Assembly: GCA_902761055.1 (NCBI GenBank)
Contig: CACWIS010000001.1
Coordinates: forward strand, 124,001-188,000
DNA length: 64,000 nucleotides
From: Oscillospiraceae bacterium
Lineage (GTDB): Bacteria > Bacillota > Clostridia > Oscillospirales > Oscillospiraceae
Reading direction: 5' to 3'
Below are positions 1 through 64,000 of this stretch, one piece after another. How positions within the stretch are numbered: the first letter of the stretch is position 1; each line of letters begins with the position of its first letter. Both the position numbers and the translations under genes were made by a program. Under the pieces are notes generated by a model. The model was not told the origin of the DNA. It saw nothing but the letters and a program-made list of their open reading frames with translations, and ran no database searches.

Positions 1-1270
1 CAAACATCAGGTCATACATGCAGACCGTGTCGCCGTCCTTGACGCCCATCTGCTCCATGCGCTCAAACACGCCGCTCTCGCGAAGGATGCGGTCAAAGAA
101 CATGCGGCTCTCGTAATCCGAGAAATTGACTGTTGCGACAAGGCGCTGCAGCCACGGTCCTTCGACCTGCCACATATCGTCGAAATGCTCGATCGAGAGA
201 TCCTCCGCCGATTCGATCTCCGGCTCGGGCGGGACGTAGTCCGGCTCGTAGCTGGCGATCGGCGGCAGCTCGCGCAGCCGGCGGGCGCACTCCCCGACCA
301 GCTCGCGCGTGCCGCTGTGCGCGGCGGCGCTGATCTCAAAGAGCTGCATCCCGCGTTCCGCGACGTAGCGGCGCAGCCGCTCGAGATTGTCGGAGCCCTC
401 CCCGAGCAGGTCGCACTTGTTCGCCGCTACGATCTGCGGCCGCTCGGCCAGCTCGGGGCTGTATTCGCGCAGCTCGGCGTTGATGGCCTCGAAGTCCTCG
501 ACGGGATCGCGGCCCTCGCTGCCGGAGACGTCGACGAGATGCACCAGCAGGCGGCAGCGGTCGATATGCCGCAGGAAGTCGTGTCCGAGACCCGCGCCCT
601 CGGAAGCGCCCTCGATGATGCCGGGGATATCCGCCATGACGAAGGAGACGCCCTCGTCCACGTATACGACGCCCAGATTCGGGAAAAGCGTCGTGAAGTG
701 GTAATTTGCGATCTTCGGGTGCGCCTTGCTCACGACGGAAAGCAGCGTGGACTTGCCGACGTTCGGGAAGCCGACGAGGCCCACGTCCGCCAGCAGCTTG
801 AGCTCCAGCGTCAGATCATGGCTCTCCCCCGGCAGGCCGGGCTTGGCAAAGCGCGGGACCTGGCGCGTGGGCGTGGCAAAATGCGTGTTGCCCCAGCCGC
901 CGCGGCCGCCCCTGGCGGCGAGCCAGTCCTCGCCGGTGGACATGTCGTGCATGATCGCGCCGCTGGCCGTGTCGCGGATGACCGTGCCGCGCGGGACCTT
1001 GATGACGAGCGTCTCGCCGTCACGGCCGTTGCAGCGCTTGCCCTGGCCGGGCATGCCGTTGGGCGCGACGTATTTGCGCTTATAGCGGAAGTCCATCAGC
1101 GTGGACATGTTCTCATCCACGGAAAAGACCACGCTCCCGCCGCGGCCGCCGTCGCCGCCGTCTGGTCCGCCCGCCGCGACGTATTTCTCGCGATGGAACG
1201 CCACGGCGCCGTCGCCGCCGCTGCCGGCGCGCACGGTGATCCGCGCTTTATCTACGAATGATGCTGCCAT
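1..1270 (-). CDS. obg: GTPase Obg (CgtA), 3' end beyond the window
   Basis: Ribosome-associated GTPase that acts in 50S subunit maturation and stress control. About 423 residues are in the window. They cover the glycine-rich Obg fold (GGPDGGDGGRGG, about residues 33-44), the G domain with P-loop GFPNVGKST, switch motif DIPGIIEGAS and NKCD, and a C-terminal OCT domain that ends at the window edge with only a few codons missing. The ATG at 1270 has AAGGAG just upstream. It follows rpmA with an intervening hairpin, the usual rplU-rpmA-obg order. Identification is secure; only the stop codon is unseen. Confidence 0.96.
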   Translation of the reverse strand, partial: MAASFVDKARITVRAGSGGDGAVAFHREKYVAAGGPDGGDGGRGGSVVFSVDENMSTLMDFRYKRKYVAPNGMPGQGKRCNGRDGETLVIKVPRGTVIRDTASGAIMHDMSTGEDWLAARGGRGGWGNTHFATPTRQVPRFAKPGLPGESHDLTLELKLLADVGLVGFPNVGKSTLLSVVSKAHPKIANYHFTTLFPNLGVVYVDEGVSFVMADIPGIIEGASEGAGLGHDFLRHIDRCRLLVHLVDVSGSEGRDPVEDFEAINAELREYSPELAERPQIVAANKCDLLGEGSDNLERLRRYVAERGMQLFEISAAAHSGTRELVGECARRLRELPPIASYEPDYVPPEPEIESAEDLSIEHFDDMWQVEGPWLQRLVATVNFSDYESRMFFDRILRESGVFERMEQMGVKDGDTVCMYDLMF

Positions 1271-1288
1271 AGTTGCTCCTTATCAAGG

Positions 1289-1321
1289 AAAAAGACCGGA
1301 CAGATGCCGTCCGGTCTTTTT
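1289..1321 (-). terminator. Intrinsic terminator between rpmA and obg
   Basis: A stem of GACCGGAC paired with GTCCGGTC, with a 7-base loop and a T5 tract when read on the minus strand. It lies only 6 bases past the rpmA stop and ahead of the obg ribosome binding site, so obg depends on read-through or on a promoter not recognised here. Confidence 0.85.
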
Positions 1322-1327
1322 GTTTCC

Positions 1328-1591
1328 TTACTGTGCGATTTCTTCGTAAACAGAGACCATCTTGCGGTCCTTGTCCTTGCGCTCGAACTTCACTCTGCCG
1401 TCGATGAGGGCGAACAGGGTGTCATCCTTCCCCTTGCCCACGTTGTTGCCGGGGTGGATCTTGGTTCCGCGCTGTCTGACAAGGATGTTGCCGGCCAGGA
1501 CAAACTGTCCGTCGGCTCTTTTGGTTCCCAGGCGCTTGGACTCGCTGTCACGGCCGTTCTTGGTGGAACCCATGCCTTTTTTGTGTGCCAT
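1328..1591 (-). CDS. rpmA: 50S ribosomal protein L27
   Basis: Large-subunit protein whose N terminus reaches the peptidyl-transferase centre. It has 87 residues and begins directly with [16 protein letters not shown]. Most Firmicutes make L27 with a short N-terminal extension that the protease Prp removes. Here an in-frame TGA lies immediately before the ATG and a good AAAGGAGG site precedes it, so no extension is possible. No prp gene is present in the 39 bases between rplU and rpmA, which fits. Transcribed with rplU. Confidence 0.97.
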
Positions 1592-1630
1592 TCAGGTTTT
1601 TCCTCCTTTTGTCAAAATAGCTGCGGATGT

Positions 1631-1945
1631 TCAGGCGTTGATCGCTTCGATCTGGACCTTCGTGTAGGGCTGTCTGTGGCCTTGCGTTCTGCGGTAACCC
1701 TTTTTGGGCTTCATCTTGTAAACGCGGATCTTGGCGGCCTTGCCGTTCTTCACCACGTTCGCGCTGACGCTGGCGCCCTCGATCACGGGCTTGCCGAACA
1801 CGGCGTTCTCGCCGTCGATCACGGCCAGGACCTGGTCGAACTTGACGCTGTCGCCGGCAGAGGCGTCGAGCTTCTCAACGAACACGACGTCGCCTTCCGC
1901 GACACGGTACTGCTTGCCGCCGGTCAGGATGATAGCATGCTTCAC
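1631..1945 (-). CDS. rplU: 50S ribosomal protein L21
   Basis: Primary 23S rRNA-binding protein of the large subunit. It has 104 residues starting [15 protein letters not shown] and ending in the typical basic tail ([17 protein letters not shown]). The start is GTG at 1945, chosen because GGGAGG lies 8 bases upstream and the family begins at this point; a longer open frame to 2038 would run through the leader and promoter. First gene of the rplU-rpmA unit. Confidence 0.96.
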
Positions 1946-2022
1946 GGATGATTTCCTCCCATCTTCAGGACTCGCTCTTGAGGCGCGGACGAGCCGACTT
2001 TGCAGGGCCTCTTCAATGCGGC
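1946..2022 (-). ncRNA. 5' leader of rplU (possible L21 leader)
   Basis: About 75 transcribed bases lie between the predicted start site and the rplU GTG. They can fold with GAGGC pairing to GCCTC around a GC-rich internal arm. Firmicute rplU genes often carry a conserved L21 leader that mimics the rRNA binding site. I see a structured leader of the right length and place but did not match it to the family model. Confidence 0.45.
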
Positions 2023-2028
2023 TTTGGT

Positions 2029-2057
2029 ATAATATCACGGCGATGCAGCAATGTCAA
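2029..2057 (-). promoter_or_regulatory. Sigma-A promoter of rplU-rpmA
   Basis: TTGACA and TATTAT separated by 17 bases, reading on the minus strand toward rplU. The -35 is a perfect consensus match. Confidence 0.9.
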
Positions 2058-2096
2058 CAGATTTTCTGCATCTTTTTTCGGCGTTTTTGCCGTTTT

Positions 2097-3434
2097 TCAG
2101 CCGACGGCCTGGATCGTGTCGTCAACGAGCATGACGCCGCCGTCCGCACCGCTCTGGCTGATGAATCGGCGGTGCTGCACGCCGCTGCTGTCGGTGTAGC
2201 GGATCATCAGATCCGGCATCCCCTCGGGCACGAGTGTGCAAAGCTGCAGAGCGCAGTCCGTCATGTAGTTGGCGTACCAGTGGCGCGCGCTCTCGTAAAA
2301 GCGCTCGTCCTCATCGACCTGCTCAAGGTAATAGAAGCTGCAGATCATAAGATCGTAGACCGTTCCGTCCACCTTGAGGCACAGCTCGTCGCCGTCCGAA
2401 ACGACAACACGGTCGATGATACTGACGCTGCCTTCTTCAACGTCCTCGATGCGCGTGATCGAAACGCTCCCGTCGCCCTCCCGTAAGGCGGGCAGGTATT
2501 TCGGCTCGATCGCGCCCGCGATTGCGGTATACGGGACAGTGAAGAAGAGGATGCCGTATTCCTCCGGACCGATCTCGCCCCAGGAGGAGAAAAACACGAG
2601 GCCCTCGCCGCCGAAATACCAGTTGTCGTCCCGCACCAGCGATGCGAGCGCGGCGTCGGCGTCCATGTCGTTCTGCGAGATCCTGTGGTAGAGCTCCTGA
2701 TCCTCGCGCGCAGCGGAGATGACACAGGCGGCAAGCTTCTCGCGGAAGCTCTCCGCGTCGGGCGCAAGCATGTCGAGCGTCAGTTTCTCGCCGGTCTCGC
2801 TGCTGTAGCTGCGTCCGACATAGCCGCGCTGGTCCTGCGCGCCGCCGGTATACACGCTTGTCCAGTACAGAAAGCTGATCACACTGCTGTCCGCGCGCAT
2901 GCAGTCGACAGAGCGGAAGGAGGAATAGAGCGTTTCGGTCTGCGTGTTTTTGCTCTTCGCGTACGCGTAGTTGTCAAGCGCGATCTCATAGAGATGATTT
3001 TTGCCCATGTCGTCGCCGAAGCCGGAGTAATACAGCTCGTCGAGCACGCGCAGCTGTTCGTTGATCTCCTCGGCCGCAGCCGGGTCGCCGTCCATGCGGA
3101 CCTCGGGCGTTACGTAGGAAAAGGTCAACAGCGGCATCTTCTCGTCGTCGGGCGCGTATTCTGTCTCCTTCGTCTGGCGCAGGAAGATACGGATCTGCTC
3201 GCCGAGCTCCGCCCTTCCCTCAAAAGAGACGGGGGCGGTCTCCTCCGCGGGGCCGCTCTCCGGGTCGCCGGGCGCGGCGCTCTGCTCCGCGGCCGGTGCG
3301 GGCGTCTCCTCCGGCGCGCTCACGGGCGTCGGCAGCGGCGGCAGCTCGGTGTTGCGGATGGCGTCAAGCCCGGCGCAGGCGCACAGAGAGAAAGCCATGC
3401 AGATGCAAAGGATCAGCGCAAAAGTCTTTTTCAT
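2097..3434 (-). CDS. DUF3298-type lipoprotein
   Basis: Predicted exported lipoprotein of 445 residues. The N terminus has a signal peptide with a lipobox-like LCAC at about residues 17-20, followed by a Pro/Glu/Ala-rich linker to about residue 75. The body has features of the DUF3298/RsiV-like fold found in PdaC and RsiV: YTGGAQDQRGYVGRSYSSETG, a DML segment, and a later FFTVPYTAIAGAI stretch. The last 100 residues form an additional domain I do not recognise. The start has GAGGTAGAGT upstream. It follows the CYTH gene by 27 bases and probably shares its promoter. Function unknown. Confidence 0.75.
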   Translation of the reverse strand: MKKTFALILCICMAFSLCACAGLDAIRNTELPPLPTPVSAPEETPAPAAEQSAAPGDPESGPAEETAPVSFEGRAELGEQIRIFLRQTKETEYAPDDEKMPLLTFSYVTPEVRMDGDPAAAEEINEQLRVLDELYYSGFGDDMGKNHLYEIALDNYAYAKSKNTQTETLYSSFRSVDCMRADSSVISFLYWTSVYTGGAQDQRGYVGRSYSSETGEKLTLDMLAPDAESFREKLAACVISAAREDQELYHRISQNDMDADAALASLVRDDNWYFGGEGLVFFSSWGEIGPEEYGILFFTVPYTAIAGAIEPKYLPALREGDGSVSITRIEDVEEGSVSIIDRVVVSDGDELCLKVDGTVYDLMICSFYYLEQVDEDERFYESARHWYANYMTDCALQLCTLVPEGMPDLMIRYTDSSGVQHRRFISQSGADGGVMLVDDTIQAVG

Positions 3435-3461
3435 ACTCTACCTCGTTTTTCATGATGCCTC

Positions 3462-3959
3462 TCACCCGATCGCGTCGCGGGGGATCTCTCGGGCGATGGC
3501 GGCGTTCGTATATCGTTTGTCGGAAGTGACTTCCTTCAGGATCTCGATCGCGGGCGGCAGGTTGATCGCCTGCTCCTCGTCGGACAGCTCAAGCTCCATG
3601 AGCGCGCGGTCCTTCCAGAACGGAAACACGTCGATCTCAAAGCTCTGTCCGGCATATTCGCACAGATAGCGTCTCTTGTGCAGGACGCGTCGCTGCGGGT
3701 CCGCTCTTTCAAGCAGCGCCTCGTATTCCTCTCTGCCGATCTCACGCTCGTTTTCGATGCGTGTGAGCTCGCTGACGCGCGTTTTAGCAGTATGGGTATA
3801 CACGACCCGTCCGCAGTAATCGCGGCGTCTGATGCGCTCACGCGCTCCCTCGGGGGAAAGGATATAGACCTGTTCGATCCCTGAGGAAGGCAGCGCGGCG
3901 AGCATCGCGGCGTCCGGCATGCGGATCAGATACTTTCTTTCGATCTCAAGATGCTCCAT
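3462..3959 (-). CDS. CYTH domain protein
   Basis: Member of the CYTH superfamily of triphosphate-binding enzymes (class IV adenylate cyclase, thiamine triphosphatase, inorganic triphosphatase). It has the diagnostic EIERKYLI at the N terminus, alternating charged strands (RERIRRRDY, KTRVSELTRIENEREI) and the late EIDVFPFWKDRALMELEL acidic strand, in 165 residues. The ATG at 3959 is preferred over one at 3986 because the predicted promoter would start transcription at about 3986, and GAGGG precedes 3959. The exact substrate cannot be told from sequence. Confidence 0.85.
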   Translation of the reverse strand: MEHLEIERKYLIRMPDAAMLAALPSSGIEQVYILSPEGARERIRRRDYCGRVVYTHTAKTRVSELTRIENEREIGREEYEALLERADPQRRVLHKRRYLCEYAGQSFEIDVFPFWKDRALMELELSDEEQAINLPPAIEILKEVTSDKRYTNAAIAREIPRDAIG

Positions 3960-3992
3960 CTCGTCCCTCGCGTCATGTCGATTCATTTGTTC

Positions 3993-4021
3993 AGTATATA
4001 TGAGAAATGATGCAAAATCAA
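3993..4021 (-). promoter_or_regulatory. Promoter of the CYTH-lipoprotein unit
   Basis: TTGATT, 17-base spacer, TATACT on the minus strand. Divergent from the oxidoreductase promoter at 4067-4095. Confidence 0.75.
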
Positions 4022-4066
4022 GAACAACTCGTAAACATTCCCGCCTCCGGGAAGCTGAAAAAGTGC

Positions 4067-4095
4067 TTGACCGGCCTCAGGTTTTTCAATATACT
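4067..4095 (+). promoter_or_regulatory. Promoter of the oxidoreductase-hypA operon
   Basis: TTGACC, 17-base spacer, TATACT; about 55 bases of leader before the AAGGAGAG ribosome binding site. Confidence 0.85.
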
Positions 4096-4155
4096 GTAAA
4101 TTGGTTTAATACGGAAACAAATAAACCATTTCTTATGTTGAAGGAGAGAGATTCA

Positions 4156-6843
4156 ATGGCAGAACTCAGACCAAAGATCGTCAAGCTCTGTAAGGTCATC
4201 GGCGGCATTTCCGGTATGGTCAACAAGATCGACGAGAACGCCCCCGAGTATTACAGTCTGGCGAATATCGTCACCGACGACGAAGCCGACGTCGCCATCG
4301 CGGCGGGCCTCCGCAAGGAGCGCACCGCGGAATGGCTGGCCAAGAAGGTCGGCAAGAGCGTCGAGGAGACGGAAAAGCTCGCAAAGCATCTGGCCTGGAT
4401 CGGCGTGTTCCGCTGCACTTACGACGAGAAAGAGGGCGTCGATAAGTACTTCATGCAGATCTTCGCGCCCGGCATCATGGAGATGCTGGTCAACAATCAG
4501 GAGCTGCTCGAGACCCATCCAGAGGTCGGCCGTGCGTTTGAGGAATACACCCGCAAGCGCATGGAGCTGATGTCCGCCATGATCCCGCAGGGATACGGCC
4601 TGATGCGCGTCATCCCCGTCGAGAGCGCGATCGAGAACGATCCTGAGGCAAACGACTTTGACAAGCTGTCCTACTATCTCAACAAGTACGACAAGTTCTC
4701 CGTTTCCCCCTGCTCCTGCCGTTCGTCCCGCACCTCGATCAACGACGGCTGCGGCCACCTTGCCGAGGAGATGTGCGTCCAGATGGGCAAGGGTGCGGAG
4801 CACTACATCCGTACCGGCCGCGCCCGTGAGATCTCCCGCGAGGAGGCCTGGGAGATCATCAAGCGCGCCGAGGAAAACGGTCTCATGCACGACATCCCCA
4901 ACATTGAGGAGGCCGGCGAGAGCGCCGCGATCTGCAATTGCTGCGCCTGCGCCTGCTTCGGTCTGCGCGTCGGCCTGATGTTCGGCGCGCGCGACGTCAT
5001 CCGCTCGAACTACGTCGCCGTAATCGACGAGGCCAAATGCGTCGCCTGCGGCATGTGCGTCGAGACCTGCCCGGGCAACGCGCTCAAGCTCGGACAAAAG
5101 CTGCCCACGACCGAGGATATCAGCGCGCCGGAATACAAGAAAATGACCGACGTCATTTTCTCCAAGGACGTCTGGAACCCCGATTACCGCGAGAACTTTG
5201 AGGATACGATGCCGACCGGCACGGCTCCCTGCAAGGCCGCCTGCCCCGCCCACATCGCCGTCCAGGGCTATCTCAAGCTCGCCGCCCAGGGCAGATACAC
5301 CGAAGCGCTCGAGCTCATCAAGCGTGAAAATCCCTTCCCCGCCGTCTGCGGCCGCATCTGCAACAAGCGCTGCGAGCAGGAATGCACCCGCGGCAGCGTG
5401 GACGAGGCCGTCGCCATCGACGAGGTCAAGCGCTTCATCGCGGACCACGATCTCGACGAAGCGACCCGCTACGTCCCGAAGATGATCAACCAGACCGGCA
5501 AACCCTTTACCGAAAAGATCGCCGTGATCGGCGCCGGTCCCGCCGGCATGAGCTGCGCCTACTATCTGGCCAACAAGGGCTATCCCGTCACCGTCTTTGA
5601 CCGCAACCCCGTCCCCGGCGGCATGCTGACGCTCGGTATCCCGAACTTCCGCCTTGAAAAGGACGTGCTCAACGCCGAGATCGACATCCTGCGCGAGATG
5701 GGCGTCGAGTTCAGATGCGGCGTCGAGGTCGGCAGGGACGTCACGATCCAGCAGCTGCGTGAGGAAGGCTATAAGGGCTTTTACATCGCCATCGGCGCGC
5801 AGAAGAGCGCGAAGCTCAAGGTCCCGGGCGAGGAGCTCGAGGGCGTGCTCGGCGGCGTTGACTTCCTGCGCGAGGTCAACCTCGGCGGCAAGGTCGAGAT
5901 CGGCAGGCGCTGCGCGGTCGTCGGCGGCGGCAACGTCGCGATGGACGTGTGCCGCACGGCCGTCCGCCTCGGCGCGGATAAGACCTATATCATCTACCGC
6001 CGCGGCGAGGAGGAGATGCCCGCCGACCGTGACGAGGTCAAGGAGGCGAAGGCAGAGGGCGTCGAGTTCCGCTTCCTCTGCGCGCCCGTGGAGATCCTCG
6101 GCGAGAACGGCAAGGTCACCGGCATGAAGGTCGAGCTCATGGAGCTCGGCGAGCCTGACGAGAAGGGACGCCGCAAGCCCGTCGGCACCGGAAAGTTCGA
6201 GACCATCGAGCTCGACAGCGTTATCGGCGCGGTCGGCCAGGTCGTCGACTGGGGCGATCTCGACGTCGGCGATCTCAAGACGACGCCGAAGGGCACCGCG
6301 CTGGCCGATCCCTTCACCTATCAGACGAATCAGAGCGACATCTTCGTCGGCGGCGACTGCTACACCGGCCCGAAGTTCGCCATCGACGCCATCGCGGCCG
6401 GCAAGGAGGCCGCCATCTCCCTGCACCGCTTCGTCCATCCCGGCCAGACGCTGACCGCCGGACGCGACCGCCGTCACATCACGCCGCTGAACAAGGAAAA
6501 GGCGCGCATCGACGTCGGCAGCTTCGACCGCGACCATCGTCAGCTCCCGGGCTATAACGAAGCCAAAGCCAAAACCTTCTCCGACGCCCGCGTCACCTTC
6601 ACCGAAGAGCAGGTCCGCAAGGAGACCGCGCGCTGCCTCGGCTGCGGCGCAACCAAGGTCGACGAGTACATGTGCATCGGCTGCGGCCTGTGCACGACGC
6701 GCTGCAAGTTTGACGCGATCAAGCTCAAGAAGGTCCGCAACTGGGAGGCCGGCAATTTCGAGACCATGCCCATCAAGGTTGCCGAGGGCCTTGTCAAGCG
6801 CACCGGCGGCATCATCCGCAAGGCTGTCGGCGGGAACAAGTAA
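4156..6843 (+). CDS. Multidomain Fe-S/FAD pyridine nucleotide oxidoreductase
   Basis: Large 895-residue soluble redox protein. In order: an N-terminal region of about 180 residues; Cys clusters CSCR (about 186) and CNCCACAC (about 260); a ferredoxin-type CVACGMCVETCPG (295-307); a GltD-like Cys-rich adaptor (CKAACPA, CGRICNKRCEQEC); a flavin oxidoreductase core with FAD-binding GAGPAGMS (about 459) and NAD(P)-binding GGGNVAMD (about 590); and a C-terminal pair CLGCG (827) and CIGCGLCTTRC (840). The core resembles glutamate synthase small subunit and NfnB. The ATG at 4156 follows AAGGAGAG. It overlaps hypA by one base. A role moving electrons between ferredoxin and NAD(P)H is inferred; the partner enzyme is not known. 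Confidence 0.88.
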   Translation: MAELRPKIVKLCKVIGGISGMVNKIDENAPEYYSLANIVTDDEADVAIAAGLRKERTAEWLAKKVGKSVEETEKLAKHLAWIGVFRCTYDEKEGVDKYFMQIFAPGIMEMLVNNQELLETHPEVGRAFEEYTRKRMELMSAMIPQGYGLMRVIPVESAIENDPEANDFDKLSYYLNKYDKFSVSPCSCRSSRTSINDGCGHLAEEMCVQMGKGAEHYIRTGRAREISREEAWEIIKRAEENGLMHDIPNIEEAGESAAICNCCACACFGLRVGLMFGARDVIRSNYVAVIDEAKCVACGMCVETCPGNALKLGQKLPTTEDISAPEYKKMTDVIFSKDVWNPDYRENFEDTMPTGTAPCKAACPAHIAVQGYLKLAAQGRYTEALELIKRENPFPAVCGRICNKRCEQECTRGSVDEAVAIDEVKRFIADHDLDEATRYVPKMINQTGKPFTEKIAVIGAGPAGMSCAYYLANKGYPVTVFDRNPVPGGMLTLGIPNFRLEKDVLNAEIDILREMGVEFRCGVEVGRDVTIQQLREEGYKGFYIAIGAQKSAKLKVPGEELEGVLGGVDFLREVNLGGKVEIGRRCAVVGGGNVAMDVCRTAVRLGADKTYIIYRRGEEEMPADRDEVKEAKAEGVEFRFLCAPVEILGENGKVTGMKVELMELGEPDEKGRRKPVGTGKFETIELDSVIGAVGQVVDWGDLDVGDLKTTPKGTALADPFTYQTNQSDIFVGGDCYTGPKFAIDAIAAGKEAAISLHRFVHPGQTLTAGRDRRHITPLNKEKARIDVGSFDRDHRQLPGYNEAKAKTFSDARVTFTEEQVRKETARCLGCGATKVDEYMCIGCGLCTTRCKFDAIKLKKVRNWEAGNFETMPIKVAEGLVKRTGGIIRKAVGGNK

Positions 6844-7184
6844 TGCACGAGCTCGGCATCTGTGACGCGCTGCTGAAAATGGTGGATCAGATCGCCAGGG
6901 ACGAGCAGCTTGAGGGGATCCAACAGATCACGGTCGAGGTCGGCACGCTCTCGGGCGTAGTGCCGAAGTATCTGGAGGACTGCTGGGAAGCGGTCGTCGA
7001 CGGCACGGCCTATCTCGACACGAAGTTCGTCGTCGAAGTCCTCGAGGGAAAGGCAAGGTGTCTCGACTGCGGAACGGAGTTCTCCTGCGGCGTCGACGAC
7101 CGACTGCTTTGTCCGCACTGCGGAGGCGACAAGCTCGCGCCGATCTCCGGCCGCGATCTGACGCTCAAGGAGATCATCGCATGA
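6843..7184 (+). CDS. hypA: Hydrogenase nickel-incorporation protein HypA
   Basis: Nickel metallochaperone of the HypA/HybF family, which delivers Ni2+ to [NiFe] hydrogenase and sometimes urease. It has 113 residues starting MHELGI, so the nickel-binding Met-His is present. The zinc site is formed by CLDC and CPHC at about residues 75-95. Translation is coupled to the upstream oxidoreductase (TAATG). No hydrogenase structural gene or other hyp gene is in the window, so its client must lie elsewhere or is unusual. Confidence 0.92.
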   Translation: MHELGICDALLKMVDQIARDEQLEGIQQITVEVGTLSGVVPKYLEDCWEAVVDGTAYLDTKFVVEVLEGKARCLDCGTEFSCGVDDRLLCPHCGGDKLAPISGRDLTLKEIIA

Positions 7185-7191
7185 TAAACGC

Positions 7192-7222
7192 AACGCCCTC
7201 CGTATGATGCGGAGGGCGTTTT
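7192..7222 (+). terminator. Terminator after hypA
   Basis: Stem AACGCCCTCCG with CGGAGGGCGTT, 7-base loop, short T tract. Confidence 0.85.
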
Positions 7223-7228
7223 CCCTGC

Positions 7229-7257
7229 TTGAAAGCCCGGCTCAATTACCCTATAAT
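7229..7257 (+). promoter_or_regulatory. Promoter of the acyl-ACP thioesterase gene
   Basis: TTGAAA, 17-base spacer, perfect TATAAT, then GGAGG ahead of the ATG at 7281. Confidence 0.88.
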
Positions 7258-7280
7258 GGAAAGCGACTGGAGGCGATCGC

Positions 7281-7988
7281 ATGGAGATCTATACCCTTCC
7301 CTACCGGCTGCGCAGCCGCGACGTGGACATGTACCGACGGCTGCGCCCCTCGCAGCTCTTTGAACTGCTGCAGGAGGCCGCGACCGATCATTCCGAGCTG
7401 CTCGGCGTCGGGATCAGCGTGATCCGCAAGCAGAATCTGATGTGGGTGCTCGCCCGGCAGAGCGTAGAGATCGCGCGCATGCCGTGCTACGGCGAGGAGA
7501 TCACGCTCGAGACCTGGCCCGGCCGCACGGTCCACTCGCTCTATCCGCGTTATTACCGCGTGATGGATAAAGACGGCGCGTGTATCATCAGCAGCGCAGC
7601 GATCTGGATGCTCGCGGACATGGATGAGCGCGCCCTCGTCCCCTCGTCGAAGTCCGGTTTTGAATTCGGCTTTGAAAAGCGCGGCTTTGAGCCGGCTCTC
7701 CCCTCTCCGCCGCGGCGCTTTTTCACCGACCGGAGCACCCGCTTCGTCGTCCCCTTTAGTTATATCGATATGAACGGCCATATGAACAACACGCGCTATT
7801 TCGACCTGGCCGACAACCTCTCCCCCGCGGCGAGAGCGGGACGTGAGGCAAAGCGGATCCTCGTCGAATACTCCGCGGAGCTGCGTCTTGATCGGGAGTA
7901 CGAGCTTTTCCACGGTGTGGAGGGCGACCGCTTCTTTCTCAAGGCAGGCGCGGACAAGCCTCTTTTCCGTCTTGTGATCGATTATTAG
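7281..7988 (+). CDS. Acyl-ACP thioesterase
   Basis: Hot-dog-fold thioesterase of the bacterial FatA/FatB-like family. It hydrolyses acyl-ACP to free fatty acid. It has 235 residues with two tandem hot-dog halves. The second half carries the catalytic-loop signature DMNGHMNNTRY at about residues 168-178, with the Asn and His expected of the family. The first half shows the substrate-side LQEAATDHSE motif. Single gene with its own promoter and terminator. The chain-length preference cannot be read from sequence. Confidence 0.88.
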   Translation: MEIYTLPYRLRSRDVDMYRRLRPSQLFELLQEAATDHSELLGVGISVIRKQNLMWVLARQSVEIARMPCYGEEITLETWPGRTVHSLYPRYYRVMDKDGACIISSAAIWMLADMDERALVPSSKSGFEFGFEKRGFEPALPSPPRRFFTDRSTRFVVPFSYIDMNGHMNNTRYFDLADNLSPAARAGREAKRILVEYSAELRLDREYELFHGVEGDRFFLKAGADKPLFRLVIDY

Positions 7989-8004
7989 GCTCCTTTTATA
8001 CGGC

Positions 8005-8033
8005 AAAAACCGGCAGCTTTCTGCCGGTTTTTT
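8005..8033 (+). terminator. Terminator after the thioesterase gene
   Basis: Stem AAACCGGCAG with CTGCCGGTTT, tetraloop, T6 tract. Confidence 0.88.
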
Positions 8034-8114
8034 CGTTGACATAACGCATTGTACTGCAAATGGGACAGCCTTTCTGATAGGATGGGATCAAAGAAAAGAA
8101 GGAGGCTTTGATCC

Positions 8115-8219
8115 ATGAAACACGTTTTTGAAGAACTCACGCTCGACACCCAGTTCATCAGCGCCGCCCTGCTCCCCGTCGGTCTGCTTATCGGCCTCGT
8201 CAGCGCGCTTGTTTTGTAA
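8115..8219 (+). CDS. Small hydrophobic peptide, 34 residues
   Basis: A short reading frame with a strong AAGGAGG site 10 bases before the ATG. The peptide starts MKHVFEELTLD and ends in one hydrophobic helix (about residues 14-34, with Pro-Val-Gly in the middle), so it is probably a single-pass membrane peptide. It lies 68 bases before a sporulation-type deacetylase gene and may be cotranscribed with it. I do not recognise the family. The ribosome binding site and clean helix support a real gene; no homology is claimed. Confidence 0.5.
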   Translation: MKHVFEELTLDTQFISAALLPVGLLIGLVSALVL

Positions 8220-8287
8220 GATTTTGCGGCAAGGGCCTTTTCTACACCGCCGCGCGCCGTCATAAGCTGTACAAAGGGGGCTTGCTT

Positions 8288-9070
8288 ATGGTGGAATTCA
8301 GATTGATCGCGCGGCGCTACAGAAAACATCTTTCCGTTCTTGCAACGGCGCTCGCCGCAGCGCTGATCCTTTGGACGGTGAACAGTCCGGCGATCGTCGG
8401 CGCGTCGGCGGCACAGCGCGAGCTGCCGATCTATTGTGTGGAGCGGCAGGACAAATGCGTTGCGATGAGCTTCGACGCAGCCTGGGGCAACGAGGATACG
8501 GGTACTCTGATCAACATTCTCTCAAGCTACGGCGTCAAAACGACCTTTTTTGTCGTCGGGGACTGGGCGGAGAAGTATCCGGAATCCGTCAGAGCACTGC
8601 ATGAGGCGGGGCACGAGGTGATGAGTCACTCCTCGCACCACAGGCATTTCTCGATGATGAGCGCCGAGGAGATCGCATCTGACCTCCGCCACGCCAATCG
8701 ACTGATCGCCGCCTGCACGGGCGTCGAGCCGACGCTTTTCCGCTGTCCTTACGGCGAATACGACGATCATGTGATCCAAACGGTCAACAGCCTTGGCATG
8801 ACGGCGATCCAGTGGTCAGTGGACAGCCTCGACTGGAAGGGCATCGGCGCGGATGAGATCTGTTCACGCGTCCTCAAGCGCGTCGAACCGGGCAGCATCA
8901 TTCTCTTCCACAATGCGGCCGAGCACACGCCCGAAGCGCTCGGGCGTATCATCGAAACGCTGCAGGCAGACGGCTACACGATCGTGCCCGTCTCACAGCT
9001 CCTGCTGCAGGGCGACTATCACATCGACCATGCCGGGCGGCAGGTCGCAAATCCGAAACCGGGCACATAA
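8288..9070 (+). CDS. Polysaccharide deacetylase, PdaB-like
   Basis: NodB-homology carbohydrate esterase family 4 deacetylase, expected outside the membrane. It has an N-terminal membrane anchor or signal at about residues 13-38, then a NodB domain with MSFDAAWGNEDT (motif 1, with the Asp base), HEVMSHSSHH (metal-binding His), RCPYGEYDD (motif 3) and LFHNAAEHTPEAL. It resembles PdaB of spore formers, needed for spore cortex or wall maturation. The ATG at 8288 has GGGGG 8 bases upstream; a TTG at 8282 is less likely. 260 residues, family-normal length. Confidence 0.87.
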   Translation: MVEFRLIARRYRKHLSVLATALAAALILWTVNSPAIVGASAAQRELPIYCVERQDKCVAMSFDAAWGNEDTGTLINILSSYGVKTTFFVVGDWAEKYPESVRALHEAGHEVMSHSSHHRHFSMMSAEEIASDLRHANRLIAACTGVEPTLFRCPYGEYDDHVIQTVNSLGMTAIQWSVDSLDWKGIGADEICSRVLKRVEPGSIILFHNAAEHTPEALGRIIETLQADGYTIVPVSQLLLQGDYHIDHAGRQVANPKPGT

Positions 9071-9071
9071 A

Positions 9072-9106
9072 AGCAGCACGCCGGGCGTATTGCCCGGCGT
9101 GCTGTA
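9072..9106. terminator. Bidirectional terminator between convergent genes
   Basis: A 13-bp stem CAGCACGCCGGGC with its complement around a 5-base loop. The T tract is on the minus-strand side, so it mainly ends the dehydratase transcript. Confidence 0.75.
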
Positions 9107-9116
9107 TGTTCTGGGA

Positions 9117-11168
9117 TCAGACCGCGCTCACGGCGGCCTCCGCCTTTGCCGCCGTCTGTGTCTTCGGCTCTTCGATCACGACCGGATCGGGCAGGATCCT
9201 CTGTCCGTTGTAAGTCGGATGATAAGTCGGCACGATCCGTTCGACGTAATCCCGGATCGATTCATCGTTCCTGTAGGCGACTTCGACCAGCTCTCCGAGC
9301 TCGGCGAGGAAGCGGTCGACGTCAAAGGCGATCGGGCAGCCGATATGGATCAGCTTATTGTCGGTAGTGCGAAGTCCCTCCTCGGCCATCAGCTTCTCTT
9401 CATAAAGCTTCTCGCCGGGGCGCAGGCCGATGTATTCGATCTTAATGTCCACGTCGGGCTTGAGCCCGGACATGCGGATGAGGTTGCGCGCCAGGGTGTC
9501 GATCTTCACCGGGCTGCCCATGTCCAGTACAAAGATCTCCCCGCCGTGGGCATAAGTACCGGCCAGCATCACCAGACTGACCGCCTCGGGGACCGTCATG
9601 AAGTAGCGGATAATATCGGGATGCGTAACGGTCACGGGGCCGCCGCGTTCGATCTGCCGTTTGAAGATCGGCACGACCGAACCGTTTGAACCGAGAACGT
9701 TGCCGAAACGCACCGCGACGAACTCCGTCCGGATCTCGCCCAGCGCCTTCTCTCCGCCGGCAAGTTCAGCGTAGCTTCTGTCCCTGTGGAGGTAGAGCTT
9801 GGGGATCTCGGAGGCCTTCCCCGCCTTGATCTTCGCGTCAAAGCTCTGGATGACCATTTCGCACAGGCGCTTGCTCGCGCCCATGATATTCGTCGGGTTG
9901 ACGGCCTTGTCGGTGCTGATGAGAACGAATCGCTCGCATCCGTTCATCATGGCGGCATAAGCGGTCTTATAGGTGCCGATGGCGTTGTTCTTGATCGCCT
10001 CGCAGGGGCTGTCCTCCATAAGCGGGACGTGCTTGTGCGCAGCCGCGTGGTAGACGATCTCCGGCCGGTAATCGGAAAAGACCTGGTAGATCCTGCGGCT
10101 GTCGCGCACGGACCCGATCAGCACGACGAGGTCCAGCTTCGGATACTTGTTTTTCAGCTCCAGCTGAATATCGTAGGCGTTGTTCTCATAGATATCGAAG
10201 ATGATCAGACGCTTGGGGTCGTGCCCCGCGATCTGTCTGCAGAGCTCCGAGCCGATGCTGCCGCCGCCGCCCGTGACGAGAACGGTCTTGCCGTTGATAA
10301 AGTCAAAGACCTCCTGCATGTCCGGCTTGATCGGATCGCGTCCGAGCAGGTCCTCGATGGATACGTTGCGCAGAGCGCTCGCCGTCAGCTGGCCGGTAAA
10401 GAACTGATACATGCCGGGCAGGTTTTTGATCTCGCAGCCCGTCTCGTTGCAGATGCTGATGATGTCGCGCCGCTCGGCCATCGAAGCGCTCGGGATCGCG
10501 AGGAAGATCTTGGTCACGCCGTATCGCTCCGCCGCCTCCAGGATCGAATCGCGGCCGCCGTAGACGCGGACGTTTTCGATATAGCGCCCCCACTTGTTGG
10601 AGTTGTCGTCAATGATGCACACGACGCGTCCGTTGGAGCGTCCGGCGTTGACGTCGCGAAGGATCATCTGTCCCGCCGAGCCCGCGCCGATCAGCATGAT
10701 CCGGTCGCTGCCGCGTTTGGCGCTGCGGTTGAGCAAAAACAGGACGAAGCGGTAGGAAAAGCGGATCCCGAGCACGAATACAAGCTGCAGGATCGTGCCG
10801 AAGGCGTAATATGAGATCGGCATGCGGGTATAGAACAGCAGCGTCGCGAGCGCGTGAAGCAGCGAGGTGAGCAGCGACGCAGCCGTGACTCTCGCCAGCT
10901 CCGGAAAGCTGGCGAAGCGCCAGATCGTCTTGTAAAGCCCGAAGGCGATGAAAGTGACGATGCACAGCGCGGCGTAGATCAGCGCAAAGCGCTGCCAGGC
11001 GCCGAGATAGAGCGTGGGAATGCTCGTGTAACGGAAATCAAATCGCAGCATGAGTGCAAGAAAATACGCCAGGCTGACGGCGATGACGTCATAGCATCCC
11101 ATCAGCAGCGCGATTTTCATCCAGTGTTCAAGCCGGAACGGCTTTTTTTCGTTTTCCCTGCGTGTCAT
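9117..11168 (-). CDS. Membrane nucleotide-sugar 4,6-dehydratase (PglF/WbpM/CapD type)
   Basis: Converts a UDP-sugar, usually UDP-GlcNAc, to its 4-keto-6-deoxy form for surface glycan synthesis. It has 683 residues: four predicted transmembrane helices in the first 135; a Rossmann domain starting GAGSAGQM; and a C-terminal short-chain dehydrogenase domain with TGGGGSIGSE, HAAAHKHVPLME, STDKAVNPTNIMGASKR and AVRFGNVLGSNGS. An inserted segment of about 35 residues with repeated Lys/Glu lies between the catalytic SxnK-like region and AVRFGNVLG. Single gene with its own promoter. Confidence 0.92.
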   Translation of the reverse strand: MTRRENEKKPFRLEHWMKIALLMGCYDVIAVSLAYFLALMLRFDFRYTSIPTLYLGAWQRFALIYAALCIVTFIAFGLYKTIWRFASFPELARVTAASLLTSLLHALATLLFYTRMPISYYAFGTILQLVFVLGIRFSYRFVLFLLNRSAKRGSDRIMLIGAGSAGQMILRDVNAGRSNGRVVCIIDDNSNKWGRYIENVRVYGGRDSILEAAERYGVTKIFLAIPSASMAERRDIISICNETGCEIKNLPGMYQFFTGQLTASALRNVSIEDLLGRDPIKPDMQEVFDFINGKTVLVTGGGGSIGSELCRQIAGHDPKRLIIFDIYENNAYDIQLELKNKYPKLDLVVLIGSVRDSRRIYQVFSDYRPEIVYHAAAHKHVPLMEDSPCEAIKNNAIGTYKTAYAAMMNGCERFVLISTDKAVNPTNIMGASKRLCEMVIQSFDAKIKAGKASEIPKLYLHRDRSYAELAGGEKALGEIRTEFVAVRFGNVLGSNGSVVPIFKRQIERGGPVTVTHPDIIRYFMTVPEAVSLVMLAGTYAHGGEIFVLDMGSPVKIDTLARNLIRMSGLKPDVDIKIEYIGLRPGEKLYEEKLMAEEGLRTTDNKLIHIGCPIAFDVDRFLAELGELVEVAYRNDESIRDYVERIVPTYHPTYNGQRILPDPVVIEEPKTQTAAKAEAAVSAV

Positions 11169-11257
11169 AGTTCACTGTCCGTCCATCAAGCGTTCTCGGA
11201 GGCGGCGTTGTCCCGGGGCACGGCGCGCCGGCCCCAGGCCGCATTTTCATATTTTAT

Positions 11258-11286
11258 AACATAGCATAAAGCGTCGTATAATGCAA
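11258..11286 (-). promoter_or_regulatory. Promoter of the dehydratase gene
   Basis: TTGCAT, 17-base spacer, TATGTT on the minus strand, giving a leader of about 80 bases. Confidence 0.65.
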
Positions 11287-11295
11287 GAATAACAG

Positions 11296-11330
11296 AAAAA
11301 CAGGGTGTGACGGGAAGCGCCGCACCCTGT
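11296..11330 (-). terminator. Terminator after tyrS
   Basis: Stem ACAGGGTG with CACCCTGT around a GC-rich loop, followed on the minus strand by T5. Confidence 0.75.
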
Positions 11331-11337
11331 TGTTTTC

Positions 11338-12558
11338 TTATGAGAGGACGACCTTGCGGAAGCTTTTTTTGCCCCGCTTGAGGATCACGCCCGCCCTGAG
11401 CTCGTCGGCCGAAAAGCTCCTGGAAATGTCCGTGATCTTCACGTCGTTTGCCGTCACGCCGCCCTGCTGGATGTTGCGCCGCGCGTCGGACTTGGAGGGG
11501 CACAGCTCGCTCTTGACCAGCAGGGTCATGATATCCGCCGCACCGTCGGTGAGATCGCACTCGGACAGGACGGTCGTCGGGATCTCGCCGCCCTCGCCGC
11601 CGCCGAAGAGCGCTTTGGCCGAGGTCTCGGCCTTCCTGGCCTCTTCCTCGCCGTGCACCATGCTCGTCAGCTCGTAGGCAAGGATCTCCTTGGCGCGGTT
11701 GATGCGGCTGCCGTCCCAGCTTTCCATCTCGCGGATCTGCTCGAGCGGCAGGAAGGTCAGCATGCGGATGCACTTCATCACGTCGGCGTCGTCGACGTTG
11801 CGCCAGTACTGGTAGAAGTCGTAGGGAGAGGTCTTGTTCGGATCGAGCCAGACGGCGTTGCCCGCCGTCTTGCCCATCTTTTTGCCGTTCGAGTCGGTCA
11901 GCAGCGTGATCGTCATCGCGTGCGCGTCCTTGCCGAGCTTGCGGCGGATCAGCTCCGTGCCGCCGAGCATGTTGCTCCACTGGTCGTCGCCGCCGAACTG
12001 CATGTTGCAGTCGTAATGCTGGAAGAGGTAGTAGAAGTCGTAGGACTGCATGATCATGTAGTTGAACTCAAGGAAGCTCAGGCCCTTTTCCATGCGCTGT
12101 TTGTAGCACTCGGCGCGCAGCATGTTGTTCACCGAGAAGCAGGCGCCGACCTCGCGCAGCATGTCCACGTAATTGAGCCCCAGCAGCCAGTCTGCGTTGT
12201 TGAGCATCATGGCCTTTCCGTCGCCGAATTCGATAAAGCGCTCCATCTGGCGCTTGAAGCACTCGGCGTTGTGCTCGATGTCCTCACGCGTGAGCATTTT
12301 GCGCATGTCCGTGCGGCCGGAGGGATCGCCGATCATCGTCGTGCCGCCGCCGATCAGCGCGATCGGGCGGTTGCCGGCCATCTGCAGGCGTTTCATCAGC
12401 GTCAGCGCCATGAAGTGCCCGGCCGTCAGGCTGTCGGCCGTGCAGTCGAAGCCGATGTAGAACACGGCTTTGCCGTCGTTGATCAACTTGCGGATCTCTT
12501 CCTCGTTCGTCACCTGCGCGATCAGCCCGCGTTCGACGAGTTCTTCATAAATACCCAT
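11338..12558 (-). CDS. tyrS: Tyrosyl-tRNA synthetase
   Basis: Class Ic aminoacyl-tRNA synthetase of 406 residues. The HIGH-like motif is TAGHF (about 45-49), the tyrosine-binding region includes NYMIMQSYDFYYL and QFGGDDQWSN, the KMSKS loop is KMGKT, and the C-terminal 65 residues form the S4 RNA-binding domain. AAGGAG precedes the ATG. The gene is second in a T-box-controlled unit, 15 bases after a C-GCAxxG-C-C gene. Confidence 0.97.
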   Translation of the reverse strand: MGIYEELVERGLIAQVTNEEEIRKLINDGKAVFYIGFDCTADSLTAGHFMALTLMKRLQMAGNRPIALIGGGTTMIGDPSGRTDMRKMLTREDIEHNAECFKRQMERFIEFGDGKAMMLNNADWLLGLNYVDMLREVGACFSVNNMLRAECYKQRMEKGLSFLEFNYMIMQSYDFYYLFQHYDCNMQFGGDDQWSNMLGGTELIRRKLGKDAHAMTITLLTDSNGKKMGKTAGNAVWLDPNKTSPYDFYQYWRNVDDADVMKCIRMLTFLPLEQIREMESWDGSRINRAKEILAYELTSMVHGEEEARKAETSAKALFGGGEGGEIPTTVLSECDLTDGAADIMTLLVKSELCPSKSDARRNIQQGGVTANDVKITDISRSFSADELRAGVILKRGKKSFRKVVLS

Positions 12559-12573
12559 AACACGATACTCCTT

Positions 12574-12978
12574 TTATTCCTCATTCAAAATTTTTTCCAC
12601 TGTTTCTGCGCCGAAGGCGATCAGCTCGTCGCAGGGCACGCCCGCGCGCTTGAGCTCGAGGCAGCGGACGACGCCGTACTTTTCCCGGAAGGCGCCCGTC
12701 GCCTGCTTGGTCAGCGCCCCGATCCTGGCCATGGCTTCCCGGTCGTCGCCGTCGGCAAAAGGCGCGGCCAGGCCGAGCGCCATCACGGCGCCCGAGATCG
12801 CGCCGCAGATCTCGCCGCAGCGCACGCCGCCGCCGAAGCCTCCCGCGACGGCAAGCGCGGTCCTCTCGTCGAGTCCCGTATACTTCCCGCAGGCGCGCAG
12901 CACGCACTGCGCACAGTTGAAGCCCTCGCCGTGGATCTTTACGGCCTCTTCTCCGATCCCCACGAAATCATCCCCCAT
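12574..12978 (-). CDS. C-GCAxxG-C-C family protein
   Basis: Small Cys-rich redox-type protein of 134 residues with the family signature: FNCAQCVL (about 21-28), GGFGGGVRCGEICGAISGAVMALG (about 47-70) and late single Cys residues in CLEL and CDEL. The family is thought to bind a metal or act in redox transfer; its reaction is not established. The ATG at 12978 directly follows the T-box terminator's T tract. A GTG at 12963 with GGGGG upstream is an alternative start. It is the first gene under the tyrosine T-box, an unusual place for this family. Confidence 0.85.
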   Translation of the reverse strand: MGDDFVGIGEEAVKIHGEGFNCAQCVLRACGKYTGLDERTALAVAGGFGGGVRCGEICGAISGAVMALGLAAPFADGDDREAMARIGALTKQATGAFREKYGVVRCLELKRAGVPCDELIAFGAETVEKILNEE

Positions 12979-12982
12979 CAAA

Positions 12983-13248
12983 AAAATAAGCCCTCCATCC
13001 CGTTCGGGACAGAGGGCATGAACATGCGGTACCACCTCTGCGCGTCTGTGCCCTCGCGGGCGCAGACCTCGGCAAGTGAAAAACACTTTTTCGCGCTATC
13101 GGGCGAAACCCGTCCCACTCTACTCGGAATCGTTCCTTTCAAGCAGGCCGCTCCGGACTGTATTGCGGCGCGCCTCTCTCCCCCTTCCAGCAAACGGGGT
13201 CTCTCTGTGCAGAGGACGTCGCCGCGTCTGTCCCTCGACGCGTTGACG
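12983..13248 (-). promoter_or_regulatory. T-box riboswitch, tyrosine specifier
   Basis: Transcribed leader of about 265 bases on the minus strand. It carries the invariant T-box AGGTGGTACCGC (complement at 13026-13037). Stem I is built from GGAC/GTCC and GCGGCG/CGCCGC, enclosing an internal loop with the codon UAC at 13162-13160, which specifies tyrosine. The leader ends in a terminator (GCCCTC paired with GAGGGC, inner CCCG/CGGG, T7) that competes with an antiterminator using the T-box bulge. Uncharged tRNA-Tyr should allow read-through into the C-GCAxxG-C-C gene and tyrS. Confidence 0.93.
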
Positions 13249-13254
13249 GATTGG

Positions 13255-13283
13255 ATTATACAGGAAGTCTCAGGGTCTGTCAA
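13255..13283 (-). promoter_or_regulatory. Consensus promoter of the T-box operon
   Basis: Perfect TTGACA, 17 bases, perfect TATAAT on the minus strand. It overlaps the last codons of recN. Confidence 0.92.
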
Positions 13284-14964
13284 GCAGCCCTTTTTTATAC
13301 TTCTCGCAGGCCGCGAGCTGTTCCTCGGCGCTCGCGAGCGTCAGGAGCGTGATGTTGTCGCCGCCGTGCAGACGGGCCAGCTCCTGCTTGCGTCCCTCCC
13401 GATCGAGCGGCGTGACCTCCGTGTAGGTGCGGCCCGCGCGTTCAGACTTGGAGATCACAAAGTGGCTGTCGGCCATCGCGGCGATCTGCGGCAGGTGCGT
13501 CACGCACATGACCTGCTTGCCGAGCGAGACGGAAAAGAGCTTCTCGCCGACGCGCTGTGCTGCGACGCCGGAAACGCCGCTGTCGATCTCGTCAAAGATC
13601 ATCGTCGGCACCGGATCGTTCTCGGCAAAGACGTTCTTCATCGCCAGCATGATCCGGCTCAGCTCGCCGCCGGAGGCGATGCGGCTGATACGGCCCAGCT
13701 CCTCGCCCGCATTGGCGGACATCAGAAAACGGATCTCGTCGCAGCCCTTCGCGTTGAAGCCGTCCTCTCCCGCGACCCTGCCGAATTCTACTGAAAAGCG
13801 GACAGACGGCATCGACAACGCGCGCAGCTCTTCAACGATGCGCCTCTCCAGCTCCGCCGCGGCCTTCTTCCGCGCGGCGCTGAGCTCGCGTGCAAGCGCG
13901 AGGCAGCGTTCCTTTGCCTTTGCCAGCTCCCGTTCGAGGCGCGCAAGGCTTTCGTCCGCTCCCTCCAGCTCGTCAAGCTGTCTCCGGCAGTCGTCCAGCA
14001 GGGCGATCAGTCCCTCTTCGTCTGCGTTATACTTGCGCTGCAGACGGTTGAGCTGCGCAAGCCTTGTCTCGAGACGGTCAAATTCATCGGGAGAAAAATC
14101 CAGCCTGTCGCGCAGATCGCGCAGCAGCTCCGCCGCGTCGGTAAGAGAAAAGACCGCGTCGCGGATGCTCTTGACGCTGCTCTCCAGCTCCGGCGCGATC
14201 GCGGCGGCACGCTGGGCATAGTTTTCCGCGTTTTGTGCGAGCGAGACGGCGTTTTCATCCCCGTCGTAGAGCAGCGCGCATGCATTTTCGATCGATTCCG
14301 TGAGCTTTTCGGAATTGCGCAGCAGCGCAAGACGCGAGGATATCTCCTCATATTCGCCGCTTTTGAGTTCTGCGGCGCTCAAGGCTTCGATCCGGTCCTG
14401 CAGCCGATCGCGCCGCCGTTCCTTTTCCTCCTCGTCCATCCGCAGCGCTTCGATCTGCCCGCGCAGTTCGACGACCTGCTTCCAGGCCGCGCCGTAGCGC
14501 TCCAGCTCGCAGCCGAGCGCGCCGAAGCGGTCGAGATACTCCATGTGACGCCGCTCATCCATCAGCTGTCTGCCGTCGTTCTGCCCGTGGATATCCACCA
14601 GAAACGATGCAAGCTCCTTGAGCTGCACGGCGCTGACCGGCATACCGCAGATGCGGCAGGAGCTCTTTCCGTCCGCGCCGATGCGGCGCTGAATGATCAG
14701 CTCGTCGTCAATGTCGATCTCGTTTTCGCGCAGATAACGCTCCGCCGCTTCCGTCAGATCAAAGGAGGCCGTCACAAGGGCTTTCTCCGCCCCGCGGCGC
14801 ACCAGATCGCGGCTCACACGGTCGCCCAGCACGGCGCCGATCGAGTCGATCACGATCGATTTGCCCGCGCCCGTCTCGCCCGTCAGGACATTCAGGCCCG
14901 GCGCAAAGGCAATATCTGCCCGCTCGATCACGGCGATATTCTCAATGTGAAGTTCGTTCAACAT
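13270..14964 (-). CDS. recN: DNA repair protein RecN
   Basis: SMC-like ATPase acting early in double-strand break repair. It has 564 residues: Walker A GETGAGKS near residue 30, a long central coiled coil (about 150-370), the ABC signature region SGGELSRIMLA, Walker B TMIFDEIDSGVSG and a C-terminal VCVTHLPQIAAMA. Last gene of the asp23-to-recN run, 28 bases after argR, the usual clostridial neighbour. Confidence 0.96.
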   Translation of the reverse strand: MLNELHIENIAVIERADIAFAPGLNVLTGETGAGKSIVIDSIGAVLGDRVSRDLVRRGAEKALVTASFDLTEAAERYLRENEIDIDDELIIQRRIGADGKSSCRICGMPVSAVQLKELASFLVDIHGQNDGRQLMDERRHMEYLDRFGALGCELERYGAAWKQVVELRGQIEALRMDEEEKERRRDRLQDRIEALSAAELKSGEYEEISSRLALLRNSEKLTESIENACALLYDGDENAVSLAQNAENYAQRAAAIAPELESSVKSIRDAVFSLTDAAELLRDLRDRLDFSPDEFDRLETRLAQLNRLQRKYNADEEGLIALLDDCRRQLDELEGADESLARLERELAKAKERCLALARELSAARKKAAAELERRIVEELRALSMPSVRFSVEFGRVAGEDGFNAKGCDEIRFLMSANAGEELGRISRIASGGELSRIMLAMKNVFAENDPVPTMIFDEIDSGVSGVAAQRVGEKLFSVSLGKQVMCVTHLPQIAAMADSHFVISKSERAGRTYTEVTPLDREGRKQELARLHGGDNITLLTLASAEEQLAACEKYKKGLLDRP

Positions 14965-14992
14965 AGCAAAGCCTCACAAACGTAACGGCGGT

Positions 14993-15448
14993 TCAGTTTT
15001 TGAGGAATTCCTCCACCTTGTGATAGAGCTTCTCGCAGCTCTCAATACTGGACATGGCTATAAAGGCCGTATCGTCGCCGGCGAGCGTTCCGACAAGTCC
15101 CTCGATCGACATGGCGTCGACCGCCGAGCAGACTGCGGAGGCAAGGCCGGGAATGGTCTTGATGACCAGCAGGTTCATCGCCATCTGATAGGATATGACG
15201 CTCTCGTTCACGATCTTTTTCAGTCGCTGCCTGGCGTCGTCCTCTTCGGAGCGGCCGGACACGGCGTAGTGATAATTGCCGTCGGGACCGAGTTCCTTGA
15301 CAAGGCGCATGTCTTTGATATCGCGCGAGAGCGTGGCCTGCGTGCTCTTCACGCCCCGTTCCAGCAGCGCCTCCTGCAGCTGGCGCTGCGTTTCGATGTT
15401 CTGATGTGTGATGATGTCCAGGATCACGCTTTGTCTTCCGGGTTTCAT
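14993..15448 (-). CDS. argR: Arginine repressor ArgR
   Basis: Hexameric arginine-dependent transcriptional regulator of arginine metabolism. It has 151 residues: an N-terminal winged helix (IETQRQLQEALLERGVK, then TQATLSRDIKD) and a C-terminal arginine-binding core with LLVIKTIPGLASAVCSAVD and GTLAGDDTAF. GGAGG lies 10 bases before the ATG at 15448; a longer frame upstream lacks such a site. Part of the nadK-argR-recN cluster. Confidence 0.95.
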   Translation of the reverse strand: MKPGRQSVILDIITHQNIETQRQLQEALLERGVKSTQATLSRDIKDMRLVKELGPDGNYHYAVSGRSEEDDARQRLKKIVNESVISYQMAMNLLVIKTIPGLASAVCSAVDAMSIEGLVGTLAGDDTAFIAMSSIESCEKLYHKVEEFLKN

Positions 15449-15464
15449 CTTTCTGATTCCTCCG

Positions 15465-16307
15465 TTACAGTTTCTCGTAAGCGATCTCAAAGAAGCTCTT
15501 GTTGTTCATCTGCGCCATCAGCGTGCGATGCTCGCTGCGCCGTACGATCATTTTGTCGCCGCTGGAAAGATCCAGCACGGAATTCCCGTCTACGGCCAGA
15601 TAGGCGCGGCGCGTGTCGAGCTTCTCCGTCACGACAAAAATCTGTTTTTTCACGCCGAGCACAAAAGGTTTTGCGCTGATCGAGTGCGCACAGATCGGTG
15701 TAAGGATAAAGGCTGCGGCCTCCGGCTCGACGATCGGTCCGCCAGCCGAAAGCGAATAGCCGGTGGAGCCGGTCGGCGTCGAGACGATCACGCCGTCGCC
15801 CGAGTAGGCGATCATGCGGTCGCTGTCGCAGAAGGCCGTGATATTGATGCACTCTCCGTATCCGTGGATCACGGCGTCGTTGAGGGCAAGATCACGATGG
15901 ATCACCTCTCCGCCGCGCTCGACGGTGATATCGAGCATCATTCGCTCGCTCAGGCGGTATTCTCCGCGCGCCGCCTCGGCGATCTGCTCGAACTCATCCG
16001 CCTCGATCGCGGTCATAAAGCCCTTGGTGCCGAGATTGACGCCCAGGATCGGCACAGCCCTTCCGCGCAGCGCGCGCACGACGGACAGGATCGTCCCGTC
16101 GCCGCCGATGACGATCAGCAGCTCGCAGTCCTCGCCGAGCGAAGATATCTCGCGGTAGTTCAGATCCTGCGGCAGGATGCTCTCGCCGTTGTCCGCGAAA
16201 ACGGGACAGACGACGCAGTCCTTTCCCTGCGCGCCGAGCAGCGCAAGCGCCCGTCGCGTGAACTGCAGCTCATGGTCTCTATACGGATTGGGACAGATCG
16301 CTATCAT
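15465..16307 (-). CDS. nadK: NAD kinase
   Basis: Phosphorylates NAD to NADP. It has 280 residues with the GGDGTIL motif near residue 68, NLGTKGFMT, the NDAVIH strand and DGVIVSTPTGSTGYSLSAGG in the substrate-binding part. The start at 16307 has GGAGGT 7 bases upstream and lies within the 3' end of tlyA, so the two genes overlap by 29 bases and are translationally linked. Confidence 0.96.
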   Translation of the reverse strand: MIAICPNPYRDHELQFTRRALALLGAQGKDCVVCPVFADNGESILPQDLNYREISSLGEDCELLIVIGGDGTILSVVRALRGRAVPILGVNLGTKGFMTAIEADEFEQIAEAARGEYRLSERMMLDITVERGGEVIHRDLALNDAVIHGYGECINITAFCDSDRMIAYSGDGVIVSTPTGSTGYSLSAGGPIVEPEAAAFILTPICAHSISAKPFVLGVKKQIFVVTEKLDTRRAYLAVDGNSVLDLSSGDKMIVRRSEHRTLMAQMNNKSFFEIAYEKL

Positions 16308-17121
16308 GGTCCTTACCTCCGGTTTTCTGGAAATTCTCGTGCGAACGGGCGACCAGCGCGGGAATATCAAAGCTCCGGTCCCTGCCGGGGCAGTTGACGA
16401 GATGGCACAGGTACTCGATATTCCCCTCCGGTCCTCTGATCGGTGAGAAGTCGAGGCCGACGACGGACAATCCGATCGTCGGTGCGAAATCGACGATGCC
16501 CTGCACGACCTCGCGGTGCACCGCCTCGTCACGCACGACGCCTTTTTTGCCGACCTCTTCGCGTCCGGCTTCGAACTGCGGCTTGATCAGGCAGATCAGA
16601 TCGGCCTCCGGAAGGAGCAGCTGCTGTACAGCCGGCAGAACGAGCCGGATCGAGATGAACGAGACGTCCATCACGGCCAGGTCGAGCGCCTCGGGGATCT
16701 GCTCGCGCGTAACGTAGCGCAGATTGCAGCGCTCGAGGTTCACGACGCGCGGATCGCTGCGCAGCTTCCAGGCGAGCTGGCCGTATCCGACGTCGACGGC
16801 GTAGACCTTCTCCGCTCCGTGCTGCAGCAGCACGTCCGTGAAGCCGCCGGTCGATGCGCCGCAGTCGATGCAGCGCTTTCCTGCCGGATCGACGGGAAAG
16901 ACCTTCAGCGCCTTGTCGAGCTTGAAGCCGCCGCGGCTGACGAAGGGCAGCGCCTCGCCGCGCACTTCGACGACCGCGTCCGGCGAGACAGGCGTTCCCG
17001 GTTTGTCCGCGCGCTGACCGTTGACGAACACCAGGCCGCTCATGATCGTGGTTTTCGCTCTCTCGCGGCTCTCGGTGAAGCCGCGCTCGAACACGAGCTG
17101 GTCAAGTCGTATCTTTTTCAT
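16279..17121 (-). CDS. tlyA: TlyA family rRNA 2'-O-methyltransferase
   Basis: S4-domain methyltransferase of the TlyA/hemolysin family, which 2'-O-methylates rRNA. It has 280 residues: N-terminal S4 domain (RLDQLVFERGFTESRERAK), then an FtsJ-like domain with SRGGFKLDKAL, the SAM motif CGASTGGFTDVLL, and KPQFEAGREEVGKKGVVRD. The start overlaps the dxs stop (ATGA). Gene order dxs-tlyA-nadK-argR-recN is conserved in Firmicutes. Confidence 0.93.
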   Translation of the reverse strand: MKKIRLDQLVFERGFTESRERAKTTIMSGLVFVNGQRADKPGTPVSPDAVVEVRGEALPFVSRGGFKLDKALKVFPVDPAGKRCIDCGASTGGFTDVLLQHGAEKVYAVDVGYGQLAWKLRSDPRVVNLERCNLRYVTREQIPEALDLAVMDVSFISIRLVLPAVQQLLLPEADLICLIKPQFEAGREEVGKKGVVRDEAVHREVVQGIVDFAPTIGLSVVGLDFSPIRGPEGNIEYLCHLVNCPGRDRSFDIPALVARSHENFQKTGGKDHDSDLSQSV

Positions 17122-18962
17122 CTCCCGCTCCGATCGAGCATCGCTCTCGCCTCTCGGGCGATCGCGTCCGCGTCGATGCCGCACAGCCGCCGCAGCTCGG
17201 CGACGCTGCCGTGCGGAACGATCCCGTCGCCGAGATCGAGCAGCCTGTGATCGAAGGCGACGCCGCGCGGCGCAAGTGCGGCGAGGATCTGGCTGCCGAC
17301 GCTTCCGAAGCGGCAGACCTCTTCGGCAACGATCAGCCTGCCCGTTTTTCTGACGGACTCGCAGACCGTTTCAAAGCCGTTCGGCCGGATACAGCCGAGC
17401 TTGACGACCTCGGCCCGGACGCCTTCGGCCTGCAGCGCCTCCGCTGCGGCGAGCGCCTCGTTGATCATGATGCCGTAACTGACGATCGTCACATCGCCGC
17501 CGCTGCGCAGCACATATTCCGGCTCGTTATGGCAGGCGCGGTATTTTCCCTCGCCCCCGCGCGGGTAGCGGATCGCCGCCGGGCCCTCGCAGGAGTAGAA
17601 CGCGAGGCCGAGCATGGATTCCAGCTCCGCAAAGGAGGCGGGACAAAAGATGCTCATTCCGGGCACCGTGGAGAGATAGCTGACGTCGAAGCTGCCCTGA
17701 TGCGTCTCGCCGTCGCGTCCGACAAGGCCGGCGCGGTCGACGGCGAAAACGGCGTGGAGCCCCTGCAGCGCGATATCATGGATCAGCATATCGAAGCTTC
17801 GCTGCAGAAAGGTGGAATAGACGGCAAAGACGGGGATCAAGCCCTGCTTGGCCATGCCGCCGGCCATCGCCGCTGCGTGTTCCTCGGCGATCCCGATATC
17901 AAAAAAGCGTTTCGGAAAGCGCTCGGCAAATTCCTCCAGCCCGGTCCCTCCGGCCATGGCGGCCGTGATCGCGGTGATCTTCGGGTCGTTCTCGGCTAAG
18001 GCGCTCAAGGCTTTGCCGAAATGCGAAGCAAAGCTCTCGCCCTCTTCGGCGAGCCTGCCCGTTTCGGGATCGAACGGCCCCACGCCGTGATAACGTTCCG
18101 GATCCTGCTCGGCATAGGGGCAGCCCTTGCCCTTTTTTGTCAGTACATGCACCAGCACCGGGCCGTTCATCTCACGCGCCCAGCCCAGCACGCTCTCAAG
18201 CGTGCGGAGATCGTGCCCGTCGACCGGTCCGAGATATTCGAAGCCCATCTCGCTGAACATATTGGACAGGATCAGGTGAGCCTTGAACCACTCCTTGATC
18301 CTGTGGTTGAAGCGATAAAGCGCCGGAAGATGCCGGAAAAAACGGCGGTAGCGGCGCTTGAAGTTCAGATATCCGGGCTTGACGCGCATGGACTGCAGCA
18401 TCTTCGAAGTGCCGCCGACATTCTCGGCGATGGACATGTTGTTGTCGTTGAGAATGACGACCATTTTTTCGCCGCTCTGCGCGGCGTTGGACAGGCCCTC
18501 AAAAGAAAGCCCGCCGGTCATGGCGCCGTCGCCGATGACGGCGCAAACGCTGTAATCCTCACCGGAGAGCGTCCTCGCATGCGCCATTCCGAGCGCGACG
18601 GAGACCGAATTGGAGGCGTGTCCCGCGATAAACGCATCGTCCTGCGCCTCGTAGGGCTTGGGGAATCCGGAAAGTCCGCCGAGCTGGCGCAGCGTGCCGA
18701 AGGCCTCCCGCCGCCCGGTGAGGAGCTTGTGTGTATAGCTCTGGTGACCGACGTCGAAGACGATCCGGTCGCGTGAGCTGTCATAGACTCTGTGCAGGGC
18801 GACGCTCAACTCCACCGTCCCGAGATTGGAGGCCAGATGTCCGCCTGTTTTGGAGACAGTGTCGATCAGCGTGCTCCGGATCTCGCCGCAGAGTGCGGTC
18901 AGCTCCTCCTGACTGAGTTTTTTTACATCGTTCGATGCGTTGATTTTCTCAAGAATACTCAA
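17118..18962 (-). CDS. dxs: 1-deoxy-D-xylulose-5-phosphate synthase
   Basis: Thiamine-diphosphate enzyme for the first step of the MEP isoprenoid pathway (pyruvate plus glyceraldehyde 3-phosphate). It has 614 residues with the N-terminal GHQSYTHKLLTGR, the ThDP motif GDGAMTGGLSFEGLSNA through NDNNMSI, and DRAGLVGRDGETHQG. I place the start at TTG 18962: AGGTG lies just upstream, and families start SxLEKI here. Followed directly by tlyA; the ispA product upstream uses its downstream isoprenoids. Confidence 0.96.
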   Translation of the reverse strand: MSILEKINASNDVKKLSQEELTALCGEIRSTLIDTVSKTGGHLASNLGTVELSVALHRVYDSSRDRIVFDVGHQSYTHKLLTGRREAFGTLRQLGGLSGFPKPYEAQDDAFIAGHASNSVSVALGMAHARTLSGEDYSVCAVIGDGAMTGGLSFEGLSNAAQSGEKMVVILNDNNMSIAENVGGTSKMLQSMRVKPGYLNFKRRYRRFFRHLPALYRFNHRIKEWFKAHLILSNMFSEMGFEYLGPVDGHDLRTLESVLGWAREMNGPVLVHVLTKKGKGCPYAEQDPERYHGVGPFDPETGRLAEEGESFASHFGKALSALAENDPKITAITAAMAGGTGLEEFAERFPKRFFDIGIAEEHAAAMAGGMAKQGLIPVFAVYSTFLQRSFDMLIHDIALQGLHAVFAVDRAGLVGRDGETHQGSFDVSYLSTVPGMSIFCPASFAELESMLGLAFYSCEGPAAIRYPRGGEGKYRACHNEPEYVLRSGGDVTIVSYGIMINEALAAAEALQAEGVRAEVVKLGCIRPNGFETVCESVRKTGRLIVAEEVCRFGSVGSQILAALAPRGVAFDHRLLDLGDGIVPHGSVAELRRLCGIDADAIAREARAMLDRSGR

Positions 18963-18998
18963 CTCGCACCTCAATAACTGTTTTCAAAAAACGATTTT

Positions 18999-19868
18999 TC
19001 AATTCATGCGAACGGCCATGGAATCGGCCAGCGCGTCGAGAAAGGCGGTGTCCGCAAAGACGCCTTTGAGCGCCTCCTTTGCGGCCTCCGTGAGACGAAG
19101 GACCATTTCGGCGCAGTGCTCGGCGCCATAGAGCGCCATATAGGTATTTTTCTTTTCCTCGCGGTCCGAGCCGATCGGCTTTCCCAGCTCCTGCTCAGTG
19201 CCGAGCACGTCGAGCATGTCGTCGCGGATCTGAAAAGCCGCTCCGATCGCCGCGCCGTAGCGCGCGGCGGCCTCAAGCTGTCCGTCGTCTCCGCCCGCCG
19301 CGGCGACGCCCATCCGGCAGGCCGCAGTCAGCAGCGCGCCGGTCTTTCTGGCGTTGATATCCGTCAGCTCCTGCTCGTCGAGTTCTTTTCCCTCGCCGAG
19401 CATATCCAGATACTGTCCGCCGCACATACCGTCGAGTCCGACCGCGTCGGCCAGAAAGGCGGCGCAGCGGGCTTTCCGCTCGTCCGGCAGCGCCGAGCGC
19501 AGGATCGTACCAAAGGCCTCGGCCTGCAGCGCGTCGCCCGCGAGCGTCGCGACGCACTCGCCGTATACCACGTGATTTGTCGGGCGGCCGCGGCGAAGAT
19601 CGTCGTCGTCCATGCAGGGAAGGTCGTCGTGGATCAGGCTGTAGGTATGCAGCATCTCGATCGCGCAGGCGACGGGGAGCGCGGATTCGATCTCGCCGCC
19701 GCAGACGCGGCAGAATTCCAGCACAAGGGTCGGCCGGATACGCTTTCCTCCGGCCAGAAGGCTGTAGCGCATAGCCCCGGCCAATCCGGCATAGGGAAGG
19801 CTCTCCGCGCCCCGGAAGCATTCCTCCAGCGCGGCGTCGACCATGGCTTTATAGTCGTTCGGCGTCAT
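18999..19868 (-). CDS. ispA: Polyprenyl (farnesyl) diphosphate synthase
   Basis: Class I trans-prenyltransferase condensing IPP with allylic diphosphates. It has 289 residues with GGKRIRP, the first Asp-rich motif DDLPCMDDDDLRRG (about 86-99) and the second DDMLD (about 218). Together with dxs it supplies lipid carriers and quinone-like side chains. It overlaps xseB by four bases (ATGA). Confidence 0.95.
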   Translation of the reverse strand: MTPNDYKAMVDAALEECFRGAESLPYAGLAGAMRYSLLAGGKRIRPTLVLEFCRVCGGEIESALPVACAIEMLHTYSLIHDDLPCMDDDDLRRGRPTNHVVYGECVATLAGDALQAEAFGTILRSALPDERKARCAAFLADAVGLDGMCGGQYLDMLGEGKELDEQELTDINARKTGALLTAACRMGVAAAGGDDGQLEAAARYGAAIGAAFQIRDDMLDVLGTEQELGKPIGSDREEKKNTYMALYGAEHCAEMVLRLTEAAKEALKGVFADTAFLDALADSMAVRMN

Positions 19869-20098
19869 GTCTCACCCTCAAAGGGCAGCTCGACAGGCTC
19901 TCCGTCCGCACCCTTTCTGAGCATAACGACCTTTTGCTCCGCTTCATCAAGCAGCTCGGTGCAGCGCTTCATCAGCGCAGTCCCCTCTTCAAAGAGGCTC
20001 AGGGAATCCGCCAAAGGCAGATTGCCCTTTTCCAGTCCGTTCACGATCTCGCCGAGCCGTGCGACGGCCTGCTCGTAACTCATCTCTTCTTGCTTCAT
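19865..20098 (-). CDS. xseB: Exodeoxyribonuclease VII small subunit
   Basis: Small subunit that wraps the XseA stalk of exonuclease VII. It has 77 residues in two amphipathic helices: MSYEQAVARLGEIVNGLEKG, then LADSLSLFEEGTALMKRC. The ATG at 20098 has GAGGAGG upstream and overlaps the xseA stop by four bases. A longer frame upstream is not supported. Confidence 0.95.
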   Translation of the reverse strand: MKQEEMSYEQAVARLGEIVNGLEKGNLPLADSLSLFEEGTALMKRCTELLDEAEQKVVMLRKGADGEPVELPFEGET

Positions 20099-21312
20099 GC
20101 TTGCTCCTCCTCGATCTCCTCGACGCGGCATTTCGCGCTTCCGTCGGGGAAACGCAGGCGCAGATGCGCGCCTTTCCCTATCGTTTTCACGCTCCGCACG
20201 AGCCGGTCCTGCTCGTCGGAGACGATGCTGTAACCCCGTGTGAGCACACGCAGCGGGCTCATCGCGTCAAGCGCGGCGGCCAGGCGTACCTGCGCGCGGC
20301 GCTTTGCGCCGAGCTCGCTCTCCATCGCGGCCGCCAGCTTGTCGCGCAGATGGTCCAGCTCGATCCGTCTGTCGTCGATCGGCGCGGCGGCGTCGCGCAG
20401 TACGCGGCGCGAGCGGTAGCTCTCAAGCGTCGTACGCATTTGCCGCAGGCGCTTGTCCATCGCCTGCGACGAACGGATGACGTAGGAGGCGAGCATGTCT
20501 CTTTCCTCCGCGCAGTCCGGCACGGCGATCTCCGCGGCGTTTGAGGGCGTCGAGGCGCGCTTGTCGGCCACATAGTCCGAAATCGTCACGTCCGGCTCGT
20601 GTCCGACAGCTGAGATCACGGGGATCTCGGATTCATAGATCGCGCGCGCCACGCGCTCGTCGTTAAAGGCCCACAGATCCTCGATCGAGCCGCCGCCGCG
20701 TCCTGTGATGATCAGGTCCGCCAGCTTGTGACGGTTGGCATAGCGGATCGCACCGACGATCTCGGGGGGCGCTTCCGTTCCCTGCACGCGCACGGGCAGC
20801 AGCAGCACCTTCGTCATCGGCCAGCGGCGCGAGAGAATGCGGATCATGTCGTGCACGGCCGCGCCGGCCGACGAGGTGATGATCGCGATCCGCCCCGGAT
20901 AGGCGGGCAGCGGTTTCTTGTGCGCCTCGACAAAAAGGCCCTCGTCCGAGAGCTTCTTTTTCAGCTGCTCAAAGGCGAGCTGCAGGTCGCCCGTGCCCTC
21001 CGGCAGGATCGCGCTGCAGTAGAGCTGATAAGCGCCGTCGCGCGGATAGACGGAGAGCCGTCCGAATACCGTGACGCTCATGCCGTTCTCCGGACGGAAG
21101 CGCAGTCTTGACGCGCTTCCCTTGAACATCACGCATCTGAGACTGCTCTCGCTGTCCTTGAGCGTGAAGTAATGATGCCCGGATGGGTAGATCTTATAGT
21201 TGGAAAGCTCCCCTCGCACGGACAGCTGCATGAACAGCGGCGTCCGGTCAAAGAGTTCCTTGATCAGACCGTTGAGCTCGCTGACGGAAAAGACCTTGTT
21301 CTCGTCCATCAT
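20095..21312 (-). CDS. xseA: Exodeoxyribonuclease VII large subunit
   Basis: Catalytic subunit degrading single-stranded DNA from both ends. It has 405 residues: N-terminal OB fold (VRGELSNYKIYPSGHHYFTLKD), the catalytic core with ITSSAGAAVHDMIRIL, TGRGGGSIEDLWAFN and SAVGHEPDVTISDYVAD, then a coiled-coil and a C-terminal segment ending SIVSDEQDRLV. The start overlaps the nusB stop; ATG codons at 21312 and 21309 are equally possible. Confidence 0.95.
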   Translation of the reverse strand: MMDENKVFSVSELNGLIKELFDRTPLFMQLSVRGELSNYKIYPSGHHYFTLKDSESSLRCVMFKGSASRLRFRPENGMSVTVFGRLSVYPRDGAYQLYCSAILPEGTGDLQLAFEQLKKKLSDEGLFVEAHKKPLPAYPGRIAIITSSAGAAVHDMIRILSRRWPMTKVLLLPVRVQGTEAPPEIVGAIRYANRHKLADLIITGRGGGSIEDLWAFNDERVARAIYESEIPVISAVGHEPDVTISDYVADKRASTPSNAAEIAVPDCAEERDMLASYVIRSSQAMDKRLRQMRTTLESYRSRRVLRDAAAPIDDRRIELDHLRDKLAAAMESELGAKRRAQVRLAAALDAMSPLRVLTRGYSIVSDEQDRLVRSVKTIGKGAHLRLRFPDGSAKCRVEEIEEEQA

Positions 21313-21779
21313 TCCTCTGCAGGCGTTTCCTGCTCCGGCATCTCGCCGCGCATGAAGCCGCCGAGCACGCCGTTGACGAAGGCGACCGTGTCGGCGTCGT
21401 CATAGCCCTTGTCCAGCTCGACCGCCTCGTTGATCGCGACGGCGGGCGGGATCTCCTCCATGTACAGGATCTCGCAGAGCGCGATGCGCAGGATCGCACG
21501 CGCCGTGCGGGAAATACGCTCCGGCTTCCAGCCGCGGGCGTATCGCTCGATCAGGCCGTCCAGTTCCTGAGCCTTCTGCGTGCTCATGGCAACGAGCGTG
21601 CGGATATAGTCCATCTGACGCTCGTCGGGCCGCTCGGCATAGAGCTCGTTCTCCGAAGCGAGCGTCGCATAATGCTCTTCGTCAAAAAAAGAATCGAGCA
21701 GGCCGTCTGCCTCTCCTCCGCTCGCCGCGGCGGCAAAGCAGAGCTCAACGGCGATCTCGCGCGCGTTCTTTCTCGTCAT
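21309..21779 (-). CDS. nusB: Transcription antitermination factor NusB
   Basis: RNA-binding antitermination factor that acts with NusE at rRNA boxA. It has 156 residues, all helical, with the typical C-terminal half RISRTARAILRIALCEILYMEEIPPAVAINEAVELDKGY split over two helices and FVNGVLGGF at the end. It lies between asp23 and xseA as in many Clostridia. Confidence 0.94.
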   Translation of the reverse strand: MTRKNAREIAVELCFAAAASGGEADGLLDSFFDEEHYATLASENELYAERPDERQMDYIRTLVAMSTQKAQELDGLIERYARGWKPERISRTARAILRIALCEILYMEEIPPAVAINEAVELDKGYDDADTVAFVNGVLGGFMRGEMPEQETPAEE

Positions 21780-21800
21780 GATCTCTACTCCCGGATGTTT

Positions 21801-22163
21801 TTATTTTTCAAAGGAGATGCCGGCGACGTGGACATTGACGACGGCTTTTTCGATGCCGGTCACCGACTGCACCGTGGACAGGATCTTCTCCTGCACTTCT
21901 CTTGCGACGGCGACGATACTGCTGCCGTAGCAGACGTTGATGATCACGTCGGTCACGATGGTGTCGTCCTCGAAGGCGACCTTGATGCCCTTGCTTGCAG
22001 TCTTGATGCCGATCAGCTCGGCCAGCTCGGCGCCCGCGGCGTTGGAAAGGCCGGCCACGCCCTCGATCTCCGCGATCGCGCCTTTGACGAGGCTCACGAT
22101 CACGTCCTCGGAAATATGGATGCTGCCGCGCTCTTCCTTGCAGGTGATATAATTATCGGCCAT
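21801..22163 (-). CDS. Asp23/Gls24 family protein
   Basis: Small alkaline-shock-type protein of 120 residues, a membrane- or envelope-associated factor in Firmicutes. The fold elements are present: GSIHISEDVIVSLVKGA, EIEGVAGL, IVTDVIINVCYGSSI, VREVQEKILSTVQSVTG-like helix and the final VNVHVAGI strand. The ATG at 22163 has AGGAGGAG upstream. Leads the run into nusB. The precise cellular role is not known. Confidence 0.9.
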   Translation of the reverse strand: MADNYITCKEERGSIHISEDVIVSLVKGAIAEIEGVAGLSNAAGAELAELIGIKTASKGIKVAFEDDTIVTDVIINVCYGSSIVAVAREVQEKILSTVQSVTGIEKAVVNVHVAGISFEK

Positions 22164-22283
22164 GGAAAACTCCTCCTGTATGACCATAAAGTTTGTCATA
22201 TTACTATACCACGAAGGGGGTGAAAAAGGAAGAGCAATCCGGCAAAAAATGAATAAAATAAAAAAAATTCATATTCCGTATGC

Positions 22284-22309
22284 AAAAAGCCCGGGACGAA
22301 CCCGGGCTT
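22284..22309 (-). terminator. Terminator of the spoIIIA operon
   Basis: Stem AAGCCCGGG with CCCGGGCTT, five-base loop, T5 on the minus strand, 16 bases past spoIIIAH. Confidence 0.9.
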
Positions 22310-22324
22310 CATCGCTTGTCGGTA

Positions 22325-22855
22325 TCAGGCCTTGACCTCAATGATGTTCAGCTGCGCCGCGTCATACTCCGTTTCGCTGCAGATCACATCCGTGATCTGC
22401 GCGACGGACTCCTCGCTCAATCCGTCCAGCGGCGCGGGCACCGCCACCGTGACCGTATCGTTTCCTATGTAGACGACACAGTCGGCAAAATTCTTTGCCA
22501 GCAGCAGGTTTTCGATCTGCGTCTCCTGCATGGAACAGGTCGCCATCGCCGCGATCGCGTTCATCGCGCTGTCGATCGTCTCCTGCGAGGCGCAGTCGGC
22601 GGAGGCGGCAGACTGCAGCAGCTGCAGCGCCTCGTCGCGCGAGACCTGCCGCGTCAGTCTCGCTTCGGCAAAGTATCCGGAATGGATGCTCTGTGCGCTC
22701 GCCGCGTTGGCCGCGGTCAGCTGCTCGTCGACTGCGGAGACCATTTTGCTGTCCGCCTTTCCCCAGCGGTTGTTGTACGACCAGTTGAGCAGCACGGCCG
22801 CGCTGACGCACATCAGCACCGCGAGCAAAGCGATGTTCCGTTTCCTGTTCTTCAT
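22325..22855 (-). CDS. spoIIIAH: Stage III sporulation protein AH
   Basis: Mother-cell component of the SpoIIIA-SpoIIQ feeding-tube channel across the forespore membranes, related to the YscJ/FliF ring family. It has 176 residues: an N-terminal transmembrane helix (about 8-25), a coiled region, then the ring-building motif with FADCVVYIGNDTVTVAV and ITDVICSETEYDAAQLNIIEV. The ATG at 22855 follows GGGAGGAG. Last gene of the operon, 17 bases after spoIIIAG. Confidence 0.93.
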   Translation of the reverse strand: MKNRKRNIALLAVLMCVSAAVLLNWSYNNRWGKADSKMVSAVDEQLTAANAASAQSIHSGYFAEARLTRQVSRDEALQLLQSAASADCASQETIDSAMNAIAAMATCSMQETQIENLLLAKNFADCVVYIGNDTVTVAVPAPLDGLSEESVAQITDVICSETEYDAAQLNIIEVKA

Positions 22856-22872
22856 GATGATGCTCCTCCCTT

Positions 22873-23184
22873 TCATTGATCCGCCTTTTTCAGGATCGTG
22901 ATCTGATCCGCTCCGAAACCCGTATATGTTCGCACAGCCTCCGTGATCTTCCATCGGACGACGGCGTCGTCCGCCCCGTCGCAGACGATGACGGCGCCGT
23001 TTTCCGAGAGCAGCACGCAGGCCTCCCCCACCCCCTCCGCAAGCGTGAGCGCCTCCGCCAGATCCGGCGTCCGATCCGTCTGCTCCCGGCGCGGCGTGCC
23101 CGGCAGCAGCATCAGCAGCACGCCGAGCGCGAGCATCAGCAGCGGGATCTTAAATCCGCCTATCTTATCCAGGATTCTCTTCAA
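22873..23184 (-). CDS. spoIIIAG: Stage III sporulation protein AG, short form
   Basis: Ring-forming component of the SpoIIIA channel. The operon position (between AF and AH), an N-terminal transmembrane helix (about 13-28), AEALTLAEGVGEACVLL and the final GADDAVVRWKITEAVRTYTGFGADQI support the call. At 103 residues it is less than half the length of Bacillus subtilis SpoIIIAG (229): the long middle part, which forms the beta-crown insertion there, is absent. The frame is intact, so this is a compact form rather than a broken gene. Confidence 0.85.
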   Translation of the reverse strand: MKRILDKIGGFKIPLLMLALGVLLMLLPGTPRREQTDRTPDLAEALTLAEGVGEACVLLSENGAVIVCDGADDAVVRWKITEAVRTYTGFGADQITILKKADQ

Positions 23185-23656
23185 ATCTCCACTCCTGACG
23201 CGCTGCGGGGATACCGAGTTGCGCCTCGATCAGCGAGGAGAGCCGTTCGCGCCGCGCGCCGTCTCTTCCCAGCGTGATCACAGCGCTCTGCGGCACCCAC
23301 ACGCCCTCTTCACTCCAGGCCGTGCCGACAGCCACGTCCCGGACCTCAAGCTCCAACTCAACGGCTTTGTCCCAAATATATTCTCCGCACTCCTGCTCTA
23401 TGACAAAGCGCCGGAGCTGTCTGCCCTGCGCGTCAGCCGAGGCGCTGATCGCATCCGATGCGCCGCGCAGCTCGGCGAGAGAAAGCGCATAGCTCTCCCA
23501 GTCCGCCGCTCTGAAACAGTGAATGAACATCAAAACCAGCGCGGATGCGGCGCAGAGCGAGGCGATCTGTTTTTCTCTTCCCTCCGGCAGCAGACAGAGC
23601 GCGATCCCGAAAAAGACCGATGCGGCGCAGATGCCGCGCAGCGAGACCGTATTCAT
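23165..23656 (-). CDS. spoIIIAF: Stage III sporulation protein AF
   Basis: Membrane component of the SpoIIIA complex with two predicted N-terminal helices (about 6-24 and 31-48) and a soluble C-terminal ring-like domain of about 110 residues. The sequence is poorly conserved, so the call rests mainly on its place between AE and AG and the matching topology. It overlaps both neighbours (ATGA with AE, 20 bases with AG). Confidence 0.85.
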   Translation of the reverse strand: MNTVSLRGICAASVFFGIALCLLPEGREKQIASLCAASALVLMFIHCFRAADWESYALSLAELRGASDAISASADAQGRQLRRFVIEQECGEYIWDKAVELELEVRDVAVGTAWSEEGVWVPQSAVITLGRDGARRERLSSLIEAQLGIPAARQEWRFEENPG

Positions 23657-24744
23657 GCGCTCACCGTCCTGATCGCCGCCATAAAGGACAGAAAGAGCAG
23701 GAGCGTAAGGCTACCCAGAACGCCGAGCAGCATCCCCAGCGCGCTCCCCATATCGCCGAGCAGTCCGGCGAGCCGCTTTCCTTCTGCCGCCGCAGCGATC
23801 GCGGCGCAGAGACGGAAAAGCAGCAGCTTGGCGCCGATTGCCGCAAAGGGCGTGATCGAAAGCGCGCATACGCCGATCAGCGCAAAGACGCCCGCCGCGT
23901 TTTTGATGACGGCGGCGCCCGCGAGGACGACGGAGGCCGCGTCGGAGAGAATCCCGCCCACGACGGGGAGCGCGCTCGCGATCACCGTCTTCGTCCCCTT
24001 GACCGCCATCGCGTCCGCCCCGCCCGTCAGTGCGGCCGTCAGTCCGATATATGCGCTCACGCCCGTCGTAAGCAGCGTCATCATGCTCACGGCAAGCCAT
24101 TTGCTCATCGATACGGCCGCGTTCAGCACGGCGTTGGGAAAAATGCTCCTGCAGACGCAGAGCGCAAGATAGGCGTAGATCAACGGGATCGTCAGACGAA
24201 AAAGCAGCTCCATCATGATGTTCAGGCAAAGCAGCACCGCGGCGTATTTCGCTCCGGCAGAGACGACCGCGCCGCTGACTGCCGCCGCCGTATAGACGGC
24301 CGGGAGCGCCGCCCGGGCATAAGCGCACATTTCATTCATCGCCGCGGTCAGATCTCCCGTCAGCGAATCCACGGAGCCCGCAACACAGACCGTGACAGCG
24401 GCGCAGGCGCAGATCGAGATCAGCTCCCGGATGCGCGCCTCGCCGCACAGCGACTCCGCAACGCAGCAGAGCACGGCGAGCGCCGCGATGCGCGTCATCT
24501 CCCGCAGCTCGCCGCGCAGCTTTTCCAGCGCCGTACGCTTTGCCCTGGCCCACAGCCGCGCGAGCGCGCCGTCGAGGTCGTAGCTCCCGTCTGTTTTCAA
24601 TTCTCCTCCGATCTCCCGCGCCTCTTCGTCCAATTCCTCCTCTACCGCGCCGACGTCGACCGCGCTCCCCTCCGCCCAAACGGGCGGGGGCGGCAGCAGG
24701 AAAAGCAGCAGGAGAAAAAACGCGATCATACCGAGCTTTTTCAC
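23653..24744 (-). CDS. spoIIIAE: Stage III sporulation protein AE
   Basis: Polytopic membrane protein of the SpoIIIA channel, 363 residues. It has a signal-like N terminus (KKLGMIAFFLLLLFLL), an acidic linker, and six or more hydrophobic segments. Conserved blocks include GTKTVIASALPVVGGILSDA and ALSITPFAAIGAKLLLFRLCAA. The start is GTG at 24744, supported by GGAGAG five bases upstream and overlap with the spoIIIAD stop; a longer open frame to 24906 would lie inside spoIIIAD. Confidence 0.93.
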   Translation of the reverse strand: MKKLGMIAFFLLLLFLLPPPPVWAEGSAVDVGAVEEELDEEAREIGGELKTDGSYDLDGALARLWARAKRTALEKLRGELREMTRIAALAVLCCVAESLCGEARIRELISICACAAVTVCVAGSVDSLTGDLTAAMNEMCAYARAALPAVYTAAAVSGAVVSAGAKYAAVLLCLNIMMELLFRLTIPLIYAYLALCVCRSIFPNAVLNAAVSMSKWLAVSMMTLLTTGVSAYIGLTAALTGGADAMAVKGTKTVIASALPVVGGILSDAASVVLAGAAVIKNAAGVFALIGVCALSITPFAAIGAKLLLFRLCAAIAAAAEGKRLAGLLGDMGSALGMLLGVLGSLTLLLFLSFMAAIRTVSA

Positions 24745-25127
24745 AGCATCTCTCCGATCGCCTCGAGCATACTGCGCAGCAAGGGCATCGCCGAACTGAT
24801 CGCGCACAGCAGCCCCAGCAGCTCCATGGCGGAAGCGGCCGCAGCCTGTGAGGCCTCCCTGCAGAGATCGGCCGTCAGACGCGCGAGGAGCGCGGCTGCG
24901 CAGCATTTCATCAGCGGCAGCAGATAGACCTCGCCCACGCCGTATTCGCGCCTTACCGTTTCACAGAGCTCCTTGAGCGACGCGCCGAGGGGGATCGTCA
25001 TGGCGAGCAGACAGCAGACAGCGGCGATGCTGACGGCGAGCGAGAGCTCCGGATTCGTACGGCGAATGACAAGCGCCGCGCTGCAGCCGACCAGCATCAG
25101 CGCGCCGCTCTTGATCAGGATCACCAT
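24741..25127 (-). CDS. spoIIIAD: Stage III sporulation protein AD
   Basis: Small membrane protein of 128 residues with several transmembrane helices (about 7-22, 30-48 and 70-85) and a charged connector ETVRREYGVGEVYLLPLMK. Sequence and position between AC and AE fit SpoIIIAD. Starts two bases after spoIIIAC. Confidence 0.9.
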   Translation of the reverse strand: MVILIKSGALMLVGCSAALVIRRTNPELSLAVSIAAVCCLLAMTIPLGASLKELCETVRREYGVGEVYLLPLMKCCAAALLARLTADLCREASQAAAASAMELLGLLCAISSAMPLLRSMLEAIGEML

Positions 25128-25129
25128 CG

Positions 25130-25324
25130 CTACAGATCGAAAAGCGTCCGGATCATCGAAAACAGCTCGCTGATTTTCTGCACAAGGATCATCAGCACGA
25201 CAACCAGCGCCGCGATCGTCGTCATCAGCGCCTGCTCGTCCCGTCCGGAGCGTTGAAGCAGGATGTTGAGTACTGCGACCAGGATCCCGACCGCAGCCAC
25301 CTTGAAGATCAGTTCTACGTCCAT
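25130..25324 (-). CDS. spoIIIAC: Stage III sporulation protein AC
   Basis: The smallest subunit, 64 residues, with two transmembrane helices separated by a basic loop (LQRSGRDEQA). SpoIIIAC is one of the best-conserved members of the set. The ATG at 25324 has GGGGAC upstream; the longer frame to 25453 lies in spoIIIAB and is rejected. Confidence 0.93.
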   Translation of the reverse strand: MDVELIFKVAAVGILVAVLNILLQRSGRDEQALMTTIAALVVVLMILVQKISELFSMIRTLFDL

Positions 25325-25332
25325 GCCGTCCC

Positions 25333-25845
25333 CTAAATCAGAAGAATAATAACGAACGCGCCGAGCGAGAGCGTCACGCCGAGCGTCATTCTTCTCTTTT
25401 CCGCGCGTTCCGCCGCGCACTGCGCGCTTTTTCTTTCGAGTGTATCGGCGCACTTTTCAAGCGCCGCGCACTGCAGCTCCAGCTCGCTCCCGCCGAGCGT
25501 CGTTCCGAGCGAGGCGATCGCTTCGGTGTCCTCTTCGTCAAGCATGGCGAGCTTTTTCCCGGCGCAGTCGCGCCAGATCGTGGAAAAAGATCTTTCGCCG
25601 AGCTGCCGCATCTCCTCCGAGAGAAAGACGTAAAAGCCCTGCGCCGCTTCGCATCCGCTCGCCCCGGCCAATCCCGGGAAGGCCTCGGGCAGGATTGTCT
25701 GCCGCTCGTAAAGCTCGTTTCTGAGCAGAATGAGCGAGCGCCGCAGCGCCCGGCGGGTCTCCTCTCTTGTTTTCTCTGCGTTCAGCTGTGTAAGCGCCGC
25801 GAGCAGGCTTCCGAGCAGGATCGCGGCGGCGCCGACGAGCTTCAT
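25333..25845 (-). CDS. spoIIIAB: Stage III sporulation protein AB
   Basis: 170-residue protein with one hydrophobic helix at each end and a helical cytoplasmic middle, a topology recalling the GspF family of type II secretion. It shows MKLVGAAAILLGSLLAA at the start, then LILLRNELYERQTILPEAF and the closing LGVTLSLGAFVIILLI. It overlaps the spoIIIAA stop by four bases. Confidence 0.92.
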   Translation of the reverse strand: MKLVGAAAILLGSLLAALTQLNAEKTREETRRALRRSLILLRNELYERQTILPEAFPGLAGASGCEAAQGFYVFLSEEMRQLGERSFSTIWRDCAGKKLAMLDEEDTEAIASLGTTLGGSELELQCAALEKCADTLERKSAQCAAERAEKRRMTLGVTLSLGAFVIILLI

Positions 25846-26693
25846 CCTGTCAGCTCCTTCACTTCATAACGTCTTTTTCCGCGCACCGCGCGGATGATGA
25901 GCGCCTTGCGAAAAACGCCGCAGCGCAGCAGTTCCCGGTAGCTTTCACGTCGTTTCAGATCCTCCGGCCCGCATGCGTGCGCGGTCGCCACGATCCCCGT
26001 CCCGCAGCCGTAGATCTCTCGTATCGCAGCGATATCCTGCGGCGCGCTGATCTCGTCTGCCGCGATAACCTGCGGCGTCATGGAGCGCAAAAGCAGCAGC
26101 GCCCCCGAGAGCTTGTCCGTCCCCGATATCACGTCGCTGCAGCGGCCGAGATCGTACAGTTTTTCATCGAGCTCGCCTCTCTCGTCGATCACGCCGACAC
26201 GCGTGCCTCCGTCGGCGAGTATCCGGATCAGATCGCGCAGCGCAGTCGTCTTTCCTCCTCCCGGCGGCGAGAGGATCAGCGTATTGACAAAGCCGTCTCC
26301 ATACAGTTCGCACGCCGCCTCTTTGCATACGTCCGGCAGCTCGCGCGCAAGACGCACACTGATCGAGGAATACCGGCTGTAGCCTGTCCCATGCTCCTGA
26401 ACGCTTGCTCTGCCGCAAACGCCGAGACGCAGCGTACCCGTGCTGAAATACCCCTTGCGCATCGATTCGGCGGCACTGTAAAGCGAGGCGCCCGTCGCCT
26501 TCTGGAGGACCCGTACAAGATCCTCTTCTTCGAGCTTCGGAGCGGATACCGGATGCTCTGAAAAGCCGTAGCTGAGCGCCGGCGCTTGTCCGACGCGCAG
26601 ACGCAGCTCTTCCGGATGATATCGCGCGTACGGCTCAAGCGCAGGAACATATTTTTGCGGCAGCAGCGCCAACGCCGCAGCGAAAGGATCCAT
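25842..26693 (-). CDS. spoIIIAA: Stage III sporulation protein AA, ATPase
   Basis: Secretion-type ATPase that powers or assembles the SpoIIIA channel. It has 283 residues with Walker A SPPGGGKTT (about 142-150), VIDERGELDE, and a Walker B region PQVIAADEI followed by TAHACG. The ATG at 26693 is taken as start; a GTG nine bases upstream is possible. First gene of the eight-gene operon, preceded by a candidate sigma-E promoter. Confidence 0.95.
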   Translation of the reverse strand: MDPFAAALALLPQKYVPALEPYARYHPEELRLRVGQAPALSYGFSEHPVSAPKLEEEDLVRVLQKATGASLYSAAESMRKGYFSTGTLRLGVCGRASVQEHGTGYSRYSSISVRLARELPDVCKEAACELYGDGFVNTLILSPPGGGKTTALRDLIRILADGGTRVGVIDERGELDEKLYDLGRCSDVISGTDKLSGALLLLRSMTPQVIAADEISAPQDIAAIREIYGCGTGIVATAHACGPEDLKRRESYRELLRCGVFRKALIIRAVRGKRRYEVKELTG

Positions 26694-26713
26694 GCTTCTC
26701 ACTTCCCGTGGAC

Positions 26714-26741
26714 AATATATGAGCGGCGGCAGGATTTATTC
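26714..26741 (-). promoter_or_regulatory. Candidate sigma-E promoter of spoIIIAA-AH
   Basis: GAATAAA, 13-base spacer, CATATATT on the minus strand. This agrees with the mother-cell sigma-E pattern (ATA-rich -35, CATA-type -10), the known regulator of spoIIIA in Bacillus. The start codon is about 20 bases downstream of the -10. Confidence 0.65.
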
Positions 26742-26770
26742 TTGAATCTTTCCACCCCTTGTGCTATGAT
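26742..26770 (+). promoter_or_regulatory. Sigma-A promoter of the gene at 26804
   Basis: TTGAAT, 17-base spacer, TATGAT on the plus strand, back to back with the spoIIIAA promoter. Confidence 0.8.
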
Positions 26771-26803
26771 GCAACAGTAAAAAAAGATACGGAGGACATC
26801 TCT

Positions 26804-27274
26804 ATGGCCATGAAAATCATGTGGGCTGCCGCGATCTTTTTCGGCGGCTGGCTTTTCTGTTATCTCTTCGGCAGACAACTCGTTTTTAATTTCAGCGCCG
26901 CGTATCCGATGATCAGGAAAATGCGCGCGAAGGACAAGGATCTGATCGCGCCGGGCGCGGACAAATACACGAATATCTCCGTCCTGGTCTGCCTCGTGAC
27001 GATCGCCATCGTCGCCTTTCTTGTCATCCGCTTCTGCAAACCCTATCTTTCGATCAGCTTCTGCGTCGGCGCAGTCTCCGCCCTTCTCATGTATCTGCCT
27101 CATTCGCAGATCTCCGAGCGAAGCACCTTTGATCTCTTCTGCAACGCCTATTCGCGTTTTATCCCCGACGACGAACTGCGTACAGCTTTTTTCAACCGCG
27201 ATCCGAAAGAGATCCGCAAGCGCGTTCGCGAAATGGGATACGAACCCGATTTTATCCCGACCTTCAGTGATTGA
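26804..27274 (+). CDS. Membrane protein of unknown function
   Basis: 156 residues with three predicted transmembrane helices (about 3-20, 55-75 and 80-98). A basic first loop (MIRKMRAKDKDL) and a soluble, charged C-terminal tail of about 55 residues follow. GGAGG precedes the ATG by 8 bases. It is a single gene with its own promoter and terminator. I do not recognise the family. The clean signals and coding pattern make it a real gene. Confidence 0.8.
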   Translation: MAMKIMWAAAIFFGGWLFCYLFGRQLVFNFSAAYPMIRKMRAKDKDLIAPGADKYTNISVLVCLVTIAIVAFLVIRFCKPYLSISFCVGAVSALLMYLPHSQISERSTFDLFCNAYSRFIPDDELRTAFFNRDPKEIRKRVREMGYEPDFIPTFSD

Positions 27275-27286
27275 AGTGAATAAAAG

Positions 27287-27323
27287 AAACCGGCTCACGG
27301 TCGATACCGTGAGCCGGTTTTTT
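27287..27323 (+). terminator. Terminator after the gene at 26804
   Basis: 13-bp stem AACCGGCTCACGG with its complement, six-base loop, T6. Confidence 0.92.
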
Positions 27324-27375
27324 CGTTCATTCAAAAAAAGCGATTGCCGCCAGGGCCTCCCGGGAGATGCGTCCT

Positions 27376-28416
27376 TCACGGCCCGAAGATCTGCAGCGCC
27401 AGCGGGAGCAGAACGCAAAGGCCGTAGCCGAGGACCGTCAGGATGAAATACCTGCGGCGTGTGAAAACGGCCGCAAACTCACGGATCACGGCGCTCGGCC
27501 AGTAATACCATGCGACTTTTGCGCCGATCCCGGTGCAGCGCATGTTCAGTTCGCGCGCCAGGAGGATACAGCGATAGACATGATAATTACTGGTCACCAG
27601 CGCAATTCGGCCGCCTCCGCCGTGTTCTTCAAGAAGCTGCCGGGAGAAACGCAGGTTTTCCTCCGTCGAGCGGCTGAAGCGCTCGAGAAGGATCTGTTCG
27701 TCCGGGACGCCTTTCTCCAGCAGATAAGCCCGCATGGCCTCCGCTTCCGAAACGGTCTCGTCGTCGCCCTGGCCGCCGCTGACAACGATCATTGCGCGTC
27801 CGCGGCTCTTGCGGAAGAGTTCAAGCGCTTTGTCGAGCCGATTGGCAAGGATGCGCGACACGCGGTCACCGTCCAGCAGCGCGCAGCCGTGGACGATGAT
27901 CGTATCAAACCGGCGGAGGTGCGGGAGGAGCTGCATATAGAGGGTATAAAGGATAAAGCTCAACAGCAGGGCAGAACCGTAAAGGACCGAGCCTATGAAA
28001 AACTGCAAAAGGATCGGAAGCGACGGATCGACGCGGCGCGTCAGATCTGTAAACACAACAAGGAGCAGCGCGATCTCGGCGAGGGCCATGAACAGCCCGA
28101 TCAGCAGGGAAAGAATGTTGTGAAAGGATCGGGATTCCTTTTTCAGCATCACGATCCCGTTCCAGATCAGCATGAGCGGGATCAGAAAAACAAACAGGGC
28201 AGCGGCCAGCCCGCAGGCGGCAAGCGCCTGCGGCGCGCTGCGGGTCAGGAAAGAGCAGACAGTCAGAAGGGTGAGAAAAAGCGCAGCGAGCAGCAGCGCA
28301 CAGTTGAACAGCCGCTGCGGCCGGAGAATGGTGAAGGCGAACAGGACAAGCCAGCTCACAGCCAGCAGGATCAGCAGGAAACGCGGCGTTTCCAGGAGCG
28401 TCGTCAGATCGATCAT
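27376..28416 (-). CDS. YdcF/ElyC-like (DUF218) membrane protein
   Basis: 346 residues: five or so transmembrane helices in the first 165, then a DUF218 domain with IIVHGCALLDGDRVS, IVVSGGQGDDE, SEAEAMRAYLLEKGV, ERFSRSTEENLRFS and VTSNYHVYR, and a last hydrophobic helix. DUF218 proteins such as SanA, ElyC and YdcF are linked to envelope integrity. The start overlaps the stop of the upstream lipoprotein gene by four bases, so the two form an operon. Confidence 0.87.
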   Translation of the reverse strand: MIDLTTLLETPRFLLILLAVSWLVLFAFTILRPQRLFNCALLLAALFLTLLTVCSFLTRSAPQALAACGLAAALFVFLIPLMLIWNGIVMLKKESRSFHNILSLLIGLFMALAEIALLLVVFTDLTRRVDPSLPILLQFFIGSVLYGSALLLSFILYTLYMQLLPHLRRFDTIIVHGCALLDGDRVSRILANRLDKALELFRKSRGRAMIVVSGGQGDDETVSEAEAMRAYLLEKGVPDEQILLERFSRSTEENLRFSRQLLEEHGGGGRIALVTSNYHVYRCILLARELNMRCTGIGAKVAWYYWPSAVIREFAAVFTRRRYFILTVLGYGLCVLLPLALQIFGP

Positions 28417-29285
28417 TTCCTCGCCTCCCCGTTTTCCGTCTCCGTAGCGATACGGAGCGTCCCGTCGTCGAACGTCGTGACGACGGCGCCCGAAAGCGTA
28501 TCGAAGCCCTCGATCCCGAGATCCGTGAGCAGGGAAAGCGTCTTCTCCTCGGCCGGCGCATCATCGGAAACGGTCATCACCGCATAGCGAGCGCCGCTTT
28601 TTCTCAGCAGCCTGGCGAGCTGCTTGCTGTAGCGGCCGTGGTGCGGCAGCTTGATCCAGTCGCAGCTCCAGTCGACGTCCGAGGCGAGCATCTGCCGGAT
28701 ACGGCCTTTTTCCGCGTCGCCGCAGAACAGGAAACGCCCGCCGCCGAAATCGAGCATCGTGACAAGGGACATCTCGTTGTCGAAACCGTCCGCGCCCGCG
28801 TCAAAGGCAGAGGGGTCCTCCGCCGGGTAGACCGTGCATTCGGCCGTTCCGAGCAGCATCGTCAGCGGCTCGGCGACGGCGGTCAGGCCCGGAAAGGCCG
28901 CCGCGGCGCGGAGGAAGCTGAAATACTCCTTCCCTCTTCCCTCATACGCGGGGCACAGGATCGTGCCGACCTCCACTTCTCCGAGGATCGCTGCCGCGCC
29001 GCCGACATGGTCCCTGTCGAAATGCGTGATCTGCAGGACGTCCAGACGCTTGATCCCGCGCGCGGCAAGCTCGCGGAGAAGAAGCGCGCCGTGCGCCTTC
29101 TCTCCGCAGTCGATGAGCATGCTGCTTCCGCCGCACTCGACAAGGATCGAGTCCGCCTTGCCGAGAGAAAAGACGGTGATCACAAGCTCATGCTCCGCAC
29201 GCGGCGCGGTTTCCGGCTCGCCGCAGGCGCAGAGAGAGAAAAACAGGGCGAGAGACAGCAGCAGCGCGGTGATCCGTTTTAACAT
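28413..29285 (-). CDS. ComEC-like metallo-beta-lactamase fold lipoprotein
   Basis: Predicted lipoprotein of 290 residues: signal peptide and lipobox (FSLCAC, Cys near residue 20), then a metallo-hydrolase domain like the C-terminal part of ComEC/Rec2. It has SSMLIDCGE, the metal motif HFDRDHVGG (HxDxDH), FLFCGDAEKG and KLPHHGRYS. Such secreted domains probably hydrolyse phosphodiester or related bonds outside the cell; the substrate is not known. The ATG at 29285 follows GGGGGAGGG. Coupled to the downstream YdcF-like gene. Confidence 0.87.
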   Translation of the reverse strand: MLKRITALLLSLALFFSLCACGEPETAPRAEHELVITVFSLGKADSILVECGGSSMLIDCGEKAHGALLLRELAARGIKRLDVLQITHFDRDHVGGAAAILGEVEVGTILCPAYEGRGKEYFSFLRAAAAFPGLTAVAEPLTMLLGTAECTVYPAEDPSAFDAGADGFDNEMSLVTMLDFGGGRFLFCGDAEKGRIRQMLASDVDWSCDWIKLPHHGRYSKQLARLLRKSGARYAVMTVSDDAPAEEKTLSLLTDLGIEGFDTLSGAVVTTFDDGTLRIATETENGEARK

Positions 29286-29364
29286 GCCGGTCCCTCCCCC
29301 TTGTTTTGATAGGATCATTATAACGGCTGTCGAAGCAAAAATCCAGCGCTCCATGAAAAGACAG

Positions 29365-29400
29365 AAAAAAAGATCCTGTGCATCATGTACAGGATCTTTT
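29365..29400 (-). terminator. Terminator of the tRNA-Thr gene
   Basis: Stem AAAGATCCTGT with ACAGGATCTTT, nine-base loop, T7 on the minus strand, directly after the encoded CCA. Confidence 0.9.
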
Positions 29401-29475
29401 GGAGCTGGAGGCCGGACTCGAACCGGCGACCTACGCATTACGAGTGCGTCGCTCTACCGACTGAGCTACACCAGC
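29400..29475 (-). tRNA. tRNA-Thr, anticodon CGT
   Basis: 76 bases including an encoded CCA. Acceptor GCTGGTG pairs with CTCCAGC (one T-T mismatch). The D arm is GCTC..GAGC, the anticodon stem ACGCA/TGCGT encloses CTCGTAA giving anticodon CGT (reads ACG), and the T arm contains GTTCGAGTC. Stands alone with its own promoter and terminator. Confidence 0.96.
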
Positions 29476-29514
29476 AGAGAACGGAAAAACAGGGTTTTCC
29501 TGAACGCAAGCGGT

Positions 29515-29543
29515 ATTGTAGCATAAAAGATGCGGCAAGTCAA
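29515..29543 (-). promoter_or_regulatory. Promoter of tRNA-Thr
   Basis: TTGACT, 17-base spacer, TACAAT on the minus strand, 39 bases before the tRNA. Confidence 0.9.
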
Positions 29544-29893
29544 CCGAAAATCATTCAAATTACAGATTGTATAAGGGTGTTACAAAAACGGAAAACGCCG
29601 AAAAAAACCGGAGGGATTCTTATATTATTCGTGCATTTTTTTGAGCAAAAGGCGGCGATTACGAAATCGGAAACGGCTGAAGGAGAGCGGAAAAAAGACG
29701 ACATAATCTGAAGCGATAATTTGTTTGCAAATAGTTATCAACATTTTCAACAGCTTTTTCAACACGCAGAATTTGTTGACGAACCGCAAAAAATCCGGAA
29801 GCCGAACGAAAAATGTCGAAACCGCAAACCGAGCATGGTTACAAAAAAGAAACAGTAAATAGTTTACATAATCATACTTGCCCGTCTGCCGGA
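29544..29893. other. AT-rich intergenic region without a recognised gene
   Basis: About 350 bases, clearly richer in A+T than the surroundings. No convincing reading frame, RNA or terminator was found. The only structure I see is three near-tandem 9-mers at 29735, 29744 and 29756 (TTATCAACA, TTTTCAACA, TTTTCAACA), which resemble weak DnaA boxes. Confidence 0.6.
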
Positions 29894-30568
29894 TCAGATG
29901 TATCCGGATTGGGCAAAAGATACATAGTCGTCGTCGGCAACAATGATATGGTCCTTGAGACGGATCTCCATGATCTTCAGCGCCTTTTTGAGTTCGTCCG
30001 TGAAGATCCGGTCCTCTGCGGACGGAAACGCATAGCCGTTCGGATGATTGTGTGCCAGAATGACGGTCGTGCACCTGCGGCGCACCGCGTCATCAACGAT
30101 CTGACGGATGTTGATATTGATCGTGCTGAGCGTTCCGGATGCGACCTCGCTGCAGCTGATGATCCTGCCGCGGGCGTCCAAACACATGAGATAAGCCTTC
30201 TCTTCCGTCTCGTACTGCAGGATGGGGACAAAGTATTCGCCTGCGTCCGAGGAGGAAAGGATATAGCGCTGGCCTTTCAGCGGCTCGGTCGTATAGCGCC
30301 GGAGCGCCTCGCGCACCGTTTTGAGAAAGATCGCTGCATTTTCACCGATCCCCTCGACTCGCTCCAGCTCGGAGGGGTCAGCATCCAGCACGCCGCGCAG
30401 CGAGTTGAAACGGTCAAGCAGTGCGTGCGCCAGCACGTTGGTGTCGCGGCGCGGGATAGCATAGAACAGCAGCATCTCCAGAAACTGGATGTCGCTCATG
30501 CTCGCCGCGCCGTGCTCGGCAAACTGCTTTTTCATTCGTTCTCGATGTCCTTCGTGAACGGACGTCAT
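29894..30568 (-). CDS. radC: RadC family protein (JAB/MPN domain)
   Basis: 224 residues: an N-terminal helix-hairpin-helix-like part (LLDRFNSLRGVL, VEGIGENAA) and a C-terminal JAB domain with the metal motif AHNHPNGYAFPSAED (about 172-186) and later KDHIIVADDDYVSF. Despite the name, a role in repair is doubtful; RadC proteins look like metal-dependent isopeptidases or nucleases. GAGGG precedes the ATG. Follows tsaD by 45 bases. Confidence 0.93.
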   Translation of the reverse strand: MTSVHEGHRERMKKQFAEHGAASMSDIQFLEMLLFYAIPRRDTNVLAHALLDRFNSLRGVLDADPSELERVEGIGENAAIFLKTVREALRRYTTEPLKGQRYILSSSDAGEYFVPILQYETEEKAYLMCLDARGRIISCSEVASGTLSTININIRQIVDDAVRRRCTTVILAHNHPNGYAFPSAEDRIFTDELKKALKIMEIRLKDHIIVADDDYVSFAQSGYI

Positions 30569-30613
30569 ATCTTTTCCCTCTTTCCTCTACATTCTCCCTC
30601 AATTTCAGCGCCG

Positions 30614-31630
30614 TCAGGAAAAGGATGCGTTGAGGTCCATTGTTGCAAAGGCGTTGAGATCGCTCCCTGCGCGGACGCCCGCAAGATACTCGTAATAGCC
30701 CTGCGCGCCGATCATTGCGCCGTTGTCGCCGCAAAGCCGCAGCGGCGGGATAAAGAGCTCCAGGCCGTTTTCCGCGGCCGCCTTCTGAAAATCGGCGCGG
30801 ATCCGCGAGTTGGCCGCGACGCCGCCCGCGACGACCAGACGCGCTCTCCTCTTTTCCTTTGCCGCGGCGATCGCGCGCGGGACAAGGCTGTCGCTGACCG
30901 CTTTCGTAAAGGAGGCGGCGAGCGCCCTGCGGTCCAGCTCCTCGCCTTTCTGCGCGGCGTTGTGGACCAGATTGATGACTGCGGTCTTCAGTCCGGAAAA
31001 GCTCATGTCGTAGGGGTTTCCCTCGATGTGGGAGATCGGGAAGCTGTACTTCGTATCGTCCCCGCCGCGGGAGAGCTCGTCGATCGGCTTGCCGCCCGGA
31101 TAGGGCAGGCCGAGCACGCGCGCAGTCTTGTCAAAGCATTCCCCTGCCGCGTCGTCGCGCGTCTGTCCGAGGATCTCCATGTCCGTGTAATCCTTGACGT
31201 CAATAAGCAGCGTATTGCCGCCGGAGATCGCCAGGCAGAGGAACGGCGGCTCAAGCTCCGGATAGGCCAGATAGTTGGCGGCGATATGCCCGCGGATATG
31301 GTGCACGGGGACCAGCGGGACGCCGAGCGCGAGCGCGGCCGCCTTGGCGAAATTCACGCCGACGAGCACGGCACCGATCAGCCCGGGCGCATAGCTTACG
31401 GCGACGGCGTCGATCTCCTCGCGCGTGATCCCCGCCTTTTCCAGCGCGCGCTCGGTCAGCAGCGAGATCGACTCGACGTGGCAGCGTGAAGCGATCTCCG
31501 GCACGACGCCGCCGTAGACGGCGTGCAGGTCGGCCTGCGAGAAGATCTGATCGGTCAGTATCGTTCTTCCGTCCTCGACGACGGCGACGGCCGTTTCATC
31601 GCAGGTGGATTCAAATGCAAGTATTTTCAT
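30614..31630 (-). CDS. tsaD: tRNA threonylcarbamoyladenosine synthase subunit TsaD
   Basis: Transfers the threonylcarbamoyl group to A37 of ANN-decoding tRNAs, with TsaB and TsaE. It has 338 residues, ASKHA fold: ESTCDETAVAV, the metal-binding VHHIRGHIAANYL, ISGGNTLLIDV, DDAAGECFDK and VAGGVAANSRIR. The ATG at 31630 overlaps the rimI stop. tsaB and tsaE are not in the window. Confidence 0.96.
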   Translation of the reverse strand: MKILAFESTCDETAVAVVEDGRTILTDQIFSQADLHAVYGGVVPEIASRCHVESISLLTERALEKAGITREEIDAVAVSYAPGLIGAVLVGVNFAKAAALALGVPLVPVHHIRGHIAANYLAYPELEPPFLCLAISGGNTLLIDVKDYTDMEILGQTRDDAAGECFDKTARVLGLPYPGGKPIDELSRGGDDTKYSFPISHIEGNPYDMSFSGLKTAVINLVHNAAQKGEELDRRALAASFTKAVSDSLVPRAIAAAKEKRRARLVVAGGVAANSRIRADFQKAAAENGLELFIPPLRLCGDNGAMIGAQGYYEYLAGVRAGSDLNAFATMDLNASFS

Positions 31631-32085
31631 GCTTTCTCTTCCTTGTCCATCCATAGTGTCATCAGGATCGCATCCTCGCGCGGACGCTCGTAATAGCCGC
31701 GGCGGCGGCCGACAGGCACAAAGCCCGCTTCGTCGTACAACGCGATCGCGGCCTCGTTATGCTCACGCACCTCAAGCATGACCGCCGCGAGCGATCTTCT
31801 TTCCGCGCGGCGCAGCATTTCCGCCACAAGTTCGCGGCCTATGCCGTTTCGCCGCGCGCCGGGCTCGACCGCGACGTTGGAAATGTCGCCCTCGTCGAGA
31901 ACACACATCATCGTGACATATCCAAGCAGTCTGCCGCCACACTCCGCAACGAGGAATTCATGCCGTTCGTCGGGGAGCTGAGCGGCAAACACCTCGCGGC
32001 TCCAGGGGTCGGAAAAGCAAGCCTTCTCCAGGCCCTCAAGCGCGTCAAGATCGGACGCGGCTGCGTCCCGGATCAGGATCTCCAT
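31627..32085 (-). CDS. rimI: Ribosomal protein S18-alanine N-acetyltransferase
   Basis: GNAT acetyltransferase of 152 residues: SDPWSREVF near the start, acetyl-CoA loop RRNGIGRELV (Q/RxxGxG/A pattern, about 81-90), then EVREHNEAAIALYDEAGF and RRRGYY. The RimI assignment rests on the sequence plus its usual neighbour tsaD. Starts three bases after polA and overlaps tsaD by four. Confidence 0.92.
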   Translation of the reverse strand: MEILIRDAAASDLDALEGLEKACFSDPWSREVFAAQLPDERHEFLVAECGGRLLGYVTMMCVLDEGDISNVAVEPGARRNGIGRELVAEMLRRAERRSLAAVMLEVREHNEAAIALYDEAGFVPVGRRRGYYERPREDAILMTLWMDKEEKA

Positions 32086-32087
32086 GC

Positions 32088-34643
32088 TCAATGCGCCTCC
32101 GCCCAAGTTTTTCCGGACTTTGCCTCGCAGGACAGCGGGACGGAGAAGTTTACGACGCCTTCCATCTCCTCGCGCAAAAGGGTCTTGACGCGCTCGGTCT
32201 CGCTCTCCGGACACTCGACGATCAGCTCGTCGTGCACCTGCAGCAGCAGCCGGGCCTGCAGGCCCTCGTCGCGCAGGCGCTTCGCAACGTGCACCATCGC
32301 AAGCTTGATGACGTCGGCCGCCGTGCCCTGGATGGGCATGTTCAGCGCGACGCGCTCGCCGAAGGATCGCGTGTTGAAGTTGCTGCTTTTCAGCTCCGGC
32401 AGCGCGCGGCGGCGGCCGAAGAGCGTCGAGACATAGCCGTTCTCGCGGGCCTGTTCGACGACGCGCTTCATATAGTCGCGCACGCCGTGGTACTTCTCGA
32501 GATAGGCCTCCATATACTCCTTCGCCTCGTAGGGGCGGACGTGGATATCCTGCGCGAGCGAGAAGGCGGAAATGCCGTAGACGATGCCGAAATTGACGGC
32601 CTTGGCGCGGCTTCGCAGCGTCGGCGTGACCTCCTCGAGCGGAACGTTGAAGACCTTGGAGGCCGTGACGGCGTGGAAATCCTCGCCGCTGAGGAAGGCC
32701 TCCTGCATGGCCCTGTCTCCGGAGATGTGGGCCAGCAGGCGCAGCTCGATCTGGCTGTAGTCCGCATCGACGAGCATGTTGCCCGGTGCGGCGACGAACA
32801 TGCGCCGGATCTGCGCGCCGAGAGAGCGGCGCACGGGGATGTTCTGCAGGTTCGGCTCGGTCGAGGAGAGACGCCCCGTCGCCGTGACGGTCATCTGGAA
32901 GCTCGTGTGGATGCGGCCGTCCGGCGCGATGACTTTCAGAAGTCCCTCCGCGTATGTCGATTTGAGCTTTGTGAGCATGCGGTAATCGAGGATCTCTCCG
33001 ACGATCTCATGCTTTCCGATCAGCTTTTCCAGTACATCGGCGTTCGTGCTCCAGCCGGTCTTGGTCTTCTTGCCTGAGGGAAGCTGCAGCTCATCGAACA
33101 ATACCTCACCGAGCTGTTTGGGCGAGTTGATGTTGAAGGAATGGCCGGCGTGATCCCAGATACTGCGCTGCAGCGCGTCGATCTGATCGTTGAGGCTTTC
33201 GCCGAACTCATAGAGGGCCTTGCGGTCCACAAGAAAGCCGGCACGCTCCATCTCCGCGAGCACACGGCAGAGCGGAAGCTCGGCCGCGTAATAGAGCCGG
33301 TCCATTCCAAGCTCGCGCAGTTTGCCGTCCATCGGCTCATAGAGCAGCCAGGCGGCCTCCGCCCCGGCGCACTCATAGCCGAGATAGCGCGCGCTGAGCC
33401 GCGCGGGCGAATAGTCGCCGTCCGTCGCGTCGAGCAGGTAGCCCGCGAGCGCGGTGTCGAAAACAAAGCCGTCGACCGCAAGACCCTCGTCGAGCAACAG
33501 GCGGATGAAGTCCTTGACGTTGTGGGAGACGATCTTCTTGCGTACCGCCGCGCGCAGAAGCGCATTGTATCCCTCGCCGCAAAGCAACCAGGAGGCCGTA
33601 TAAACAGTTTTTCCGTCGCAGAGCTCCACACCGTCGAGCCCGTCGCGCGGGACGAGCGCGATGGTCTCACAGCTCTCCAGCGAGGCGATCAGCGCACGCG
33701 CTTCGTCCTCGTCAGCAAGGCTCCTCTGCGGAAGAGCGGAGTGCCCGTCCGCGGAGGGAACCGCGCTCTCGTCGGGCATTACATTCCATTTTTCGATGAA
33801 CTTGTTGAAGCCGAGGCGCTTGAAAAGCGGATAAAGCGCAGGCGTATAGTTTTCATGCCAGAGATTGTCCTCCGGAGAAAACTCCATCGGCACCTCGCGG
33901 AAGATGGTGGCGAGCCAATAGGAAAGCTTTGCGCTCTCCTCGCCCTCTGCGAGCTTTTTGCGCACCCCCTCCCTGATCTCAAGCTCCGGCAGAGCTGCGT
34001 AGATCTGCTCGACGCCGCCGTAGCGCCGCACGAGCTCCATCGCGGTCTTCTCTCCGATGCCCGGCACGCCGGGGATGTTGTCGGAGCTGTCGCCCATCAG
34101 GGCCTTGAGGTCGACCATTTTCTCCGGCGTGAAGCCGTACTCCTCCGCAAAGCGCGCGGGGGTATAGAGGATCGTATCGGTCTGCCTTTTGGCAGTGCGC
34201 ACGTTGCAGACCGTCGTGTTGTCCGATATGAGCTGCAGAGAGTCCTTGTCGCCGGTGACGACCGTGCACTGCCAGCCCTGTTTTTCGCAGACGGAGGCCG
34301 CGGTGCCGAGGATGTCGTCCGCCTCGTAGCCGGGCAGCTCGTAGCGGCGGACGCCCATCGCATCGAGCACGTCCTTCAGCACGGGCATCTGCGCGGCGAG
34401 CTCGTCCGGCATCGGACGGCGCTGGGCCTTGTAGCCCTCATAGGCGCGGTGCCGGAAGGTGGGATCCTTCAGATCGAAGGCCACGCACAGCGCGTCCGGA
34501 GCGACCTCGTCGAGCAAACGGCGCAGGATCGCGAGGAAGCCGTAGACCGCGTTGGTCGGCGTCCCGTCGGGTGCGGTCAGCGGACGCACGCCGTAAAAGG
34601 CGCGGTTGACGATGCTGTTGCCGTCGAGGATCATCAGATTCAT
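32088..34643 (-). CDS. polA: DNA polymerase I
   Basis: 851 residues. The N-terminal 5'-3' exonuclease (about 1-290) has MILDGNSIVNRAFY, ELPGYEADDILGT and ALMGDSSDNIPGVPGIG. The middle domain has lost the DxE and other acidic residues of the 3'-5' exonuclease, so it should not proofread, as in many Firmicutes. The polymerase domain has motif A DYSQIELRLLAHISGD, the O-helix region RSRAKAVNFGIVYG and motif C QVHDELIVE. Ten bases after uvrB. Confidence 0.96.
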   Translation of the reverse strand: MNLMILDGNSIVNRAFYGVRPLTAPDGTPTNAVYGFLAILRRLLDEVAPDALCVAFDLKDPTFRHRAYEGYKAQRRPMPDELAAQMPVLKDVLDAMGVRRYELPGYEADDILGTAASVCEKQGWQCTVVTGDKDSLQLISDNTTVCNVRTAKRQTDTILYTPARFAEEYGFTPEKMVDLKALMGDSSDNIPGVPGIGEKTAMELVRRYGGVEQIYAALPELEIREGVRKKLAEGEESAKLSYWLATIFREVPMEFSPEDNLWHENYTPALYPLFKRLGFNKFIEKWNVMPDESAVPSADGHSALPQRSLADEDEARALIASLESCETIALVPRDGLDGVELCDGKTVYTASWLLCGEGYNALLRAAVRKKIVSHNVKDFIRLLLDEGLAVDGFVFDTALAGYLLDATDGDYSPARLSARYLGYECAGAEAAWLLYEPMDGKLRELGMDRLYYAAELPLCRVLAEMERAGFLVDRKALYEFGESLNDQIDALQRSIWDHAGHSFNINSPKQLGEVLFDELQLPSGKKTKTGWSTNADVLEKLIGKHEIVGEILDYRMLTKLKSTYAEGLLKVIAPDGRIHTSFQMTVTATGRLSSTEPNLQNIPVRRSLGAQIRRMFVAAPGNMLVDADYSQIELRLLAHISGDRAMQEAFLSGEDFHAVTASKVFNVPLEEVTPTLRSRAKAVNFGIVYGISAFSLAQDIHVRPYEAKEYMEAYLEKYHGVRDYMKRVVEQARENGYVSTLFGRRRALPELKSSNFNTRSFGERVALNMPIQGTAADVIKLAMVHVAKRLRDEGLQARLLLQVHDELIVECPESETERVKTLLREEMEGVVNFSVPLSCEAKSGKTWAEAH

Positions 34644-34652
34644 TTTCTTCCC

Positions 34653-36626
34653 TCACTTCTCTCCGCGCAGGCGGATGATCTCGTCGCGCAGCTGCGCGGC
34701 GATCTCGTATTCGAGCATCTGCGCGGCCTTGCGCATCTTGTTCTCGAGGTCTGCGATCAGCTCTCTGCGCTCGCGCTCGGTCATCTTCACGCCGCCCTTT
34801 TTCGCGCCGCCCTCAGCCGCCGCGGCAGAGGTCGAGATCTCCAGCAGCTCGCGCACATCCTTGGTGATCGTCTGCGGCGTGATGCCGTGGGCCCTGTTGT
34901 AGGCCGTCTGCTTGTCGCGGCGCCGCCGCGTCTCGTCGATGCAGGCGCGCATCGCGGGCGTGATCGTGTCGGCGTACATCAAAACGAAGCTGTCGGCGTT
35001 GCGGGCCGCGCGGCCGACCGTCTGGATCAGGCTCGTCTCGCTGCGCAGGAAGCCCTCCTTGTCCGCGTCGAGGATCGCAACGAGGCCGACCTCCGGAATG
35101 TCGAGGCCCTCGCGCAGCAGGTTGATGCCGACGAGCACGTCAAACTCGCCGAGGCGCAGGTCGCGGATGATCTCCATGCGCTCGATCGTGCCGACGTCGC
35201 TGTGCATATAACGGCAGCGTATACCGGAATTGAGCAGATAGGCCGAGAGCTCCTCCGCCATCTTTTTGGTCAGCGTCGTGACGAGCACCCGCTGCTTTTT
35301 TTCGATCTTGGCGTTGATCTCGCCGATCAGATCGTCGATCTGTCCCTCGACGGGGCGCACAAAGATCTCGGGATCGAGCAGTCCGGTCGGTCGGATGACC
35401 TGCTCGGCGATCTGCCCCGCGCGCTCGCGCTCGTACTCGCCGGGCGTGGCGGAGACGTAGATGACTTGGTCGATCTTGTCGTTGAACTCTTCAAATTTCA
35501 GCGGGCGGTTGTCGAAGGCCGAGGGCAGGCGGAAGCCGTACTCCACCAGGCTCTCCTTGCGGGCGCGGTCGCCGTTGTACATCGCGCGTACCTGCGGGAC
35601 GGTGACGTGGCTCTCGTCGATGAAGAGCAGAAAATCCTTCGGAAAGTAGTCCATCAGCGTCATCGGCGCGCTGCCCGGCGCGCGGTTCGAGATCACGCGG
35701 GAATAATTCTCGATGCCGCTGCAGTAGCCAAGCTCCTGGATCATCTCGATATCATAGTCCGTGCGCTGGCGGATACGCTGCGCCTCGAGGAGCTTGTCGT
35801 GCGCCTTGAACCAGGCCTCCCGCTCGTCGCACTCCTTCCGGATCCGTTCGATGGCGGCGTCGAGCTTGTCGCGCGTCGTGACATAATGGCTGGCGGGATA
35901 GATCGCGGCGTGGCTCAGATAGCGGATCGGAACGCCGGTGAGGACATTGACCTCGCTGATGCGGTCGATCTCGTCGCCGAAGAACTCGACCCGGATCGCG
36001 CGGTCGTGCGAATAAGCGGGAAAGATCTCGACCGTGTCGCCGCGTACGCGAAACATGTTGCGCTCGAATGCGATGTCGTTGCGCTCATAGCGGATCTCCA
36101 CAAGGCGGCGCAGCAGATCGCCGATCTCCCAATTCTGGCCGGGACGCAGAGATACGGTCATGGAGGCGAAGTCGTCCGGCTCGCCGAGACCGTAGATGCA
36201 GCTGACCGAGCTGACGACGATGACGTCGCGCCGCTCGAGCAGCGAGCAGGTCGCGCTGATGCGAAGCCGGTCGATCTCGTCGTTGGTGGAGGCGTCCTTT
36301 TCAATATAGGTATCCGTGTGCGGGATATAGGCCTCCGGCTGGTAGTAGTCGTAGTAGCTGACGAAGTACTCCACGGCGTTGTCCGGGAAAAACTCCTTGA
36401 ATTCGCTGCACAGCTGCGCGGCCAGCGTTTTGTTGTGAGCCAGCACGAGCGTCGGGCGATTGACGCGCGCGATGACGTTTGCCATCGTGAAGGTCTTGCC
36501 CGAGCCGGTCACGCCGAGCAGCACCTGTTCCTCAAGGCCATTTTCAAGCCCCGTGACAAGCGCGTCGATGGCCTCCGGCTGGTCGCCGGTCGGCTGATAG
36601 GGAGATTGCAGTTTGAAGCTGTCCAT
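34653..36626 (-). CDS. uvrB: Excinuclease ABC subunit B
   Basis: Damage-verification helicase of nucleotide excision repair, 657 residues. Walker A GVTGSGKT, the beta-hairpin [13 protein letters not shown] region, [34 protein letters not shown] and a C-terminal UvrC-binding UVR motif ([20 protein letters not shown]). First gene of uvrB-polA-rimI-tsaD-radC. Confidence 0.97.
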
Positions 36627-36656
36627 AAGCGCTCCGTTCCATTGATCTATTTGTTT

Positions 36657-36685
36657 ATTATATCATGCCCGCGTGCAGTTCTCAA
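36657..36685 (-). promoter_or_regulatory. Promoter of the uvrB operon
   Basis: TTGAGA, 17-base spacer, perfect TATAAT on the minus strand. I looked for a LexA-type CGAAC-N4-GTTCG site nearby and did not see one. Confidence 0.85.
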
Positions 36686-36739
36686 CAAGAGAAACGGGAA
36701 AGTTTCACGCGCCGCGGCGGGAAATGCGCCGCTTTTTTA

Positions 36740-36769
36740 TAGACAGGAAATGGGATGCTGTGGTAAAAT
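36740..36769 (+). promoter_or_regulatory. Promoter of the PAP2 gene
   Basis: TAGACA, 18-base spacer, TAAAAT, 32 bases before the ATG at 36801. Confidence 0.65.
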
Positions 36770-36800
36770 CAGAAAAAAAGACGAAAGGAAACCGGAGTCC

Positions 36801-37442
36801 ATGACGGAAACTGCCTCGGCGCTGTGGATCAATTCCACTTTCGCCGGATTCGACATCGCCATCACGACCGCGATCCACAGGCTCTATGAGATCGGCGGCG
36901 GATTCTTCACCCCTTTTTTTGAATTCATTTCGATCCTCGGCAAGGGCGGCGCGTTCCTGATCTTCCTCTCGCTGCTGCTGACGCTCTACCGGCCCACACG
37001 CCGCTTCGGCACGGCGATGTGTCTCGGTCTCGCGCTCGGCGCGCTTGTGACGAACTGCTGTCTGAAGATTGTCATCGCACGGGCGAGACCATACGTGGAT
37101 CAAAGCGGTATCTATTATCGCTTCTGGCAGCTCGTCGGCATGAATACCGAGAGCGACAAGAGCTTTCCCTCCGGACATACGACGGCGGCCTTCGGCGCCT
37201 GTGTGCCGGTATTCCTGCTCGGGAACAAGCGCGTGAGCTGGACGGCGCTGCTCTTTGGGCTTCTGATGGGGATCGCGCGGATCTATCTCTGCGTCCACTA
37301 TCCCTCTGACGTTGTGGCAGGTTTTTTGGTCGGCACGCTTGCGGGCTGCTGCGCGGTGATCATTGCCGCGAAGCTGCCGCACAAATGGTACGAGCTCGAA
37401 TTCTTCAAACGAAAGGCTGGTGCGCACGAATGTTCGGATTAG
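36801..37442 (+). CDS. PAP2 family membrane phosphatase
   Basis: Integral membrane phosphatase of 213 residues, type 2 phosphatidic acid phosphatase family, perhaps acting on undecaprenyl pyrophosphate or lipid phosphates. The three-part active site is visible: KIVIARARP (about 93-101), SFPSGHTTAAF (about 121-131) and RIYLCVHYPSDVVAG (about 159-173). Four to five transmembrane helices. AAAGGA and GGAG precede the ATG. It overlaps the next gene by 13 bases. Confidence 0.9.
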   Translation: MTETASALWINSTFAGFDIAITTAIHRLYEIGGGFFTPFFEFISILGKGGAFLIFLSLLLTLYRPTRRFGTAMCLGLALGALVTNCCLKIVIARARPYVDQSGIYYRFWQLVGMNTESDKSFPSGHTTAAFGACVPVFLLGNKRVSWTALLFGLLMGIARIYLCVHYPSDVVAGFLVGTLAGCCAVIIAAKLPHKWYELEFFKRKAGAHECSD

Positions 37443-37825
37443 GAAAGATCCGGCTCAAGGGCGTCGACAGGAAGTATATCCGCGACGAGGAGCACGTCGA
37501 GGATTACAGGAGCGCGCCTGCGATCGGGCGTGTGCGCTTCGGAAAGCTGTGCTTCTATTACCGTGACCTCGGCGTGAAATACTATGTCCCCTATGAATAC
37601 ATTGAGCGCGCCTTCATCCGCATTAGCGAGACGCAGCCGGACGACAGCCCTCCGATCTATTACTACAGGCTCATTCTTGTGCATGAAGGAAAGGAATTCG
37701 CCAATCTGATCTTCAACAAGGAGAAAGAGGCGGACGACGCCCTCGCGACGCTGCAGGAATACGCGCCCGATATGGCCGTCGGCTACGTGCCGCCCGCCGG
37801 AGGGAAAAAACCGAGCTTCCGCTGA
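37430..37825 (+). CDS. Conserved small protein of unknown function, paralogue of 51148-51510
   Basis: 131-residue soluble protein with no signal peptide or membrane segment. It has many aromatic strands (LCFYYRDLGVKYYVPYEYIERAFIR) and an acidic helix near the end (EKEADDALATLQEYAPDMAVGY). The same pattern (YYRD, YVPY, ERAFIR, RLxLV, EK..DDALA, P..A.G.V) occurs in the gene at 51148, so the two are paralogues. The start ATG overlaps the PAP2 gene. I do not recognise a named family and do not assign a function. Confidence 0.8.
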   Translation: MFGLGKIRLKGVDRKYIRDEEHVEDYRSAPAIGRVRFGKLCFYYRDLGVKYYVPYEYIERAFIRISETQPDDSPPIYYYRLILVHEGKEFANLIFNKEKEADDALATLQEYAPDMAVGYVPPAGGKKPSFR

Positions 37826-37918
37826 AACGGCAGACGCTTTGCGTGCTCTTCTCCGCATTGTCTGCAAAAGCAGGTGCGCAAAAACGGAACGATGCGCCGG
37901 GAGAGATGGGCGCCGAAG

Positions 37919-37956
37919 AAAAACAGCAGGCACTTTTTAAAGTGCCTGCTGTTTTT
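37919..37956. terminator. Bidirectional terminator between convergent genes
   Basis: Stem AAACAGCAGGCACTT with its complement, T5 on both sides; serves the small gene on the plus strand and rqcH on the minus strand. Confidence 0.92.
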
Positions 37957-37981
37957 CTCTGTGCGTATGCGGTGAATACGC

Positions 37982-39709
37982 TTATTGCACCGTTGTTTTC
38001 AGTCTCTCCGCAAGCGTCTCGTCGGGCGCGGCGAGGATCGTGGAGTAATCTGTATAGAGCACCGCGCCGGGCAAAGCCCCGGAGGGTTTTTTTACGTGCC
38101 TGACTTGTGTTATGTCAACCTGTACCTTCCCTGCCCCGCGGCCCTGCGAATAATAGGCGGCGAGTGAGGCGGCCTCCTCGAGCGTACGCTGCGGCGGCTC
38201 GACGCCGTCCGTGCGCAGGATGACGTGGCTGCCGTGCACGCGCTGCGTATGGAGCCAGAGATCGGTACGGCGCGCGAGCCTGAAGGTCAGCTCGTCGTTC
38301 TGGACGTTGCTGCGGCCGACCAGGATCTCAAAGCCGTCCGAGGAGCGGAAGCGCAGCGGCGCCTGCGGTTTGAAGCGCTCGCCCTTCTGCGTGTGCATCC
38401 GTTTGAGAAAACCGGTTGAAACGAGCTCCCGGCGGATATCTGCCAGGTCGCGTTCGGTCTCGGCGCGCTCGATCTCGTCGAGCACGGCGGCGAGATAGTC
38501 GCACTGCTTCTCGCCCTCGGCAATCAATCCGGTCAGATGCTCCTCCGCGGCCTTTTTGCGATTGAAATCCTTATACAGAGACGCGGCGTTCTGCTGCGGC
38601 GATTTGAGCGGGTCGAGCGGGATGCGGACCGGCTGGCAATCCTCGCGGAAATAGTCCTCGCAGACGAGCTCTCTCTCCCCTTTTTTCATCCGGTAGATAT
38701 TGGCGGTGATCAGCTCCGCCTGCCGACGGATCTCCTCGCGTCCGGCCGTGTCGGCCAGTTCCCTTCTCTGCACGGCAAGCTTCCGTTCCAGGCGTTCATG
38801 CGCGGTTTTGACGGCGCGCAGCAGCTCCCGGCTGCGGCGACGGCGGCTCTCCTGCCTGTCTCGCCGTGCATAGAAGGCGTCGAGGAGCGCGGAAAAGCTC
38901 TCAAAGGATTCGCACTGTCCCTCCGGACCGTACTGATTGAGCGCCATGAAACTGAAATCACGGGCAGCGCCGTCCACACTTACAAGCGTGGGCCGAAAGT
39001 CCCCCGCGGAGACCGTCTCTCGCAGCGCGATCGCGTTTTCTTTCAAAAGATCGACGTCCCCGCGGCTGCGAAAGGCGAGCTCGCGGCAGATCAGCGGCGA
39101 AAGGCCGGAGAAGCTGCGCAGCAGCTCTTTATCCAGTTCGGCGCCCCGCTCAAAGCGGAGGAGCGCAGCGGACAGCTCCTGTTCGCCGCAGGTAAAGAAT
39201 GGCAATTTTTCCTGCCTCGGCGGCATACGGTAGAGCATACCCGGCTGCATGCCGCGGCCCTCGCCGGCGTATTCCATGCGGCGCAGGCAGTCGATGATCC
39301 GCCCGTCGGAGCCGACGAGGATGATGTTCGCACTGCGGCCGATCAGCTCGACGGCGAGCGTTTTGTCGCTCTCATCGCCCAGCTCGTCGCGCGACGTGAG
39401 ACGGAAGAGCAGCATGCGCTCAAAGTCCGGCTGGACAAGCTCGCGGATGCGCGCGCCGACAAGGTGCTTGCGCAGCAGCATGCAGAACATCGGCGGCTCG
39501 GCGGGGTTTTCGAAGCTCTGCCCGGTGAAGTGCACTCGCGCGCCGGAGACGGCCGCGCTGATAAGCAGCCTGCGGTTTCCTTCCCGCGTGCGCAACGTGA
39601 GCAGCAGCACTTCCTTTTCCGGCTGCTGCACACGGTCGATCTTCGCGCCCTCGGCGAGTTCTTTCAGCTCCGCCGTCAGGGCGCAGAGCGTTACGGCGTC
39701 GAGCGGCAT
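37982..39709 (-). CDS. rqcH: Rqc2 homologue RqcH
   Basis: NEMF/RqcH-family factor that adds C-terminal alanine tails to nascent chains on stalled 50S subunits; formerly annotated as fibronectin-binding protein. It has 575 residues: NFACT-N domain at the start (DAVTLCALTAEL), a coiled-coil middle, and NFACT-R with DLWLHTQRVHGSHVI and PSGALPGAVLYTDY. The ATG at 39709 follows GGGGAG and lies one base after the mrnC stop; a longer frame lacks support. Confidence 0.93.
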   Translation of the reverse strand: MPLDAVTLCALTAELKELAEGAKIDRVQQPEKEVLLLTLRTREGNRRLLISAAVSGARVHFTGQSFENPAEPPMFCMLLRKHLVGARIRELVQPDFERMLLFRLTSRDELGDESDKTLAVELIGRSANIILVGSDGRIIDCLRRMEYAGEGRGMQPGMLYRMPPRQEKLPFFTCGEQELSAALLRFERGAELDKELLRSFSGLSPLICRELAFRSRGDVDLLKENAIALRETVSAGDFRPTLVSVDGAARDFSFMALNQYGPEGQCESFESFSALLDAFYARRDRQESRRRRSRELLRAVKTAHERLERKLAVQRRELADTAGREEIRRQAELITANIYRMKKGERELVCEDYFREDCQPVRIPLDPLKSPQQNAASLYKDFNRKKAAEEHLTGLIAEGEKQCDYLAAVLDEIERAETERDLADIRRELVSTGFLKRMHTQKGERFKPQAPLRFRSSDGFEILVGRSNVQNDELTFRLARRTDLWLHTQRVHGSHVILRTDGVEPPQRTLEEAASLAAYYSQGRGAGKVQVDITQVRHVKKPSGALPGAVLYTDYSTILAAPDETLAERLKTTVQ

Positions 39710-39710
39710 C

Positions 39711-40124
39711 TCACGGCTCCCCTTCCCCGCCGCCCTGCAGCGCGGCAAAGAGCTCGTTGAGCCGCTCGGTCCTGCCCTGCAGATAGAGCCAGCCGAAGAG
39801 GGCCTCAAGGCCCGTCGCGGCGTGGTATTCGCCCACCTGGGCGGCATGCGGGACGGAGTTGACGCGCGCGTTGCGGCCGCGGCGGTAGATCGTCGCCTCC
39901 TCATCGCTGAGAAGCGGCAGCACACGCTCTGCCGCGGCGGCCTGCGCCGGAGCGTTGACGCGCGCCGTGGCAAGCTGATGCAGCTCGTGCACGGCGGTGT
40001 GTCCCTGCTCGCAGAGCGAAGCGCGGGTCATCAGCTCATAGACCGCGTCGCCGATATGGGCGAGCCCGAGCATGCTGATCCGGTTGATCTGCGCAAGATT
40101 CATTTCCGGCTTGAAATAGTCCAT
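39711..40124 (-). CDS. mrnC: Mini-ribonuclease III
   Basis: RNase III-like enzyme without the dsRNA-binding domain; matures 23S rRNA in Bacillus. It has 137 residues: LAHIGDAVYEL holds the catalytic Asp (EIGDAVYE type), RRGRNARVNSVPHAA follows, and the second acidic motif is EYHAATGLEALFGWLYLQGR. It sits between ftsK and rqcH. Confidence 0.94.
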   Translation of the reverse strand: MDYFKPEMNLAQINRISMLGLAHIGDAVYELMTRASLCEQGHTAVHELHQLATARVNAPAQAAAAERVLPLLSDEEATIYRRGRNARVNSVPHAAQVGEYHAATGLEALFGWLYLQGRTERLNELFAALQGGGEGEP

Positions 40125-40141
40125 ACGATCTCTCTTTCAAG

Positions 40142-40169
40142 AAAAAAGGGCGTTGGAAAACGCCCTTTT
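40142..40169 (-). terminator. Terminator after ftsK
   Basis: Stem AAAAGGGCGTT with AACGCCCTTTT, tetraloop, T tract on the minus strand, immediately after the ftsK stop. Confidence 0.87.
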
Positions 40170-40170
40170 C

Positions 40171-42870
40171 TCAATAGTCCTCATCCTCGTTCATTTGCTG
40201 CGCAAGGGCAAGATCACTGTCGCCGGCCATGCCGAGCTGGCGCTGGATCTCCAGCCAGCCCTCCCGGTCGACCAATACGCTGCGCGGCTTGGCGCCCTCG
40301 TAGGGGCCGACGATGCCGAGCTCCTCCATCTGATCGACGATGCGCGCGGCGCGGGAATAGCCCAGCTTGACGCGGCGCTGGAGCATGGAGACGGAGCACT
40401 GTTTTGTCTCAAGGATCGCCTCGACCGCCTGGGGCAGCATCTCGTCGTAATCGCCCGCGGCGGAGGAACCCTCGTCCTCGCTCTCCTTGCCCTTTCCGCC
40501 GTCCTTGCCCTGCTCGGCGCGCGTCATGTATTCGCCGATCTCCTGATTGGTCTCGGCCTTGACGCCGGGGTTGTTCTCCTTGATGAAGTCGATCACGCGC
40601 TCGCGCTCCTCGTCGGAGACGAAGGCACCCTGTACGCGCGTCGGCTTGCCGCTGCCGAGCGGCGAATAGAGCATATCGCCCATGCCGATGAGCTTTTCCG
40701 CTCCGCTCTGGTCGAGGATGATGCGGCTTTCCATCGCGGAGGAGACCGCGAAGGCGATGCGCGAGGGGATGTTGGCCTTCATCAGACCCGTGATGACGTC
40801 GGCCGAGGGCCGCTGCGTCGCGACGACGAGGTGCATGCCCGCGGCGCGGCCCATCTGGGCGACGCGGCAGATGCTCTCCTCGACTTCTTTCGCGGCGATC
40901 ATCATCAGGTCCGCCAGCTCGTCGATCACAACGACGACCTGCGGCAGCTTGTCCTCGCCCGTGATCTCACAATGACGGTTGTAGCTCTCGATATCGCGCA
41001 CGCCCGATTCAGAGAACAGGCGGTAGCGCTTGAGCATTTCCACGACGGCCCACTGCAGCGCGCCGGCGGCCTTTTTCGGCTCGGTCACGACGGGCGTGAG
41101 CATGTGCGGGATACCGCTGTAAATGCCCAGCTCGACCATTTTCGGGTCGATCATGATGAACTTCACCTCATCCGGCCGGGCCTTGTAGAGCAGGCTGAGG
41201 ATCAGCGAGTTCATGCAGACCGATTTGCCGGAGCCGGTCGTACCGGCGATGAGCATATGCGGGAGTTTGGCGATATTGCCGACGATGCACTCGCCGCCGA
41301 TATCCTTGCCGACGGCGAAGGAGAGGCGGGATTTCGCTCCGGTGAAACGCTGCGATTCCAGGATCGAGCGGAGATAGACCGTGCTGACGATCTTGTTGGG
41401 GACCTCGATGCCGACGGTGGAGATCTTCTCCGGGATCGGGGCGATGCGGACGTTGACCACGCCGAGCGCCAGCGCGAGGTCGCCCGCGAGATTCGTTACG
41501 CGCGCGAGCTTGACGCCCTGCTCGAGCTCAAAATCATAGCGTGTGACCGTGGGACCGCGGATCACGCCGACGATCGACGCGTTGATGCCGAAGCTGCGGA
41601 TCGCGTTCTCCAGGCGCTCGCGGTTGAGCGCGACTTCGTCGCGCGCGTCGCCGGCGGCGGAAAGGCCCTCGTTGAGCAGTTCGATGGGCGGGAAGACGTA
41701 CTCGTCCGCAGCCTCGCTCTCGGTCTTGATGGACTGCGCAAGCGCTTCCTTCTCCTTTTCGATCTCGGCGCGTTTGGGACGCTCGGTCTTCGGCGGATCG
41801 GAGATCTCGGCCGTCACGGGCACGGTCGGGCTGACCTTGGCGGGCGCCGCGTTTTTCGGTCCGGCACGGTATTCCGTCCAGCCGCCGCCGATATCCTGAC
41901 CGGAAAGGCTGACTCCTTTTGCGTTTTCGATCGAGCCGGAGGCCGCGGCCGTCTCCTCGGGCGTCTTGCGCCGTACCTTGGCGCGGGAGACCCCGGCGGG
42001 AAAACTCTGGTCGGGGATGTCCTCGAGACGGTTGAGCGGAAGGGCCTCTCCTTCTTCGCCGATCGGAATATCCGTTGAATATGTACGCGGCCGCGGCGCG
42101 GCTGCGGTCGCGATCCGGGGATCGGCGACGCGCGGCGGCCGTGCGCTGCGTTTTTCAACGGCGGGGATGCGCTCCTGTACGACGGGTCCGGCCTCTTCCT
42201 CCGTCTCGTAATCGGCGGGATCATACGGGATCGACGCGCGCTCCTTAAACTTGTCGTAGGCGGCAAGCGTGTTGAAATTGATCGCCTTGATCAGGAAGAA
42301 AAGAAAAAGACCGGCAAAGACCGTGGCAGAGATGAAGCCGATAAAGGTGGAGCCTTTGAGAAACAGCTTCAGGATCTCAAACAAAAGCAGGGACAGCATA
42401 CCGCCGACCACTCCGCCGCTCTGGAGGGACTGACCCTTGAGGAAAAGCGTGCGGGTCAGTTCCGGGAGGGCGGAATTGGCCGAATCGTTGAGAAAATAGA
42501 TCTGGTTGAGCAGCGCCGCGAGCAGGATCGGAAGGACCAGCGCCGAAAAGACGCGGAAACGGACCGGACGGCCGCGATGCCGCAGCAGCGTCAGGCCGCC
42601 GAGCAGCAGCGCGACGGGCAAAATATAATAGCCGTAGCCGATCAAGCCCTTCAGGATGTCGGTAAAGCCCGCCGTGACGGCGCCGCCGTAGTTGAAAAGG
42701 CCGACGACAGAGAGCGCCGCCAGGACGAGCAGCCCGACGCCGCCGACCTCGCGGCGGATCGGACGCGCAGGCGCCGCCGTCTCGGTTTTCGGAGCGGCGG
42801 TATTCGCAGCTTTCTTCTTTGTTTTGGGAGCAGACGTTTTTTTTGTGCTGCTCTTGGAGCTTTTTGCCAT
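40171..42870 (-). CDS. ftsK: DNA translocase FtsK/SpoIIIE
   Basis: Septal DNA pump that moves chromosomal DNA into the forespore and clears it from the division septum. It has 899 residues: Ala/Lys-rich start, four N-terminal transmembrane helices (about 43-190), a variable linker, the RecA-like motor with Walker A GTTGSGKSVCMNS and Walker B VVVVIDELADLMM, and a C-terminal winged-helix gamma domain (CSVSMLQRRVKLGYSRAARIVDQME) that reads orientation sequences. Downstream of uppP by 15 bases. Confidence 0.96.
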   Translation of the reverse strand: MAKSSKSSTKKTSAPKTKKKAANTAAPKTETAAPARPIRREVGGVGLLVLAALSVVGLFNYGGAVTAGFTDILKGLIGYGYYILPVALLLGGLTLLRHRGRPVRFRVFSALVLPILLAALLNQIYFLNDSANSALPELTRTLFLKGQSLQSGGVVGGMLSLLLFEILKLFLKGSTFIGFISATVFAGLFLFFLIKAINFNTLAAYDKFKERASIPYDPADYETEEEAGPVVQERIPAVEKRSARPPRVADPRIATAAAPRPRTYSTDIPIGEEGEALPLNRLEDIPDQSFPAGVSRAKVRRKTPEETAAASGSIENAKGVSLSGQDIGGGWTEYRAGPKNAAPAKVSPTVPVTAEISDPPKTERPKRAEIEKEKEALAQSIKTESEAADEYVFPPIELLNEGLSAAGDARDEVALNRERLENAIRSFGINASIVGVIRGPTVTRYDFELEQGVKLARVTNLAGDLALALGVVNVRIAPIPEKISTVGIEVPNKIVSTVYLRSILESQRFTGAKSRLSFAVGKDIGGECIVGNIAKLPHMLIAGTTGSGKSVCMNSLILSLLYKARPDEVKFIMIDPKMVELGIYSGIPHMLTPVVTEPKKAAGALQWAVVEMLKRYRLFSESGVRDIESYNRHCEITGEDKLPQVVVVIDELADLMMIAAKEVEESICRVAQMGRAAGMHLVVATQRPSADVITGLMKANIPSRIAFAVSSAMESRIILDQSGAEKLIGMGDMLYSPLGSGKPTRVQGAFVSDEERERVIDFIKENNPGVKAETNQEIGEYMTRAEQGKDGGKGKESEDEGSSAAGDYDEMLPQAVEAILETKQCSVSMLQRRVKLGYSRAARIVDQMEELGIVGPYEGAKPRSVLVDREGWLEIQRQLGMAGDSDLALAQQMNEDEDY

Positions 42871-42885
42871 GAAACGTTCCTTTCG

Positions 42886-43722
42886 TTAGCCGAAAATAAC
42901 CGTGAGGATGATGCTCAGGACGCCGACGACCCAGCAGTAATACGCAAAGCCGCCGAATTTCCCCTTGTTCGCGATGTACTTCAGCAGGCTGATCGAGGCG
43001 ATGCCGGAGAGGATCGCAACGACCGTACCGACGAGATAGGCGGGCAGCAGCGACCAGTCGACGCCGCTCTTGATCGCTTTAGCAAAGGAGAGGATGTTGG
43101 CGCCCAGCACAGCCGGGAGCGAGAGCAGAAAAGAGAATTTGACCGCGAAATCGCGGCGCAGTCCCGTCGCAAGGCCGGCCGTGATCGTCGTTCCCGAGCG
43201 GGACAGGCCGGGGATCGTGGACACGGCCTGACAGATGCCGATGATGATCGCATCGAGCATGCCCATGTTTTTCTCGGTCTTTCTCCCCTGCCGCATCTTG
43301 TCGGCGACAAAAAGGATGCAGCCGGTCAGGACCAGCATGACGCCGATGAAAATGCTTTTATAGTATAGTCCCTCCATCATGTCGTTTATCGGCAGAATGA
43401 GGAACAGCGGCAGCGTGCCGAGGACGATCATCAGAAACAGCCGCGCCGCCGGATAGTGCGGCCGGCGCTCGCCCGCAAGAGGGCCGACGTTGAGAAAAGC
43501 AAGCACCTCGAAGAACATCTGAACGATATCCTGCCAAAAGACGACGCAGACGGAAAACAGTGTGCCGAGATGGAGAAGGACATCGAAAAACAGATGACCG
43601 TCTTCGGTCGTGGTCAAATGAAAAAGGTTGTTGAGGATGGAGAGATGCCCGGATGAGGAAATGGGCAGAAACTCGGCGATCCCCTGGATCAGGCCGAGCA
43701 GTATCGCATTGAGTATTGTCAT
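42886..43722 (-). CDS. uppP: Undecaprenyl-diphosphatase UppP (BacA)
   Basis: Recycles the C55 lipid carrier by dephosphorylating undecaprenyl pyrophosphate; confers bacitracin tolerance. It has 278 residues and about eight transmembrane helices. Active-site blocks are QGIAEFLPISSSGHL (about 14-28, Glu and Ser cluster) and IPGLSRSGTTI (about 170-180, Arg). Its own promoter lies directly upstream. Confidence 0.96.
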   Translation of the reverse strand: MTILNAILLGLIQGIAEFLPISSSGHLSILNNLFHLTTTEDGHLFFDVLLHLGTLFSVCVVFWQDIVQMFFEVLAFLNVGPLAGERRPHYPAARLFLMIVLGTLPLFLILPINDMMEGLYYKSIFIGVMLVLTGCILFVADKMRQGRKTEKNMGMLDAIIIGICQAVSTIPGLSRSGTTITAGLATGLRRDFAVKFSFLLSLPAVLGANILSFAKAIKSGVDWSLLPAYLVGTVVAILSGIASISLLKYIANKGKFGGFAYYCWVVGVLSIILTVIFG

Positions 43723-43757
43723 CCTTCAAACCCCCATGTTCTTTCTAACTTAATTAT

Positions 43758-43786
43758 TTTATCACAAGAATCCTTATAAAACAAGG
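43758..43786 (-). promoter_or_regulatory. Promoter of uppP-ftsK
   Basis: TTGTTT, 17-base spacer, TAAAAT on the minus strand; the -35 is weak. Confidence 0.6.
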
Positions 43787-43829
43787 GTTTTCAGAATATT
43801 ACGTAAACCTTTCCCGGCACTTCTCCCCA

Positions 43830-44474
43830 CTATGCTCCGGATATTTCACCGTGAAGCCAGTTCAAGGCGTCCGAAAGGGTGCCGAGCGAGTCGATCAGGC
43901 CCTTTTCCACCGCCTCCTCGCCGTAGATCACGCTGCCGACGTCGTTGGCCAACTCGTCAGTGTTTGTCATCAGACGCAGATATTCCTCGCGCGTGCAGCG
44001 CGAATGGGTCGTCACAAAACGGACGATGCGCTCCTGGATGCGCGCGAAATAGTTGTAGGTCTGCGGCACGCCGATCACGATGCCGTTGAGCCGCACCGGA
44101 TGGATCGTCATGGCCGCCGACGGCGCGATGAAGCTGCGCCGCGCGGCGACGGCGAGCGGAACGCCGATGGAGTGTCCCCCGCCGAGCACAAGCGAGCAGC
44201 TCGGCTTGCTCATGCCCGCGATCAGCTCCGCGATCGCGAGCCCGGCCTCCACGTCGCCGCCCATCGTGTTGAGCAGGATCAGAAGCCCTCCGATCTCCTC
44301 GCTCTCCTCGATCGCGGCGAGCATCGGGAGGATGTGCTCATATTTGGTCGTTTTCGCGTCCTCGGCAAGCAGCTGGTGTCCCTCGATCTGGCCGATGATC
44401 GTCAGGCAGTGGATGCCGCGCAGGCCCGCGGCGCCGAGCTCGCGGATCTGCCGGATCTCATCTTTGTTTTCCAA
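43830..44474 (-). CDS. ClpP-like serine protease (TepA/YmfB type)
   Basis: 214-residue ClpP/crotonase-fold protease like TepA, a forespore-linked protein in Bacillus. It has LTIIGQIEGHQL, NTMGGDVEAGLAIAELI, the catalytic Ser in LGGGHSIGVPLAV (about 116-128) and His in SAAMTIHPV. I prefer the TTG at 44474, which has GAGGTG six bases upstream and lies after the rnfB terminator; the longer ATG frame would cross that terminator. In Bacillus the tepA gene neighbours spoIIIE, as here within two genes. Confidence 0.85.
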   Translation of the reverse strand: MENKDEIRQIRELGAAGLRGIHCLTIIGQIEGHQLLAEDAKTTKYEHILPMLAAIEESEEIGGLLILLNTMGGDVEAGLAIAELIAGMSKPSCSLVLGGGHSIGVPLAVAARRSFIAPSAAMTIHPVRLNGIVIGVPQTYNYFARIQERIVRFVTTHSRCTREEYLRLMTNTDELANDVGSVIYGEEAVEKGLIDSLGTLSDALNWLHGEISGA

Positions 44475-44511
44475 ATCCTTCACCTCGCCTTTAGCATATC
44501 CCGCAGGCGCG

Positions 44512-44543
44512 AAAAAAACCGGCCTGCATACGCAGGCCGGTTT
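44512..44543 (-). terminator. Terminator of the rnf operon
   Basis: 12-bp stem AAACCGGCCTGC with GCAGGCCGGTTT, loop of four, T7 on the minus strand, after rnfB. Confidence 0.9.
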
Positions 44544-44559
44544 CTGAAGGGGCATTTCT

Positions 44560-45363
44560 CTATTCAGCTTTCTCGAACCACTGAATGACGCCGCGCGGGC
44601 AGACATCGACGCAGTGACCGCATTTGACGCACTTGTCGTTGTCCACGACAGCGAGGTTGTCGACGACCTTGATCGCGTCGGCCGGGCATTCGCGCTGACA
44701 TTTCATGCAGCCGATGCAGCCGAAGTCGCAGATCTTCATGACGCGGCCGCCCTTGTCCTTGTTGGAGCAGGCGGGCATGACGCGCTGGCTCTCCGGCAGG
44801 AGCTTGATGATGCTCTTGGGGCAGGCGTCCGCGCAGGCGCCGCAGCCGACGCACTTGGAGCGGTCCACCCGGGCGATGCCCTCGACGATGTGGATCGCGT
44901 CAAATTTGCACGCGCGCGTGCAGTTGCCCAGGCCGATGCAGGCGAAGGTACAGGTCTTGTTGCTTTTTCCGCCGAAAAGCATGGCCGCCCGGCAGTCCTG
45001 CGGTCCGGTGTAGTTGAAGCGCATCTCGGCGTGGCCTTCGCAGCCCGAGCAGGGTACAAAGGCGATCCTGCGCTCTTCCATGCCGCCCGCGACGCCCATG
45101 ATCTCGGCGACCCTGGCGGCCGTTTCCGCGCCGCCCGCGACGCATTTGTTCGTCGGAGCCTTGCCCGCAGCCACGGCTGCGGCGTAGCCGTCGCAGCCGG
45201 GATAGCCGCAGCCGCCGCAGTTCGCGCCGGCGAGGCACTGGCGTACCGCGGCCTGCTTGGGATCGACCTCGACATGAAAGACCTTGGAGGCGACGGCCAG
45301 CAGCGCGCCGAGCACAGCGCCCATCAGGCCGAGCACAAGAACGGAAAGAAGGATCGTATTCAC
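44560..45363 (-). CDS. rnfB: Rnf complex subunit B
   Basis: Iron-sulfur subunit that accepts electrons from reduced ferredoxin. It has 267 residues: N-terminal membrane helix (about 4-27), a [4Fe-4S] motif CGGCGYPGCDGYA (about 49-61), then Cys-rich segments including CIGLGNC, CVGCGACADACP, CIGCMKCQRECP and CVKCGHCVDVCP. That is many clusters, as in acetogen RnfB. Last gene of rnfCDGEAB. Confidence 0.96.
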   Translation of the reverse strand: MNTILLSVLVLGLMGAVLGALLAVASKVFHVEVDPKQAAVRQCLAGANCGGCGYPGCDGYAAAVAAGKAPTNKCVAGGAETAARVAEIMGVAGGMEERRIAFVPCSGCEGHAEMRFNYTGPQDCRAAMLFGGKSNKTCTFACIGLGNCTRACKFDAIHIVEGIARVDRSKCVGCGACADACPKSIIKLLPESQRVMPACSNKDKGGRVMKICDFGCIGCMKCQRECPADAIKVVDNLAVVDNDKCVKCGHCVDVCPRGVIQWFEKAE

Positions 45364-45381
45364 AGCAGTACTCCCTCCCTC

Positions 45382-45966
45382 TTAAAAGACCTTCATGCCG
45401 CTGAAGCCCATGAAGGCCAGCGCGACCAGAGCGGCGGAGACCAGGCAGATCGGGAATCCTTCGAAGCACTCGGGATACTCGGAGAACTCGACTCTCTCAC
45501 GCACGGAGGCGAAGAGCACGATCGCAAGCAGGAAACCGATGCCGCCGGTGATGCCGTAAACGACGGATTCAATGAAGTTGTAGTGGTTCTGCACGTTGAG
45601 CAGCACCACGCCGAGCACGGCGCAGTTGGTCGTGATCAGCGGCAGGTAGATGCCGAGCGCGCTGTAGAGCGAAGGCACGGACTTTTTCAGGAACATCTCG
45701 ACGAGCTGGACCAGCGCGGCGATGATGAGAATGAAGGCCAGCGTCTCAAGAAAGGCCAGACCGAGCGGGACGAGGATGTAGGTGTCGATCAGCCAGCAGA
45801 TCGCCGAGGCCATACCCATGACGAAAACGACCGCGACGCCCATGCCGAAGGCGGTGTCTGTCTTGTTCGAGCAGCCCAGGAAGGGGCAGCAGCCGAGAAA
45901 CTGGGAGAAGATGAAGTTGTTGATCAGGATCGCGCCCAGCGAGATGGAAATGATGTTGAACAGCAT
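45382..45966 (-). CDS. rnfA: Rnf complex subunit A
   Basis: Integral membrane subunit of 194 residues with six predicted helices. It has NNFIFSQFLGCCPFLGCS (conserved Cys pair) near the start and LPLITTNCAVLG in the middle; the two symmetric Cys sites hold a membrane-embedded FeS cluster in Rnf/Nqr. Overlaps the rnfE stop by one base. Confidence 0.96.
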   Translation of the reverse strand: MLFNIISISLGAILINNFIFSQFLGCCPFLGCSNKTDTAFGMGVAVVFVMGMASAICWLIDTYILVPLGLAFLETLAFILIIAALVQLVEMFLKKSVPSLYSALGIYLPLITTNCAVLGVVLLNVQNHYNFIESVVYGITGGIGFLLAIVLFASVRERVEFSEYPECFEGFPICLVSAALVALAFMGFSGMKVF

Positions 45967-46667
45967 TATTCTTCGACCTCCTCTTCCTCATCGTCCGCTT
46001 TGGCGGCGAGCTCTTTTCTCTTTGCGGACTTCTTGAGCGCATACTGCATCACGGCGATCAGGATGCCCAGCGTCAGGAAGCCGCCGAAGGGCATCGTCAG
46101 CACCTTCGCGCCGTACTCGCCGGAGAAGATCGAGATGCCGGAGCCGGAGCCGTCCATCGTGAAGCGGAAGCCCTCGGTGACGTCGATCAGGCCGCCGCCG
46201 AAGGTGCCCTTGCCGAGCAGCTCGCGCACGATGGACATGACGAGCAGCACGCAGGTGTAGCCGAGACCCTGGAAGATGCCGTCAAAGAACGAGGCGCCGA
46301 CGGTGTTCTTCTGGCAGAAGGCCTCCGCGCGGCCGATGATGATGCAGTTGACGACGATCAGCGGGATGAAAACGCCAAGCGCCTCGGAAAGCGCGGGGAT
46401 AAAGGCCTTGAGCAGCAGGTCGACGATCGTGACGAAGCCCGCGATGACCACGACGAAGATCGCCAGACGGATCTCCTCGGGAATGATCTTGCGGATCAGC
46501 GAGACGACGACGTTGCAGCAGGTCAGGATGATCAGGACCGACAGGCCCATGCCCAGGCCGTTGAACAGCGAGGTCGTGATGGCCATCGTGGCGCACATGC
46601 CGATCTGCTGGACAAGGACGGGGTTGTTGGTGATCAGACCCTCTTTGAACTGTTTGTTGATGTTCAT
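45966..46667 (-). CDS. rnfE: Rnf complex subunit E
   Basis: Homologue of RnfA with inverted topology, 233 residues and six helices. It has NNPVLVQQIGMCATMA and IPLIVVNCIIIGRAEAFC carrying the conserved Cys residues. The C terminus has an acidic tail (DDEEEEVEE), longer than usual. Confidence 0.95.
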   Translation of the reverse strand: MNINKQFKEGLITNNPVLVQQIGMCATMAITTSLFNGLGMGLSVLIILTCCNVVVSLIRKIIPEEIRLAIFVVVIAGFVTIVDLLLKAFIPALSEALGVFIPLIVVNCIIIGRAEAFCQKNTVGASFFDGIFQGLGYTCVLLVMSIVRELLGKGTFGGGLIDVTEGFRFTMDGSGSGISIFSGEYGAKVLTMPFGGFLTLGILIAVMQYALKKSAKRKELAAKADDEEEEVEE

Positions 46668-46679
46668 GTCTTCCCCTCC

Positions 46680-47219
46680 TTAGCCCAAAGCTTTGACAGC
46701 CTCGATCGCGGTGGCGACGGCGCCGGTGACCGCTTTGGAGGTGATCGTCGCGCCGGTGATGGCGTCGATGTCCTGGATCGTGATGGTCTCGTCCTTGCCG
46801 ATGAAGGACTTGCGGAAGCTCACGCCGCGCTCGGAGGCGCTGGCCGCGACCTCGCCGAGACCGGAGGTTTCGGAGTGCTTGATGATCGAAATACCGGCGC
46901 ACCTGCCGTCGCTGTCGACGCCGACCGCCATCGTGATGGAGCCCTGCGCGCCGGAGAAGGTCGTCTCGACGACGTGGCCAGCTCCGTTGTCGGCTGTGCT
47001 GATCTTGTCGATCGTGGACTTGTAGGCTTCAAACTGCGCGGGATCGACCGCGGTGAAGGAATCCGCGTAAGGCAGCACGGCCTTGTAGGCCTTTTCGGTC
47101 TTTTCTCTCTCGCGCGCGGTAATCGGGCCGATGGTGACGGCGTTGACCTCGCCGAGCACGGCGGCCACGATCGCGCAGATCAGGAACAGGACGACGGTGA
47201 GTTTCAGGACTTTTTTCAT
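46680..47219 (-). CDS. rnfG: Rnf complex subunit G, FMN-binding
   Basis: Peripheral subunit with one N-terminal membrane helix and a covalently FMN-binding domain, 179 residues. The flavinylation motif is DAITGATITSKAV, near residue 155, with Thr as attachment site. SETSGLGE is the upstream FMN-binding block. Overlaps the rnfD stop (ATGA). Confidence 0.95.
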   Translation of the reverse strand: MKKVLKLTVVLFLICAIVAAVLGEVNAVTIGPITAREREKTEKAYKAVLPYADSFTAVDPAQFEAYKSTIDKISTADNGAGHVVETTFSGAQGSITMAVGVDSDGRCAGISIIKHSETSGLGEVAASASERGVSFRKSFIGKDETITIQDIDAITGATITSKAVTGAVATAIEAVKALG

Positions 47220-48238
47220 TTCGCCGCCTCCTTTGCCGCCTTGGCGGCCGCTTTCTGTGCGGCGATGTCCTCCTTGCTGACGCCGAACTGGTGACGGCGG
47301 AAGCCCTTGTCGATCGCCCAGGTGCAGATGTTCATGATCAGGATACTGTAGGTGACGCCCTCGGGGTAGCTGCCGAAGTAGCGGATCAGCACCGTCAGCG
47401 CGCCGCAGCCGAAGCCGAAGAGCAGCTGGCCGGGCATCGTGACCGGGCTGGTGGCGTAGTCGGTGGCCATGAAGAAGGCCGCCAGGATCAGACCGCCGGA
47501 GAGCAGGTTGTAGACCATCCAGGAGAAGTTGTCATATCCCTCGTGGCCGAAGATCAGTGTCAGAACGGCGACGGTGCCGATGAAGCTGACGGGGATGCGC
47601 CAGGAGATGATCTTGCGGATGATGAGGTAAATGCCGCCGGCGAGCAGCGCGAGCTTGCAGGCCTCGCCGAAGCAGCCGGGCATGATGCCGAGGAACATTT
47701 TGCCGTAAGTATAATACTCGGGCATCGGCTGGCCGGAATAGAGGTAGCTCATCGGCGTGGCCATCGAGACCGCATCAAGTCCCATCGCGCGCGGCGAGAC
47801 CCAGTTGGTCATGATGCCCGCGTAGGAGGCGATCAGGAACGCGCGGGAGGCCAGCGCGGGGTTGACGAAGTTCTTGCCGAGACCGCCGTAGAGCTGCTTG
47901 ACGATGACGATGGCGAAGAAGTTGCCGATCAGCGGCAGCCACCAGGGCGCCGAGGTGGGCAGCGTCATCGCGACGAGCATACCGGTCAGGCAGGCGGAGA
48001 AGTCGAAGATCGAGGGCTCCTTTTTGGTCAGACGGCGGTAAGCCCATTCGTAGAACACGGCCGAGCACATCGAGACCGCGACCATGAGCACCGGCTTGAA
48101 GCCGAACTCGTAGGCGGCCGCGAGCAGCGAGGGCAGAAGCGCGAGCATCACGTTGAGCATGATGCGCTTCGTGTCCATATTGGTCCTGACCTGCGGCTGA
48201 TATGCCACGTCGAGGACGATTCTTTCTTTCTTATCCAT
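47216..48238 (-). CDS. rnfD: Rnf complex subunit D
   Basis: Polytopic membrane subunit carrying a second covalent FMN, 340 residues and about nine helices. It has GLGKNFVNPALASRAFL and the flavinylation-type VSMATP, followed by FGHEGYDNFSW and FFMATDYATSPVT. The ATG at 48238 overlaps the rnfC stop (TAATG). Part of the ion-pumping module. Confidence 0.95.
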   Translation of the reverse strand: MDKKERIVLDVAYQPQVRTNMDTKRIMLNVMLALLPSLLAAAYEFGFKPVLMVAVSMCSAVFYEWAYRRLTKKEPSIFDFSACLTGMLVAMTLPTSAPWWLPLIGNFFAIVIVKQLYGGLGKNFVNPALASRAFLIASYAGIMTNWVSPRAMGLDAVSMATPMSYLYSGQPMPEYYTYGKMFLGIMPGCFGEACKLALLAGGIYLIIRKIISWRIPVSFIGTVAVLTLIFGHEGYDNFSWMVYNLLSGGLILAAFFMATDYATSPVTMPGQLLFGFGCGALTVLIRYFGSYPEGVTYSILIMNICTWAIDKGFRRHQFGVSKEDIAAQKAAAKAAKEAAK

Positions 48239-49590
48239 TACGCTTTCGCCTCCTTTGCCGCGGCTGCCTCGGCCGCCGCCTTTTCCTTGGCGGCCTTGGC
48301 CTGGAACATGAGCTTCGCGGTCTTGAACGCGTGGGTCAGAGGCATTCTCGCCGGGCAGTTGAACGAGCAGGAACCGCACTCAAAGCAGTCCGTGATATGG
48401 TACTTCTCCATCATCTCGTAGTCGCCCTTGGAGTAATACATGTACATGAACACCGGCTCGAGGTTCATCGGGCAGACCGTGATGCATTTGCCGCAGCGGA
48501 TACAGGACGGATGCGGAACGGTCTTGTCTTCCTTCTCGGTGAAGAAGAGAACGCCCGAGGTGCCCTTGATGGTCGGAGCCTCGAAGCTGGTCGCGCAGAT
48601 GCCCATCATCGGTCCGCCGAGGACGATCTTGCGCGGGGTCACGGCGAAGCCGCCGCACTGCTCGGCGAGGTAGCCGAGCGGCGTGCCGACGCGCGTGAGC
48701 GCGTTGCAGGTCTTGTTCATCGCGCTGCCCGCGACGGTGACGATACGCTCGATGACCGGCTTGCCCTCGTAGCAGGCCTGGTAGATCGCATAGCAGGTAC
48801 GCGTGGAGACCACGTTCGCGCCGACGCCGGAGGGGATGCCGCCGGGCTTGACCTCCCTGCCCGTAACGGCCTTGACCTGCATCTTTTCGGCGCCCTGCGG
48901 GTACTTGACCTTCTCGGGGACGATCTCGATGCCGTACTTCTCGGGGTGGAGGGAATTGAGCAGATCGATGGCGTCCTTCTTGTTGACCTCGATGCCGTAG
49001 TAGACCTTGTCGAGGCCGCTAGCGATGCGCACCAGCTCGATGCCCTTGAGCAGCTGCTCGGGGTAGTTCAGCATCGTCAGATGGTCGCCGTTGAGATACG
49101 GCTCGCACTCCGCGCCGTTGATGATGAGCTTGTCGACCTTGCCGATGCCGCCGCGGATCTTGAACGCAGTCGGGAACATCGCGCCGCCCATGCCGACGAC
49201 GCCGGCCTCGCGGATGCGCGTGAGGATCGCCTCGGGATCCCTGAGCTGCTCCTCGGTAAGAGGGACGAGATCCTCGCAGGGGGTGTCCTGATAATCATTC
49301 TCGATCACGACGGACATGATCATGTCGCCCAACGGATGCGGCCGCGGCTCGATCGCGACGACCTTACCGGAGACGGACGAATGGACGGGCGCAGAGACGG
49401 GCGCGGGGTTCTCGCCGACCTTCTGTCCCATCTTCACGTAGTCCCCGACGGCGACGATCGGCTTGTCAGGCGCGCCGATATGCTGCGCCATGGGAATGAT
49501 CACCTGGGGTGGCGGCGTGACGACCGAGATCGGGATCTCGGGCGCTTTCATGTAATTGGGATGCACGCCGCGCTTGAAAGTATGGATCAT
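48238..49590 (-). CDS. rnfC: Rnf complex subunit C
   Basis: Soluble subunit that reduces NAD+ with FMN and two [4Fe-4S] clusters, 450 residues. The N-terminal barrel has GVHPNYMKAPEIP; GVVGMGGAMFPT and INGAECEPYLNGD are the NAD/FMN-binding blocks; cluster ligands are CIRCGKCITVCP (about 366) and CFECGSCSFNCP (about 405). First gene of the operon. GAGGTGAAGC precedes the ATG at 49590. Confidence 0.96.
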   Translation of the reverse strand: MIHTFKRGVHPNYMKAPEIPISVVTPPPQVIIPMAQHIGAPDKPIVAVGDYVKMGQKVGENPAPVSAPVHSSVSGKVVAIEPRPHPLGDMIMSVVIENDYQDTPCEDLVPLTEEQLRDPEAILTRIREAGVVGMGGAMFPTAFKIRGGIGKVDKLIINGAECEPYLNGDHLTMLNYPEQLLKGIELVRIASGLDKVYYGIEVNKKDAIDLLNSLHPEKYGIEIVPEKVKYPQGAEKMQVKAVTGREVKPGGIPSGVGANVVSTRTCYAIYQACYEGKPVIERIVTVAGSAMNKTCNALTRVGTPLGYLAEQCGGFAVTPRKIVLGGPMMGICATSFEAPTIKGTSGVLFFTEKEDKTVPHPSCIRCGKCITVCPMNLEPVFMYMYYSKGDYEMMEKYHITDCFECGSCSFNCPARMPLTHAFKTAKLMFQAKAAKEKAAAEAAAAKEAKA

Positions 49591-49622
49591 ATACGCTTCA
49601 CCTCGCAGTATTTTACTTGTAT

Positions 49623-49652
49623 ATATTACCACAGAACGCGGTGTCGTGTCTA
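49623..49652 (-). promoter_or_regulatory. Promoter of the rnf operon
   Basis: TAGACA, 18-base spacer, TAATAT on the minus strand, 33 bases before the rnfC start. Confidence 0.72.
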
Positions 49653-49769
49653 TGGTCAGAGGCGCAGAATCCGTCAAAATAGATAGATAAGTTTCTGACA
49701 AGCCTGTTAATTTCATGTCAGTTTGGCGTATTATCACAAAAAGAACGCGCAAAGATGTCGATAAGGCAG

Positions 49770-49809
49770 AAAAAGAACAGGCGGTCTTCCCGATCGGGAA
49801 AACCGCCTG
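49770..49809 (-). terminator. Terminator of the flavodiiron gene
   Basis: CAGGCGGT with ACCGCCTG, inner TTCCCGATCGGGAA hairpin, T5 tract on the minus strand. Confidence 0.8.
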
Positions 49810-49835
49810 CATGAAATGTCCGGTTCTGCCGTATT

Positions 49836-51038
49836 TCAGGCCCGGATATCCTGAGCGATCGCGTCAGCCAGCGCATCGAGCTGCTCGAGCTGGCTCTCGG
49901 CCAGCGCGGACTTGAGCGCGATGCTCTCGCCGATGTAGTCGATATTCTTCAGTCCCGCGAGGATCTCGCGCATGACCTTGCCGCTCGTCGACGCCCAGCT
50001 TCCGTTTTCGATCAGGGCAACCTTGCGGCTCTGCAGGTTGTGCGCCGCGATATCGTGCAGCAGATTCTCCATCGTCACAAAGACGCCGGCGTTGTAGGTC
50101 GTGGCGGCAAAGACGAGATGGCTGCAGCGGAACGCATCGGAGACGATGTTGCTTGCCGGGATAACGGAGGTGTCGTGCATGCGCACGCGAACGCCGCGCT
50201 CGGCAAGCTTGACCGCGAGGATGTTCGCGGCGTTCTCGGTGTGGCCGTAGACGGACGCGTAGGCGATCATCACGCTCTTTTCCTCGGGCGTGTAGCTGCT
50301 CCACAGCAGGTACTTTTCGAGGAACGCGCCGAAGTCCCTGCGCCAGATGAAGCCGTGCAGCGGGCAGACATACCGGATGTCCAGCTTTGCGGCCTTTTTC
50401 AGCACGTTCTGCACCTGCGGGCCGTATTTCCCGACGATGTTGGTGTAGTAACGCCGCGCCTCGTCGAGGTGCTCGGTGAAGAAATCCGTCTCGTCAGCAA
50501 AGATGCGGCCGTTGAGCGCGCCAAAGAGGCCGAAGGCGTCAGCCGAGAAAAGGATCCCGTCGGTGGAATCGTAGGTCATCATGACCTCGGGCCAATGGAC
50601 CATGGGCGCGTTGATGAAGTTCAGCACATGGCGGCCGGACGAAAACGTATCGCCCTCCTTGACCAGCGTGATGCGCGCGGACAGATCCATTGGGAAGAAC
50701 TGGCCCAGCATGGTCTGGATCTTGGCGTTGCAGATGATCTTCACATCCGGGTAGCGGAGGATCAGATCCCCGACGGTATAGGCGTGGTCGGGCTCCATAT
50801 GGGAGATGACGAGATAATCCAGTCCCCTTCCGCCGAGCGCGAAAGCCACGTTTTCAAAGAAGGTCTGATAGACCGCCTTGTCGACGGTATCGAACAGCAC
50901 GGTCTTTTCGTCAAGAAGCAAAAAGGAGTTATAGGATACGCCCTCGGGAACGCTGTAAACGCCCTCGAAGCAGCTCAGACGCCGATCGTCTGCGCCGACC
51001 CAGATCAGATCGTCGAGAACTTTTCTTGTGCAGTGCAT
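49836..51038 (-). CDS. Flavodiiron protein (FprA family)
   Basis: Oxygen or nitric-oxide reductase of anaerobes, 400 residues. The N-terminal metallo-beta-lactamase-like domain has the diiron motif HMEPDH (about 80-85), a D in DAFG and H in PLHGF. The C-terminal flavodoxin domain starts MIAYASVYGHTENA (about 252) and binds FMN. It probably receives electrons from rubredoxin or NADH. Single gene with its own promoter; the divergent neighbour is a small unknown gene with a palindrome between them. Confidence 0.94.
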   Translation of the reverse strand: MHCTRKVLDDLIWVGADDRRLSCFEGVYSVPEGVSYNSFLLLDEKTVLFDTVDKAVYQTFFENVAFALGGRGLDYLVISHMEPDHAYTVGDLILRYPDVKIICNAKIQTMLGQFFPMDLSARITLVKEGDTFSSGRHVLNFINAPMVHWPEVMMTYDSTDGILFSADAFGLFGALNGRIFADETDFFTEHLDEARRYYTNIVGKYGPQVQNVLKKAAKLDIRYVCPLHGFIWRRDFGAFLEKYLLWSSYTPEEKSVMIAYASVYGHTENAANILAVKLAERGVRVRMHDTSVIPASNIVSDAFRCSHLVFAATTYNAGVFVTMENLLHDIAAHNLQSRKVALIENGSWASTSGKVMREILAGLKNIDYIGESIALKSALAESQLEQLDALADAIAQDIRA

Positions 51039-51074
51039 GGCATTTCCTCCGTTCAGTATTGGATTTATGCTTTG

Positions 51075-51103
51075 ATTCTACCATATTCCTGTGGCGCGCG
51101 CAA
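51075..51103 (-). promoter_or_regulatory. Promoter of the flavodiiron gene
   Basis: TTGCGC, 17-base spacer, TAGAAT on the minus strand. The -35 lies over one arm of a 9-bp inverted repeat (51082-51111). Confidence 0.7.
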
Positions 51104-51111
51104 GGAATATG
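51082..51111. repeat. Inverted repeat, candidate operator
   Basis: CATATTCCT and AGGAATATG, nine of nine paired, separated by 12 bases so the arm centres are 21 bases apart (two helical turns). Sits between the divergent flavodiiron gene and the gene at 51148. Confidence 0.55.
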
Positions 51112-51147
51112 TGCTATGATGAGGAAAAAAGCAGGAGGTCTCCCCCT

Positions 51148-51510
51148 ATGGCAGACAAAAGGTTTTTCTCGCCCTCCGGTGCGGTCTGCGACGCCGCCGT
51201 CGAGTCGGATTTTGACAGGGCGGAGCGCTATGACAAAGTGTTCGTCGGCGCGCTTGGCGTGTACTACCGCGACGGTTTTCGCTTCAAATACGTCCCCTAT
51301 CCCGCGCTTGAGCGCGCCTTCATCCGCGTGCAGGAGGTCAACGGCCGTCTCTGCTGCGGCAGGGCCGTGTTCGCCTATTTCCGTCTGGTCCTCGTCGTCG
51401 GAGGCCGGGAATGGGGCGATGTGATGAGCGAGGACGAAAAGGCCATGGACGACGCGCTCGCCGCCATCGCGCGGCGCTCCCCCTCCACGGCGATCGGATT
51501 CGTAAAGTGA
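51148..51510 (+). CDS. Conserved small protein of unknown function, paralogue of 37430-37825
   Basis: 120 residues, soluble. Shares with the gene at 37430 the block YYRD...KYVPY..LERAFIR, a RLVLV strand and EKAMDDALA...P.TAIGFV, so the two belong to one family. The N terminus differs. AGGAGG lies 9 bases before the ATG at 51148. Divergent from the flavodiiron gene and separated by an inverted repeat. Function not known. Confidence 0.8.
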   Translation: MADKRFFSPSGAVCDAAVESDFDRAERYDKVFVGALGVYYRDGFRFKYVPYPALERAFIRVQEVNGRLCCGRAVFAYFRLVLVVGGREWGDVMSEDEKAMDDALAAIARRSPSTAIGFVK

Positions 51511-51523
51511 CGGATCGTTCTGC

Positions 51524-51554
51524 GGCTCCCCTGTGCACAGGGGAGCCTTTTTTT
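51524..51554 (+). terminator. Terminator after the gene at 51148
   Basis: GGCTCCCCTG with CAGGGGAGCC, a perfect 10-bp stem, T7. Confidence 0.93.
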
Positions 51555-51561
51555 GAAAATG

Positions 51562-51587
51562 TGCAAGATTTCCTCTCCTTTTTCGAC
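51562..51587 (+). promoter_or_regulatory. ECF-type promoter candidate before sigma gene 1
   Basis: TGCAAG, 16-base spacer, CGAC. Same spacing and form as at 53056 and as the SigW-like pattern TGAAAC-N16-CGTA. Confidence 0.45.
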
Positions 51588-51619
51588 TTGATGGATGAGG
51601 CGGAAAGGAAGTGACGCAT

Positions 51620-52177
51620 TTGGAGGATCGTGAGATCGTCGACCTGTTCTTCGAGCGCTCGGAACAGGCCATACGGGAACTGGACAAACGATACGGACAA
51701 GCCGTAAAGAAGACCGTGGGAAACATCCTGCGCGACAGCCAGGATGCGGAGGAGTGCGTGAACGACGCGTACCTGGGGGTCTGGAGCAGTATTCCGCCTC
51801 AGCGTCCGGACTATCTGGGCAGCTTTGTTTGCCGCATCGCCCGCAATCAGGCCGTGTCGCGTCTGCGCAGCGAGAAAGCGGCAAAGCGGAACCGCGGCTT
51901 CGACCTTGTGCTTGACGAGCTCTCTGAGATCATCCCCTCCGGCGCAGACCTTGAAAAGGAGCTGGAAGCAAAGGAGCTTGCGCAGGCCGTCGACCGTTTT
52001 CTTTCGACGCTGGATTACGGCGACCGCTTTCTCTTTGTCCGGCGCTACTGGTACGCCGACGGCGTCCGGGAGATCGCCGCCGCGACGGGCCGGAAGGAAA
52101 ACCAGATCTCCGTGCGTCTTTTCCGCCTCCGCGAGAAATTGCGGAAAACTCTGGTTAAGGAGGGCCTGCTTGTATGA
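51620..52177 (+). CDS. ECF RNA polymerase sigma factor 1
   Basis: Extracytoplasmic-function sigma factor, 185 residues. Region 2 spans about 8-95 with RDSQDAEECVNDAYLGVWSSI and region 4 about 125-180 with ADGVREIAAATGRKENQISVRLFRLREKL. I place the start at TTG 51620: alignment with sigma gene 2 (MEDAAIVDL) matches LEDREIVDL at this point, and AAAGGA lies upstream. A GTG at 51611 is the alternative. Overlaps the next gene by four bases (ATGA). Confidence 0.88.
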   Translation: MEDREIVDLFFERSEQAIRELDKRYGQAVKKTVGNILRDSQDAEECVNDAYLGVWSSIPPQRPDYLGSFVCRIARNQAVSRLRSEKAAKRNRGFDLVLDELSEIIPSGADLEKELEAKELAQAVDRFLSTLDYGDRFLFVRRYWYADGVREIAAATGRKENQISVRLFRLREKLRKTLVKEGLLV

Positions 52178-52986
52178 ATCGGGAAAAGCTTTTCGATGCG
52201 CTCGCCGGGATCGACGAACGCTATGTCGGCGAGGCGCTGCACTACTCCCCCGAGGATGCATCCGGCTCCTCGGAAAGGATCGTACACTTGAAAAAGAAAC
52301 GTTTGATTTCCCTCGCTCTCGCCGCCGCGCTGGTGCTGGCGCTGGGCGTTGCGGCCTACGCCGTATACTCCACCTATTCCGCGCGCGTCCCCGCGCCGGA
52401 GGAGAGCTTCCGCATCAGCTGGGAGGAAAACGCGAGCGGCTATATCGAATGGACGGACGCGAAGCTCGCCGTGACCTTCCCCGAGACGGCGGAGAGCAGG
52501 GAGATCGAATTCCGCCCCGGCTGGCTGCCGGATGAGCTGAACTCGCTGAAGAGCGACGAATGGCGCAGCCGTCTGACCGCGGAGCAGCTGGCAGATAAAT
52601 ATCCCGACATGACCGCCAGCCAGCCGCTGCTGATCGAGAGCTACTCCATGTCCATGTTCAACAACGGCGGCGCGCTGCTGCTGCTCTACTACACGCCGGA
52701 GGACATCATCGAGGAGCACTGGGACGAACAGGGCGTGGATGTGATGCGCTTCCATTGTACTCAGGTTCTTGAGGCGAACGCATACGCCCCGGAGCGAACG
52801 CTTGAAGAGGATATCCTCCTGATGTCCGATCCCGACGAGGGCTGGATCGTGCGTCTCGCCGGTGAGGTCGGGATGGATACGCTGGTGAAGGTCGCAAGGA
52901 ATCTCGAGATCCGCGAGACCGGCAAAACGCTGCGCTACGACGACTTTGAGGATCACTACACCTTCATGGACGGCGGTGTCGGTTGA
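52174..52986 (+). CDS. Membrane-anchored putative anti-sigma factor 1
   Basis: 270 residues: cytoplasmic N terminus of about 45, one transmembrane helix (about 46-64), then an extracellular domain of about 205. The last part (WIVRLAGEVGMDTLVKVARNLEI) resembles the DUF4367 domain often found on such proteins. The overlap with the sigma gene and the topology suggest it holds the sigma factor at the membrane; this is inferred, and no anti-sigma fold such as a zinc HxxxCxxC motif is seen. Confidence 0.7.
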   Translation: MNREKLFDALAGIDERYVGEALHYSPEDASGSSERIVHLKKKRLISLALAAALVLALGVAAYAVYSTYSARVPAPEESFRISWEENASGYIEWTDAKLAVTFPETAESREIEFRPGWLPDELNSLKSDEWRSRLTAEQLADKYPDMTASQPLLIESYSMSMFNNGGALLLLYYTPEDIIEEHWDEQGVDVMRFHCTQVLEANAYAPERTLEEDILLMSDPDEGWIVRLAGEVGMDTLVKVARNLEIRETGKTLRYDDFEDHYTFMDGGVG

Positions 52987-53000
52987 TAATCCCAAAGCGG

Positions 53001-53035
53001 CAGGGACTGTCTTTTACGGCAGTCCCTGTTTTTTT
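53001..53035 (+). terminator. Terminator after ECF module 1
   Basis: CAGGGACTG with CAGTCCCTG, loop of ten, T7. Confidence 0.9.
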
Positions 53036-53055
53036 GTGATATACTGGAAAAGAAA

Positions 53056-53081
53056 TGAAACCTTCCCCGTTTTTTGTCGTG
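53056..53081 (+). promoter_or_regulatory. ECF-type promoter candidate before sigma gene 2
   Basis: TGAAAC, 16-base spacer, CGTG; very close to the SigW-type pattern, suggesting the module activates itself. Confidence 0.55.
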
Positions 53082-53121
53082 TTCAGGGTTGAGAGCTCTT
53101 ATCATGCAAAGGAGATTGACA

Positions 53122-53679
53122 ATGGAAGACGCAGCGATCGTCGATCTGTACTGGCAGCGTTCCGACAGGGCCCTGTCGGAAACCGACAAGAAATACGGCC
53201 GATACTGCCATTCGATCGCCTACCGCATCTGCGGGGCAGTCGAGGACGCGGAGGAATGTGTGAACGATACCTGGCTGCGGGCGTGGAACAGTATGCCCAC
53301 CGAGCGGCCCTCCGTATTGGGAGCATTCCTCGGCCGGATCACCCGAAACCTCGCCCTGGATCGCATCAAGGCGAGAAACACCGTCAAGCGCGGAGGAGGA
53401 CAGGCGCCGCTGGCGCTCAGCGAATTGGAGGACTGTATCCCCGGCGGAACGAGCCCGGAACAGGCCGTTGAGGAAAAAGAACTGGAGGCCGTGATCGGAC
53501 GCTTTGTTGCATCCCTGCCGAAAACAGAGAGAATCGTTTTTGTGCAGCGATACTTCTATCTTATTCCGATCGACGAGATCTCCCGGGAGCTCGGTTTTCA
53601 TCCCGGCAAGGTCAAAAGCATGCTGTTCCGCAGCCGTAAAAAGCTGCGGGCGGCCTTGGAAAAGGAGGGGCTGTCTTGA
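53122..53679 (+). CDS. ECF RNA polymerase sigma factor 2
   Basis: 185 residues, the same length as sigma factor 1 and clearly paralogous (MEDAAIVDLYWQRSDRAL; VEDAEECVNDTWLRAWNSMP). Region 2 is about 5-92 and region 4 ends with PIDEISRELGFHPGKVKSMLFRSRKKL. AAAGGAG lies before the ATG at 53122. It overlaps the following membrane-protein gene by four bases. Confidence 0.9.
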   Translation: MEDAAIVDLYWQRSDRALSETDKKYGRYCHSIAYRICGAVEDAEECVNDTWLRAWNSMPTERPSVLGAFLGRITRNLALDRIKARNTVKRGGGQAPLALSELEDCIPGGTSPEQAVEEKELEAVIGRFVASLPKTERIVFVQRYFYLIPIDEISRELGFHPGKVKSMLFRSRKKLRAALEKEGLS

Positions 53680-54530
53680 ACTCGCTGACACTTCTGCGCG
53701 CTATGAACGGCATTCATGAGGAGGATGTCATCATGGCTGGAAAACACTATTTTATCAACGATAAAAAAACGGTGCCCATCCGTGCGAAGCGGCTCGTCGC
53801 CTTTGCGATCGCCGCCGTGCTGATGCTCTCGCTGGGCATCGCGGCCTATGCGGCCTACAACGCGGTCTCGACGCCGGAGGCCGCCGAGAAGGTCGCGCGC
53901 GAGCAGATCGCACAGTGGCGGGAGCTCGGACTGCTCAACCCGAACGTGGACTTTGAGCGAGAGGCGGACAAGATCATTGAGATCGAGGAGGAACAGGGCG
54001 GCTCGGCCTGGTACGGGCGGCTGTTCCCCCACAGCTTCGACGTCAGCTGGTACTTCGGGCAGAATCCATACAGCTGCACGCTGAACATCGACACCCTGGG
54101 TGGGAAGATCATGTATGCAGACTTCTTTGCCCGGGCGGACGCCGATGCGGTGCCGACCGGCGAAGTCGAGTTGACCGTCGGGCCGGACGGAGAAACGAAA
54201 ACCTTTTATTACTATGAAAACTACGAGGATCTCCTTTCTCCCGGTCAAACGGTCGACGGCTTCTGCTCGGCGCTGGCCGAATACCGGGGCTATAACGGCT
54301 ACCGCCTGGCGGATCGGGGCGACGCCGTCTATACCGAGGAATACGCAGCGTTTTACGGCGCTGTGGACGGCTCAACGCGTATGACCGACATCTTGTGGGA
54401 CACGAGCGGGAATCACTATCTTGCCGTATTCTTTGACGGCGATCCCGAACAGGCGCCCGTGTATCTCGGTCTGATGCAGTATCCCGGCTTTGTCGGGATG
54501 GACGTCGGTATCCGTCACCCCGTCGGATAA
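53676..54530 (+). CDS. Membrane-anchored putative anti-sigma factor 2
   Basis: 284 residues with a TTG start at 53676, supported by GGAGGGG seven bases upstream and by the N terminus (MNSLTLLRAMNGIHEEDV), which mirrors that of the module 1 partner (MNREKLFDALAGIDERYV). One transmembrane helix at about 40-60. The extracellular domain differs from that of module 1, including an ELTVGPDGETKTFYYY strand. So the cytoplasmic part is conserved and the sensing part diverged. Confidence 0.7.
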   Translation: MNSLTLLRAMNGIHEEDVIMAGKHYFINDKKTVPIRAKRLVAFAIAAVLMLSLGIAAYAAYNAVSTPEAAEKVAREQIAQWRELGLLNPNVDFEREADKIIEIEEEQGGSAWYGRLFPHSFDVSWYFGQNPYSCTLNIDTLGGKIMYADFFARADADAVPTGEVELTVGPDGETKTFYYYENYEDLLSPGQTVDGFCSALAEYRGYNGYRLADRGDAVYTEEYAAFYGAVDGSTRMTDILWDTSGNHYLAVFFDGDPEQAPVYLGLMQYPGFVGMDVGIRHPVG

Positions 54531-54546
54531 GCCCGTCACCAAAAGG

Positions 54547-54586
54547 AAAGCCCGTCTCTTTCACAGAGAAAGAGACGGGCTTTTTT
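54547..54586. terminator. Bidirectional terminator between convergent units
   Basis: GCCCGTCTCTTTC with its complement around ACAGA, T6 on the plus side. Confidence 0.88.
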
Positions 54587-55323
54587 CATCTTTTTTTCAG
54601 CAGGAACGGGACGCCCTCGCCGTAGGGCGAGCCGGGGGTGCTCTGCTCCACGCGGCGGCGCAGCGCGCCGCGGTCGGCGATCGCCATGCCGGCGAGCCGG
54701 TCGATCCCGAAGTCCAGCAGCGCAGGGCACATCGGAACGGAAGGGCCGGTCAGGATCGTGATCGCGTTGCCGCAGAGCTCGAGCAGGTGCGGCAGCGTCT
54801 TGTTGACGAGCGAGCTGCCCGTGATGATCACGAGGTCGCAGCGCGGCAAAAGCAGGTCGCAGGCGCTGTCGGGGTAGTCCCCCTCCTGCGGCGCACGCTC
54901 GAGGCGATAGACCTCTTTCGCCTGCTCGCGCAGGCCCTTCGGGCCGCGCATGTGCCCGACGATGCCGACGGTGCGGCCGCGCAGGTCGATGCCCTCGGTG
55001 CTGTACTTTTCAAAGGGCTCGTAGCTGCCGAGCGTCTCGATGCGCGCAGGCGTGTTGTAAAAAGCGTTCGCCGCGGCGAGACCGAAGGACGCTTCCTCAA
55101 GGTTCCAGCTCTTTGCGGCGCGCGCCGCCTCGCAGAGCGGAAGGCCGTCGAGCGATCCGAACATCGGCGCGATGCTCGTCCCCTGTGTGAACATCGCCAT
55201 GCCGGAGCTGTCCGCGGTCTCGACGAGCGCCCACTGCTCGCCGCAGCGCGTGCGCTCGATCCGCTCCCCGGAGGCGACGCCGTCGATCAGCGCGTCATAG
55301 AGCGCGAAAAAATCATTCTTCAT
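54586..55323 (-). CDS. DUF364-type putative heavy-metal chelating protein
   Basis: 245 residues. The C-terminal half has a Rossmann-like part (VGIVGHMRGPKGLREQ, CDLVIITGSSLVNKTLP, ILTGPSVPMCPAL) typical of the DUF364/DUF4213 family, whose members are proposed metal or cofactor handlers. GFGRL-like glycine clusters lie in the N half. The start overlaps xdhC by 11 bases, so the products probably act together. The exact role is unknown. Confidence 0.75.
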   Translation of the reverse strand: MKNDFFALYDALIDGVASGERIERTRCGEQWALVETADSSGMAMFTQGTSIAPMFGSLDGLPLCEAARAAKSWNLEEASFGLAAANAFYNTPARIETLGSYEPFEKYSTEGIDLRGRTVGIVGHMRGPKGLREQAKEVYRLERAPQEGDYPDSACDLLLPRCDLVIITGSSLVNKTLPHLLELCGNAITILTGPSVPMCPALLDFGIDRLAGMAIADRGALRRRVEQSTPGSPYGEGVPFLLKKR

Positions 55324-56329
55324 TGCGTCTGGCGCGCAGTTCGATCAGCTGCGCGGCGATGGAGATCGCGATCTCCGCGGGGGTCTCCGCCTTGATATCG
55401 AGGCCGATGGGCGAGGTGATGCGCGCAAAGACCTCGTCGGCGAAGCCGTACTCCTCCTTGAGCTTCCGGTACACGCCCGCCTTTTTGCGCGCACTGCCGA
55501 TCACGCCGATATAGCAGGCGTCGGTCATCAGCAGCTGCGCCTGCACGACCGCGTCGAAGGCGTGGCCGCGCGTCAGCACGCAGGCGTAATCCTCTTCCGT
55601 GACAGTGACGCTGTCCGCGATATGCTCAAAGTCGCCGAGGATCACTTCCTCCGCATCCGGGAAGAGGGCGCGCGTGGCGAACTCCGGCCGGTCGTCCATC
55701 GCGACACAGCGGAAGCCGACGTGTGAGAGCACCGGGACGAGCTCCTGCGCCACATGGCCGCAGCCGAAGACATAGACGCGGCCCGAGGAGTTGATCTGCT
55801 CAACGTAGAGATCGCGCCCCTCCTTCTGTACGCGGCCGGGACGGCGGGAGAGTTCCCCCGCAAGCCAATCCGGCGCGCCGACGCCGACGAAGCCGTCCTC
55901 GCGCGTATAGAGGCCGATACGGCCCTTGTCCGCGATATCGCTGATGAGCCACAGATCGCGGCCGGAGGCGAAGTAGCCCTCCGCTTTTTCGGCGATCTCC
56001 AGCGTCTTTTCATCGCCCGCCGGGAGGAAGCCGAAGAAAACGCTGACCGCGCCGCCGCAGATCATGCCGAGATCCTCGACGTCGTTGCGCGTGAGATTGA
56101 AGCCGTGCTCGAAGGAGGCTTTTTCCTCCAGCACCTTCTGCGCCATCTGCTCGCTGCGGTATTCGACCGCGCCGCCGCCGATCGTGCCGCAGAGGCGGCC
56201 TTCTTTCCCGATCAGCATGCGCGCGCCCGCGCCGCGCGGCGTCGCCCCGGACGATGCGATGACCGTGACGAGCGCCAGATCCTCCCCGGCGCGCAGGCGC
56301 TCGGAGATCAGACGGAACATTTTTCTCAT
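55313..56329 (-). CDS. XdhC/CoxI family protein
   Basis: 338 residues. The N-terminal XdhC domain has VTVIASSGATPRGAGARML and GTIGGGAVEYR; the C-terminal Rossmann domain has YVFGCGHVAQELVPVL and CVLTRGHAFD, ending in ITSPIGLDIKAETPAEIAISI. XdhC binds molybdenum cofactor and inserts sulfur (or, in related systems, may supply selenium) for molybdenum hydroxylases. No such enzyme is in the window. AAGGAG lies 9 bases upstream of the ATG. Confidence 0.9.
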   Translation of the reverse strand: MRKMFRLISERLRAGEDLALVTVIASSGATPRGAGARMLIGKEGRLCGTIGGGAVEYRSEQMAQKVLEEKASFEHGFNLTRNDVEDLGMICGGAVSVFFGFLPAGDEKTLEIAEKAEGYFASGRDLWLISDIADKGRIGLYTREDGFVGVGAPDWLAGELSRRPGRVQKEGRDLYVEQINSSGRVYVFGCGHVAQELVPVLSHVGFRCVAMDDRPEFATRALFPDAEEVILGDFEHIADSVTVTEEDYACVLTRGHAFDAVVQAQLLMTDACYIGVIGSARKKAGVYRKLKEEYGFADEVFARITSPIGLDIKAETPAEIAISIAAQLIELRARRNEE

Positions 56330-56335
56330 GTGGCA

Positions 56336-57550
56336 TTACTCCTTTGTACGCTGTAAGGATTTGATTTCCCGACACTCGAGATAATAGCGCTTCTCCTCGG
56401 CGAGGCCCATGGAAAAGGTCTTGCGCGGAAGGACGCCGCTTTTCCCGATGCTGTCAAAAAGCGTATTTTTGTCGATGGGAGGCATCAGAAAAGCGATCGA
56501 GCGCTCCTGCCGCGAAAGCGCGACGGCCACGTCGCCGCCGTGGATATAGTCGATCTCGCCGCCGTGCGCTTCGAGCCAGGCGTCGAGCGCCCGCTGCAGC
56601 GCGGCGAGCGGAAGCGTATCCGGGCCGAAGCAGAGCGTCCCGCTCTTTTCCGCCGCATGCCATTCGACCGGCGCCCCGCCGCGCGCACAGCCCTTTTGCA
56701 GCGTCGCGAGCAGCGCTTCCGGTTCGACGTTCCGTACGATGCGGTGGATCGGCTCGAAGCGCTGCGCGGGGTCGAACAGGTTTTCCAGCTCGACCGTCGC
56801 ATAGCGCGCCGGATGCTCCGTCCCGGCAAGGCTCGGATCCTTTGCCTTCAGCGCCTCCCAGCAGGACTTTGCGGCCGCGAGCGAGTGGTTTCCGTCGCCG
56901 ACGGCATAGCAGAAGCCGCCGTCCGTGCCGCGCTCGTATGCGGCGAGCGCCGCGTCGAAGCGTGCGGCCGCCGCGCCGCCGACCAGGTAGCCGGCCAGAT
57001 GGCCGCCGCCCTGCATCAGCTCGAGCTCGTAGAGCTTCTCCCCTCTTTCCGCGTTCTCGAGCAAAGCGCAGGTCGGATCGCTGCACAGCAGCAGGACATG
57101 GGACAGCTCAAGCGCCGCGTCCTCGCGGATGCGGACGCGCGGCGGGATGCGTGAGACGACGGTCCTCTCCGTCGCGCGGACCGGCGTGCGTGCGTCCTCA
57201 CGGTAGTCGTATTGCTCGAGGTCGAGGAGACAGATCACACCGCGGCGGACCGTTCCGTCATGCAGCGTGCGTTCGACAAGGATGTAAGCCTCGGGGATGC
57301 GGCGGAAGATTTCCCGGGAAAGGTATTCCTCCATCGTCCGGTCGATAGCCGCGATCCGCTCCGCGTCGTTCCCGCCGAGCTCCGCCTCCGGCAGGATGAT
57401 GTGATATGCAGAGGGCGCGTCGCCGACGAGGAGCGCCGTCCGACGCCAGTAGTCCGGCTGCGAAGTGAACTGGTCACAGGCGACGACCGGCCATTTATTC
57501 AGAAACTGATCCTCCGGGATCAAGAAAGTACCGCGTTTCAAAACAGGCAT
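56336..57550 (-). CDS. DUF1015 family protein
   Basis: 404 residues of the widespread DUF1015 family, function unknown. The family signature YAVGDGNHSLAAAK (about 216-229) is present, with SYDVI-like YHIILPE early and a long alpha/beta body. First gene of a three-gene unit (DUF1015, xdhC, DUF364) with a TGGTATAAT extended -10 promoter. It ends with TAA inside the xdhC ribosome binding site. Confidence 0.83.
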   Translation of the reverse strand: MPVLKRGTFLIPEDQFLNKWPVVACDQFTSQPDYWRRTALLVGDAPSAYHIILPEAELGGNDAERIAAIDRTMEEYLSREIFRRIPEAYILVERTLHDGTVRRGVICLLDLEQYDYREDARTPVRATERTVVSRIPPRVRIREDAALELSHVLLLCSDPTCALLENAERGEKLYELELMQGGGHLAGYLVGGAAAARFDAALAAYERGTDGGFCYAVGDGNHSLAAAKSCWEALKAKDPSLAGTEHPARYATVELENLFDPAQRFEPIHRIVRNVEPEALLATLQKGCARGGAPVEWHAAEKSGTLCFGPDTLPLAALQRALDAWLEAHGGEIDYIHGGDVAVALSRQERSIAFLMPPIDKNTLFDSIGKSGVLPRKTFSMGLAEEKRYYLECREIKSLQRTKE

Positions 57551-57586
57551 CCGACATCCCTCATTTGCAGCCGCTTTTTGAGATCA

Positions 57587-57595
57587 TTATACCAT
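57587..57595 (-). promoter_or_regulatory. Extended -10 promoter of the DUF1015 operon
   Basis: TGGTATAAT on the minus strand. A TTGACA seven bases upstream is too close to act as the -35, so an extended -10 is assumed. Confidence 0.6.
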
Positions 57596-57608
57596 CTCTG
57601 TCAAGAAA

Positions 57609-57640
57609 AAAGAGGAAGCCGGATATGACCCGGCTTCCGT
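57609..57640 (-). terminator. Terminator after glmM
   Basis: GGAAGCCGG with CCGGCTTCC, seven-base loop, then TCT6 on the minus strand. Confidence 0.9.
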
Positions 57641-57651
57641 GAGAGATCGGA

Positions 57652-58998
57652 TTATGCGAGGTGTCCCTTGGACGCGATGACCGCGATCACGTCGTCAACA
57701 TATTTCTCGCAGATCTCCTTCGTCCCGGCCTCAACCATGACGCGGATGACCGGCTCGGTCCCGCTCTCGCGCACAAGGATGCGGCCCGTGTCGCCGAGTT
57801 CTTCGCCGACCTTTCTGACCGCCGCCTGCACGTCGGGGTCGTTCTGCGCCTCAGGCTTGGATTTGACGCGGACGTTCTTGAGCACCTGCGGGTAAAACAC
57901 GACGGGCGCGGCGAGTTCGCTCATCGGCTTCTCTCTGTCGAGCATGACCTCCATCAGCTTCAGGCTCGTCAGGATGCCGTCGCCGGTCGTGGCATGCTCG
58001 GTAAAGATCACGTGGCCGGACTGCTCGCCGCCGATCTTGTGGCCGTTCTGGACCATATTCTCATAGACGTATTTGTCGCCGACCTTGGTCTTCTCGTAGC
58101 CGACGCCCACGGCGTCGAGCGCCTTGTAAAGGCCGAAGTTCGACATGACCGTCGTGACGACCTTGTTGTTGGCGAGCTTGCCGTGCTCCTTCATGTAAAG
58201 GCCGCAGATATAGATCGTATGGTCGCCGGTCACGACATTGCCCTTTTCGTCGACGCAGATGCAGCGGTCGGCGTCGCCGTCATAGGCAAAGCCGACGTCC
58301 AGGCCCTTGTCGACGACGAATCTCTGCAGATGCTCGATATGCGTGCTGCCGCAATTGGTGTTGATGTTATAGCCGTCCGGCTCCGCGCTCATGACGTAGG
58401 TCTTTGCGCCGAGCGCGTCGAAGACGCTCTTGGCGATCTGCCAGGCGGCGCCGTTGGCGACGTCGAGACCGACCTTGACGTCCTTGAAGCTGAAGCGGGA
58501 GAGCGAGATCAGGTAGCCGATGTAGCGGTTGCGGCCCGCAACGTAGTCGACGGTGCGGCCGATCTGCTCGCGCTCGGCAAGCGGCAGCTCGAGCTTGCCG
58601 TCGATGTAGTCCTCGATGCCAAGCAGCGTCTCCTCGTCCATCTTCTCGCCGTTGTTGTTGACGATCTTGATGCCGTTGTCGTAGAAGGGGTTGTGCGAGG
58701 CGGAGATCATGATGCCGCAGTCGAAATCGTCCACGCGCGCGATATAGGACACGGAGGGCGTCGTCGTGACGTGCATGATGTAGGCGTCCGCGCCCGAGGC
58801 CATCAGGCCCGCGCAGAGCGCGTATTCGAACATATAGCTCGAGCGGCGGGTGTCCTTGCCGATGACGACCTTGGCTTTTTTATTCAGCCTTGCGCCGTAG
58901 TACCAGCCGAGATAGCGGCCGATCTTGATGGCGTGCTCATAGTTGAGATCCTTGTTGGCTTCGCCGCGGAAGCCGTCGGTGCCGAAGTATTTACCCAT
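57652..58998 (-). CDS. glmM: Phosphoglucosamine mutase
   Basis: Converts glucosamine-6-phosphate to glucosamine-1-phosphate for UDP-GlcNAc synthesis. It has 448 residues: KYFGTDGFRGEAN at the N terminus, the phosphoserine loop ISASHNPFYDNGIK (about 100-113), the metal loop YDGDADRCI and the C-terminal RESGTEPVIRVMVE. Third gene of the glmS-ribozyme operon; starts two bases after the nagB stop. Confidence 0.96.
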   Translation of the reverse strand: MGKYFGTDGFRGEANKDLNYEHAIKIGRYLGWYYGARLNKKAKVVIGKDTRRSSYMFEYALCAGLMASGADAYIMHVTTTPSVSYIARVDDFDCGIMISASHNPFYDNGIKIVNNNGEKMDEETLLGIEDYIDGKLELPLAEREQIGRTVDYVAGRNRYIGYLISLSRFSFKDVKVGLDVANGAAWQIAKSVFDALGAKTYVMSAEPDGYNINTNCGSTHIEHLQRFVVDKGLDVGFAYDGDADRCICVDEKGNVVTGDHTIYICGLYMKEHGKLANNKVVTTVMSNFGLYKALDAVGVGYEKTKVGDKYVYENMVQNGHKIGGEQSGHVIFTEHATTGDGILTSLKLMEVMLDREKPMSELAAPVVFYPQVLKNVRVKSKPEAQNDPDVQAAVRKVGEELGDTGRILVRESGTEPVIRVMVEAGTKEICEKYVDDVIAVIASKGHLA

Positions 58999-58999
58999 A

Positions 59000-59791
59000 T
59001 TACAGTCTCTCTTTCCTTTCGATATCCAGGAAATATTTGTACGTGTCGACGGTCAGCTCGCCGCAGGCGGCCTCGTCGCAGGCGATGATCGCGCCGTTGT
59101 GCATCTGCAGGGCGCTGCAGGTCCACTTGTGGCTGACGTTGCCCTCGACCGTGGCGGCAAGCGCGCGGGCCTTGTTGTGGCCGCTGATGAGCACGAGGAC
59201 TTCCCTGGAGTCCGTGACCGTGCCGATGCCGACGGAGAGCGCCTGGGCGGGGACCTTCTCAGGATCGCCGCCGAAGAAGCGGCTGTTGACGATGCGCGTG
59301 TCGGTCGTGAGATCGCGCACGCCGGTGCGGGACGTCAGCGAGGTGAAGGGCTCGTTGAAGGCCAGGTGGCCGTCCACGCCGATGCCGCCCATGAAGAGGT
59401 CGATGCCGCCGTAGGAGGCGATCTTTTCCTCATAGCGGGCGCACTCGCCCTCCGGATCGTCGGTCATGCCGTTGAGGATGTTGATGTTCTCCGGCTTCAT
59501 GTCCACGAGATGATCGAAGAAAGTGTCGTGCATGAAGTACCAGTAGCTCTGGTCGTGCTCGCGCGGCAGGCCGAGATACTCGTCCATGTTGAAGGTCACG
59601 ACGTTGGCGAAGGAGAGCTCGCCCGCCTTGTTCATGCGGATCAGCTCCTTGTAAACGCCGATCGGGGACGAGCCGGTCGGCAGGCCGAGAACGAAGGGCC
59701 TGTCTTCTTTGTGGGCCCTGATCTTCGCGGCGATGTAAGCGGCCGCCCATTTGCTCATTTTATCGTAGTTGTCCTGAATAATGACTCTCAT
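59000..59791 (-). CDS. nagB: Glucosamine-6-phosphate deaminase/isomerase
   Basis: Interconverts glucosamine-6-phosphate and fructose-6-phosphate plus ammonia. It has 263 residues with LGLPTGSSPIGVYKELIR, FNMDEYLGLPREHDQSY, and the catalytic GGIGVDGHLAFNEP. All expected motif residues are present. It is placed in a biosynthetic operon ahead of glmM and behind a glmS ribozyme, which suggests it may run toward GlcN6P here. GGAG lies 9 bases before the ATG at 59791. Confidence 0.94.
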   Translation of the reverse strand: MRVIIQDNYDKMSKWAAAYIAAKIRAHKEDRPFVLGLPTGSSPIGVYKELIRMNKAGELSFANVVTFNMDEYLGLPREHDQSYWYFMHDTFFDHLVDMKPENINILNGMTDDPEGECARYEEKIASYGGIDLFMGGIGVDGHLAFNEPFTSLTSRTGVRDLTTDTRIVNSRFFGGDPEKVPAQALSVGIGTVTDSREVLVLISGHNKARALAATVEGNVSHKWTCSALQMHNGAIIACDEAACGELTVDTYKYFLDIERKERL

Positions 59792-59810
59792 TTGATGTGC
59801 TCCTTGCCCT

Positions 59811-60467
59811 TCAGATTTTTTCAACGATCACGCCGTTGTCTTTGAAAATGCTGTTCTCCGGGACGACGCCGCGAACGCAGGAGGTCGGATAGATATTGCT
59901 GTGGCGGCCGACGACCGTGCCGGGATTGCACACGCTGTTGCAGCCCACTTCCACATAGTCGCCGAGCATCGCGCCGAACTTCTTGATGCCGGTCTCGATC
60001 TGCTCGGTGCCGTTGTGGACGACGACGAGCTTCTTGTCGGACTTGACGTTCGAGGTGATGGAGCCCGCGCCCATGTGCGAATAGTAGCCGAGGATCGAAT
60101 CGCCGACGTAGTTGTAATGCGGGGTCTGGACGTGGTCGAAAAGGATCACGTTCTTCAGCTCCACGCTGTTGCCGACGACGCAGTTCGCGCCGACGAGCGC
60201 CGAGCCGCGGATGAACGCGCAGTGCCGCACCTCGGTCTCCGGGCCGATGATGCAGGGCGCGCCGAGATAAGCGCTCGGGAAGACCTTGGCGGTCTTGTGC
60301 ACCCAGACGTGCTCGGCGACTTCTTCATAGTCCTCGCCCAGCGTGGGGCCGAGCTGCAGGATGAACTCCTTGATCCCCTTGAGCGCTTCCCAGGGGTAAG
60401 TGAACTGCAAAAGATAATCTTTTGCAAGCGTATGGTCGAGATCGTACAGATCTTTTATCGTATACAT
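59811..60467 (-). CDS. Left-handed beta-helix acyltransferase, GlmU C-terminal-like
   Basis: 218 residues: a helical start of about 40, then hexapeptide repeats (VGNSVELKNVILFDHV, GDYVEVGCNSVCNPGTVVG). It matches the acetyltransferase half of GlmU, including the position of its catalytic His (TPHYNYVGDSILG) and GAGSITSNV. There is no nucleotidyltransferase domain. A likely role is acetylation of GlcN1P, inferred from the fold and from the glmM neighbour. AAAGGAAAG precedes the ATG at 60467. First gene of the operon after the ribozyme. Confidence 0.85.
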   Translation of the reverse strand: MYTIKDLYDLDHTLAKDYLLQFTYPWEALKGIKEFILQLGPTLGEDYEEVAEHVWVHKTAKVFPSAYLGAPCIIGPETEVRHCAFIRGSALVGANCVVGNSVELKNVILFDHVQTPHYNYVGDSILGYYSHMGAGSITSNVKSDKKLVVVHNGTEQIETGIKKFGAMLGDYVEVGCNSVCNPGTVVGRHSNIYPTSCVRGVVPENSIFKDNGVIVEKI

Positions 60468-60513
60468 CGTTGCTTTCCTTTCCGTAAGGATTCGGCAAAA
60501 AGCCGTATCGGCG

Positions 60514-60649
60514 TCAAGAGAGGCTCTGTTACAGTGTTCATTCTGCTTTTTCTTCTCTCTCTGACGGCCCGCCGATCCTGGCCGTGACAGCATCCGCCGA
60601 GTCTTTCGACAACTGTCAGTCCTCGTCAACCGCTTCGGGTCCCGGCGCT
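60514..60649 (-). ncRNA. glmS ribozyme (GlcN6P-activated self-cleaving RNA)
   Basis: On the minus strand, cleavage is expected between A (60649) and G (60648), at TTA|GCGCC. Downstream features match the family: GCGCCGGGACC, then GTTGACGAGG, a paired GACAG/CTGTC, TTGTCGAAAGACTCGGCGGATGC split across loops, P3 around CGGCC/GGCCG, and a P4-like AGAGAG/CTCTCT arm. Binding GlcN6P triggers self-cleavage and mRNA decay. Here it controls the acyltransferase-nagB-glmM operon. Confidence 0.93.
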
Positions 60650-60737
60650 AATAACGCTCCCTGCTCCTTTCCGGACCGTTATTTTACTTCTCTGAACGGG
60701 TCCGCATCAGAGATCGGGCCCTTTCAAATTCTAATGT

Positions 60738-60766
60738 ATTATACTCTATATCCTGCTGAAAATCAA
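60738..60766 (-). promoter_or_regulatory. Promoter of the glmS-ribozyme operon
   Basis: TTGATT, 17-base spacer, perfect TATAAT on the minus strand. About 80 transcribed bases with a TCTCTGA/TCAGAGA hairpin come before the ribozyme cleavage site. Confidence 0.87.
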
Positions 60767-60784
60767 TGAAAAACTGTTTGGAAC

Positions 60785-60798
60785 CACAAGGCCTTGTG
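60785..60798. repeat. 14-bp perfect palindrome, candidate operator
   Basis: CACAAGGCCTTGTG, fully self-complementary, between the -35 elements of the divergent amino-sugar operon and the ROK-like gene. Confidence 0.55.
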
Positions 60799-60829
60799 TC
60801 AGCGCGATCCGTGCCGGCGCATAATCTGT

Positions 60830-60858
60830 TTGTAATCGGCGGCGGGACGTGGTATGCT
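60830..60858 (+). promoter_or_regulatory. Promoter of the ROK-like gene
   Basis: TTGTAA, 17-base spacer, TATGCT, then AGGAGG before the ATG. Confidence 0.65.
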
Positions 60859-60883
60859 TGAAAAAAAAACAGGAGGCTGTTTC

Positions 60884-62470
60884 ATGATAAAGAACCGGAT
60901 CCACCTCGGTGAAAGCGGCGCTTCGCTCTGGCTGCCGGAGCTGCGTGAGAGCTTCGCTCGCTCTGCGGACGTCGAACGGATCGTCGTCCGTCTCTCGGGC
61001 CGCCACTACGGCGTGCGCGAGCGCGAGCTGTTTCTGCCGACCGCGCAAGACGGCGCAGAACGGGATTTCCTGCTCCGCTATCTCTCGGCAAACATATATA
61101 ATCTTCTCTCCGCCTACAGTGCGTCGGAGCTTTGCGTCTTCTGCGGCGGCGGCACGGCGGAGCTCGTCCGCGCGCTCCCTCCCCTCTTTGAAGGCGGCGG
61201 GCTCGGAAAGGTGAGCAGCGTTGCGCTCCGCATATACGGCGGGCTCGCGTTCCGCATTTCTCCGCTCGATGAATACGCTCCGACGGAAAACGCGGCGTCC
61301 GCGGTCTCCCTCGATCTTCCGCGGCGTCTGCGCGGCCGTGTCCGCGCGTCGGCAGAAAAAAGCTGCGTCGGGATCGACGTCGGCGGAAGCGATATCAAGC
61401 TGGCCGTCTCCTGCCGCGGCAGCCTGTTGTACACAAAAGAGTATGACTGGAATCCCGCCGCCTCCCCGACCGCCGACGGGATCACGGAGCCCATCCTCGC
61501 GCTGGTGCGCGAGGCGGCCGGACGGATCGCCCGTGAAGGCGGCACGCTCGACGCCGTGGGGATCAGCTTCCCCGACGTCGTCATCGGCGACCGTATCGTC
61601 GGCGGCGAGACGCCCAAGACGAAAGGCATGCGGGAAAACGCGGCGCTGGACTATGAGACGGAGTTCGCAAAGCTGCGGGAGCTGCGCGCCGCGATCCTGC
61701 CTCTCTGCGCGCCGGGCGCCGCCGTACGTCTCACGAACGACGGCAACATGTCCGCCTATACCGCGGCGGTCGAGCTGGCCGAAGGCGGCGCGGACGAAGC
61801 GATCCGCGGCGGGGTCGTCGCGCACTCGCTCGGTACGGATCTCGGTACCGGCTGGCTGCTCTCCGACGGTACGATCCCCGCGATCCCGCTGGAGCTTTAC
61901 GATCTGCTGCTCGATCTGGGCGATCTGCCCGCCGCCGCACTCCCTCCGGCGGATCTGCGGAGCACGCGCAACGAGAACTCCGGCATGCCCGGCGTACGGC
62001 GCTATCTCGGCCAGGCCGCGGCCTATCGTCTTGCCTGGACGCTGGACCCCTCGCTCCTTGACGGATTCGTCCGCCGCGAGGGAGAACTGCTGACGATCCC
62101 GACCGCGCCCGAGGATCTGCGCAAGCCCTGTCTGGAGCATCTCATGCGTCTTGCCGCCGAGGGAGACGGATCCGCGGAGGAGATCTTCCGCCGGATCGGG
62201 AAAAACCTCTCTGTCGTCGCGCAGGAAATGAACTGGCTTTTCGGTCAGACGCCGCCGAGCCGTTTTCTTTTCGGCCGCTTCGTCAAATCCCGCCGCTGCT
62301 TCGAGCTGCTCTGCGAGGGCTTCGGCGCGGCCGGGACCGGGATCCGCCTGATCGCCGCTGACGACGATCTTGCCAACACGCCGCTGATGCGGCAGCTCGC
62401 GCAGATGCCCGGCGTGAGCGTCGCCCAGTTCGCCCAGGCGATCGGCGCGATCTATTACGCCGCCGAATAA
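60884..62470 (+). CDS. Large ROK-like sugar kinase or regulator
   Basis: 528 residues. The part from about 170 on is ROK-like: GIDVGGSDIKLAV (phosphate loop), GISFPDVVIG, TNDGNMSAYTAAVE and SLGTDLGTGWLL. Residues 1-165 are an unfamiliar extension with no helix-turn-helix that I can see. The ROK zinc motif (GH..CxCGxxGC) is absent, so it is unlike usual ROK glucokinases. AGGAGG lies seven bases before the ATG at 60884. Divergent from the amino-sugar operon; a role with amino sugars is inferred only from context. Confidence 0.78.
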   Translation: MIKNRIHLGESGASLWLPELRESFARSADVERIVVRLSGRHYGVRERELFLPTAQDGAERDFLLRYLSANIYNLLSAYSASELCVFCGGGTAELVRALPPLFEGGGLGKVSSVALRIYGGLAFRISPLDEYAPTENAASAVSLDLPRRLRGRVRASAEKSCVGIDVGGSDIKLAVSCRGSLLYTKEYDWNPAASPTADGITEPILALVREAAGRIAREGGTLDAVGISFPDVVIGDRIVGGETPKTKGMRENAALDYETEFAKLRELRAAILPLCAPGAAVRLTNDGNMSAYTAAVELAEGGADEAIRGGVVAHSLGTDLGTGWLLSDGTIPAIPLELYDLLLDLGDLPAAALPPADLRSTRNENSGMPGVRRYLGQAAAYRLAWTLDPSLLDGFVRREGELLTIPTAPEDLRKPCLEHLMRLAAEGDGSAEEIFRRIGKNLSVVAQEMNWLFGQTPPSRFLFGRFVKSRRCFELLCEGFGAAGTGIRLIAADDDLANTPLMRQLAQMPGVSVAQFAQAIGAIYYAAE

Positions 62471-62488
62471 TGCGGATCGAACAGTCAA

Positions 62489-62519
62489 AAACTCCCCGGG
62501 AAGATCCCGGGGAGTTTTC
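62489..62519. terminator. Bidirectional terminator between convergent genes
   Basis: AAAACTCCCCGGGA with TCCCGGGGAGTTTT, three-base loop, T tract on both strands. Confidence 0.92.
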
Positions 62520-62553
62520 TTATTGTATTGCTGTGCTGATCTGATATTTGCTT

Positions 62554-63999
62554 TCAGCCGCCGACCTCCGGCGTGCCCGTGCCGCTGTGCTCCACCCACT
62601 TTGCATACAGCGTGGTATTGCTGTTGACAACGTAGTCTTCCGCATCCAGATAGCCTTCACAGACCACCTGCGTTCCTTCAGGGTCCAGACACCAGCCGGC
62701 AAAGTCTTTCCCTTCCTGCGTCAGCGAGAAGAACTCGAGATAACGATCATAGACCGAGGCGAGGTTCTTTCCCTTCGGAATATCGATCGAGAATGAAGCA
62801 GAAGTATAGGCATAGCCGGGCTCCTCGTATACGAACTGTCCTCCGTTGGCATCCAGCGTGAGCGTACAGCCGGGTACGCGCTTGGCATACAGCGTCATAT
62901 CTTTCGTGGGAACGAAGCCGTTGCGGATCGGGCTTCCGCTGAATTTTGAGTTGTTATACCATTCCGTGGTATAGCCGTTCGCACCCCAATAGACCTCCGG
63001 GAAATAGACGCTGTTGTCGCGCAGTACCTTCATCCAATCAGTTGACGGTCCTTCGTCGTAATAAAGGTGCCCATTGTTCTTCGCTGCGTTTAAGGTCAGC
63101 TTCCAGGCGCTCGCCCACTTGGCGTAGAGCGTCATGTCGCTTTCGGGGACGAAGTCATAGAGATCGTATTCACCCGCGATCTGATCACCCGTGCCGGCTG
63201 CGTCCAGATACCAGCCGACGAGCGCCGTATGCTGGTCGTGATGCTCGACAGCGCCGGTGAAGCGGAGCGCTTCCCCTACCGGGACAAGAATCGTCTCGAA
63301 AGTCATGCTGTCAACGCCGTACAGATACCCGCCGTTCGCTTCGATCTTGACCGTATAAACCGCTGTTTTGACGACCGACAGGGATACTGTGCCGTTGAAG
63401 GATTCATTCCAATTGGCGACCGAGATCTTATACGTTTCCCCCGCTTCCAGATAGCAGATCAGACGGGCCGGGTCTTCACCATACTGCCAGGCGTCGACGT
63501 ACATTTCATAACTGAAATCTTCAATGGCAAGCCAAAACCCACTCGCCTGATCCGGGCGAATCACATAATATCCGCTCTCCGCAGGAGTGAAGATCGCAAA
63601 GTCCGCCATACCGCCGTTGACCACGATGTTGTTGCTCCCGACAGTGAGGTCCAGTGCGCGTTCCCACTTCGCATACAGGGTCATGCTGCTCTCGATCGGC
63701 GTATTGTCAAGGTCGAAGGCTTCGCCCGTGCAGTCCGGGTCCTCATACCAGCCGCGGAACAGGAGCGTCGGATCGCAGGGCCCGATATCAGGGTATTCGG
63801 GAGCGGTCGTTCCCTTTGGGATCCGCTGAGTCAGCAGCTCTTCGCCAGATTCGTAGAAGTAACCGCCGTTGGCGTCAAAGGTGAGATCAACGCTCTCTAC
63901 TCGGATCGCGGTCAACTCCATGTCATGTGTCGGCACATCCTCGTCGGGGTCGAATATCTCACCGGTCGCTTCGTCAATCCAGCCGATGCAAATATAATC
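62554..63999 (-). CDS. InlB-repeat surface protein, N terminus beyond the window
   Basis: C-terminal 481 residues of a larger protein; the frame is open to the right edge. It consists mainly of InlB B-repeats (Listeria-Bacteroides repeat), each about 70-80 residues with a FDANGG or EANGG strand, a GWY.D..CTG turn and a final MTLYAKW. About five such units are seen, with an inserted 90-residue domain in the middle (NIVVNGGMADFAIFTPAESG on) that looks like a PPC-type fold. No C-terminal sortase LPxTG motif: the protein ends SGTGTPEVGG. Secretion is presumed, since the signal would be outside the window. Confidence 0.8.
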   Translation of the reverse strand, partial: DYICIGWIDEATGEIFDPDEDVPTHDMELTAIRVESVDLTFDANGGYFYESGEELLTQRIPKGTTAPEYPDIGPCDPTLLFRGWYEDPDCTGEAFDLDNTPIESSMTLYAKWERALDLTVGSNNIVVNGGMADFAIFTPAESGYYVIRPDQASGFWLAIEDFSYEMYVDAWQYGEDPARLICYLEAGETYKISVANWNESFNGTVSLSVVKTAVYTVKIEANGGYLYGVDSMTFETILVPVGEALRFTGAVEHHDQHTALVGWYLDAAGTGDQIAGEYDLYDFVPESDMTLYAKWASAWKLTLNAAKNNGHLYYDEGPSTDWMKVLRDNSVYFPEVYWGANGYTTEWYNNSKFSGSPIRNGFVPTKDMTLYAKRVPGCTLTLDANGGQFVYEEPGYAYTSASFSIDIPKGKNLASVYDRYLEFFSLTQEGKDFAGWCLDPEGTQVVCEGYLDAEDYVVNSNTTLYAKWVEHSGTGTPEVGG

Positions 64000-64000
64000 C

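Follow-up and report, generated by a model that had tools for sequence, protein, structure and literature searches.

Among RNA sensors, the glmS ribozyme is the textbook example of an element bound to a single gene, and it has been proposed as an antibiotic target. In the 2011 survey by McCown and others, all but two of 463 glmS ribozymes were reportedly located in glmS mRNAs, and no glmS ribozyme before nagB or away from glmS was found in our literature search. The element described here shares with the glmS ribozymes of Bacillota (RF00234) the common core, a full-length covariance match, a position in the 5' leader and, presumably, glucosamine-6-phosphate (GlcN6P) as cofactor. It differs in standing before an acyltransferase-nagB-glmM operon, or in relatives before nagB alone, and not before glmS, a position that is usual for the class rather than class-defining.

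The usual catabolic partner of the GlcN6P deaminase NagB is nagA. NagB at this locus exceeded the cut-off for the E. coli-type family (TIGR00502) and has all of the catalytic residues that were checked (D72, D141, H143, and E148 in E. coli numbering), but no nagA lies beside nagB. The residues given for the GlcNAc6P site of NagB are Y121, S151, R158, K160, and Y254 in PMC4281351; Y121 and Y254 are kept here, whereas Ser151, Arg158, and Lys160 are replaced by Thr, Gly, and Arg, so that by these residues the protein does not fit the allosteric hexameric subtype. A precedent for an anabolic enzyme of this family is the deaminase of Giardia lamblia, eukaryotic and in that unlike the present NagB, which the same paper calls anabolic, not activated by GlcNAc6P, and higher in aminating Vmax (PMC4281351); an arginine is listed there as kept at the Arg158 place, with other site residues lost, whereas NagB in the window carries R158G. 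For Akkermansia muciniphila, a gut bacterium like the present carriers, a study reports a NagB that formed no GlcN6P at physiological conditions and was not activated by GlcNAc6P, as well as a lack of GlmS (shared by some of the present genomes) and a need for GlcNAc or GalNAc (PMC5902328). PMC9812318 characterizes Gram-positive NagB in general as a monomer lacking allosteric control. Given the Akkermansia enzyme and this general description, loss of the allosteric site alone does not tell the direction of the reaction.

In the window (the whole analysed stretch of 64,000 nucleotides from an Oscillospiraceae bacterium), a glmS ribozyme was found by covariance search at 60507-60660 on the minus strand (61.1 bits, gathering cut-off 37, E 1.8e-12). 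The match spans the whole model (positions 1-167 of 167), and no RNA family besides RF00234 exceeded its cut-off in 55000-64000. The initial annotation had recognized the ribozyme by pattern; the full-length match rules out a chance pattern as the source of the signal. The cleavage site and conserved blocks that it had named were seen again by eye: cleavage is predicted at TTA|GCGCC (A60649|G60648), followed by GTTGACGAGG and TCGGCGGATGC, and the core strings AGCGCC at the cut, GACGAGG, and CGGCGGATG were all found. As a member of the glmS class, the RNA would be expected to cleave itself in dependence on GlcN6P.

Downstream of the ribozyme, the genes for an acyltransferase, NagB, and GlmM follow on the same strand in the order first annotated (start codons were picked by eye). 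The acyltransferase gene (59811-60467, minus strand, ATG 60467) encodes a left-handed beta-helix protein of 218 aa, probably a glucosamine-1-phosphate N-acetyltransferase similar to the C-domain of archaeal GlmU. Its matches to GlmU models were confined to their C-terminal part and stayed below all cut-offs, the best being to archaeal-type TIGR03992 (141.1 bits, cut-off 292.1). Counterparts of the His, Tyr, Asn, and Lys of Sulfolobus ST0452 that we take to be catalytic align in this protein; support for these residues was not found in our literature search. The nagB gene (59000-59791, minus strand; TIGR00502, 376 bits, cut-off 236.9) was taken to start at ATG 59791, the listed open reading frame reaching TTG 59824, and is followed by glmM (57652-58998, minus strand), which encodes a phosphoglucosamine mutase of 448 aa (TIGR01455, 535 bits, cut-off 447.55). 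A sigma-70-like promoter (TTGATT, 17 nt, TATAAT; 10/12 matches) is predicted at 60738-60766 on the minus strand, although the site is weak by itself because shuffled sequences give nearly as many (2 sites in the stretch, shuffle mean 1.2). Directly behind glmM, at 57614-57638 (minus strand), the terminator scan placed a hairpin-like candidate of 11 pairs (7 G-C) with a T tail, one of three hairpins in the stretch against a shuffle mean of 3.1.

Relatives were then surveyed, as the initial annotation had proposed, and the arrangement was found to recur. Among 300 genomes of the family, 45 carry the ribozyme, 34 before glmS and 11 before nagB, the acyltransferase gene or glmM. Among the best 80 named NagB loci (of at least 585 NagB relatives), 55 have a ribozyme and 25 do not, L130, L146, and L149 being too short upstream to tell. 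All genome counts given here are raw and ignore kinship. Recurrence in many assemblies rules out an oddity of one genome or a mis-assembly, and two carriers, L115 and L134, look like isolates (titles without 'MAG' or 'uncultured'). At E ≤ 0.001, one ribozyme per genome was counted in 45/45 family genomes and in 29 of the 30 named genomes tested; the search for a second copy in the window's own genome, which the initial annotation had proposed, detected none, its ribozyme being the only one. Searches for GlmS and nagA took 47 of the 55 named loci (without L118, L119, L123, L127, L136, L154, L170, and L182), of which the 30 genomes above are a subset; L119 seems to be the same genome as G178, which was tested.

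We hold it moderately probable that NagB serves in these bacteria mainly as an ammonia-dependent maker of GlcN6P, with the ribozyme providing end-product feedback and GlmS a second, glutamine-dependent route. In aligned NagB sequences, D72, D141, and E148 are present in 65/65 ribozyme-linked rows and H143 in 64/65, while S151T, R158G, and K160R occur in all 65 and equally in the 25 other close NagB rows. R158G/K160R is thus a change of the whole examined subfamily, which rules it out as a mark of ribozyme-linked NagB only; G264 shares it and has a NagA homologue about 1 kb from nagB.

The same operon could be read in the opposite sense, with a catabolic NagB and an ON switch in which the cut strips off an inhibitory leader or stabilises the mRNA, so that a rise in GlcN6P would switch on its own removal by NagB and GlmM, both of them GlcN6P consumers in textbooks. 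NagB does score as a deaminase, and the catabolic direction is called favoured in a review (PMC11593775). We regard this ON switch as unlikely. The ribozyme match ends 25-75 nt before the first gene match in 37/54 loci (range 16-415, sequence-only match), a short gap that would hardly accommodate a further expression platform; the partners of nagB in the operon look biosynthetic; and no nagA was seen at the 55 named ribozyme loci. Across genomes, nagA was found in 21/58 genomes with the ribozyme at nagB (the completeness of the named ones being unstated), including the window's own, where it lies on another contig. Its absence as such does not mark this group, since it is missing in 37/58 of these and in 12/22 genomes with the ribozyme at glmS (22 of the 34 were searched). 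Among those 22, nagA is present in 9/10 that have NagB, and only in genomes having NagB does its absence separate the groups. A canonical GlmU acetyltransferase part (E ≤ 1e-40) was detected in 3/52 ribozyme-nagB genomes (41 of the 47 named genomes were sampled) versus 18/25 ribozyme-glmS genomes (25 of the 34).

Gene order bears on a different proposal, which seems to us decidedly improbable, namely that the ribozyme is an OFF switch truly meant for glmM and the acyltransferase gene, throttling flux to UDP-GlcNAc, with nagB as a passenger. Placement of the acyltransferase gene first in the window and at 11/55 named loci (L136 was added by hand) would agree with it, as would single ribozymes before glmM in G717 and G036. 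Against it, nagB is the first gene at the other 44 of the 55, and in 10/55 it is present without the acyltransferase gene or glmM in the sequence at hand, 8 of these having at least 1.5 kb downstream; shutting off a consumer at high substrate would, by reasoning, also not be homeostatic.

Conservation of the nagB-linked ribozymes was examined in an alignment of 42 copies. The window's ribozyme is the only family copy among them, the remaining ten having no row, and the other 41 rows were drawn from the 55 named loci (44 of the 55 passed a filter on core pattern and length, 11 failed, and L142, L150, and L187 were left out by choice). Both-sided compensatory changes were found in 17/31 predicted pairs (RNAalifold helices, pseudoknots outside the prediction). 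Invariance of GCGCC and GACGAGG in this alignment is by construction, because the 41 named rows were picked with that pattern; CGGCGG, which was not part of the row filter, is invariant in all 42. GCGCC followed by GACGAGG was present in 53 of the 55 named loci (exceptions L154 and L170), and core changes among the 11 family copies were AACGAGG in G090 and CGGTGG in G289. Scores exceeded the gathering cut-off in 30/30 named genomes, in 10/11 family genomes and in 7/7 further nagB-linked loci that were checked separately and are mostly divergent; a ribozyme under the cut-off (33.6 bits) was that of G131, a genome without GlmS. Those compensatory pairs and scores leave hardly any probability for a relict without regulatory function, stranded or brought in as glmS moved or was replaced, even though GlmS of ribozyme-nagB genomes falls into several lineages, ribozymes at nagB generally score lower than those at glmS, and a core letter is changed in G090 and G289.

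GlmS itself was searched for in the carriers. The initial annotation had stated that the operon has no glmS, which is correct for the operon but not for the genome: a single glmS (770.7 bits) lies on another contig (G000:C21:11703-13535) of this 80.74% complete assembly, so a genome without glmS is ruled out. This gene adjoins asnB, an Amt/P-II fusion gene and glutamine synthetase; no RNA family exceeded its cut-off within 14 kb around it, and a second ribozyme before glmS was found neither there nor elsewhere in the genome. GlmS was over the cut-off in 45/58 ribozyme-nagB genomes, and NagB is therefore rarely the sole source of GlcN6P, a role for which there is no general support. In the GlmS tree (from which fragmentary G293 was omitted, and of the two G317 copies the second), the proteins of ribozyme-nagB genomes are spread over several lineages. 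Genes for glutamine synthetase, Amt/P-II, AsnB, ANTAR, GltB or GDH were near 28/44 GlmS loci of ribozyme-nagB genomes versus 1/34 of ribozyme-glmS genomes (25/44 versus 1/34 in a matched window), the gene set and reference sequences having been selected once the neighbours of these glmS genes had been inspected; in 16/44, none of these genes was in the flank examined. This count excludes G318, four genomes in which nagB has no ribozyme, and the additional GlmS of G317. Within the family, NagB is commoner in genomes lacking GlmS (43/56 versus 123/244), and GlmS is absent in 7/22 genomes with close NagB versus 49/278 others, so that close NagB is weakly tied to GlmS loss.

For an ammonia-dependent NagB under end-product feedback, the following course is proposed. 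The ribozyme would act from the leader of an mRNA whose genes supply precursors of UDP-GlcNAc (a probable GlcN-1-P acetyltransferase, nagB, and glmM), with NagB used mainly to convert fructose-6-phosphate and ammonia to GlcN6P. Plentiful GlcN6P would serve as the cofactor of self-cleavage, and degradation of the cut mRNA would leave less NagB, GlmM, and acetyltransferase. GlmS without a ribozyme would be kept among genes for ammonium uptake and glutamine synthesis, probably for low ammonia, and its expression may be under nitrogen control. The ribozyme probably stands before genes other than glmS because these gut bacteria can form the amino sugar directly from ammonia. The rewired feedback loop proposed at the outset holds in outline, but no reason had been given for feedback on the usual consumers of GlcN6P; with NagB as an ammonia-dependent maker, it becomes ordinary end-product feedback.

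A broader proposal, to which we give somewhat less than an even chance, is that glmS ribozymes provide general feedback on GlcN6P supply. A large group of gut Clostridia would split the routes by nitrogen, with the ammonia route of NagB under the ribozyme and the glutamine route of GlmS in a nitrogen-limitation gene set, and ribozymes elsewhere in the phylum would guard the supply of glutamine (glnA) or of fructose-6-phosphate (FBP aldolase/phosphatase). If true, a whole group of gut bacteria would show the sensor to be tied to whichever enzyme produces the metabolite, and not to the gene glmS. An old question would become testable, whether NagB, usually filed as catabolic, actually serves cells as their amino-sugar synthase when ammonia is plentiful. 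Ribozyme activators would also hit a different pathway in ribozyme-nagB bacteria.

A phylum-wide sample gave 265 ribozyme genomes. Contexts were read from among the stronger matches listed, with about a hundred weaker ones left unread, and 45 of the 48 ribozymes so read precede glmS. One glmS ribozyme each was observed before glnA, before FBP aldolase/phosphatase and before glmM.

The RNA at 60507-60660 (-) is, judged by covariance, a member of the glmS ribozyme class: as the initial annotation had proposed, RF00234 was matched over the full model, at 61.1 bits against a gathering cut-off of 37. No second family exceeded its cut-off when all Rfam families were searched across 55000-64000. The ribozyme is followed on the same strand by genes for an acyltransferase (ATG at 60467, -), nagB (ATG at 59791, -) and glmM (58998-57652, -). 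This operon is framed by a promoter-like site at 60766-60738 (-) from a motif scan and a terminator-like hairpin at 57638-57614 (-) from a scan, about as many of each being expected by chance. Divergent from it lies a gene (60854-62470, +) for a 538 aa protein, possibly an unusual sugar kinase, in which a sugar-kinase-like motif (GIDVGGSDIK) was seen by eye and for which no Pfam or NCBIfam match was obtained at E ≤ 0.001.

The arrangement, with the ribozyme before nagB, the acyltransferase gene or glmM, was found by survey to recur both in the family and in named genomes. Among 300 Oscillospiraceae genomes, 45 carried a ribozyme at E ≤ 0.001, exactly one each, and all except that of G131 (33.6 bits) scored above the cut-off (44/45). 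The first gene behind the ribozyme was glmS in 34 genomes, a nagB whose product is 87-92% identical to the window's in nine, the acyltransferase gene in the window's own genome (G000) and glmM in G036. In G036, glmM is followed by the acyltransferase and a NagB of only 35% identity (L077:1984-2189, +); the latter belongs to another subfamily, falls under the TIGR00502 cut-off (208.9 vs 236.9 bits) and may represent an independent recruitment of the same regulation. The 80 best of at least 585 NagB relatives on named bacterial contigs (86-95% identical, many titled ruminant gut and labeled Lachnospiraceae, Ruminococcaceae, Oscillospiraceae or Clostridia) were scanned with a sequence model made from the 45 family ribozymes (E < 1e-3), and a ribozyme was present at 55 loci. 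In these, nagB came first in 44 and the acyltransferase in 10, while at L136 the ribozyme has a glmS piece on one side and acyltransferase-nagB-glmM on the other. Within the sequence examined, 10 of the 55 had neither the acyltransferase nor glmM, and at L182 the same gene run ends in glmS. The covariance model scored above cut-off in 30/30 named genomes with a nagB-linked ribozyme, as a single copy in 29. The other, G315, has two copies of similar score (L287:142-307 and L288:1928-2093), one before nagB and the other at the end of a contig, perhaps through assembly overlap. A separate set of eight loci included one that is glmS-linked; the seven nagB-linked loci, mostly divergent, each had one ribozyme above cut-off. 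The RNA class is known and the nagB context is new as far as a literature search shows, no paper being recognisable from its title and abstract opening as an account of a glmS ribozyme upstream of nagB, with the main 2011 survey outside this scope.

It is unlikely, from its sequence conservation, that the nagB-linked ribozyme is a relict. When 42 nagB-linked copies were aligned, both-sided changes that keep the pair were seen at 17 of the 31 predicted pairs, and CGGCGG was invariant. AGCGCC and GACGAGG were also invariant, partly by construction because rows had been preselected with the GCGCC/GACGAGG pattern; unfiltered, this pattern occurred at 53/55 named loci. Among the 11 family copies, core variants were AACGAGG in G090 and CGGTGG in G289.

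The initial annotation's statement that glmS is missing stands for the operon and fails for the genome, where glmS was located at G000:C21:11703-13535 (770.7 bits). No RNA family exceeded its cut-off in the 14 kb around this gene, and the genome (1.89 Mb, 45 contigs, 80.74% complete) yielded one glmS ribozyme in all, with no second copy found. The neighbors of this glmS (L033:1739-9783, contig 21) encode asparagine synthase (asnB), a fusion of an ammonium transporter with a P-II domain (Amt/P-II) and type III glutamine synthetase; in many relatives glmS lies in comparable nitrogen clusters of differing gene order. GlmS was above cut-off in 45/58 ribozyme-nagB genomes (8/11 family, counting acyltransferase- and glmM-first cases, and 37/47 named). 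It was absent from G004 (94% complete), G131 (100%) and G090 (65%), and also from ten named genomes, of which G325, G338 and G344 include large pieces. Flanks of 44 glmS genes from ribozyme-nagB genomes were compared with those of 34 ribozyme-controlled glmS genes, counting at least one gene for glutamine synthetase, Amt/P-II, AsnB, an ANTAR regulator, GltB or glutamate dehydrogenase. Such a gene was found in 28/44 vs 1/34 (Fisher 1e-8), in 25/44 vs 1/34 with a matched window (1.5e-7) and in 19/30 vs 1/27 at well-covered loci (1.3e-6); these values overstate the case because the set was picked after seeing the clusters near these glmS genes, reference proteins were drawn from the same loci and relatedness was uncorrected. 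In a GlmS tree (quick method, several long branches), proteins of ribozyme-nagB genomes fell in several lineages with at least seven label changes, and thus the nagB link follows no single GlmS lineage. Inside a clade otherwise of ribozyme-controlled GlmS, the window's GlmS sits alongside the enzymes of two congeners that yielded no ribozyme.

In this ribozyme class, GlcN6P triggers cleavage and then mRNA degradation, according to passages of PMC10043782 and PMC11477304. If the class mechanism applies here, high GlcN6P would turn the operon down, a response that serves homeostasis only if GlcN6P is a product of the operon; this is the logical core of an aminating reading, in which NagB mainly forms GlcN6P from fructose-6-phosphate and ammonia. 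The gap between the sequence-only ribozyme match and the first gene match was 25-75 nt in 37/54 loci (range 16-415), leaving little room for another expression platform.

Three lines of comparative evidence point to a biosynthetic NagB: the operon partners, the catabolic partner nagA and the enzyme's residues. The acyltransferase is similar to the acetyltransferase half of archaeal GlmU, and it probably supplies the acetyltransferase step of canonical GlmU, since that part was found in only 3/52 ribozyme-nagB vs 18/25 ribozyme-glmS genomes (E ≤ 1e-40). All 58 ribozyme-nagB genomes had NagB, and nagA was found in 21 of them at E ≤ 1e-20. Each was found in 10 of the 22 ribozyme-glmS genomes tested, nagA in 9 of the 10 bearing NagB, and coordinates place the two genes adjacent in at least six of those nine. 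No nagA was seen at any of the 55 named ribozyme loci. Absence of nagA alone was ruled out as a group mark (37/58 vs 12/22). Ribozyme-linked NagB rows retain the catalytic residues. Of the GlcNAc6P activation-site residues listed in a part of PMC4281351, Ser151, Arg158 and Lys160 are replaced by Thr, Gly and Arg in 65/65 ribozyme-linked and 25/25 other close rows. The replacement also occurs at 12 further loci of 73-89% identity (L278 apparently being the L176 contig) and therefore marks a NagB subfamily rather than the ribozyme link. The same source calls the Giardia enzyme anabolic and not activated by GlcNAc6P, with a higher aminating Vmax (100 vs 38.1). Family genomes without a GlmS match at E ≤ 1e-100 had NagB in 43/56 cases vs 123/244 others (odds ratio 3.25, Fisher 3.2e-4, relatedness uncorrected).

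Other observations weigh against this direction. Close NagB (at least 73% identity) was not clearly linked to GlmS absence (7/22 vs 49/278), contig 16 of the window's genome carries nagA, and in G264, a congener in which the ribozyme was not found, close NagB lies ~1 kb from a NagA homologue. Gram-positive NagB is described in general as monomeric and non-allosteric (passages of PMC9812318), and a lost allosteric site alone therefore says little on direction. In Akkermansia, which lacks GlmS, NagB unactivated by GlcNAc6P forms no GlcN6P at physiological conditions (a section of PMC5902328), and a portion of the review PMC11593775 terms the catabolic direction favored and lists the E. coli enzyme's Km for ammonium as 31.4 mM.

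Across the phylum, 265/398 genomes carried a glmS ribozyme. From the stronger matches listed, the gene context was read for 48 distinct ribozymes not belonging to the nagB group, and 45 precede glmS: 30/30 top-scoring and 15/18 further ones (12 from the list's lower end, G706 and five from genomes chosen for two copies). The remaining three lie ahead of glmM (G717), type I glutamine synthetase (G372) and fructose-1,6-bisphosphate aldolase/phosphatase (G700). Glutamine and fructose-6-phosphate being GlcN6P precursors, the latter two contexts fit a supply role for nagB. In G372, the ribozyme (L284:2266-2418, -, 101.3 bits) lies ~50 nt before the synthetase gene (862-2214, -, TIGR00653, 578 bits), raising the question of GlcN6P feedback on glutamine supply. 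In G700, it lies (L285:1452-1625, +, 100.1 bits) ~200 nt before a gene (1828-2952, +, NF041126, 591.8 bits) whose product makes fructose-6-phosphate. G717 has two ribozymes 1.5 kb apart (L282:1441-1594 and 3098-3251, +), before glmM and glmS, with a window-like acyltransferase downstream of this unit.
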